Source: Candidatus Undinarchaeales archaeon SRR5007147.bin71 (GTDB lineage: Archaea > Undinarchaeota > Undinarchaeia > Undinarchaeales > Undinarchaeaceae). Taken from it: a stretch of 30,017 nt of DNA. The notes under the pieces are model-generated. The model was not told the DNA's origin, made no database searches, and saw nothing but the letters and a program-made list of their open reading frames with translations. Position 1 is the stretch's first letter. Each line of letters begins with the position of its first letter. Positions 1 through 30,017 of this stretch are shown here, piece after piece. The DNA is taken from positions 1 through 30,017 of the forward strand of contig DVAE01000003.1 of the NCBI GenBank assembly GCA_014189675.1, given 5' to 3'. A program made the position numbers and the translations under genes.

Positions 1-1065
1 GGTATGGAGGGCGTCAAAAACTTCTGTGTAATCAACAACCAGAAAAAGAGCATGGGTGTTGAGCTCTTCGTGGACGGCGGACTCGCAGAATATATTGAGC
101 TCAGTGCTACTAGGGCTACAATGAATCCGGCAGAGTATTCAAAATGCTTCAGTTACATTTATTCTCTTCCTGACAGGATGGAACCCGGAACGCACGAAGC
201 ACGAATTGGTGTGACTGAAATTCCTCCTGAAAGTGTATTCGGGGGAACAGGAATCAGCACAAGAGCAAGCGTTCTCAGCCAGTTCAGAGTATTCGTTCCT
301 CCTGAAGGGAGTCACATACAAATCGAGAGGATTCTCACAAGTCAGGCTGAGGTGGGTCATCAGATAACTATAAAGCTTCTTGTCAGGAGCATAGGAACGG
401 AAGATACTGAATTTTATGGGGATGTTAAAATTTCTGATTCCAATAACATTAATCTTGGGACTCTTACTGTTCCGAAAACACTTGTTACAGCAGGAGCTGT
501 GAAAATAGTTGAGCTAAAGTGGGGGGGTTCTACAATTCCTGGTCGATATTCAATTCTCGCCAGCCTTACTTATGATGAAGGTGTTGCGACAAGTGGAACT
601 GCTGAAATAAAAATTGGTGGCGAGCACGTGGATATAATTGCCGAAGATTCTATGCAGGTTGCTCTTGACGATATTTCTAATTTTATCCTGACAGTCGAGA
701 ACTTCTGGAGTGAAGAGATAGAAGATGTTTCAGGACGAATAGTGATACAGGACAGCACAGGAAAAACCATTGAACAGCTTAGCATAGACTCCTTCGACCT
801 CAAGGCTCTCGGAAGCAAGAACCTGAATCTGTTCTGGGACTCAAGAGATGCTGCCGAAGGTGAATATCTTGTTACTGTTGTTCTTGATTATCTTGATGGG
901 AAGGTTTCAACAAAGAAAATAACACTAAGTATCGGAGCCGTCTCAGCAGTCGCAGAAAAAACTTCACTTGACGCTCCAAGTCAGGAATTGGTTGCAACAC
1001 TTTCTCTCCTACTTATTGTTCTTGTTATCCTAACTATTATCTACGTAGCAATAAGGAAGAAGTAA
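1..1065 (+). CDS. C-terminally membrane-anchored surface protein (5' partial)
   Basis: The reading frame is open to the left edge, so the gene very probably starts outside the window; the first ATG inside is at 4, but no signal peptide is seen after it, as expected for a truncated N-terminus. The visible 350 or so residues are beta-rich, with two Ig/CARDB-like segments (roughly residues 105-205 and 210-312), and end in one hydrophobic helix (LVATLSLLLIVLVILTIIYV) followed by a short basic IRKK tail. This topology suggests an extracellular protein held by a C-terminal anchor. The stop codon directly abuts the ATG of the next gene, so the two are probably co-transcribed and may form one surface assembly. 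No enzymatic motif is visible and the exact family is not recognised. Confidence 0.7.
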   Translation, partial: GMEGVKNFCVINNQKKSMGVELFVDGGLAEYIELSATRATMNPAEYSKCFSYIYSLPDRMEPGTHEARIGVTEIPPESVFGGTGISTRASVLSQFRVFVPPEGSHIQIERILTSQAEVGHQITIKLLVRSIGTEDTEFYGDVKISDSNNINLGTLTVPKTLVTAGAVKIVELKWGGSTIPGRYSILASLTYDEGVATSGTAEIKIGGEHVDIIAEDSMQVALDDISNFILTVENFWSEEIEDVSGRIVIQDSTGKTIEQLSIDSFDLKALGSKNLNLFWDSRDAAEGEYLVTVVLDYLDGKVSTKKITLSIGAVSAVAEKTSLDAPSQELVATLSLLLIVLVILTIIYVAIRKK

Positions 1066-2781
1066 ATGCCGCCTAAATCAAAAAAGATTCCTGAATTTGC
1101 AGTTATTGTAGTATTCCTAGCAGTCCTTGCAGCTCTAATTGCCCTTTCAGGCCCTTCCTATGACTATGAGATTCAGAAGCTTGATATGCATCTTACAGTC
1201 GGTAACAGGCTGGGCTTCAATGTAGATTCAGATGCAGTGTATTTTGGAACAATTTTTCCCGGAGGTACATCAACCCGTGAAATTACAATATTCAACAACG
1301 AAACAAGAGATGCCTATGTGACTATTGGCGCAAAGGGCGACCTTTCCGGCTGGGTGTCCATTTCCAAAAATAATTTCACGATTCCCGGGAAGTCAGGGAC
1401 CTCCCTTAAGGTAACTGCGTCCCCTCCTGGCTCAGCATCCCATGGGAATTACAGCGCTATTCTCCAAATATTTCTCAGATATCAAAAAGCTGACAACAAA
1501 GTAAGCGGTCTTGTGTCAGGAGCGGTCAATTTCTCTGTAACAACTGTAGTAGGTGATGTCACAGCCCCTGTTATAAGCTCAGTAACTATTACTTCGGATC
1601 TTTCTGACGGAGACACTGCAACAATACGGGCTAATGTTACTGATGACATTGCAGTCGATACAGTTTTCGCGACTGTTGATGTAAGCAGTTCTCTGACAAA
1701 TTATACAATGTCGCAGGAAGGTTCAACTGACTTCTATAGTACAACATTTACTGCAGCAGAGGGAACACATTCTTACATCGTAACTGCTAATGATACATCT
1801 GGGAACTCGACAAATACTAGCTACACGAGTTTCACTGTATCTGCACCGGCTGCCGCGCCTGCTGCGGCAGCAGGCGGAGGTGGCAGAGGCGGAGTCGGCG
1901 GAACTATGGCCGAATCCTTCAGAGTACATATCAAAGTTCCTGAAATCGTTTCTGCTTACAGTGACGAAGAAAAAACCATAACTCTTATAGTGTCAAACCT
2001 CGGAAACGGAGTTCTTACAGATCTTTCACTTTCAGCAAGCGGGCGAATTTCTCCATATACAATCTCTCCTGTCTCAATCAAGGCCCTGTCTCCCGGAATG
2101 CGCGCGACCTTCCTCCTCACATTAACTGCTCCTGATATCGTCGATGACAATGAGTTCGATATAACAGTCAGAGCCTCCTCAAAACAGGCGGATACTTCCT
2201 CCAGCTTCCTTCTCAAAGTAATCGGCATGCAGAAACCTGCCCTTGAAATAAGGCTTCAACAGAGCTTCGATGAAATTGAAAAACTTCTGGACGAAATATG
2301 GTCTGAGGCAGAATGGCTCGCTCTCCGTGGAGCCAAGGTCTCAAAGGTCTTTACATTTTTAGATAGTGCCAAGTCCTCCCTTGAAGAGGCAAAGGCCGCA
2401 ATCGGTCCTCTCGGATATACTGCGGCTCAGGAAAAACGTGATGAAGCCAGAGCTTTCTTGGAGGATGCCGTCATAGCGCTTGGTGAGGCACAACCTTCAA
2501 TCAAACTCACTCTAACAAGTCCGGCTATTCTCTTTATCGCTCTTGCTGTTCTTGCTGTAGCTGCTCTCACTGTATACACTGTAAGAAATGCAGGAAAGAC
2601 ACGTTCAACATATAAAACAATCAAATCCCGCGAAAAAGCTCAGAAGCGCAGGATGGATAGTCGGAAACAGGCGCGTCTTAGCAAGCAAGCAAGTCTGATA
2701 AAACAGGCATATAAAGAAGGTCACGTCAGCAAGAAGACATATGAAAAATCTATGAAGAAGCTGAAACGTAGCAAGAAATAA
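1066..2781 (+). CDS. Membrane-spanning Ig-like surface protein with basic cytoplasmic tail
   Basis: This 571-residue protein begins with a hydrophobic helix (about residues 10-29) that could be a signal anchor. Beta-rich Ig-like segments follow (about 45-160 and 168-260), then an Ala/Gly-rich linker (about 264-282), another CARDB-like segment (about 290-390) and a helical region (about 395-480). A second hydrophobic helix lies at about 485-506, followed by a strongly basic tail. The last 30 residues (QAYKEGHVSKKTYEKSMKKL) resemble a SHOCT-type short C-terminal domain. The start codon immediately follows the stop of the upstream surface-protein gene with no gap. Large outside and small basic inside portions suggest an envelope protein. 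The fold assignment rests on pattern and composition only; partner and function are unknown. Confidence 0.75.
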   Translation: MPPKSKKIPEFAVIVVFLAVLAALIALSGPSYDYEIQKLDMHLTVGNRLGFNVDSDAVYFGTIFPGGTSTREITIFNNETRDAYVTIGAKGDLSGWVSISKNNFTIPGKSGTSLKVTASPPGSASHGNYSAILQIFLRYQKADNKVSGLVSGAVNFSVTTVVGDVTAPVISSVTITSDLSDGDTATIRANVTDDIAVDTVFATVDVSSSLTNYTMSQEGSTDFYSTTFTAAEGTHSYIVTANDTSGNSTNTSYTSFTVSAPAAAPAAAAGGGGRGGVGGTMAESFRVHIKVPEIVSAYSDEEKTITLIVSNLGNGVLTDLSLSASGRISPYTISPVSIKALSPGMRATFLLTLTAPDIVDDNEFDITVRASSKQADTSSSFLLKVIGMQKPALEIRLQQSFDEIEKLLDEIWSEAEWLALRGAKVSKVFTFLDSAKSSLEEAKAAIGPLGYTAAQEKRDEARAFLEDAVIALGEAQPSIKLTLTSPAILFIALAVLAVAALTVYTVRNAGKTRSTYKTIKSREKAQKRRMDSRKQARLSKQASLIKQAYKEGHVSKKTYEKSMKKLKRSKK

Positions 2782-2784
2782 AGA

Positions 2785-2790
2785 TTTATA
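2785..2790 (+). promoter_or_regulatory. TATA-like box of the coiled-coil gene
   Basis: The box reads TTTATA within GATTTATAAAG and is centred about 28 bases before the ATG at 2816. This is the spacing seen for most genes in the window and implies a near-leaderless transcript. Confidence 0.55.
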
Positions 2791-2815
2791 AAGAAGTAGC
2801 TCTTACGGAATTAAT

Positions 2816-3142
2816 ATGGCTGGAGACCCAAAGAAATCTGAAGCAAAGGAAAAACTCCCTGAGACAGAGGATCACGTTCTTGACGCCCTAAAGGATTTAC
2901 AGGCCCAGCTCGAGCAGCTTTCCGGGGAAAAGAGAAAGCTCGAGAATACTGTTGCCAGTGTTGAGGGTAAGATAGAGTCAACAACTCAAAAAGAGGACGA
3001 CACAAGGCGCCAGCTTGCTGAGCTTGTAAAGCACGAGGATGCCCTCAGAAGGACTGAGAGAGCTCTCCACAAGAAACTGGAGACGCTTAAATCCGAAAGT
3101 TCAAGGGTTCTGGAAATAAAATCAAGGCTTCAGGAAGTTTAA
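2816..3142 (+). CDS. Small coiled-coil protein
   Basis: The product has 108 residues, is highly charged and is almost entirely helical after about residue 20. Heptad-like spacing of Leu/Val/Ala across about 22-105 predicts a parallel or hairpin coiled coil. It has no signal peptide or membrane segment, so it should be cytoplasmic. It has its own TATA-like box and starts 34 bases after the preceding surface-protein gene. It converges on the sppA-like gene, whose stop lies five bases away on the other strand. No family was recognised; the length and composition resemble prefoldin-like or spacer coiled coils, but nothing decides this. Confidence 0.7.
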   Translation: MAGDPKKSEAKEKLPETEDHVLDALKDLQAQLEQLSGEKRKLENTVASVEGKIESTTQKEDDTRRQLAELVKHEDALRRTERALHKKLETLKSESSRVLEIKSRLQEV

Positions 3143-3147
3143 TTTAT

Positions 3148-4035
3148 TCAGCTTTGAAATGAAGGCAGGCTGTTTATACTATTGCTTATAGTCAGACCTA
3201 TGGTCCTTGCTATTCTGTCAGCGTATGATCCTATAAGTGATTCTAAAAAGCTTCCCTCTGATTCAATCTCAACAATACTGAGATCTTCTTCTCCTGTCAG
3301 CTCTTCGGCAAGGCTTATTGCAGACTCTCTGCTTCCTACTGAATCAACAAGTCCAAGCTCCAGAGCTTCCTTTCCAGTGCAGGGCCTTCCGTCAGATACT
3401 TCAGATAAGTCGGCGCCCTCTCGTCTTTCACTAACGACTCTTACAAATTCCTCATTTATTTGGTCAACAATATTCTGGAATATAGCTTCCTCGTCTACTG
3501 TCATCTGCCTGAAGGGGCTTCCAATGTCCTTATGCTCACCGGACTTTATTGTGGTCTGGCTCACATTGTAGTCTTCAAGAAGTCTTGAAAAATCTGAAAT
3601 CTGTATGTAGGCGCCTATACTGCAGGTTATTGAAAGTGGGTGAGAAACTATTTTATCTGCTGAAGTGGCGACCCAGTAGGCACCAGATGCTCCAACATCA
3701 GCTATCCATGCTACAACTGGCTTTTCACTTTCAATTAATATTGATGCAATCTCTGCGCTGGCCACTGGTGAGCCTCCGGGTGAGTTTATTTCAACAACAA
3801 TGGCCTTCACACTTGAGCTGTCTTCTGCCTTTCCAAAAAGTTTTGAGAATTCTGATACTGTCATAGTCTCATCCATAAATCCACTCGAGCTCGTTATAAT
3901 TCCTTCAAGCTTCACAACTGCAACTGAGTTCTCAAAACTTACTCTGTCCGACCATCCACTAAGTATCAAAATAACTGAAATAATTATTAGTGAGATTATT
4001 ATTGTTTTAGTCCGCCTTCCTACTTTCTTTGCCAT
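3148..4035 (-). CDS. sppA: Signal peptide peptidase SppA (S49 serine protease)
   Basis: The 295-residue protein has one N-terminal transmembrane helix (about 10-27) and then an S49 peptidase domain. The family digests leftover signal peptides and membrane-protein fragments using a Ser-Lys dyad. The nucleophile is visible as Ser117 in GASGAY and the general base as Lys169 in SGEHKDIGSP; their 52-residue spacing equals that of the Bacillus SppA dyad (S147/K199). The NSPGG motif near residue 85 is also typical. The start at 4035 (MAKKVGRR) is preferred over an upstream in-frame codon at 4077 because the TATA-like box at 4057-4065 lies 26 bases before it and would otherwise fall inside the gene. 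It is divergent from the sugar operon. Confidence 0.93.
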   Translation of the reverse strand: MAKKVGRRTKTIIISLIIISVILILSGWSDRVSFENSVAVVKLEGIITSSSGFMDETMTVSEFSKLFGKAEDSSSVKAIVVEINSPGGSPVASAEIASILIESEKPVVAWIADVGASGAYWVATSADKIVSHPLSITCSIGAYIQISDFSRLLEDYNVSQTTIKSGEHKDIGSPFRQMTVDEEAIFQNIVDQINEEFVRVVSERREGADLSEVSDGRPCTGKEALELGLVDSVGSRESAISLAEELTGEEDLSIVEIESEGSFLESLIGSYADRIARTIGLTISNSINSLPSFQS

Positions 4036-4056
4036 AATACATCTAATCCCTTGGTC

Positions 4057-4065
4057 TATAAATAT
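4057..4065 (-). promoter_or_regulatory. TATA-like box of sppA
   Basis: The minus strand reads ATATTTATA, centred 26 bases upstream of the ATG at 4035, and supports that start and a leaderless transcript. Confidence 0.6.
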
Positions 4066-4082
4066 CTGCCCGCCCAAAAAAA

Positions 4083-4090
4083 CTTAAATA
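4083..4090 (+). promoter_or_regulatory. TATA-like box of the sugar operon
   Basis: CTTAAATA is centred about 26 bases before the ATG at 4113. It lies back to back with the sppA promoter in a 77-base divergent intergenic region and probably drives the four-gene polysaccharide operon. Confidence 0.6.
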
Positions 4091-4112
4091 AGCTTCTCGT
4101 CATGGTTTGAGT

Positions 4113-5126
4113 ATGAAAATTCTGATAACTGGTGGGGCTGGCTTCATCGGCTGCAATTCCGCGGATTATTTCCAGGGAAAGGGTCATGAGGTAAGTGTCC
4201 TCGATAATCTGTCCAGAGCAGGAACAGACAAGAACCTTGAGTGGCTTCAGAAGCGTCATCCCAGTGTAAAGTTTGTCAAGGCAGATGTAAGGACTGATCA
4301 GGCAATCCTTGATGAGGAAGTTTCCAAGGCGGATGCTGTTCTCCATCTGGCAGCACAGGTTGCCGTTACTACTTCAGTTACGAATCCACGTGAAGATTTT
4401 GACATAAATGCTCTTGGGACCTTCAATGTTCTTGAGGCAGTCAGAAAGTCTGATAATAAACCACCTCTCATCTATTCTTCTACAAACAAAGTCTACGGAA
4501 AAATGGAGGAACTCGAAGTACTTGAGGGAGAAAATCGCTACAAATACAAGGACATAGAAGGTGTTGATGAAAAACAGAATCTGGATTTCCACTCTCCATA
4601 CGGTTGTAGCAAGGGGGCTGCAGACCAATATGTTCTCGATTATGCCAGAATATACGATTTGAAAACAGTAGTTCTTCGACAGAGTTGCATATACGGAACT
4701 AGGCAGTTCGGAATAGAGGATCAGGGCTGGGTTGCATGGTTTATAATCGCAACAAGTCTCGGAACTCCTCTTAAAATATACGGAAATGGAAAGCAGGTTC
4801 GAGACGTTCTATATATAGACGACCTTGTAAACTGCTTTGAAATGGCGTTTGAGAATATTGAGAAGACGGCAGGTAAGGCTTATAACATTGGCGGAGGCCC
4901 AAATAATTCTCTTTCACTTCTTGAACTCATCAGCCAGATTGAATCTTTACACGGTCGTGAGATAGAGCACAGTTTCCACGACTGGCGCCCAGGTGATCAA
5001 CCTGTCTTCATCTGTGATATAAGCAAGGCACGGAATGATTTTGGCTGGGAGCCCAAGGTCAGTCCTGAAGAGGGCGTGAAGAAACTCTTCAACTGGGTTC
5101 AGGAGAATAAGGAACTTTTCCAATAA
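4113..5126 (+). CDS. NAD-dependent epimerase, CDP-paratose 2-epimerase-like
   Basis: This 337-residue extended short-chain dehydrogenase begins with the Rossmann glycine motif GGAGFIG and carries the catalytic Y-x3-K in SPYGCSKGAADQY. The segment LSRAGTDKNLEWL after the second strand is characteristic of CDP-paratose (tyvelose) 2-epimerases, which invert C2 of a CDP-dideoxyhexose. CDP-linked substrates are not proved here, and no other CDP-sugar genes are in the window, so another nucleotide sugar is possible. The start is the ATG at 4113; a TTG two codons earlier is less likely given the promoter distance. It is the first gene of an operon with a glycosyltransferase, a UDP-glucuronate decarboxylase and a capsule-like protein. 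Confidence 0.85.
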   Translation: MKILITGGAGFIGCNSADYFQGKGHEVSVLDNLSRAGTDKNLEWLQKRHPSVKFVKADVRTDQAILDEEVSKADAVLHLAAQVAVTTSVTNPREDFDINALGTFNVLEAVRKSDNKPPLIYSSTNKVYGKMEELEVLEGENRYKYKDIEGVDEKQNLDFHSPYGCSKGAADQYVLDYARIYDLKTVVLRQSCIYGTRQFGIEDQGWVAWFIIATSLGTPLKIYGNGKQVRDVLYIDDLVNCFEMAFENIEKTAGKAYNIGGGPNNSLSLLELISQIESLHGREIEHSFHDWRPGDQPVFICDISKARNDFGWEPKVSPEEGVKKLFNWVQENKELFQ

Positions 5127-5127
5127 A

Positions 5128-6354
5128 ATGAAACTTCTAATGGTCCAGCACCATTATTACCCGTCTCTCGGTGGCGGTCAGGAGTATGCAAAACTCCTCT
5201 CAGAAGGTCTTGTAAAAAAAGGTCACAAGGTCACGGTTTTTACAACAAACAGTCTTACAAATGAAGATATTCTCTCTCTTTCATTTACTCCTCCCTTCCT
5301 TTCACGCCAGAAGAAAATAAAGACTCTTAAGTCAAAGGAAAGAGTCAGCGGAGTCTCTGTGAAGAGGTTTCCTGTAAAAGGAAGATTCTACAGCTTCAAC
5401 AGCATCCCTGAAATGTTTAGTAGCATGGATGATTTCTCAGATTATGATGTTATCACATCATACGGTTTCAATCTTCTTTCTTCTTTTGAAGCTTGCAGGA
5501 AGGCTAAGAAGCAGGGGAAGCCCTTTGTTTTGAATGGTGTTGATGTTCTTGTTCCTAAGACTCTTCCACTTCCAGCAAGAGCTCTTAAATGGATTTATGA
5601 CTTAAGTTTCGGAAGATACCTCGCGAAAAATTCAGACTATATTATTTCTTTCACAGAGGACCAAGTTAAGGACTATGTAAAAAGGGGTGTCGATGAATCA
5701 AAAATAGGGATAGTTCCTCCGCCTCTCGTTCTAAAGGACTATTCGTCCAAAGTCAGCGAATCTTTTCTGAAGCGTCATGGAATAAAGAAGAACGACAAAG
5801 TTTTACTTTATGCCGGAAGAATCACAGAACATAAGGGGATACAGGATCTTATTGAGAGTCTTCCTGCCATCAGGAAAAAAGTTCCGACCATAAAATTCTT
5901 CATAGCTGGCGGAGATTACGGCTACAAAAAAACTCTTCAGCGACTCATACGGAAAAAAGGCGTGGAAGACTGCGTCTTTTTCGTTGGTCCATACAAGGCA
6001 CGTGAGAAGGAATTAGTACAATTCTTTGCCGCCGCTGATGTTTTTGTTCTTCCTTCGAATATGGAGGGCTTTGGCATCGTTCTTGCAGAGGCAATGGCCT
6101 GCGGAACTCCTTGCATTGCTTACAATATCCCTGCAGTAAGGGAAGTCATAAGTGATGGGAAGAATGGCTATCTTGCTGAGGATAAGGAAGATTTGAAAAA
6201 TCATATCATTTCTATGTTTTCTAATCCAAGAGAGCTCAAGAAAATGAGTGAACATGGGAAAGAGTCGGTAAAAAGGCTCTCTCAGTCTGCCGTCGTTTCT
6301 AATCTTGAAAGCATATACAAAAAGGTATTAAATAGTAAGCGAGAGAAATCTTGA
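5128..6354 (+). CDS. Glycosyltransferase family 4 (GT-B)
   Basis: The 408-residue cytoplasmic protein has a GT-B fold. The N-terminal domain opens with [21 protein letters not shown], typical of GT4 retaining transferases. The C-terminal domain carries [19 protein letters not shown] and the E-x7-E motif [11 protein letters not shown] that binds the nucleotide-sugar donor. The ATG begins one base after the stop of the epimerase gene, so the two are translationally close. It most likely transfers one sugar during assembly of a surface polysaccharide or glycolipid; donor and acceptor cannot be read from sequence. Neighbouring genes make the products of a CDP-sugar epimerase-like enzyme and UDP-xylose available as candidate donors. 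Confidence 0.92.
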
Positions 6355-6356
6355 AG

Positions 6357-7295
6357 ATGGCGAAGCAAAAAATACTGGTAACTGGGGGCTCAGGTTTCAT
6401 CGGAAGCCACCTATGTGATTTCCTGCTAGAGAAAGGCAATGATGTAGTCTGTGTTGACAATTTTTTCACTGGAACGAAAAGTAATGTTAGTCATCTTCTT
6501 GAAAATGATTCATTCGAGCTTTTGGAACACGATATAATCGAGCCTCTGGAAATGAAAGTTGACCAGATATACAACCTCGCTTGTCCTGCATCTCCGATAC
6601 ATTATCAGGAAAATCCTGTCAAGACGGTAAAAACGAGCGTCATGGGTATGATTAACATGCTGGACCTTGCACAGTCTTCAAAGGCCAGAATACTTCAAGC
6701 TTCTACTTCAGAGGTTTATGGAGATCCTGAAGTTCATCCTCAGCCGGAGACTTACAGTGGAAATGTCAATCAACTTGGTCCAAGAGCCTGCTACGATGAG
6801 GGAAAACGTGTCGCTGAAACTTTGATGATGGATTATCACAGAGAGAATCAAGTAGATGTAAGAATTGCAAGAATTTTCAACACATACGGACCGAGGATGG
6901 CCCAGGATGACGGAAGGGTTGTTTCCAATTTCATAATCCAGGCTCTTACCGGAAAAGATTTGACAATATACGGTGACGGTAAACAGACTAGGAGTTTCTG
7001 CTATGTCAGCGATATGGTTCTTGGACTTTATGAAATGATGAACCAGAATAACATAGGTCCAATAAATCTCGGAAATCCTCATGAAATAACTGTCGGGGAC
7101 CTGGCAACTGAGATAATCGAGCTTTCAGATTCTATCTCTCAAGTAGTTTTTAAAGAGCTTCCAGAAGACGACCCGAAACAGAGGCAGCCTGATATAAGTC
7201 TTGCCCGTGAAGTCCTTGGCTGGGAGCCCCAAGTTTCTCTCAAGGAAGGTATGTCCCTCACAGTTAAATATTTCAAGGAAGTCCTTGCTAAGTGA
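6357..7295 (+). CDS. uxs: UDP-glucuronate decarboxylase (UDP-xylose synthase)
   Basis: The 312-residue SDR enzyme is predicted to convert UDP-glucuronate to UDP-xylose with transient NAD reduction. The visible family hallmarks are the Rossmann motif [10 protein letters not shown], the segment VDNFFTG, the substrate-site run [19 protein letters not shown], the catalytic Y-x3-K in ACYDEGKR, and [10 protein letters not shown]. Length and motifs match soluble UXS enzymes. An in-frame TTG at 6351 overlaps the previous stop, but the ATG at 6357 is preferred because it gives the standard [11 protein letters not shown] start. No UDP-glucose dehydrogenase is in the window, so the UDP-glucuronate must come from elsewhere. 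UXS is not common in archaea, and its presence inside a glycosyltransferase operon suggests xylose in a surface glycan. Confidence 0.92.
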
Positions 7296-8692
7296 TGAAG
7301 CAAAAAAAGACCATACTGTTCGGAATAACAAACAATTTTTTCAAGGAGCAGCTATCTCTGATTTCTACTGAGCTTATTTCTCGTGGATATAATGTAATTA
7401 TTCTCACAAACTCTAAAAAAGTAAACAGCTATTTCCTTATCAACAACCCCGATGTGCGCTCAATATATCTTCCAAAAGCAGGACGCTCACTCGGGCTGAA
7501 ATATTCTGATACTGCTCTTGACAAACTTTTCAAAAAATACAATTTCGACCAAGAGCAATTTTTCTTCCGTGAAACAAAGATACTAGGTAGAAAGAAAAAA
7601 TGCCTCAGGCATTATTGTTTTCCGATATTGTCTTACTTAGATAGATTCTTTGAAGAGGAGAAAATAGACTACTTCGTCAATTGCGGGGAGGCACTTTCCA
7701 ATATAATGATGTGGCGTGTCTCAAAAAAGACGAATCTTGAGTACTTTCACACAACCTGGGTTGGCTACATCGATAACATGCACTACTGGGATTCAGACCT
7801 TAACAGAATAAGCTGGATAAAGCCCGAGTTTCTCAGAAAGAAGCTAAGTAAGGGTGATTTGAAGATTGCAGAGGATTTCTTGTCTGGTAGTAAGAAAGGG
7901 CAGAAGGTTCAGGGCTTCGAGCCGCGAAAAGTTTTCACTTACTACTTTTTCAAAAAATATCTGATGTATCTATATAACTACATTTCAACAGGTCCTGCCC
8001 GCATGGAGACATACTCGCCTCCGACTCTTGCGAATCTTTGGATATCGAGATTTTTCAAGCGCATCTATTACCGCTCATATTACAAGAAATTCGATAAAGA
8101 TGAGAAATATTTTTACTTCCCTCTGCACCTTTACTACGATGCTATAATCGCGCTGACGAACCAAGAGTTCTACAGACAGGACGAGGCAATAAAAATGGTC
8201 GCAAAAAATATTCCGAAAGACCATATAATTATTACAAAGGAGCATCCGGTACTCGACGGAACTATGCCTTTTGATATGATGAGTGCTATCTCGAAGCTAG
8301 ACAATGTGAAAATTGTCAATCCTCACACCAATTCTCATGAAATAATAAAAAACTCATCTGGAGTAATTACAATTGCCTCTTCAGTTGGCTGGGAAGCGAT
8401 GCAGTACAGCAAGCCGGTTATAACACTTGCTGACACCTTCTTTGACTATAAGAATCTTACAAGGAAGGCGAAGAGTGAGGATGAGCTCAAAAAACTTTCC
8501 AAGCAGGCAGCAGAGGGAAAATTGAAGTTCAAGAGGCAGGACCTTCTGCAATATACTTATTCTTTTGTAAAATCGCACCAGCCAAATGATTACTTTGCTG
8601 AGGACAGTCTGTCCTTTGATCGCAGAGCGAAAAACATCCGAGGTCTTGCCGACGCGATAGAGGCTGAAATAAAATACAGAGAAAGCAATTAG
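7295..8692 (+). CDS. Capsule polysaccharide synthesis-like protein (Kps-type glycosyltransferase-like)
   Basis: This 465-residue protein overlaps the UXS gene as TGATG, so translation is probably coupled. The N-terminal ILFGITNNFFKEQLSLISTELISRGYNVIIL resembles the first strands of a GT-B domain. The C-terminal half has FPLHLYYDA, then IITKEHP, then SSGVITIASSVGWEAMQYSKPVITL, which follows the pattern of the capsule-synthesis family containing KpsC/KpsS-like transferases (PF05159). In that family these segments bind the sugar nucleotide. The middle (about residues 100-260) is divergent and unassigned. The likely role is transfer of a sugar in surface polysaccharide assembly. Family membership is by eye; donor sugar and linkage are unknown. 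Confidence 0.65.
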   Translation: MKQKKTILFGITNNFFKEQLSLISTELISRGYNVIILTNSKKVNSYFLINNPDVRSIYLPKAGRSLGLKYSDTALDKLFKKYNFDQEQFFFRETKILGRKKKCLRHYCFPILSYLDRFFEEEKIDYFVNCGEALSNIMMWRVSKKTNLEYFHTTWVGYIDNMHYWDSDLNRISWIKPEFLRKKLSKGDLKIAEDFLSGSKKGQKVQGFEPRKVFTYYFFKKYLMYLYNYISTGPARMETYSPPTLANLWISRFFKRIYYRSYYKKFDKDEKYFYFPLHLYYDAIIALTNQEFYRQDEAIKMVAKNIPKDHIIITKEHPVLDGTMPFDMMSAISKLDNVKIVNPHTNSHEIIKNSSGVITIASSVGWEAMQYSKPVITLADTFFDYKNLTRKAKSEDELKKLSKQAAEGKLKFKRQDLLQYTYSFVKSHQPNDYFAEDSLSFDRRAKNIRGLADAIEAEIKYRESN

Positions 8693-8743
8693 CGTTTTTC
8701 GGACTATCTATGGTCTTCCAGGAAAAAAGAGGATAGCTTAAAT

Positions 8744-9117
8744 CTATTCCTTGGGTCTAAGTCCTGCTTTTTTTAATGCCTCGTTCCAGCTTCCAAATCG
8801 TATTTGGTAGGTAGTTGAGCTGGGGTAGTCTGAATTGCGTGTAAATTCTCTTCGCTGTGGAAGTCTCTTTTGTTTCGCGTTAAATTCTATCAATATGGCC
8901 AGGAGTTCGTCATCTGTATATTTTTCCTCAGAAGTTTTCCGAACGTCCAATCCCGCTTCTTCGAGAGCTTTGTTCCAGCTTCTGAACTTTAGTTCATAGG
9001 TAGCCGGTGGAGGGTATTCCGGGTTTTCTGAAAGTCCGGTGAACTTGGGGGCTTACCGTTTTCCCTATGAAATCTTCTCAGGAATTCTATGAGATCCTCG
9101 TCAGAGTATCGCGCCAT
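8744..9117 (-). pseudogene. Two-repeat HNH-associated (homing endonuclease-associated) DNA-binding protein, frameshifted
   Basis: Reading from ATG at 9117, the frame gives ARYSDEDLIEFLRRFHRENGKPP and then goes out of frame at a run of five C (9047-9051 on the plus strand). Adding one C restores a 124-residue protein made of two 55-residue repeats of equal length, each ending in F-x-SWN-x-AL-x-x-AGL. This is the HNH/homing-endonuclease-associated repeat, a small helical DNA-binding unit. The intact downstream part (8744-8950) holds the second repeat plus the C-terminus. No HNH catalytic motif is present. A TATA-like box lies 27 bases upstream. It is either a recent pseudogene, a sequencing error in the homopolymer, or a frameshifted gene. 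It is divergent from an intron-containing tRNA-Trp 62 bases away. Confidence 0.8.
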
Positions 9118-9140
9118 AATAAAAGTAGGTATTAGGTAAG

Positions 9141-9148
9141 TTATTTAA
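9141..9148 (-). promoter_or_regulatory. TATA-like box of the HNH-repeat gene
   Basis: The minus strand reads TTAAATAA, centred about 27 bases before the ATG at 9117. It supports that start and shows the full two-repeat gene once had a normal promoter. Confidence 0.55.
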
Positions 9149-9178
9149 CTTCCCAATTTCATCTTAATTCGATAATCT

Positions 9179-9312
9179 GGGGCCATGGTGTAACCCGGGA
9201 GCACGGTTGGCTCCAGACATTTTGGAGCGCGGACCGCGGAAAGCGGAGTGAAGAATATTCGTGCTTTGTTGGTGGAAACCAGCAAGTCTGGGTTCAAATC
9301 CCAGTGGCCCCA
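9179..9312 (+). tRNA. trnW: tRNA-Trp (CCA anticodon) with an intron
   Basis: The acceptor stem GGGGCCA (9179-9185) pairs with TGGCCCC (9305-9311), discriminator A at 9312; no CCA is encoded. The D stem is 9188-9191/9201-9204. The anticodon stem GTTGG (9206-9210) pairs with CCAGC (9279-9283), the anticodon CCA is at 9213-9215, and the T arm CTGGG-TTCAAAT-CCCAG spans 9288-9304. A 61-base intron interrupts the gene after position 37 (9217-9277); the boundary can slide by one or two bases because A and C are repeated at both ends. TGGA at 9273-9276 can pair with UCCA of the anticodon loop, as expected for a splicing motif, but a textbook bulge-helix-bulge is imperfect. No convincing C/D boxes are seen in the intron. 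Confidence 0.93.
9217..9277 (+). other. tRNA-Trp intron
   Basis: This 61-base insertion lies in the anticodon loop near the canonical 37/38 position. It contains a GC-rich hairpin (CCGC-GGAAA-GCGG, 9234-9246). Many euryarchaeal tRNA-Trp introns encode a box C/D guide RNA that modifies positions 34 and 39. Here a weak C-like GTGAAGA is present but no CTGA D box, and position 39 is C rather than U, so that function is probably absent. Removal would be by the EndA-like enzyme encoded at 19019-19552. Confidence 0.8.
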
Positions 9313-9337
9313 TCCTTTTCTACTCTTAAGCGTCAGC
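9298..9337 (+). repeat. 40-bp direct repeat, copy 1 (3' end of tRNA-Trp plus trailer)
   Basis: This copy covers tRNA positions 59-73 (ATCCCAGTGGCCCCA) and 25 bases of trailer ending GCGTCAGC. It is identical over 40 bases to 9381-9420, with an offset of 83 bases. Confidence 0.95.
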
Positions 9338-9341
9338 GAGG

Positions 9342-9349
9342 TTTTTTTT
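9342..9349 (+). terminator. Oligo-T terminator after tRNA-Trp
   Basis: A run of eight T lies 30 bases downstream of the tRNA. Oligo-T runs terminate archaeal RNA polymerase. The run is in the 43-base spacer between the two repeat copies, not in the repeat itself. Confidence 0.45.
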
Positions 9350-9380
9350 GTGCATCTTTTTTCTAAAAAAGTGCGTGGGG

Positions 9381-9420
9381 ATCCCAGTGGCCCCATCCTT
9401 TTCTACTCTTAAGCGTCAGC
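9381..9420 (+). repeat. 40-bp direct repeat, copy 2 (duplicated tRNA-Trp 3' end)
   Basis: This is a perfect copy of 9298-9337 that lacks the rest of a tRNA, so it cannot make a functional RNA. It begins inside GGGATCCC and follows a spacer ending AAAAAAGTGCGTGGGG. The arrangement is like the two attachment sites around an element inserted in a tRNA gene, with a repeat unit of only 83 bases. Confidence 0.9.
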
Positions 9421-9460
9421 AAGAGCAATCATCAAGATTTTCACTTACTACTTTCTAAAC

Positions 9461-9468
9461 ATATTTAA
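9461..9468 (+). promoter_or_regulatory. TATA-like box of the MinD gene
   Basis: ATATTTAA is centred 26 bases before the ATG at 9491, consistent with a leaderless transcript. Confidence 0.6.
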
Positions 9469-9490
9469 GCTCAGACAGGTAATCCAGATT

Positions 9491-10261
9491 ATGACCCGAA
9501 TCATGGCAATCGCCGCCGGTAAGGGCGGGGTCGGTAAAACAACCACTACTGTGAACCTCGGTTCTGCGCTTGCCAAACTGGGCAAGAATGTTATAATTGT
9601 CGATACTAATCTTACAACGCCTAATGTCGGCCTGCACCTCGGCATGCACGGCAAGATGACCACTCTCAACGATGTTCTGGAGGGCAATGCAAACATAATT
9701 GACGCTATTCACATTCATGAATCCGGAATGCGAGTAATCCCTGCAGGGCTTCATATGCGCTATCTTAAAACGACGAATCCTAATCGGCTCTGGGACACGG
9801 TTCTCGACCTCTTCGGAAGCGCCGATTTCGTTCTCCTTGACACACCTGCTGGCTTGGAGGAAGGCGCAAAAGCTGTTCTGAACGCAGGCGAAGAAGTTCT
9901 TATCGTCACGAATCCTGAAATCCCGGCGCTTACGGATGCTCTCAAAACCGTGAGGATGGCTTACGAGTCTGGGGCATATGTCGTCGGCGCCGTGATAAAC
10001 AAGCACCGTAAAGATCCGAAAGCTTTGAGGAAGGAAGAAATAGAGGCGATGCTTGACTTGCCTGTTATCGGAATAATTCCACACGACGACGAAGTCAGGA
10101 AAAGCATACAGGCAAAGAATCCTGTTGTTTTAAGAAAACCTAAATCTCCTGGCGCTATGGCTTACAAAAGACTGGCATCCGAACTTGCCGGTGTTGAATA
10201 TACAGTTCCTGCAGAAGGTCTGCCCGTTGTAAATGCTCTGAAGAGAATGTTCGGGGTCTGA
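9491..10261 (+). CDS. MinD/ParA-family ATPase (copy 1)
   Basis: This 256-residue deviant Walker-A P-loop ATPase has the signature GKGGVGKTT at residues 10-18, switch I-like VDTNLTTPNVGLHLG and Walker-B-like FVLLDTPAG. The VTNPEIPALTDALKT segment is typical of archaeal MinD. The last residues (LPVVNALKRMFGV) form an amphipathic helix like the membrane-targeting tail of MinD. It therefore probably cycles on and off the membrane with ATP and positions a cell-surface or division component. Archaeal MinD paralogues differ in role, and no MinC or MinE is visible. A second copy lies at 19591-20358 and shares the same motifs. The local DNA looks somewhat richer in G and C than the neighbours, by eye only. 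Confidence 0.93.
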   Translation: MTRIMAIAAGKGGVGKTTTTVNLGSALAKLGKNVIIVDTNLTTPNVGLHLGMHGKMTTLNDVLEGNANIIDAIHIHESGMRVIPAGLHMRYLKTTNPNRLWDTVLDLFGSADFVLLDTPAGLEEGAKAVLNAGEEVLIVTNPEIPALTDALKTVRMAYESGAYVVGAVINKHRKDPKALRKEEIEAMLDLPVIGIIPHDDEVRKSIQAKNPVVLRKPKSPGAMAYKRLASELAGVEYTVPAEGLPVVNALKRMFGV

Positions 10262-10271
10262 AGCAGTAATT

Positions 10272-11903
10272 TTACTCTAATCCTTCAACTTTAATCTCAA
10301 AAAGCGTAACTCCCACGTCTATTCCGAAATTATCAAGCACTTCAGGGTGAACCTCGCCAAATGCGCCAATTGCTTTGCCATTGGCGACGACTTCTGCGGC
10401 TCTTCCTTCTATAAACAAGGGGTCCTTACTCTCCTTGAGCGCGAATGGAGTCCCCGTCGAACGCATAAATGCCTCAAAGAGCGACTTTATCTCTGAAAAT
10501 CCTGTTCCTGTGTGAGACAGAGCTACAGCAATCCGGTTTTCATTAACTGCTCCTGTCTCTGAGCTCTTGTCTAGCTTAGCAACGGAGCCGGCTTCAAAGA
10601 TTCTGTGAGGCATTTCCGAGCTCGCATTTGTTGAAAGTGTCCATAAAAGACCTGGCGCGAGCGAGGCTCTCAGACAGGTATAGTCTGAAGTTTTTGGATT
10701 CTCTATTTCGACACAATTCTCCTTCTTTCTTCGGAGCATTCCAAACTCGCGCTCAGTATTTGAAAGTATAAAATTCTTCACTTCCTGCAGTCTGAGTCCT
10801 GCGAGCGCTCTTGCAAGGAAGAGCCTCTTGTCAACTGCAGGGTCTGGTTTCGCAACAGAAGGAATGGCAGGTATCCTTGGCTCGAAGCGCCAGTAACCAT
10901 GTGATATTGCAATATCCTCAACCAAGTCTATTTGGTGCATAATATCCGTCCTGTAAGCGGGTACTGTTATTTTGTCTCCTGAAATTCCATATCGCATTTT
11001 CTCAAGCGCGCCTTTTATTTCAGAAGATTTCATATTGAGGTCAAGGAGCTTGTTCGCATAATTTATGTCAAGAGCCATCTCTCTTCCTTTAAGATTCGGG
11101 AATTTTTTCTTTCCATTTGGATATTCTGCTATAACTTCGTAAAGCTCGAGTCCCCTGTCGTGAAGAGCAGTAGCGACAACGTTCAACATTTCTTCAACAG
11201 CCTTCATCTCATTTCCAGTCACTTCAATCAACATGTCCTTTGTTCCTCTGTCTATCTTGGAGAACTCAGCGTTCGTTATTGGTAGAAGCGACATTGTCCG
11301 ACCTTTCGCATCTTCATAAACTCCGTAGCTCTTCAGACCCTGCATCAAATGATTGTATTCTATCGCCTTGGGATGCTCGTTCAGGATTTTGTCAATAGTC
11401 CTCTCACTTTTGAAAGCAAGAGGAAGAAATTTGTGGCTCTTGTTTTTTGTTGTATATTTTACAGGCCACTCTACATCACTTATGTCATAGCTTCCTATGG
11501 ACGCCTTCTTCCGCTTCCTGCCAATTGTTACTGATAGCTTTTCCTGGAGCTGCATAAACTCTGCTATGAGTTCCTCGTCGAATTTCATTCCTTTAACAAC
11601 AGCGAAGGCGGCGAATTTTCTGTCCTTTACGGACTTGTCTATTATGACTTTGTAATTGGACTTTCTAACATTGTAATTTATTGGACCCTTCTTCACTCCG
11701 AGGAAGCCCTGTAGCGCTCTTGCCATTCCCTCAATCGCAAGCAGGTCAGGTCTGTTAGGGAATACCTCAAACTCAACATAATTCTTATCGTAGCTTTCCA
11801 CAGGCGTCCCTAGCATTGGCACAAGCTCATTGTATTCATTGTCTCTTATCTTGCGTCCGACAAGATTTTCAAGGTCCTTCCTGCTGAATCTTACAAGTGC
11901 CAT
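10272..11903 (-). CDS. pheT: Phenylalanyl-tRNA synthetase beta subunit
   Basis: This is a 543-residue archaeal/eukaryal-type PheT. With PheS it forms the alpha2-beta2 enzyme that charges tRNA-Phe. The N-terminal MALVRFSRKDLENLVG, the B3/4-like core with FEVFPNRPDLLAIEGMARAL, the B5-like section near LDINYANKLLDLNM and the terminal catalytic-like fold (GYWRFEPRIPAIPS, LRASLAPGLLWTLSTN) are all in order. The start at 11903 overlaps the pheS stop by one base (TAATG), so an in-frame codon further upstream is unlikely. Length matches the short archaeal form. The cognate tRNA-Phe is in the same window at 22739-22812. Confidence 0.96.
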   Translation of the reverse strand: MALVRFSRKDLENLVGRKIRDNEYNELVPMLGTPVESYDKNYVEFEVFPNRPDLLAIEGMARALQGFLGVKKGPINYNVRKSNYKVIIDKSVKDRKFAAFAVVKGMKFDEELIAEFMQLQEKLSVTIGRKRKKASIGSYDISDVEWPVKYTTKNKSHKFLPLAFKSERTIDKILNEHPKAIEYNHLMQGLKSYGVYEDAKGRTMSLLPITNAEFSKIDRGTKDMLIEVTGNEMKAVEEMLNVVATALHDRGLELYEVIAEYPNGKKKFPNLKGREMALDINYANKLLDLNMKSSEIKGALEKMRYGISGDKITVPAYRTDIMHQIDLVEDIAISHGYWRFEPRIPAIPSVAKPDPAVDKRLFLARALAGLRLQEVKNFILSNTEREFGMLRRKKENCVEIENPKTSDYTCLRASLAPGLLWTLSTNASSEMPHRIFEAGSVAKLDKSSETGAVNENRIAVALSHTGTGFSEIKSLFEAFMRSTGTPFALKESKDPLFIEGRAAEVVANGKAIGAFGEVHPEVLDNFGIDVGVTLFEIKVEGLE

Positions 11904-13360
11904 TATACTGATGGCACCTCTCTCAGCCACTTGAGGTCATTTTTATAGAAGAAACTCCGTATGTCTTTAAGACCGAGGCTCATCATCAAAGGTCTTTCTA
12001 TGGACAGTCCCCAGGCTAGCACCGGCACATTTATTCCTAGTGGTTCTGTAACTTCAGGGCGGAAGAGTCCTGAACCCCCAAGCTCTATCCACTCCTTCTT
12101 GTCCTTGAGGTAGACTTCAATCTCTGTACTCATCTCAGTATATGGGAAATACGCCGGTCTGAATCTTATCTTGTCGAATCCGAGCCTTGTGAAGAACTCC
12201 TTTAGGTATCCTAATAGGTCACGAAAACTCGCGTTCTCGTCAATTACTATTCCATCAATCTGCGTAAATTCCGGAAGGTGTTTGTAGTCAACTGTTTCGT
12301 TTCTAAAGACTCGTCCTATGCAGAATACCTTTGCTGGAGGCTTTAACTTTGTCAGCCATCTTGCAGAAACTGCTGTAGTATGTGTTCTCAGAACTGGCTT
12401 TTCGGCCAGACTTCGTTTCCAGTCATACTGCCAGCCGGTCGAGCCCTTTGTACCTTCTTCATGAGCTCTTTTTACAGAATCAACATATTTTTTATCAGGA
12501 AGTTTACTTTTCTCAGGCTTCTTCAGATAAAATGTATCAGCAAGGTCTCTTGAAGGATGATCCTGTGGCTGGAAAAGCGCATCAAAATTCCAGAAAGTGC
12601 TTTCAACGTAATTTCCGCCCATTTCCTCGAAGCCTAGTTCGAGAAATGTCCTTCTTATTTTCTCTGTTGCCAGTGTGTGCGGATGTAGCGCGCCTCCAAA
12701 ATAAGGCTGGGTCTGCGCGTTTATGTCGTATCCTCGGATTTTCCGCCCCTTCCAGCTTTTATTCTTAAGAATTTCTGGTGTTATGTTCTCAATCGACTTG
12801 CTTCCTCCTACCTTTGGTTCCTTGAGGATCTCAAGAATATATGTCGTTTTCTCATCCTTTTCAACTATTCCTCTTCTCCTGAGTTCATCTGCTTGACTTG
12901 GCTCAAGAGAGCTTAAACTTGCGAGACTTCCAAACTCTCCCTTTTCAAGAAGACCTTTTCCAAGTTCACTTATCTCAAAAACAAGACCTTTGTCGCCTTT
13001 TCTCACTTCTGCCCAGGCATTCTTCTTGAAAATTCCTATACAGGCCGCAATAGCATTTTCGTCTATATTCAGTTCTTCTGCAAGTTCCTTGGAGCTCTTG
13101 AGCCCTGTTTTCAGAGCATCTAATATCTGTCTTTCAGGAAGCCCTTTTTTGAGATATTTTTCTCCAAGTTTCGTAAGTTTCAGTGAGTCGGAGACATCTT
13201 TGTTCAGCTTTACAAAACCTTTTTCAGAAAGAGAATATCCAAAGCGCTCTGCTTGTATCTTTTCAATTCCTCCTGCCTCTGCCACTTCTGAGGCACTTCC
13301 CTTTCCGCCGAGTGTCTTGAGCCCTTTTATGACCTTGCTTTCTATGGGGTGTAAATCCAT
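11903..13360 (-). CDS. pheS: Phenylalanyl-tRNA synthetase alpha subunit
   Basis: This 485-residue class II aminoacyl-tRNA synthetase subunit has N-terminal winged-helix DNA/tRNA-binding-like repeats (about residues 1-170) and then the catalytic core. Motif 1 region is YFGGALHPHTLATEKIR, followed by WNFDALFQPQDHPSRD, the motif 2 segment FCIGRVFRNETVDYKHLPEF and the motif 3 region LGGSGLFRPEVTEPLGI. The long N-terminal extension is typical of archaea and eukaryotes. A TATA-like box (13383-13390) lies 26-27 bases upstream. It is the first gene of a two-gene operon with pheT. Confidence 0.97.
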   Translation of the reverse strand: MDLHPIESKVIKGLKTLGGKGSASEVAEAGGIEKIQAERFGYSLSEKGFVKLNKDVSDSLKLTKLGEKYLKKGLPERQILDALKTGLKSSKELAEELNIDENAIAACIGIFKKNAWAEVRKGDKGLVFEISELGKGLLEKGEFGSLASLSSLEPSQADELRRRGIVEKDEKTTYILEILKEPKVGGSKSIENITPEILKNKSWKGRKIRGYDINAQTQPYFGGALHPHTLATEKIRRTFLELGFEEMGGNYVESTFWNFDALFQPQDHPSRDLADTFYLKKPEKSKLPDKKYVDSVKRAHEEGTKGSTGWQYDWKRSLAEKPVLRTHTTAVSARWLTKLKPPAKVFCIGRVFRNETVDYKHLPEFTQIDGIVIDENASFRDLLGYLKEFFTRLGFDKIRFRPAYFPYTEMSTEIEVYLKDKKEWIELGGSGLFRPEVTEPLGINVPVLAWGLSIERPLMMSLGLKDIRSFFYKNDLKWLREVPSV

Positions 13361-13382
13361 AGCTCACGCTTTGTAAATAAAG

Positions 13383-13390
13383 ATTAAATA
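13383..13390 (-). promoter_or_regulatory. TATA-like box of pheS-pheT
   Basis: The minus strand reads TATTTAAT, centred 26-27 bases before the ATG at 13360. Confidence 0.6.
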
Positions 13391-13399
13391 GCTTTTGAA

Positions 13400-14158
13400 T
13401 TAGGCAAACAACTTTCTAATGACATCAAGTGTGTAGAGGATCATTGCCTGCGTCTGTCCTTTACTGGGATAAAAAGAATCCTTTTTTGTGTGAACTGATG
13501 ATATTCTTACCTGATTTATCAGGTGAATCTGCTGGGTTAGTCCGGGATCAAAGCGTATATCCCTCTCAGTCAGCTTGGCTATAATTTTACCAAGACCTAT
13601 CCCTGGGCTTGTTTCCATCAAATCAGTTCCGGTTGCCTCATAGTATTTTCGAAGAAGTGCTGTTTCTAGAACTCTTCCACACATAACAACTCCTGCCCGA
13701 TTGCATCCAGCCTCGAAGCTCTTTCTTATCTCATTCAGGTCGGCCACAATGTCTGCTCTGACGTCTTCAGGAATTTCAGGAATGTCTGTAAATAATGGAG
13801 TTTTTTCTGCGCCGGCACCAAGTTTTAGACTTGAGCTTAGCTCCTCAAGCCTGTCAAGAACTTTTGACAGCTGTTCTTCTCCAGTTTTTTTGTTCAGTTC
13901 TGAAATTGTAGTAAGTATTTGAAGTACTATCTGCTCATTTCCTATATGCGCGTCTCTCAGCTCAACAAGATTCCACGCCTCTTTTTGCAGAGAGTCAAGA
14001 GCGTTTGTTAGATTGCTCTTGAGGTATCGCACTTTTCCGGAGCGATAATCAAAATAATCTTCGGGGTCTGCTTCATTATCCTCCTTTGTGTGGACTCCTC
14101 TTATCGCCAATTTTGTCTTGCTAATCTTCCCATTGAATTTATTGAGAATATCCTTCAT
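13400..14158 (-). CDS. HEPN/DUF4145-like helical protein
   Basis: The 252-residue soluble protein has an N-terminal charged helical part (1-120) and a C-terminal helical domain (about 130-252). The C-terminal domain carries CNRAGVVMCGRVLETALLRKYYE and NQVRISSVHTKKDSFYPSKGQ. This follows the pattern of DUF4145/HEPN-fold domains, and R218-x4-H223 fits the R-x4-6-H motif of HEPN ribonucleases. In that superfamily the motif cuts RNA in toxins and defence systems, but many members are inactive or structural. No antitoxin-like MNT partner is adjacent. It sits 18 bases after glyS and may be co-transcribed with the synthetase genes. Assignment is from motif and helical pattern only. Confidence 0.55.
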   Translation of the reverse strand: MKDILNKFNGKISKTKLAIRGVHTKEDNEADPEDYFDYRSGKVRYLKSNLTNALDSLQKEAWNLVELRDAHIGNEQIVLQILTTISELNKKTGEEQLSKVLDRLEELSSSLKLGAGAEKTPLFTDIPEIPEDVRADIVADLNEIRKSFEAGCNRAGVVMCGRVLETALLRKYYEATGTDLMETSPGIGLGKIIAKLTERDIRFDPGLTQQIHLINQVRISSVHTKKDSFYPSKGQTQAMILYTLDVIRKLFA

Positions 14159-14176
14159 AATTTACTTTAGAGGGTC

Positions 14177-15643
14177 CTAAACTTTAAGCTTTTCCACGAG
14201 GTCCTCTTCTTTGCAGTACTCTTGCTCAGTAGTGTCCCGTTTTCTTATCGTTACCTTTCCATCCTCTAATGTATCGTGGTCCACTGTTATGCAGTAGGGA
14301 GTTCCTATTTCGTCAAAACGTGCATAACGTTTTCCAATTGAGCCCCCAGAGTCATACTTTACCATTATTTTATTTTTTATCAAATCAGAAAATATTTCCT
14401 CAGCTTTCTCTGGGAGGCCGTCTTTTTTCACCAGCGGAAATATTCCTGCTTTAATTGGAGCCATCTCAGAAGTAAATCTGAAATAAGTCCTGTCTTCTTC
14501 CTCTACGAAAGACTGTTCCAGAAGGCAGTAGAATGGTCTGTCTATTCCAAATGATGCTTCCATGACATGTGGGATGAACTTTTCTCCCTCATCGTGGACC
14601 TCAAGTTTTTTCCGTGAAGTCGCCGCGTGCTTGCTCACATCATAGTCTGTCCTGTCTGCGATTGCAGCCACTTCAACCCATCCAAAATCTTCTGAAAGTA
14701 TTTCTACATCCCATGTCTCAGAGGAGTAATGCGCCCTCTCATCAGAAAGCTGCTGTCTGCAGCGCATCTTTGCACGCGGTATTCCAATTTCTTCAAAGAA
14801 TTTCTCGGCAAGCGCAAGATAGTAGGCCTGTAATTGCGAAGCTATGACTCCGTCATTAACAGCATCTTCTACGGTCATTTCAAGAACTTCCTTTCTCTCT
14901 TCCTCCTGGTATTTTTCGGTGTAAAGCGGAAGAATGTGATTTTTAATTCTTGAAAATTTTGGATGCTCCTTTTTCCTGGGATTATAAAATATCTCTGCTT
15001 CTGCCTGTGTGAATTCGCGAAGTCTTATCATTCCCTGCCTCGGGGATATTTCATTCCTGAATGAGCGTCCTATCTGGCATACACCCATTGGCAACTTCTT
15101 TCTCCCAACTTGATAAAGCCTGTCGAAGGCGACGAACATTCCCTGTGCTGTCTCCGGTCTCAAATAAAGGTCCCTCTTTATTTTTCCGGCTCCGGCTTCA
15201 CTTTTGAACATGAGGTTGAAGGTCCACACATCTGAAAAAGTGCCTCCGCACTTACATTTAATCTTATTTTCACTTATCAGCTTTTGAAGCTCCTTCACTC
15301 CCATAGAGTCCGCACTTATCTCAAGCTTTTCTTCCACAAGATGGTCCGCCCGATAGTTCTCCTGGCATTTCGTACATTCAACAAGAGGGTCATCGAAGTG
15401 ATCTATATGCCCTGAGGCTAGGAAAACACTCTCTGGCATCAAAGTTGGGGTTTCTATTTCGGACATCCCCTCTCTTATAATGAAAATCTCCCTCCATTTA
15501 TTTTCTATATTCTGCTTCAGAAGCGATCCAAGGGGACCATAGTCAAAAAAGCCTCCAATTCCTCCGTAAATCTCCGAGCTCGGCCACATAAATCCACGGC
15601 TTTTCGCTATTCGCAATATCCTGTCGTATTTTCTCTCTGACAT
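14177..15643 (-). CDS. glyS: Glycyl-tRNA synthetase (archaeal/eukaryal alpha2 type)
   Basis: This 488-residue class II enzyme ligates glycine to tRNA-Gly. The N-terminus MSERKYDRILRIAKSRGF and the segment GGIGGFFDYGPLGSLLKQNI are diagnostic. Candidate zinc ligands are Cys90/Cys93 and Cys130/Cys132. The core includes LRPETAQGMF (about 161-170), GRSFRNEISPRQGMIRLREFTQAE and VEVAAIADRTDYD, and the C-terminal anticodon-binding domain follows KAGIFPL. Its ATG overlaps the stop of the upstream coiled-coil gene as TAATG, which suggests coupled translation within a trpS-coiled coil-glyS operon. Confidence 0.97.
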   Translation of the reverse strand: MSERKYDRILRIAKSRGFMWPSSEIYGGIGGFFDYGPLGSLLKQNIENKWREIFIIREGMSEIETPTLMPESVFLASGHIDHFDDPLVECTKCQENYRADHLVEEKLEISADSMGVKELQKLISENKIKCKCGGTFSDVWTFNLMFKSEAGAGKIKRDLYLRPETAQGMFVAFDRLYQVGRKKLPMGVCQIGRSFRNEISPRQGMIRLREFTQAEAEIFYNPRKKEHPKFSRIKNHILPLYTEKYQEEERKEVLEMTVEDAVNDGVIASQLQAYYLALAEKFFEEIGIPRAKMRCRQQLSDERAHYSSETWDVEILSEDFGWVEVAAIADRTDYDVSKHAATSRKKLEVHDEGEKFIPHVMEASFGIDRPFYCLLEQSFVEEEDRTYFRFTSEMAPIKAGIFPLVKKDGLPEKAEEIFSDLIKNKIMVKYDSGGSIGKRYARFDEIGTPYCITVDHDTLEDGKVTIRKRDTTEQEYCKEEDLVEKLKV

Positions 15644-16470
15644 TATTTCCTCTTTTTCTTAATTTCAATTGTTGCCTGAAGATCTCTCAGGTCAACGCGC
15701 TTTCCTGCCTCAAATTCTTTCTTCACCTTTTCAGCCTTTTTCAGTACTTTTATTCCCCCCATTGAGGCAATTTTCTTTGCTTTTTTCTTCTCTTCTTTTA
15801 TACCCTTAGTGATTTTTTCAAGCTGGTCTATATCTTCTTTATTCAGCTCTTCGAAATTCTTTATTTGTTCTCTCTTTTCCACCAATTTTCCATGCGATTT
15901 ATTTGCGGATGACCTGCTTTTTCTCAGCTCTGCATAAGCCTTGATGAGATCTTGGTGCACAGACTCTGATTTTTGTGCAAGTCCTACAACAGTTTGGTGT
16001 TTTTTGCTGGCTTCACGTGTGCTACTTTTCAACACTCTTTTTGCAGATACCTGCTTTTCAAGAGTTCCGGCCTCTTTACTGAGTACATCAAATTCTTCCC
16101 TCATCTTTTTCTCTTCCTTGAACGATACTCCTGAGGTCTCTATTTTCCATAATAAGCTCTTTATTCTTTTCTTCAGAATAGAGTATGTACTTGGTGCTGA
16201 GGGGCTTTGAGGGCTTTTCTCCTGTACTTGCTTTGCCTCTTCTCTCTGCTTGTTGAGAGCTTCTCGTTCATACTTCGTTCTCTGCACACTCTCATTCAGT
16301 TTGTCTCTCTCTTTTTTCAGCCTCTTTACATCGGAGCTAGATTTCTTTACAATTTCATTCAGACTGTCCCGCTCATTTTTTAATTTAGATGCATCTCTCT
16401 TCAGCTTGTTTAGTGGGCTCAGCGCTTTCTGAATCTTTTCCTGTTCTTTTTTTAGCTCTTCAAAGTTCAT
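15643..16470 (-). CDS. Archaeal coiled-coil protein (COG1340-like)
   Basis: The 275-residue, very basic protein is almost wholly coiled coil, with a Pro/Ser-rich break near residues 88-95. The central segment RIKSLLWKIETSGVSFKEEKKMREE and the C-terminal VKKEFEAGKRVDLRDLQATIE match the conserved parts of the uncharacterised archaeal COG1340 coiled-coil family, which is distantly like yeast Bfr1. The biochemical role is unknown; the Bfr1 similarity hints at RNA or ribosome association. Its start overlaps the trpS stop (TGATG) and its stop overlaps the glyS start (TAATG), so it is locked between two synthetase genes. That argues for a translation-linked role. Confidence 0.75.
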   Translation of the reverse strand: MNFEELKKEQEKIQKALSPLNKLKRDASKLKNERDSLNEIVKKSSSDVKRLKKERDKLNESVQRTKYEREALNKQREEAKQVQEKSPQSPSAPSTYSILKKRIKSLLWKIETSGVSFKEEKKMREEFDVLSKEAGTLEKQVSAKRVLKSSTREASKKHQTVVGLAQKSESVHQDLIKAYAELRKSRSSANKSHGKLVEKREQIKNFEELNKEDIDQLEKITKGIKEEKKKAKKIASMGGIKVLKKAEKVKKEFEAGKRVDLRDLQATIEIKKKRK

Positions 16471-17585
16471 CAGTCTCTCAACATAAATTTTTCGACCTTA
16501 CTTTCGGCCTTCGCACGAGCTTTTTGATGTGTTGACAAGAATTTATTAATCTTTTCTATGCACATTTCCTTTAGTTCTCCACTTAGGAGTTCTCCGCCTT
16601 TGTATGCGTGGTACACCTTTTCCAGCTTCTTGTCATCTTCTTCAAAGTAAGTAAGCCATTGATATGCCACGTCAATGTTGGGGTTTCCCCCTTTCTTTCT
16701 GTGTTCCTCAAGTGTGTCACGGCCTCCTGAAAAGGCGTATTTTTGTATCTTATTGGAAACTTCTTCAGGTGAATCTCGTGTATATATGCATGTTTCATTA
16801 ACTGAAGAACTCATTTTTGAATCTCCCTTCAAAGACGGTAAGAACTTGCAGTTTATGGATGCCGGCTTTGGATATCCAAGCTTGGGGGCTACATCTCGAG
16901 TTATGCGGAAGTGAGGGTCCTGGTCTATCGCATAAGGTATTAGGCAATTTGTCGGCTCTCCCTCTGTGATAGAAGGAAGGAAGGCCGGAACGGACTGCAT
17001 GGATGTGTAGAATATACTTCCAATATTAGTTTCATTTGTATATCCAAACACAGCCTTTGCCGTGCTTAGTGTAATTCGTTTTGATATCTCAATTGCAAGC
17101 GGATACATAGTTTTCGCATATTCTGTATTCTTGAAAATGCTAGTCTTTTTTTGGTCAAATCCAAGAGCTATTATATCCAGTATGTTGTCCTTTGCCCATT
17201 TTTCACTCTCTTCCATTGTCAGATTATTCTTGAAAAGGAACTTCTCTTCATCAGGTATCTGAAAGAGCAGAGGGGCATCAAATGTGTCCTGCAGCCATTT
17301 TGTGAACATCCACGGTATCATATGTCCTAAGTGTATGGGTCCCGCTGGAGATCTTCCTGTATACAGGTAAAATTTCTTCCCCTTATCATAGTCTTTTAGT
17401 ATTATATCAAGGTCTCTGTGGGCAAAGAAGTGCTTGCGTCTAAGGAAGTGATGCAGTTTTCCGTATTTTTCCATCTTCTTCAACAGAGGATCGTCTATTT
17501 CTTTAGTTCCAAACTCTTTCACTATCTCGTTGTAGTCAACATCTCCATGGACTTCCCATGGAGTGACTGTGTATTCCTTTGCCAT
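16470..17585 (-). CDS. trpS: Tryptophanyl-tRNA synthetase (archaeal/eukaryal type)
   Basis: This 371-residue class I enzyme charges tRNA-Trp. The N-terminal TVTPWEVHGDVDYNEIVKEFG is specific to archaeal and eukaryal TrpRS. The HIGH-like signature is HLGH at 85-88 in SPAGPIHLGHM, and the KMSKS loop is KMSSS at 257-261. The segment IPYAIDQDPHFRITRDVA forms part of the active site. A TATA-like box (17607-17614) centred 25-26 bases upstream overlaps the end of the deoxyhypusine synthase gene, so trpS can start its own transcript. The cognate intron-bearing tRNA-Trp lies at 9179-9312. The first six residues (MAKEYT) are the same as in the deoxyhypusine synthase upstream. Confidence 0.97.
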   Translation of the reverse strand: MAKEYTVTPWEVHGDVDYNEIVKEFGTKEIDDPLLKKMEKYGKLHHFLRRKHFFAHRDLDIILKDYDKGKKFYLYTGRSPAGPIHLGHMIPWMFTKWLQDTFDAPLLFQIPDEEKFLFKNNLTMEESEKWAKDNILDIIALGFDQKKTSIFKNTEYAKTMYPLAIEISKRITLSTAKAVFGYTNETNIGSIFYTSMQSVPAFLPSITEGEPTNCLIPYAIDQDPHFRITRDVAPKLGYPKPASINCKFLPSLKGDSKMSSSVNETCIYTRDSPEEVSNKIQKYAFSGGRDTLEEHRKKGGNPNIDVAYQWLTYFEEDDKKLEKVYHAYKGGELLSGELKEMCIEKINKFLSTHQKARAKAESKVEKFMLRD

Positions 17586-17606
17586 AAATTCTGATACTAT
17601 CTGGGC

Positions 17607-17614
17607 TTATAAAT
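17607..17614 (-). promoter_or_regulatory. TATA-like box of trpS
   Basis: The minus strand carries ATTTATAA, centred 25-26 bases before the ATG at 17585 and overlapping the end of the upstream gene. Confidence 0.55.
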
Positions 17615-18585
17615 TATTTCTGGCCCGTCTCTAAACGTTCCATAAGAGATGAAATCATAAGCGGTAGCATAGTAGTAGCGTCTCCTTCTATATCTACATA
17701 ATCTGCCTTCTCTTTTACTTTCCCCCAGGATATTGCTTCTTTTACTCTTGCTCCGGAAAGTGATCCGTCCCACTCTGGTGCCGTTGTTATGTATACTGCG
17801 TAGTCAAGACCACCTCTGAACTGATTCCACCATATAGTGTGATGTTTGCTTATTCCGCCACCTATCATAAAGGCTCCTGTAGTTTTGGCGTCCATTACTA
17901 TTGAGTTCAGTTCATGCCCATCTTTGAAAAGGTCAATCTTGAAGTCAGTCTTCTTCTGTGAGAATAGCCACATCTGCGATCCAAATGCCCCGTCTGTAGG
18001 TCCTGGTATGTAAATTGGTATTTGCCTTTTCCAGGCCCAGTAAAGTATTGAGCTCTCTTTATTATCTTCATCCTTTAGGCTCTCTCCAAGCGCCCAGCAC
18101 AGCTCCTTTGTACTGTATTCCCTTTTCTCTGCGTAGAGCTTTTCAAGAAGTGGCTGTATCCTGTCTTCAAGTATTTCTCCATAGCACTCATTAGGAATTA
18201 GGACGTTTCCCTCTCTGTTTATCCCTTTCTTGTAGAGCTCAGAGTCATCCATTTCAAAATCTCCGTGATAGTAATCTCTCCACACTCTTGCATAATCATG
18301 GTCAATTGTTCCACTTGTTGTTATGAAAACATCGACAAGCTGGTTTTTTATGAGGTCCCTATAAATTCCTCTGCATCCAGTAGATACAGGAGCAGAGGGG
18401 CTGGAGAAGAACTTTACACATCCTTCGTCTCGGTTCATCTTCTCAAGTATATTTACTCCGACAGCCAGTTTTTTCGCGACGAAGCCTCCTGATTCAAACA
18501 TTTGTCTTACTATACTGTCAGCTCCCTCATTCTCTTTAAGTATTATGTCTTTGACTGGCTCTGAATCTGTGTATTCCTTTGCCAT
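17614..18585 (-). CDS. dys: Deoxyhypusine synthase
   Basis: The 323-residue NAD-dependent enzyme transfers the aminobutyl group of spermidine to a lysine of translation factor aIF5A, the first step of hypusine formation. It carries FITTSGTIDHDYAR, GHELNSIVMDAKTTGAFMIGGG, HHTIWWNQFRGGLDYAVYITTA and the catalytic lysine region EAISWGKVK, with Lys289 matching the imine-forming Lys329 of the human enzyme. The ATG overlaps the preceding DUF4430 gene as TGATG. It sits between a tRNA splicing enzyme and TrpRS, consistent with a translation-factor role. The gene for aIF5A is not in the window. Confidence 0.97.
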   Translation of the reverse strand: MAKEYTDSEPVKDIILKENEGADSIVRQMFESGGFVAKKLAVGVNILEKMNRDEGCVKFFSSPSAPVSTGCRGIYRDLIKNQLVDVFITTSGTIDHDYARVWRDYYHGDFEMDDSELYKKGINREGNVLIPNECYGEILEDRIQPLLEKLYAEKREYSTKELCWALGESLKDEDNKESSILYWAWKRQIPIYIPGPTDGAFGSQMWLFSQKKTDFKIDLFKDGHELNSIVMDAKTTGAFMIGGGISKHHTIWWNQFRGGLDYAVYITTAPEWDGSLSGARVKEAISWGKVKEKADYVDIEGDATTMLPLMISSLMERLETGQK

Positions 18586-19019
18586 CAGTAGAATCTCTTA
18601 CTCATTCTTAGTTCTATATAATCTCCACTTACTGGAAAGTGTGAACTAGGACCATCTAATCTTAGTGCTCCATTCACATAATATTTCCAGCTGTGAGTGC
18701 TGTTTGATGTTTTGCTGACATTGCCAACTGCTACTGTGGAAAGGTCAGGGCTTAATGAAGCAATTTCTCTGAACAAGTCAATCGCACTTTTTCCTTCTTC
18801 TAATGTAATTACTCTCGATACACTACCCGCTGTTCCAAAGACAACTGTAGCCTGAACAAAATCCTGATTGGCTTGTCCTGTGTCTCCTGAGCCTGTTACA
18901 TAATATCCTAAAGTTGCGAAGACGAACATTGCCACGAGCCCGAAAAGAACCCATGCCTGTGAATTCATTCTTACTCCAAAAATTACTAGCCCTTTATCTT
19001 TTCGTGGTCTTTTTGCCAT
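18585..19019 (-). CDS. Membrane-anchored DUF4430-like protein
   Basis: This is a 144-residue protein with a short basic N-terminus, one transmembrane helix (about 21-42, AWVLFGLVAMFVFATLGYYV) and an extracytoplasmic domain of about 100 residues. The C-terminal part SWKYYVNGALRLDGPSSHFPVSGDYIELR follows the DUF4430 pattern related to the C-terminal domain of cobalamin-transport proteins. The ligand is unknown and cobalamin binding should not be assumed. It overlaps both neighbours as TGATG (endA before it, deoxyhypusine synthase after it), so it is translationally coupled to two translation-related genes with which it has no obvious functional link. Confidence 0.75.
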   Translation of the reverse strand: MAKRPRKDKGLVIFGVRMNSQAWVLFGLVAMFVFATLGYYVTGSGDTGQANQDFVQATVVFGTAGSVSRVITLEEGKSAIDLFREIASLSPDLSTVAVGNVSKTSNSTHSWKYYVNGALRLDGPSSHFPVSGDYIELRMSKRFY

Positions 19020-19552
19020 CAGGGCTTTACTCTCCCTAGTGTGTAGTATGTCACTCCGTTATCGTTGTCCACTACTGCAATCCAAAGCTCTTTCTTTACA
19101 GAGTGTCCAAGTCTGACAAGCCTGGAGAATTCTGTCAGCGTCATGCTGAAATTCTCCGGAAGTGCATGGATAAGATACTTTGCATGGTCTTCTCCTGGTA
19201 CGCAACCTCTCTCATATATTCTAAAATGCGCTCCAAATTTAAATCCGGATTTTACAATGTAACCGCGGTCTCTGATATCACTAAATGTGACATACTGTAC
19301 AAAACTTCCTGTCTCTCTCTCCTCTGCGTAGGCAAGTAGAGTATCAAAATCCATTTCCTTCTTTCCCTTCTTAACCTTTAGTTTTCCATTTTCTACAAGA
19401 TAAAGAGCTTCGACTAATGGAATTACAAGCTTTCCCCCCTTTCCAATCTCCCCAAAATAACCTTTTTGATTTAGTGCGTTGGCTTCCTTTTTATCGGAGA
19501 CAATTACATTTCCACCTACAAGCGCACCGCTTGCAGCTTTGTTAGATGTCAT
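19019..19552 (-). CDS. endA: tRNA-intron endonuclease EndA
   Basis: This 177-residue protein is the size of the homotetrameric (alpha4) archaeal splicing endonuclease, which cuts introns at bulge-helix-bulge motifs. The catalytic triad is visible: Tyr113 in FGAHFRIYERG, His123 in GEDHAKYLIHA and a Lys at 153-154 in GHSVKKELWIAVVD. The N-terminal domain (about 1-80) is the usual lid domain. The ATG at 19552 is preferred over a TTG two codons earlier; a TATA-like box at 19576-19583 fits it. A substrate, the tRNA-Trp intron, is in the same window. The stop overlaps the next gene as TGATG. Confidence 0.95.
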   Translation of the reverse strand: MTSNKAASGALVGGNVIVSDKKEANALNQKGYFGEIGKGGKLVIPLVEALYLVENGKLKVKKGKKEMDFDTLLAYAEERETGSFVQYVTFSDIRDRGYIVKSGFKFGAHFRIYERGCVPGEDHAKYLIHALPENFSMTLTEFSRLVRLGHSVKKELWIAVVDNDNGVTYYTLGRVKP

Positions 19553-19575
19553 AGTCAATTACTGTATTGTATTGA

Positions 19576-19583
19576 TTATAAAG
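19576..19583 (-). promoter_or_regulatory. TATA-like box of the endA operon
   Basis: The minus strand reads CTTTATAA, centred 27-28 bases before the ATG at 19552. It probably drives endA-DUF4430-deoxyhypusine synthase. Confidence 0.6.
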
Positions 19584-19590
19584 CTTAGGT

Positions 19591-20358
19591 TTATGCAAGA
19601 CCTCTGAATTTATTTACAGTTTTCCAGAAAATATTTGTCGTGTACTTTTCCCCAACTAGGTCTCCTGCAAGTCTTTTGAATGCGTGGGCAGCTGGTGAGT
19701 TAGGCTTGTTGAGAACTATTGGGTTGCGAGCTCCAAGACTCTTGCTTACATTCTTGTCAAATGGTATTTTTGCAATAATTGGGTAATTGTTAAGTATTCC
19801 TTTAACAGTTTCATCCTTTAGTTCATAGCTTGAGCCGGTTACCTTGTTAAGTATGATTCCCCTTACAGGGACACTCATCTTCTCTGCCATTTTCAGAGCT
19901 TTTAGGGAGTCTATAAGTGCCGGAAGTTCAGGATTTGTAACAATGAGAACTTCGTCTGCCGCATTTAATGTCTTGATATCGCTTCCCCAGAGTCCTATTC
20001 CACAGTCCATTATAACTATTTCATATTTCTCTTCTAGTGGTGAAAGTGCTTCTCTCATATTTCCCGAGAATCCGTTTTTTGTGCCGAATATAGAAAGGCC
20101 GGCAGGTATAACATCAAGTCCGGAAGTGTGTCTGGATACCGCGTCAAATATACTGTAATCCTGCTTTAGTGCCCCGTTAAGGTTATTGTTTGGTCTTGGT
20201 GGAAGTCCTAATTGAAGAGCAACATTTGGAGTTATTATATTTGCGTCTATAACAACTACTTTCTGTCCAATATCGTTTAGAGATGCTCCAAGATTAACTG
20301 CTGTCGTTGTCTTACCAACTCCTCCTTTTCCGGATAAAACCACTATGTATTTTGTAAT
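19591..20358 (-). CDS. MinD/ParA-family ATPase (copy 2), probable ATT start
   Basis: This is a deviant Walker-A ATPase with SGKGGVGKTTTAVNLG, VIDANIITPNVALQLG, the Walker-B-like IVIMDCGIG and VTNPELPALIDSLKALK. It ends in an amphipathic tail (FWKTVNKFRGLA) that may target the membrane. The frame is closed by TGA at 20365-20367, and no ATG, GTG or TTG lies between it and the P-loop except a GTG at 20343, which would cut the first beta strand to MVLSGKGG. Starting at ATT (20356-20358) gives the family-like (M)TKYIVVLSGKGG and 255 residues, and an AAGGTGAT ribosome-binding site lies five bases before it. Most other genes here are leaderless, so this leader is unusual. Confidence 0.88.
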   Translation of the reverse strand: MTKYIVVLSGKGGVGKTTTAVNLGASLNDIGQKVVVIDANIITPNVALQLGLPPRPNNNLNGALKQDYSIFDAVSRHTSGLDVIPAGLSIFGTKNGFSGNMREALSPLEEKYEIVIMDCGIGLWGSDIKTLNAADEVLIVTNPELPALIDSLKALKMAEKMSVPVRGIILNKVTGSSYELKDETVKGILNNYPIIAKIPFDKNVSKSLGARNPIVLNKPNSPAAHAFKRLAGDLVGEKYTTNIFWKTVNKFRGLA

Positions 20359-20363
20359 TTTAG

Positions 20364-20371
20364 ATCACCTT
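20364..20371 (-). promoter_or_regulatory. Shine-Dalgarno site that decides an ATT start
   Basis: The minus strand reads AAGGTGAT, complementary to the archaeal 16S tail, with five bases between it and the ATT at 20356-20358. The alternative GTG at 20343 would be 20 bases away, too far. A TATA-like stretch (ATATTTAAA on the plus strand, 20409-20417) lies further upstream and would give a leader of about 30 bases. Confidence 0.65.
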
Positions 20372-20427
20372 TTATTATCTCTGATAACTCTCCTTGATTG
20401 CCGAGCAGATATTTAAACTTTTATCTA

Positions 20428-22572
20428 CTATTTTTCTTCTATTGTATCAATGACACTTTCTATATACTCACTTTCAGGTTGTTTTTTACTTCTCTTTCGC
20501 TTCCCCTTTCCTTTTGATTTCGTGCTTTTCTTGCCTTTTGTTTTATCTTGTTCAGATTTCTCCGATTTTTCAAGGCTCTGAACTTTTCCAGTCAGTCCTT
20601 CCAGAACTTCTCTGAGTTCAACTGCCTCTTGGTGCGTTCTGTTAAATGAGGAAATCACTTCTTCAAGATTATTTATTAGTGTCTCAACCTCTTCAGGTGA
20701 TGCTCTTTCTGTACTCTCTTTCTTTGGTGTTTTATGTGATTCCTTAGTCTTCCCGAAATTTCTAAGCTCTATTTTACTTAGGTCAAGTCTTTCTCCACCA
20801 AGGACTTCTGCTGCCTCCACTTTCTGCGTTTCTGCCTGTTTGAGAATTCCCGCAATACCTGAAAAGGGAGCCGTTCTTTTATTATTACTCTTCTCTTCAC
20901 TATCCGCTTGTCCTGCGTCGGCTATTTCCAAAGCTTCCTTGATTATTGCCATCTCTTCATCGTCTTCCTTTTCTTTTCCAGATTTCATCCCATGCTTACT
21001 CCTCTGAGACCTTATATAATATGTCATTATTAGTGCAAGAATTGATATTCCAACTATCGCAGAAAGCAGTCCCTTCCCCCCTTTCATGAAGATGAAGAGC
21101 CCTGTAACAATACCTCCTCCAGCTACACCTTCGCCTGTTTCAGAGCGAACATCTATATTTATATTGGTGTAATCATAGTCTCCGTCAGAGCTCTTGATGT
21201 AGACTCTCATTGTGTGGTTTCCAATTGTGTTATTTCCAAAATTTATTGTGCTTGTTATATCTGCTTCCTGACCGAATCCGAGTGTGACATTATTCGGACT
21301 AATCGTTGCATTTATTTTGTCAACATAGATTCTGAAGCTTTTCGTAACTGTGTCTTTATTGTATACTCTGAGGCTCAGGTTAACTGAGCCTGTTCCATTG
21401 ATAAAAACTTCAGGAGTAAGGGTGTCGATTTCAGGTGAAAACTCACCCTGTTTTTCAACTACAATAAAGTTTATTTCTCTGCTTACGTCCCTCTCAGTTG
21501 AGCCGATAACTTCTGCTTCAAAACGAACACTGTATGTTCCAAGTTTGTCCTGTATTTTATCATTGTCTGTCTGTATCAAAAAGTCGAGTTTCTTGCTTTT
21601 CCCACTTACCAATGTTACATTTTGTTCTGCAGCTCGTTCACCGTTTATATTAAGATAAACTTTAGCATTTGTAGGATAGTCATTCTGAAAATCTCTGAAG
21701 TACACGTCTACTGAAAATAACATTTCTTCTCCCATTGTACTGCGTATTTTATCAGAGTCAACCGAAGGGTTTCGTAGTTCTATGTCATCATAATTCAGCG
21801 ACCCTGGTGTTGCTGTGTCAACCTGGTAAAGGTAGGAACTTTCAACTCTGATTGTTTCACTGTGATTAAGAAGAACTGTACTTCCTTCTGTGACATTCAG
21901 GCTTAGGGTGTAATTGCCCTCTTGCAGGAAACCAAGCTCGTCTGGTGTAAGCGTTGCTGTAAACCTTCCACTGTTGTTCGTATCAGGAATCAAATATTCT
22001 TTCAAAGCCTCATTGAGATATACCAAAATGCTGTAGTTTGCTCCAGTTCCGTTCTCTTTCAAATATCCTGTTATTGAAATACTCTGTTCGGCCTTGCTGT
22101 CCGCTCCGAATGTAATATTTCGTGGATATATGTCAAGGCTTACAAATTCAAGGTCCTTTAACACTGAAAAATTCATCTGAAGCTCATTGTTGCTCAGATT
22201 AGTGTCGTTTATGCTGTTGCCCGTATCATTAATATTATAGGATGCTGTAAAAGTATAATCTCCAGGAATTCCAGCTGTCCAGCTTTGTGTGTATGTTCTG
22301 CTTTCTCCGGCTGAAAAACCATTGTTGCTATCAATACTAGTCCAGTTTACTGATGCATTTGAATTTATTATATTGAAATAAACGCTGATATTTCCAACTG
22401 TCTCATTTCCAAGGTTTTTCAGACTTGTCTGAACCTCAAGAGGCTCACCTGAACGTATTTCAGAGTCATTGATAGATAAAGAGGTAATTTCTATGTCAAC
22501 AAAAGCGTGAGCAGGCGCTGTTATTAGTGCAAAAAACAAGACCACCATTCCCAAGATTTTAATGCCTTTCAT
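20428..22572 (-). CDS. Large CARDB-like surface protein with TM anchor and cytoplasmic coiled-coil tail
   Basis: The 714-residue protein has an N-terminal signal peptide (MKGIKILGMVVLFFALITAPAHA) and about 480 residues of extracellular beta-domains. The first (about 25-140) has the CARDB pattern (SEIRSGEPLEVQTSLKNLGN), and further Ig-like modules and many N-x-S/T sites follow. A Gly-rich stretch and one transmembrane helix (about 500-520) precede a 194-residue cytoplasmic tail with a helical coiled-coil region (PEEVETLINNLEEVISSFNR) and a Lys-rich segment near the end. The start at 22572 is chosen for the signal peptide; an in-frame extension to 22704 would run through the tRNA repeat region. 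It probably links the envelope to a cytoplasmic partner, perhaps the MinD encoded next to it, but this is inference. Confidence 0.8.
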   Translation of the reverse strand: MKGIKILGMVVLFFALITAPAHAFVDIEITSLSINDSEIRSGEPLEVQTSLKNLGNETVGNISVYFNIINSNASVNWTSIDSNNGFSAGESRTYTQSWTAGIPGDYTFTASYNINDTGNSINDTNLSNNELQMNFSVLKDLEFVSLDIYPRNITFGADSKAEQSISITGYLKENGTGANYSILVYLNEALKEYLIPDTNNSGRFTATLTPDELGFLQEGNYTLSLNVTEGSTVLLNHSETIRVESSYLYQVDTATPGSLNYDDIELRNPSVDSDKIRSTMGEEMLFSVDVYFRDFQNDYPTNAKVYLNINGERAAEQNVTLVSGKSKKLDFLIQTDNDKIQDKLGTYSVRFEAEVIGSTERDVSREINFIVVEKQGEFSPEIDTLTPEVFINGTGSVNLSLRVYNKDTVTKSFRIYVDKINATISPNNVTLGFGQEADITSTINFGNNTIGNHTMRVYIKSSDGDYDYTNINIDVRSETGEGVAGGGIVTGLFIFMKGGKGLLSAIVGISILALIMTYYIRSQRSKHGMKSGKEKEDDEEMAIIKEALEIADAGQADSEEKSNNKRTAPFSGIAGILKQAETQKVEAAEVLGGERLDLSKIELRNFGKTKESHKTPKKESTERASPEEVETLINNLEEVISSFNRTHQEAVELREVLEGLTGKVQSLEKSEKSEQDKTKGKKSTKSKGKGKRKRSKKQPESEYIESVIDTIEEK

Positions 22573-22600
22573 ATTCACTACTTTGCAGTGATAATTTTGG

Positions 22601-22608
22601 TATATAAG
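22601..22608 (-). promoter_or_regulatory. TATA-like box of the CARDB-like surface protein
   Basis: The minus strand reads CTTATATA, about 33 bases before the ATG at 22572, implying a leader of only a few bases. Confidence 0.55.
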
Positions 22609-22621
22609 CTTTGCTTCTGTG

Positions 22622-22644
22622 AATTTAAGTGGGACTGGCCGGAT
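22622..22644 (-). repeat. 23-bp direct repeat, distal copy (duplicated tRNA-Phe 3' end)
   Basis: On the minus strand this is ATCCGGCCAGTCCCA (tRNA-Phe positions 59-73) followed by the eight-base trailer CTTAAATT. It is identical to 22731-22753, with an offset of 109 bases. It is not part of a complete tRNA. As in the tRNA-Trp case it begins at tRNA position 59 inside GGATCC. Confidence 0.93.
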
Positions 22645-22711
22645 CCTCAGCACTTTTTCCCTCGTCGCTTTGCTCCTCAGCAAAACCTGCGAAAAACACG
22701 ACAAGCGTGAG

Positions 22712-22730
22712 ATACCTGCTTCTCAGGTAT
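22712..22730 (-). terminator. Hairpin just downstream of tRNA-Phe
   Basis: ATACCTG-(5)-CAGGTAT is a perfect 7-bp stem that starts directly after the tRNA-Phe trailer repeat. It could help end or process the tRNA transcript, or be part of the inserted spacer. A second 6-bp stem (TTTGCT/AGCAAA) is at 22669-22684. Confidence 0.4.
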
Positions 22731-22753
22731 AATTTAAGTGGGACTGGCCGGAT
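22731..22753 (-). repeat. 23-bp direct repeat, proximal copy (3' end of tRNA-Phe and trailer)
   Basis: This is the genuine 3' end of tRNA-Phe plus its trailer, identical over 23 bases to 22622-22644. Confidence 0.93.
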
Positions 22754-22812
22754 TTGAACCAGCGACACCCAGATCTTCAGTCTGGTGCTCTCCCAGGCTG
22801 AGCTACAGTCCC
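22739..22812 (-). tRNA. trnF: tRNA-Phe (GAA anticodon)
   Basis: Read on the minus strand, the acceptor GGGACTG pairs with CAGTCCC, followed by discriminator A at 22739; no CCA is encoded. The D arm GCTC-loop-GAGC, the anticodon stem CCAGA/TCTGG with loop CTGAAGA (anticodon GAA) and the T arm GCTGG-TTCAAAT-CCGGC are all well formed. There is no intron. The tRNA is 74 bases long. The synthetase genes for it, pheS and pheT, are in the same window. Confidence 0.97.
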
Positions 22813-22863
22813 GACTTGTGGCTATCTTATTGCAAGATCCCTATAAAACGTTTCTGCACTAAA

Positions 22864-22871
22864 GTTTTTAA
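22864..22871 (+). promoter_or_regulatory. TATA-like box of the ATP-cone nuclease
   Basis: GTTTTTAA is centred about 25 bases before the ATG at 22893, and only 16 before the ATG at 22884. The window-wide spacing therefore favours the later start. Confidence 0.5.
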
Positions 22872-22892
22872 GTCCAATTTCCTATGGCTAGT

Positions 22893-23708
22893 ATGGTTCA
22901 TATTACAAAGGCTGATGGAAGCCGCGCAGTTTTCAAAAAAAGCAAAATCGTCGGAACCTGCCTCCGCTCAGGTCTTTCAAAAGATGTAGCAGTCAAAATC
23001 GCGGATGAACTTGGTCGTAGTGTTTATGAAGGTATGCGAACCCGAGAAATTCTGAAAAAGACACTAACTCTTATAGACAAACACGAATCGAAACAACATA
23101 AATACAAGTATAATTTGAAGCAGGCAATAGCAGAACTTGATCCTGAGAACAATCAGTTTGAAAGATTTGTTACTCATCTTTTCAGAGAGCTTGGATATAA
23201 AACTCGATGGAATGTAATTGTGCAGGGGGAAGCTATTGAGCATCAGATAGATTCTCTTCTTGAAAAGGACGGGCTAAAACTTCTGGTAGAGTGCAAGCAT
23301 CACATAAATCCTCACCGTCTTACAGGCCTTGGAACCGTTCTGACTACTTGGGCTGTTCTCGACGACGTTCGAAAAGGTCCAAATCCTTATAACAACATAT
23401 GGCTTGTCAACAATACAAAATTTTCAAACCACGCAAAAAAATATTCTGCCGCCAAGAAAATGAAACTAATTGGCTGGAATTTTCCTAAAGGAGGCTCTCT
23501 ACCTGAACTAATAGAAAAAACACAGTCCTATCCTGCAAATATTATTTCTATGAGCGCAAAGGAGAGAAAGGTCATAATGGCTAATAATATCCTTCTTGTC
23601 AAAGAGCTTGCCTCATGCAGACCGGACTCTCTGAGCAAAAAAACAGGTCTGAAAAAGTCGCGTGCTGAAGAGCTCGTTGGAAAAGCAAAGACATTACTCA
23701 AGGCTTAG
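22893..23708 (+). CDS. ATP-cone domain plus PD-(D/E)XK endonuclease-like protein
   Basis: The 271-residue protein has an N-terminal ATP-cone (about 1-85: ITKADGSRAVFKKSKIVGTC through REILKKTLTLID), the nucleotide-sensing module best known from ribonucleotide reductase and NrdR. A restriction-endonuclease-like core follows: E-x2-ID at about Asp120, then VECK with Glu133 and Lys135, the metal-binding and catalytic residues of the Mrr-like PD-(D/E)XK fold. The C-terminus (SCRPDSLSKKTGLKKSRAEELVGKA) looks like a helix-hairpin-helix DNA-binding unit. It may be a nucleotide-regulated DNA repair or defence nuclease; the true role is not established. An alternative ATG at 22884 adds three residues. 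Confidence 0.8.
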   Translation: MVHITKADGSRAVFKKSKIVGTCLRSGLSKDVAVKIADELGRSVYEGMRTREILKKTLTLIDKHESKQHKYKYNLKQAIAELDPENNQFERFVTHLFRELGYKTRWNVIVQGEAIEHQIDSLLEKDGLKLLVECKHHINPHRLTGLGTVLTTWAVLDDVRKGPNPYNNIWLVNNTKFSNHAKKYSAAKKMKLIGWNFPKGGSLPELIEKTQSYPANIISMSAKERKVIMANNILLVKELASCRPDSLSKKTGLKKSRAEELVGKAKTLLKA

Positions 23709-23762
23709 TTCTGTGTCCGAAAATCTTCGAGTAGATAATCTGCTTACACTATATAGCTTGTC

Positions 23763-25484
23763 TTACTCTACTGTCACACATTTGGCAAGATTTCTTGGTT
23801 TGTCAGGCGACAAGCCTCTCAGAACTGTTACATGGTATGCCAGAAGCTGCAGAATCAGAATGTAAAGTAGGGGGTACTCTTCATTTCCAGTTTTTGGGAC
23901 TCTAAGAACTTCTGAGGCTGTATTTCCAATCTTTTCATCCCCTTCCCAGGAGAGTGCCAGTATAAGTCCTCCTCTTGCTTTAACTTCTTCCATATTTGAA
24001 ATCGTTTTGTCATACATCTCTTGGAGAAGTGGCACAATAACGGGCGTTCCCTTTTCTATAAGGGAAAGCGTCCCGTGCTTCAGCTCTCCTGCTGGCATTC
24101 CTTCTGCATGCATGTAGCTGATTTCCTTTAGTTTAAGAGCACCTTCCATAGCGAGCGGATATCCAAGTCCTCTCCCTATAAAATAGGCGTTTTCCTTTTC
24201 CTGTATTTTCTCTGCAATTTTCCTGATATCAGGTTCAAGTTCCAGAACCTTTCTCTGCATCTTTTCAAGTCCTGTTTCAGGCTTTTCTCCTTTTATCATT
24301 TTATAGAGTAAGTATAGGCTAAGCATCTGCGCAGAGAAAGTCTTCGTTGCTATAACTGCTATCTCTGGACCTGCAAGAGTATGTATTGAAAAATCTGCCT
24401 CTCTTTCAAGAGAACTTCCAAGAACATTAGATATGGACAGAATCTTGGCTCCTTCCATCTTTGCCTTTTCAACTGCAGACAGGGTATCTGCGGTTTCTCC
24501 TGATTGTGATATTGCTATAACAAGGTCATCTTTTCCAATCTTCACAGAAGCAAATTCAGAACCTATGACTGCCTCCGTCCTGATTCCAATACTGTTGAAA
24601 AGATACTTTCCATAAAGAGCCGCGTGGTAGGAAGTTCCACACGCAGTAAACATAATTCTCTTGTATTTTTTTATTTCTTCAGCTACCGGTGTCAAATCTT
24701 CTAGGGCTTTCATAGTGTTTTCAGTAGTTCTAGGTATTTCGTGAATTTCCTTGAGGGCAAAATACTCATATCCTTCCTTCTCGGCCGCTTCTGCATCCCA
24801 GTTTATTTCCTGAACTTTTCTGTCTGAGGAACCTTTCACATTCCGTATTTCATAAGAGCTTTTTTTGATATACCCATAGTCACCATTTTCAAGTATCAAT
24901 ACTTTATTCGTTTCCTTCAGAAAAGCCGGTATGTCTGAGGCGATAAAATTTTCTTCATCCTTTAGTCCAATTATTAGTGGTGATTTGTTTCTTGCAAAAA
25001 GCAACTTTCCTGGCTCATCCTGCTTGATTGCGACTATTGCATATGATCCCCTGAGCATCTCCAATGTTTCCTTAAGACTATGGTCTTCAAGAATGTGTGC
25101 AATAACTTCTGTATCTGTCTCTGACTTGAATTTATGACCCTTCTTCTCGAGGTCATTTTTCAGTTCAGAATAATTCTCTATAATCCCGTTATGAACAACT
25201 GCAATTTTTCCACTGCAGTCCGTCAGTGGATGCGCATTTTCTTTCGTTGGCGCTCCATGGGTGGCCCACCGTGTATGGCCTATCCCTGAATTACCTTCCA
25301 AGGAGGTGAAATCGAGGGCATTGGAAACCTCTGAGACTTCTCCTCTGTCTTTGAGAATTTCCAAGCCCTCCCCCACCACTGCAATACCTATGGAATCGTA
25401 ACCGCGGTACTCAAGGCGCTTCAGTGAGTTCAGGAGAAGCCCTGAAGCTTTTCGCTTTCCTGTGTAGCCTATTATTCCGCACAT
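23763..25484 (-). CDS. glmS: Glucosamine-fructose-6-phosphate aminotransferase GlmS
   Basis: The 573-residue enzyme makes glucosamine 6-phosphate from fructose 6-phosphate and glutamine, the entry to UDP-GlcNAc and surface glycans. It starts MCGIIGYTG, where Cys2 is the glutaminase nucleophile after Met removal. The type II glutamine amidotransferase domain (1 to about 215) has GHTRWATHG and VVHNGIIENY. Two SIS sugar-isomerase domains follow, with FTACGTSYHAALYGKY, SQSGETADTLSAVEKAK and the C-terminal PRNLAKCVTVE. Length is slightly short of the bacterial enzyme (about 600). No glmS ribozyme is expected or seen upstream. A TATA-like box lies 28 bases before the start. Confidence 0.97.
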   Translation of the reverse strand: MCGIIGYTGKRKASGLLLNSLKRLEYRGYDSIGIAVVGEGLEILKDRGEVSEVSNALDFTSLEGNSGIGHTRWATHGAPTKENAHPLTDCSGKIAVVHNGIIENYSELKNDLEKKGHKFKSETDTEVIAHILEDHSLKETLEMLRGSYAIVAIKQDEPGKLLFARNKSPLIIGLKDEENFIASDIPAFLKETNKVLILENGDYGYIKKSSYEIRNVKGSSDRKVQEINWDAEAAEKEGYEYFALKEIHEIPRTTENTMKALEDLTPVAEEIKKYKRIMFTACGTSYHAALYGKYLFNSIGIRTEAVIGSEFASVKIGKDDLVIAISQSGETADTLSAVEKAKMEGAKILSISNVLGSSLEREADFSIHTLAGPEIAVIATKTFSAQMLSLYLLYKMIKGEKPETGLEKMQRKVLELEPDIRKIAEKIQEKENAYFIGRGLGYPLAMEGALKLKEISYMHAEGMPAGELKHGTLSLIEKGTPVIVPLLQEMYDKTISNMEEVKARGGLILALSWEGDEKIGNTASEVLRVPKTGNEEYPLLYILILQLLAYHVTVLRGLSPDKPRNLAKCVTVE

Positions 25485-25508
25485 ATTCTTAGTTTACTCG
25501 GGAGCTAC

Positions 25509-25515
25509 TTATAAG
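25509..25515 (-). promoter_or_regulatory. TATA-like box of glmS
   Basis: The minus strand reads CTTATAA, centred 28 bases before the ATG at 25484, in a 94-base divergent region shared with the HTH regulator. Confidence 0.55.
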
Positions 25516-25521
25516 CATTAT

Positions 25522-25554
25522 TAAAAAATTTATAACACCACTAAAAAATTTATA
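25522..25554 (+). promoter_or_regulatory. Tandem 13-bp repeat at the HTH-regulator promoter
   Basis: TAAAAAATTTATA occurs at 25522-25534 and again at 25542-25554, exactly 20 bases apart. The second copy provides the TATA box (TTTATATA, 25549-25556) for the regulator gene 26 bases downstream. The first copy lies seven bases beyond the end of the glmS TATA box (25509-25515). Two identical sites about two helical turns apart could bind one regulator, possibly the HTH protein itself, or be two TATA elements. Confidence 0.55.
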
Positions 25555-25578
25555 TACTACTTCTGAAATATAGCTTCC

Positions 25579-26493
25579 ATGTACTTGGTAGAAAAGAAAG
25601 ACGGAAGTCTCTACACCCTCCCTGCAAAGGAGCTCAGCTGCGAAAATTTGAAGGTCATGGGCTCTCCTCTAGCGTCTAAAATATTGAATGTTCTCTCAGA
25701 AGGTTCTACTTATCCAAAGGAAATTGCAGAGCGTCTTGGCGTTCACGAACAAAAGGTTTACTACCACATAAAGAATTTTCTAAAGAATGGCATTGTTGAG
25801 GTTAGCGGGGAAGAGTCCAGGCAGGGTGCAACTGCAAAGTACTATTCTCTGACCAGACCTTCTTTTTTCGTTCGTTTCAAGGATCCAGTTCGGACTGGCA
25901 AGCTTTCAGAAGAGCGCAAAAGCGAATTCCTCGAGCCCTTCATCAAGGACGGTTCCCTGAATGCCAATATAATAATCGGTAGCCCTCACGCCCACGGACC
26001 GGAAAGGTCCAGAAGTCGTGATGGTTTTTATGGAATAGATGTAGCTCTTTTCCTGGGAACCTTCCTTAATTATGCCAGCAAGACCAATGTTCGTCTGGAT
26101 ACTGAACTTCGTTCTGAGGATTTGAGGAAAAATCTTATACTCCTCGGGGGTCCTGTAGTCAACAAAATAACGGAGCGTTTCAATGCAAAAATGCCAATAA
26201 GATTTGATTTCAAGACTAAGGATATCTATTCTTCAATAACAAAGAAAACATACTCTGCAGATGAGACTGGTCTCATAGTCCGTTTTCCTAATCCTTACAA
26301 GAAGGATAAACACGTTCTTGTTCTTGCAGGAAAGCGCTATTCAGGAACAAGGGCTGCAACTATTGCACTTGTTGAGAATCTTGAAACTATAGAGAAAGGC
26401 AATGCTACAAAGCCAAAAATTTTCGCAAAAGTCGTAGAAGGTATAGATGCTGACTCTGATGGAACTGTGGATTCTCTTGAGTTTTTGGAATAA
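25579..26493 (+). CDS. Winged-helix transcription regulator with S-layer-like C-terminal domain
   Basis: The 304-residue soluble protein has an ArsR-like winged helix at about 28-95 (SPLASKILNVLSEGSTYPKEIAERLGVHEQKVYYHIKNFLKNGIVEV). A C-terminal domain follows with NLILLGGPVVNKITERF, FPNPYKKDKHVLVLAGKRYSGTRAATIAL and a terminal DADSDGTVDSLEFLE. That second part matches the C-terminal region of archaeal S-layer proteins, and the Asp-rich motif looks like a calcium site. The combination, an intracellular DNA-binding head with a surface-protein domain, is known in some archaea but its ligand is not. There is no signal peptide. A tandem repeat in its own promoter suggests autoregulation or control of the divergent glmS. 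Confidence 0.8.
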   Translation: MYLVEKKDGSLYTLPAKELSCENLKVMGSPLASKILNVLSEGSTYPKEIAERLGVHEQKVYYHIKNFLKNGIVEVSGEESRQGATAKYYSLTRPSFFVRFKDPVRTGKLSEERKSEFLEPFIKDGSLNANIIIGSPHAHGPERSRSRDGFYGIDVALFLGTFLNYASKTNVRLDTELRSEDLRKNLILLGGPVVNKITERFNAKMPIRFDFKTKDIYSSITKKTYSADETGLIVRFPNPYKKDKHVLVLAGKRYSGTRAATIALVENLETIEKGNATKPKIFAKVVEGIDADSDGTVDSLEFLE

Positions 26494-26523
26494 TTTTACC
26501 ATCATTTTCTCTTATAGAAATGC

Positions 26524-26530
26524 TTATAAG
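26524..26530 (+). promoter_or_regulatory. TATA-like box of the transglutaminase-like gene
   Basis: TTATAAG is centred about 31 bases before the ATG at 26558, which implies a leader of a few bases. Confidence 0.5.
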
Positions 26531-26557
26531 CTATTAATCACTCTACAGTAGTAACAA

Positions 26558-27196
26558 ATGAAGAAACTACTATTAACGCTTGTCTTGTTGGTCGCTCCTA
26601 TTCTATTTTTTGGAATTTCTGTGGAGAAATCGGCAGCTATGGCACCTTTTACAGCTTCGATCTCGGAAGCAGAATATGAATGGTATGCAAACAGAGAATC
26701 TTTTAGCTCAATTTATTTAGATCAGACAGAAAATTGTGAGTCTGGCGGAGTATTCCGTTCAAGGACAAAAAATATCCAGCTTTCAGGGCCAACTGCACTT
26801 CTACTTGCGTCTGAACTCTCAATCGGTTCCCAGATGGAAAATGTAGAATCTATGTTCAATTATGTATCGAACATGCCATATGTACGCTATTCAGAATGGC
26901 GCAATACAGAGGATATTTTGAAGTCTATGAATGGAGATTGCGCTGACAAATCAGTTGCACTCGTTTCTCTTCTAAAGGACTCTGGTTTCGAGTCCTATGT
27001 TGTTTATGGTGATGAGATAGACGGATACAGCCATGCGTGGGTATCTGTAAATATAGACGGATATTGGCTACAACTTGATGCCACTACAAATGATATACTT
27101 TCAATCTATACGTGCATAGAGGAAGGCTGCGACTTCTCTTCTCACTACAAAATTGTCGGTTTTTTCGACAATTCTGAAAGTTATGATTGCTCTTAG
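26558..27196 (+). CDS. Secreted transglutaminase-like cysteine protease fold protein
   Basis: The 212-residue protein has a signal peptide (MKKLLLTLVLLVAPILFFGI) and one transglutaminase-like domain. The Cys-His-Asp triad is visible as Cys128 in NGDCADKSVAL, His159 in GYSHAWVSV and Asp174 in QLDATT. Archaeal members of this fold act as peptidases or cross-linking enzymes outside the cell; the substrate is unknown. Further cysteines at about 60, 187, 192 and 211 could form disulfides. It follows the S-layer-type regulator by 64 bases but has its own TATA box. Its stop lies two bases from the stop of the broken lipoprotein gene on the other strand. Confidence 0.85.
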   Translation: MKKLLLTLVLLVAPILFFGISVEKSAAMAPFTASISEAEYEWYANRESFSSIYLDQTENCESGGVFRSRTKNIQLSGPTALLLASELSIGSQMENVESMFNYVSNMPYVRYSEWRNTEDILKSMNGDCADKSVALVSLLKDSGFESYVVYGDEIDGYSHAWVSVNIDGYWLQLDATTNDILSIYTCIEEGCDFSSHYKIVGFFDNSESYDCS

Positions 27197-27197
27197 T

Positions 27198-28250
27198 TTA
27201 ATTCTGACTCTTTCTGCTCTGCTTAGCGTTCTGTTTTGTAAGTATTTTTATCTTAGACAGGAGACTGTCTATGAGTTTGATTGGTCCTGCACTTTGTCCA
27301 AGAGTAAGGACTGACAAGAAGGTTCCAACTACGTCGTATACCCCTACAAATCTGGCTATTCCGCAATAAATTCTTTCTTCCGATGTTTTATTTTCAAGCG
27401 CGTCACATTCAGTTATATCTCTATTATCGACATAGAGTTCAATTATTGGTATGCTGTTTGCCGTCAGCTCGCCTGCGTTGTATATCAATTCTTCTGTTCT
27501 TCCCTTCCCTTCAACAGGATTTCGTAGTCCATCCCTCTTTTTTATTTCTTTGCAGCTTCCGTAAAGCCACATGCTGTCCGCCCTGCTAATACAAGTTTCC
27601 CGTTCTCTGCAGGCTTCTCCTGTCCAACACCCCACTGGCTTCTGAAGTATCTTTTTATAATCTGCTTCAATCAGTTCAAGCTTGTGTGTGAAGGAGCTGT
27701 CATTCAAAAGTTTCTCAATACAGTTCCAGTCCCTTTTTGGCTGGCAACTTGAAAAGTCATAACATTTCATCAATGCAGAAAACATCCACCTCCAGTCCTC
27801 CTTCCCGAATTCCGTATTTTTTAGTTCATCTTCCAAAAACACGCCGGACTTTGTCACTATTTTCTCTGCGCTTATATCAAGATAATGCGTCCAAGTTCCA
27901 TATATCTCGTATTCCCCTTTCAATTTCCATCCAAAAATACCTTTCTTTGCGACCTTTTTGAGAAGAATTCTTTCCAACTGTTCTTTCTTTTCAAGAATGT
28001 CAATGTACTTTTTGTTTACAGCTTCTCCCTGAAAATACAGAGTTATTTCTTCTTCCGCAACAAGATACTTTCCCAAATAATTGATTTCCAAGACCTCTTC
28101 TGTTTTTCAGCAACCTTCTCCCTGTACACTAATATCAATTTCTTCGAGAGCTAATGTAATTTCTTGTCTGGCATTTTCACTTTCCTCTGAATAAGATATA
28201 CAGCCACTGATGACAATAACAGCGAGCAGTAATAATGGCACGACCTTCAT
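27198..28250 (-). pseudogene. Lipoprotein gene interrupted by an in-frame TGA
   Basis: From ATG at 28250 the frame gives a lipoprotein signal (MKVVPLLLLAVIVISGC, lipobox ISGC) and reaches TGC TGA at 28107-28112. After the TGA the same frame stays open for about 302 more residues, down to 27198, ending in a helix with hydrophobic character (IARFVGVYDVVGTFLSVLTLG). The N-terminus (ALEEIDISVQGEGC) runs naturally into KTEEVLEINYLGKYLV. The parts clearly belong together, since the downstream part has no good start or signal peptide of its own. Many cysteines suggest disulfides. TGA is a normal stop elsewhere here (for example at 7293-7295). Whether this is a nonsense mutation, a sequence error or readthrough cannot be told; no family is recognised. 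Confidence 0.75.
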
Positions 28251-28267
28251 ATTGATATGTGCCTTCC

Positions 28268-28278
28268 TAAATATTTTA
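28268..28278 (-). promoter_or_regulatory. TATA-like box of the interrupted lipoprotein gene
   Basis: The minus strand contains TTAAAATATTT, centred about 23-25 bases before the ATG at 28250. It shows the signal-peptide start is the true one. Confidence 0.5.
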
Positions 28279-28312
28279 AACAAAATCCCCTGAAGCCACG
28301 GGTATCATACTA

Positions 28313-28320
28313 TTTTTATA
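28313..28320 (+). promoter_or_regulatory. TATA-like box of the flippase gene
   Basis: TTTTTATA is centred 27 bases before the ATG at 28344 and selects that start over in-frame codons upstream. Confidence 0.55.
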
Positions 28321-28343
28321 CTACTCTTCCTTACCTCCATTCG

Positions 28344-29834
28344 ATGAGCAAATCCAGGAAAATAAGCGGAGAAGTGGCATTTTCATATTTTATCATAGCC
28401 CTGAATGTCGTATTAGGACCGATTCTCATAATTCTCCTTACAAGGACTCTTGGTGTCGAGCTCTATGGAGTCTTCATGCTTCTTGTTGCTCTAATTTCTC
28501 TTCTGTCCCTTGTCCTTCAGCCGGGTCTGTCACAATATCTTGTCTCAAGACTTCCTGGAATGCCGAAAAAGATGTGGCCTCAGGTATTTCACTCAATTCT
28601 GGCATTCGAGCTGATTTTCCTCTCATCAGCCTTGCTACTGTTTTATTTCACTCCACTAAGAGGATGGTTCCTTGAGTTTAACAGGCTGTCAGGACATTCC
28701 GAACTATTCTCAATCAGTCTTTTCATAACATTCACTGCAACTCTTATTGTTGTGTACGAATTCTATTTCAAGGCAAAGCAAAGAATAAATTTCTCTAATC
28801 TGATGGGATTCATGCGCGGCAAGGGCTGGGTTATTTTTCTTCTAGCATTTTTCGCATTGTATAGAACTCTTTCTTTGATAGATGTTCTAATGATCTGGCT
28901 GCTCTCCAACATCGCCGTGCTTCTTATATTTATGTGGGCAAGCCGTTCAGACATTGCCTTGTTTATCAGAGGTGGTGGAATTAAATTCAGCGCAGCCAAA
29001 CAAGGTTTCTGGTTCGGCTTTCCCTTGATACTTATGTCTGTCATGACCTGGGTCATAATGACTAGTGATCGTTACATACTCAATTATATGGGCTCGGTTG
29101 AGCTGGCCGGACTTTATGCAGTTCCCTACGCTCTGCTCAGCCTTCTATTCAATGTTGGAAATGCTCCTAACAATGTTCTGCTTCCTTATTTTTCTGAGAG
29201 CAGGGTAAATGACCACAAAAAATACAGTTTCTATGTCAGCGCTGCTCTGAAATACGGTCTTCTTGTGCTTGTCCCCGGAACTGTCGGAGCCTACGTCTTG
29301 GGGTCTGAACTCATAAGCCTTCTTTCAGGAAATGCTTTCATGGCATCCCTTCCTCTTGTGGCAACTCTTATGGCATTTCCTCTCTTCGCCCTTCTCGGAG
29401 CAATTGGAACTAATGTTCTAATGATACACGGCAAGACAAAATCTATCGGTTTTATCTACAGCTTCGGAGCCCTTCTTAACATAGCCTTCAACATAATTCT
29501 TATACCTCTATATGGGATGCAGGGCGCGGCGGTAGCAACTGTAATCAGTTACTTCATAATAGCAGTCCTCGTTTTTTATCCGGCCAGTGGTCTTGTAAGT
29601 TTCGACTACAGATACGTAAAAATTCCACACATTCTGATTTCTGCGGCAATAATGGGACTCTCAATCGCCTTCATACATCCTACTAATGCGGTGTCAAAAC
29701 TCATGACAATAGCTCTTGGAGTTGCGGTCTTCGGAGCCTCAGCCTATGCAACTGGAGTTTTCAACATAAAAGAGAAAGCACTTTTCAGGTCTCTAATGTC
29801 TCTTCCTTTCCGCAGGAAAGCCAGTAAGCTTTAA
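28344..29834 (+). CDS. Polysaccharide flippase (Wzx/MATE-like, MOP superfamily)
   Basis: This 496-residue integral membrane protein has about 12-14 hydrophobic helices. The first part (VAFSYFIIALNVVLGPILIILLTRTLGVELYGVFMLLVALISLLSLV) has the standard start of O-antigen flippases, and the C-terminal half has the LLNIAFNIILIPLYGMQGAAVATVISY motif common to the family. It would move lipid-linked sugar units across the membrane. This fits the sugar operon at 4113-8692, although the two are about 20 kb apart. The start at 28344 (MSKSRKISGEVA) is chosen because the upstream in-frame residues are not membrane-like and would cross the promoter. Confidence 0.92.
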   Translation: MSKSRKISGEVAFSYFIIALNVVLGPILIILLTRTLGVELYGVFMLLVALISLLSLVLQPGLSQYLVSRLPGMPKKMWPQVFHSILAFELIFLSSALLLFYFTPLRGWFLEFNRLSGHSELFSISLFITFTATLIVVYEFYFKAKQRINFSNLMGFMRGKGWVIFLLAFFALYRTLSLIDVLMIWLLSNIAVLLIFMWASRSDIALFIRGGGIKFSAAKQGFWFGFPLILMSVMTWVIMTSDRYILNYMGSVELAGLYAVPYALLSLLFNVGNAPNNVLLPYFSESRVNDHKKYSFYVSAALKYGLLVLVPGTVGAYVLGSELISLLSGNAFMASLPLVATLMAFPLFALLGAIGTNVLMIHGKTKSIGFIYSFGALLNIAFNIILIPLYGMQGAAVATVISYFIIAVLVFYPASGLVSFDYRYVKIPHILISAAIMGLSIAFIHPTNAVSKLMTIALGVAVFGASAYATGVFNIKEKALFRSLMSLPFRRKASKL

Positions 29835-29862
29835 ATAGCTCTCTGAACTCGTAATTATATGC

Positions 29863-29898
29863 ATGGGAGTAGCAGTTTTCTTTGTACATATCTTATAG
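29863..29898 (+). other. Possible 11-codon upstream ORF before pyrG
   Basis: ATG at 29863 opens a frame encoding MGVAVFFVHIL, then TAG ending at 29898. A TATA-like CTTTAAATA at 29829-29837 puts a transcript start just upstream. A second TATA-like stretch (CTTATAG, 29892-29898) sits about 22 bases before pyrG. It may be a leader peptide or chance. Confidence 0.2.
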
Positions 29899-29916
29899 AG
29901 TGGGTTAGCGAAGGCT

Positions 29917-30017
29917 ATGACTAAGTACATAATAACTACAGGGGGGGTAATAAGCGGTTTAGGTAAGGGACTCGTTTCTGCTTCTATTGCAAAAATTCTT
30001 CAGGTTTACGGCTACGA
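29917..30017 (+). CDS. pyrG: CTP synthase (3' partial)
   Basis: The window ends 33 codons into this gene. The visible start [28 protein letters not shown] is the N-terminal synthetase domain with its P-loop-like [10 protein letters not shown]. The enzyme aminates UTP to CTP using glutamine. It begins 82 bases after the flippase gene on the same strand. The full gene of about 540 codons lies mostly beyond the right edge. Confidence 0.96.

Follow-up and report, generated by a model that had tools for sequence, protein, structure and literature searches.

The casposase of A. boonei acts at the 3′ end of a tRNA-Pro gene, where it needs the T-loop motif TCAAATC and produces a 14–15 bp target duplication downstream of that motif (PMC6614799), and the tandem use of one target has been described for casposons (PMC6563490). 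The short cassettes that we describe here, situated behind archaeal tRNA genes, are reminiscent of family 2 casposons (the A. boonei type) in that both use tRNA 3′ ends and T-loop sequence for targeting, duplicate their target and occur as tandem insertions. However, casposons encode Cas1 and a polymerase and have terminal inverted repeats, whereas the cassettes are gene-free and inverted ends are not apparent by eye; the 14–15 bp casposon duplications also start further downstream, while those of the cassettes extend for about 16–43 bp from the T-loop.

In archaea, the ordinary source of tRNA gene fragments is integrated elements of kilobase size (PMC9897764). Islands and proviruses integrated by tyrosine integrases resemble the cassettes in that copies of the tRNA 3′ end border the insert and the tRNA gene remains intact, but they are kilobase-sized and carry their own integrase and an attP site, whereas the cassettes measure 40–95 bp, are related to one another and occupy many tRNA genes. 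MITEs and the intergenic hairpin repeats of the REP/ERIC type are, like the cassettes, short, non-coding, palindromic and dispersed; however, MITEs have terminal inverted repeats and short duplications of fixed length, and REP/ERIC repeats are not confined to tRNA genes. Elements of the IS200/IS605 type and RAYT-moved REPs need a Y1 transposase, for which none of the six genomes analysed here returned a match over the cut-off. Finally, SINEs and other target-primed retroposons share with the cassettes a fixed 3′ end, a truncated 5′ end, duplications of variable length and microhomology at the 5′ junction, but no reverse transcriptase was found in the six genomes and the cassette target is limited to tRNA 3′ ends.

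The window, by which we mean the whole analysed stretch of 30,017 nucleotides, belongs to the genome (G000) of an uncultivated archaeon, which comprises 623,718 bases in 39 contigs and is 83% complete. On its reverse strand lies an intact tRNA-Phe(GAA) gene (22738–22812; ARAGORN; Rfam RF00005, 67.1 bits), the 3′ end of which occurs twice. An earlier note on this DNA had reported a 23-base repeat of this end at a distance of 109 bases, and the repeat, AATTTAAGTGGGACTGGCCGGAT, is indeed exact at both sites, with a proximal duplicate at 22731–22753 (reverse strand; tRNA positions 59–73 plus trailer) and a distal one at 22622–22644 (reverse strand), the starts being 109 bases apart. Read on the tRNA strand, it consists of ATCCGGCCAGTCCCAC followed by TTAAATT and begins at T-loop position 59. 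Between the copies lies an 86-bp insert (22645–22730, reverse strand), termed type A, which has homologues behind tRNA-Ile, Thr, Val and Arg and is absent from the corresponding site in the related genome G001. The neighbourhood includes a gene (22884–23708) that encodes an Mrr-type restriction endonuclease domain and starts ~70 bases past the 5′ end of tRNA-Phe, and a 758-aa frame (20428–22704) that overlaps the cassette if its TTG at 22704 is taken as the start; for the CARDB-domain protein of this frame, the ATG at 22572 is the likelier start.

The second target gene in the window, an intron-containing tRNA-Trp(CCA) on the forward strand (9178–9315; ARAGORN with introns allowed; Rfam, 45.6 bits), shows the same arrangement. 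A proximal 43-nt copy of its 3′ end with 28 nt of trailer (9298–9340, forward strand) and a distal copy (9381–9423, forward strand) are 98% identical over 43 nt and 83 bases apart, and they enclose a 40-bp insert, GTTTTTTTTGTGCATCTTTTTTCTAAAAAAGTGCGTGGGG, termed type B (9341–9380, forward strand; site empty in G001, with 114/128 matching positions after excision). The earlier note's statements that both repeats begin at A59 in the T-loop and that both distal copies begin within GGATCC hold, each distal copy being preceded by GG.

To establish how widely such scars occur, we searched the flanks of all 39 tRNA genes of G000 for a copy of the gene's own 3′ end with ≤3 mismatches in 16. Downstream copies were found at 12 of the 39 genes (Trp, Phe, Ile, Thr, Val-TAC, Arg-GCG, Lys-CTT, Pro-TGG, Pro-GGG, Ser-TGA, Glu-CTC and Glu-TTC), compared with 4/7,800 trials on shuffled flanks and 43/1,482 mismatched pairs of tRNA and flank. 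These rates exclude chance as the source of the scars, as the earlier note had argued from the first two genes, and the scan that it had proposed thus added ten. Genome-wide searches for repeats, profile matches and distant copies covered 528 kb (85%) of G000. tRNA genes account for ten of the close direct repeats (≥15 bp) in these 528 kb; the remainder, not inspected individually, look like repeats within coding sequences. When the tRNA-Phe region was used as a query against G000, matches spanning spacer and tRNA were obtained behind tRNA-Ile, Thr, Val and Arg, the spacers being 78–93% identical to that of tRNA-Phe. Both results run counter to the outcome that the earlier note had named as refuting, in which other tRNA genes would lack such repeats and the spacers would not align beyond chance. 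Not anticipated in the note were the different sub-families at Trp and Phe, the varying length of the duplications, the covarying hairpins of the inserts and the lack of an integrase in the genomes searched. A nucleotide profile of the type A insert matched 10 places in the 528 kb (E < 0.003), and 10/10 adjoin tRNA genes; among them, the cassettes at Leu-TAG and Leu-GAG are in reverse orientation and their duplication is not visible, a point against the insertion model set out below.

Two further tRNA loci of G000 drew our attention. At tRNA-His (C29, L159:5542–5690), a 22-bp duplication on the 5′ side surrounds a small hairpin and, on the opposite strand, begins with ATCCGGGCC, resembling the T-loop edge of the other sites. 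The tRNA-Leu(GAG) and tRNA-Leu(TAA) genes (L007 and L042) have a common trailer of >45 nt, which suggests conversion between tRNA loci with their flanks included.

The inserts are gene-free, about 40–95 bp in length, and could be sorted into related families. Type A (about 86–95 bp) is present at Phe, Ile, Thr, Val-TAC and Arg, with shorter versions at Pro-TGG and Glu-CTC, and contains three hairpins, the last two of which are separated by TTTTT. In the tRNA-Phe cassette, all on the reverse strand, these are hairpin 1 (ATACCTG...CAGGTAT, 22712–22730), identified by folding and by pair counts on the type A alignment; hairpin 2 (CACG-cttgt-CGTG, 22697–22709), followed by TTTTT at 22692–22696 and showing two-sided changes in 3/4 pairs among six copies; and hairpin 3 (22650–22690), where pair counts point to a stem of a T-run and an A-run around the conserved core GAGGAGCAAAGCGACGAGG. 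The base of the hairpin 3 stem differs by sub-family when compared by eye (GCA/TGC vs ATCAAT/ATTGGT). Covariation of the whole structure among the six copies scored 0.242 vs 0.149 in shuffled alignments, a value reached in 0/500 shuffles; slid versions scored ≤0.126, and two-sided changes occur at five pairs. As the alignment comprises six related sequences, this support for the hairpins is good without being overwhelming. Type B (about 40–66 bp; Lys, Trp and Glu-TTC in G000, Val-GAC and Glu-TTC in G001) consists of a T-run followed by a T/A-run hairpin, with a first hairpin ahead of the T-run in full-length copies. The inserts at Pro-GGG and Ser are distinct from both types.

Comparison with two relatives of the same genus (G001 and G002; the genus is represented by incomplete metagenome-assembled genomes, 75–86%) revealed that the insert is often absent from the orthologous tRNA genes. 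When one unit, comprising the insert and one copy of the repeat, was excised in silico from G000 and the remainder aligned to the relative, the sequences matched without gaps at Arg (125/130, G002), Val-TAC (126/130, G002) and Phe (124/130, G001), and with one short gap at Thr (124/129, G002). The filled and empty orthologous sites thus show that the events are insertions with target duplication. The Arg, Val-TAC and Trp sites are empty in both relatives, which makes insertion in the G000 lineage the parsimonious direction. The relatives have cassettes of their own: G001 at Val-GAC and Ser-GCT, with a degenerate tandem version at Ser-TGA; G002 at Pro-TGG and at Leu-TAG, the latter broken by an assembly gap. 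An assembly artefact is argued against by the presence of different filled sites, in correct synteny, in three separate assemblies. The cassette, with filled and empty orthologous sites as well as dispersed homologous copies, can be classed as a very small, non-autonomous mobile unit that duplicates its target. The earlier note's proposal that a single mechanism produced both scars, and that a very small element targeting tRNA genes may be involved, is strengthened by the scars at ten further tRNA genes, the homologous spacers and the matching empty sites.

The junctions display a consistent asymmetry. The inner edge hardly varies, lying at tRNA positions 57–59 in the T-loop, while the outer edge of the duplication ranges between about +1 and +28 of the trailer, giving duplications of about 16–43 bp (mostly 16–23 bp; 28 bp at Glu-TTC, 30 bp at Glu-CTC and 43 bp at Trp). 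Likewise, the right end of the insert mostly reads ...GG and the left end is variable; at Glu-CTC, Glu-TTC and Pro-TGG, trailer and cassette have a T-run in common, within which the junction lies. The variable duplication length is poorly explained by a transposase of fixed stagger, and we infer that a model of staggered breakage and templated repair fits these features best. The tRNA 3′ end would be opened by a staggered break that cuts the T-loop at a near-fixed point and the trailer at a variable one; the cassette would be joined by its right end (usually ...GG) to the T-loop cut, its left end would be joined, or truncated, at the T-run of the trailer or another short homology, and fill-in of the overhangs would yield the second copy of the tRNA 3′ end. 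Spread from one tRNA gene to another may proceed by templated repair, with the cassette and its attached tRNA 3′ copy as the template, or alternatively through a trans-acting enzyme from outside the four families that we searched for. The near-constant inner edge argues for a sequence-specific cut, and a copying model alone leaves the cutter unexplained. There is a hint of copying at Val-GAC in G001, where the second copy has G59 and A63, as does the second copy at Glu-TTC, instead of its own A59 and G63; these bases fit copying from the cassette of another tRNA, and mutations are also possible. As a statistical pattern, homology-guided spread is weak: association of cassette sub-family with T-stem sequence gave p values of 0.05–0.17, and a post hoc test of a single position gave 0.015. 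We rejected simple tandem duplication as the initial event, since empty sites lack the insert and it does not recur past the second copy; the tandem units at Pro-GGG and Ser-TGA probably did arise by tandem duplication.

We ran profiles of four enzyme families on six genomes (G000–G005, three from the genus and three from the same order; 75–98% complete). The target region used here is that of the A. boonei casposase, with its T-loop motif TCAAATC, casposons also occur in tandem and at the 3′ ends of protein genes (PMC6614799, PMC6563490), and tandem units are likewise present in our set. The cassettes could thus be miniature casposon-like elements, for which a helper's Cas1-type integrase would make a staggered cut at the tRNA 3′ end and duplicate the target in the manner of a CRISPR repeat. 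We consider this unlikely, as Cas1 (PF01867) was found in none of the six genomes (controls positive, 9/14), the published duplication starts ~8 bp past TCAAATC and measures 14–15 bp while those seen here start inside the motif and measure about 16–43 bp, and inspection of the extracted elements, by eye only, revealed no apparent terminal inverted repeats. The fixed right end, truncated left ends and variable duplications are also what would be left if RNA from the cassette, which is structured and possibly transcribed, were reverse transcribed from a nick in the T-loop, a target-primed, SINE-like process on a bacterial scale. However, no RVT_1 domain (PF00078; controls positive) was detected in the six genomes, three of them from the same genus, and retroposition appears quite improbable. 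The Y1 transposase profile (PF01797; controls positive) returned nothing over the cut-off in G000–G005. That a gene was missed in all three incomplete genomes of the genus is unlikely but possible. A viral carrier was sought with three exact cassette patterns in IMG/VR, which yielded no matches, and an exact cassette pattern likewise had none in a set of genome contigs.

Identity blocks that start in the T-loop are reportedly typical of integrase sites, an observation attributed to Williams in 2002. The direct repeat of the tRNA 3′ end with the tRNA restored, as observed here, is what the att sites of an ordinary tyrosine-integrase island or provirus would leave once its interior had been deleted, this being the usual origin of tRNA 3′ fragments (PMC9897764). 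Against this, the interiors at different tRNA genes are homologous to one another and similar in size, and the integrase that the earlier note had suggested might be encoded elsewhere did not materialize, since no Phage_integrase domain (PF00589; controls positive, 14/14) was found in G000 or its five relatives. Moreover, no distant copy of any tRNA 3′ end was detected in 528 kb of G000, and a larger integrated element with distant att copies was rejected accordingly. Att scars are thus a very improbable origin. Equally improbable is a role of the hairpins as functional terminators or structured trailers that gene conversion distributed and selection retained, with the repeats as a by-product. 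A hairpin with a T-run does look like a terminator, related hairpins adjoin tRNA edges in distant archaea, and a long trailer is common to two Leu tRNA genes; however, conversion alone would import the 3′ end of the donor tRNA, whereas the second copy matches the recipient, and many orthologous tRNA genes lack the hairpin. On balance, we regard it as probable that gene-free, multi-hairpin cassettes inserted at tRNA 3′ ends and duplicated their target through staggered breakage and templated repair as set out above.

Beyond the genus, a covariance model of type A returned matches in 11 of 297 archaeal genomes (E 0.01), some of which are related hairpins and others look like chance matches. In one more distant archaeon (G013), a related hairpin follows a protein gene and is itself followed by a 30-bp copy of the end of that gene; judging from the translated end, the gene probably encodes TFB, and the locus is divided between two overlapping contig ends. 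In the same genome, the region upstream of tRNA-Ser(CGA) contains two hairpin cassettes that are separated by a partial copy of the tRNA 5′ end (L191:1423–1564). Hairpins of similar general design adjoin tRNA edges in G064, where, at tRNA-Arg (L046:1489–1683), a degenerate tRNA-like stretch is surrounded by two copies of a 65-bp unit made up of a hairpin and the tRNA 3′ end.

A different picture emerged in G003, which belongs to another family of the same order. Its tRNA-Phe gene (L275:5560–5688) is flanked by a 23-bp duplication that runs from the T-loop outward, and the 83-bp insert contains an open frame and is unrelated to the other inserts; 723 kb of G003 yielded no further copy or source of it. 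A broader reading would make tRNA 3′ ends general landing sites, at which some machinery captures short DNA of any origin and duplicates the tRNA end in the way that a CRISPR repeat is duplicated, so that trailers would become small cassette arrays. We consider this proposal unlikely, and a single case does not suffice to conclude that arbitrary DNA is captured; if repeated, it would be the observation of most weight. Separately, a palindrome of ~65 bp (TAATTTAACATCGG...CCGATGTTAAATTA) or its relatives lies directly behind the tRNA-Arg(TCT), Glu(TTC), Lys(TTT) and Ala(CGC) genes of G003 (L220, L230, L231 and L234), without duplication.

The best reading of these data is that the cassettes represent a previously undescribed class of mobile mini-cassettes that use tRNA 3′ ends. 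In the open-access literature on casposons, MITEs, tRNA, DPANN and templated insertion, we came across no account of gene-free hairpin cassettes at tRNA 3′ ends; with this mostly open-access basis, their novelty is likely, though not proven. In practical terms, the cassettes explain tRNA fragments that annotation programs would miscall. For the organism, they amount to recent and recurrent insertion that is aimed at tRNA genes yet leaves these unbroken, in a reduced archaeal genome with no member found of the four enzyme families searched for. They offer a test case for the origin of tRNA 3′ ends as common landing sites, for minimal mobile units and, possibly, for a link between the targeting of tRNA ends and the duplication of CRISPR-like repeats.
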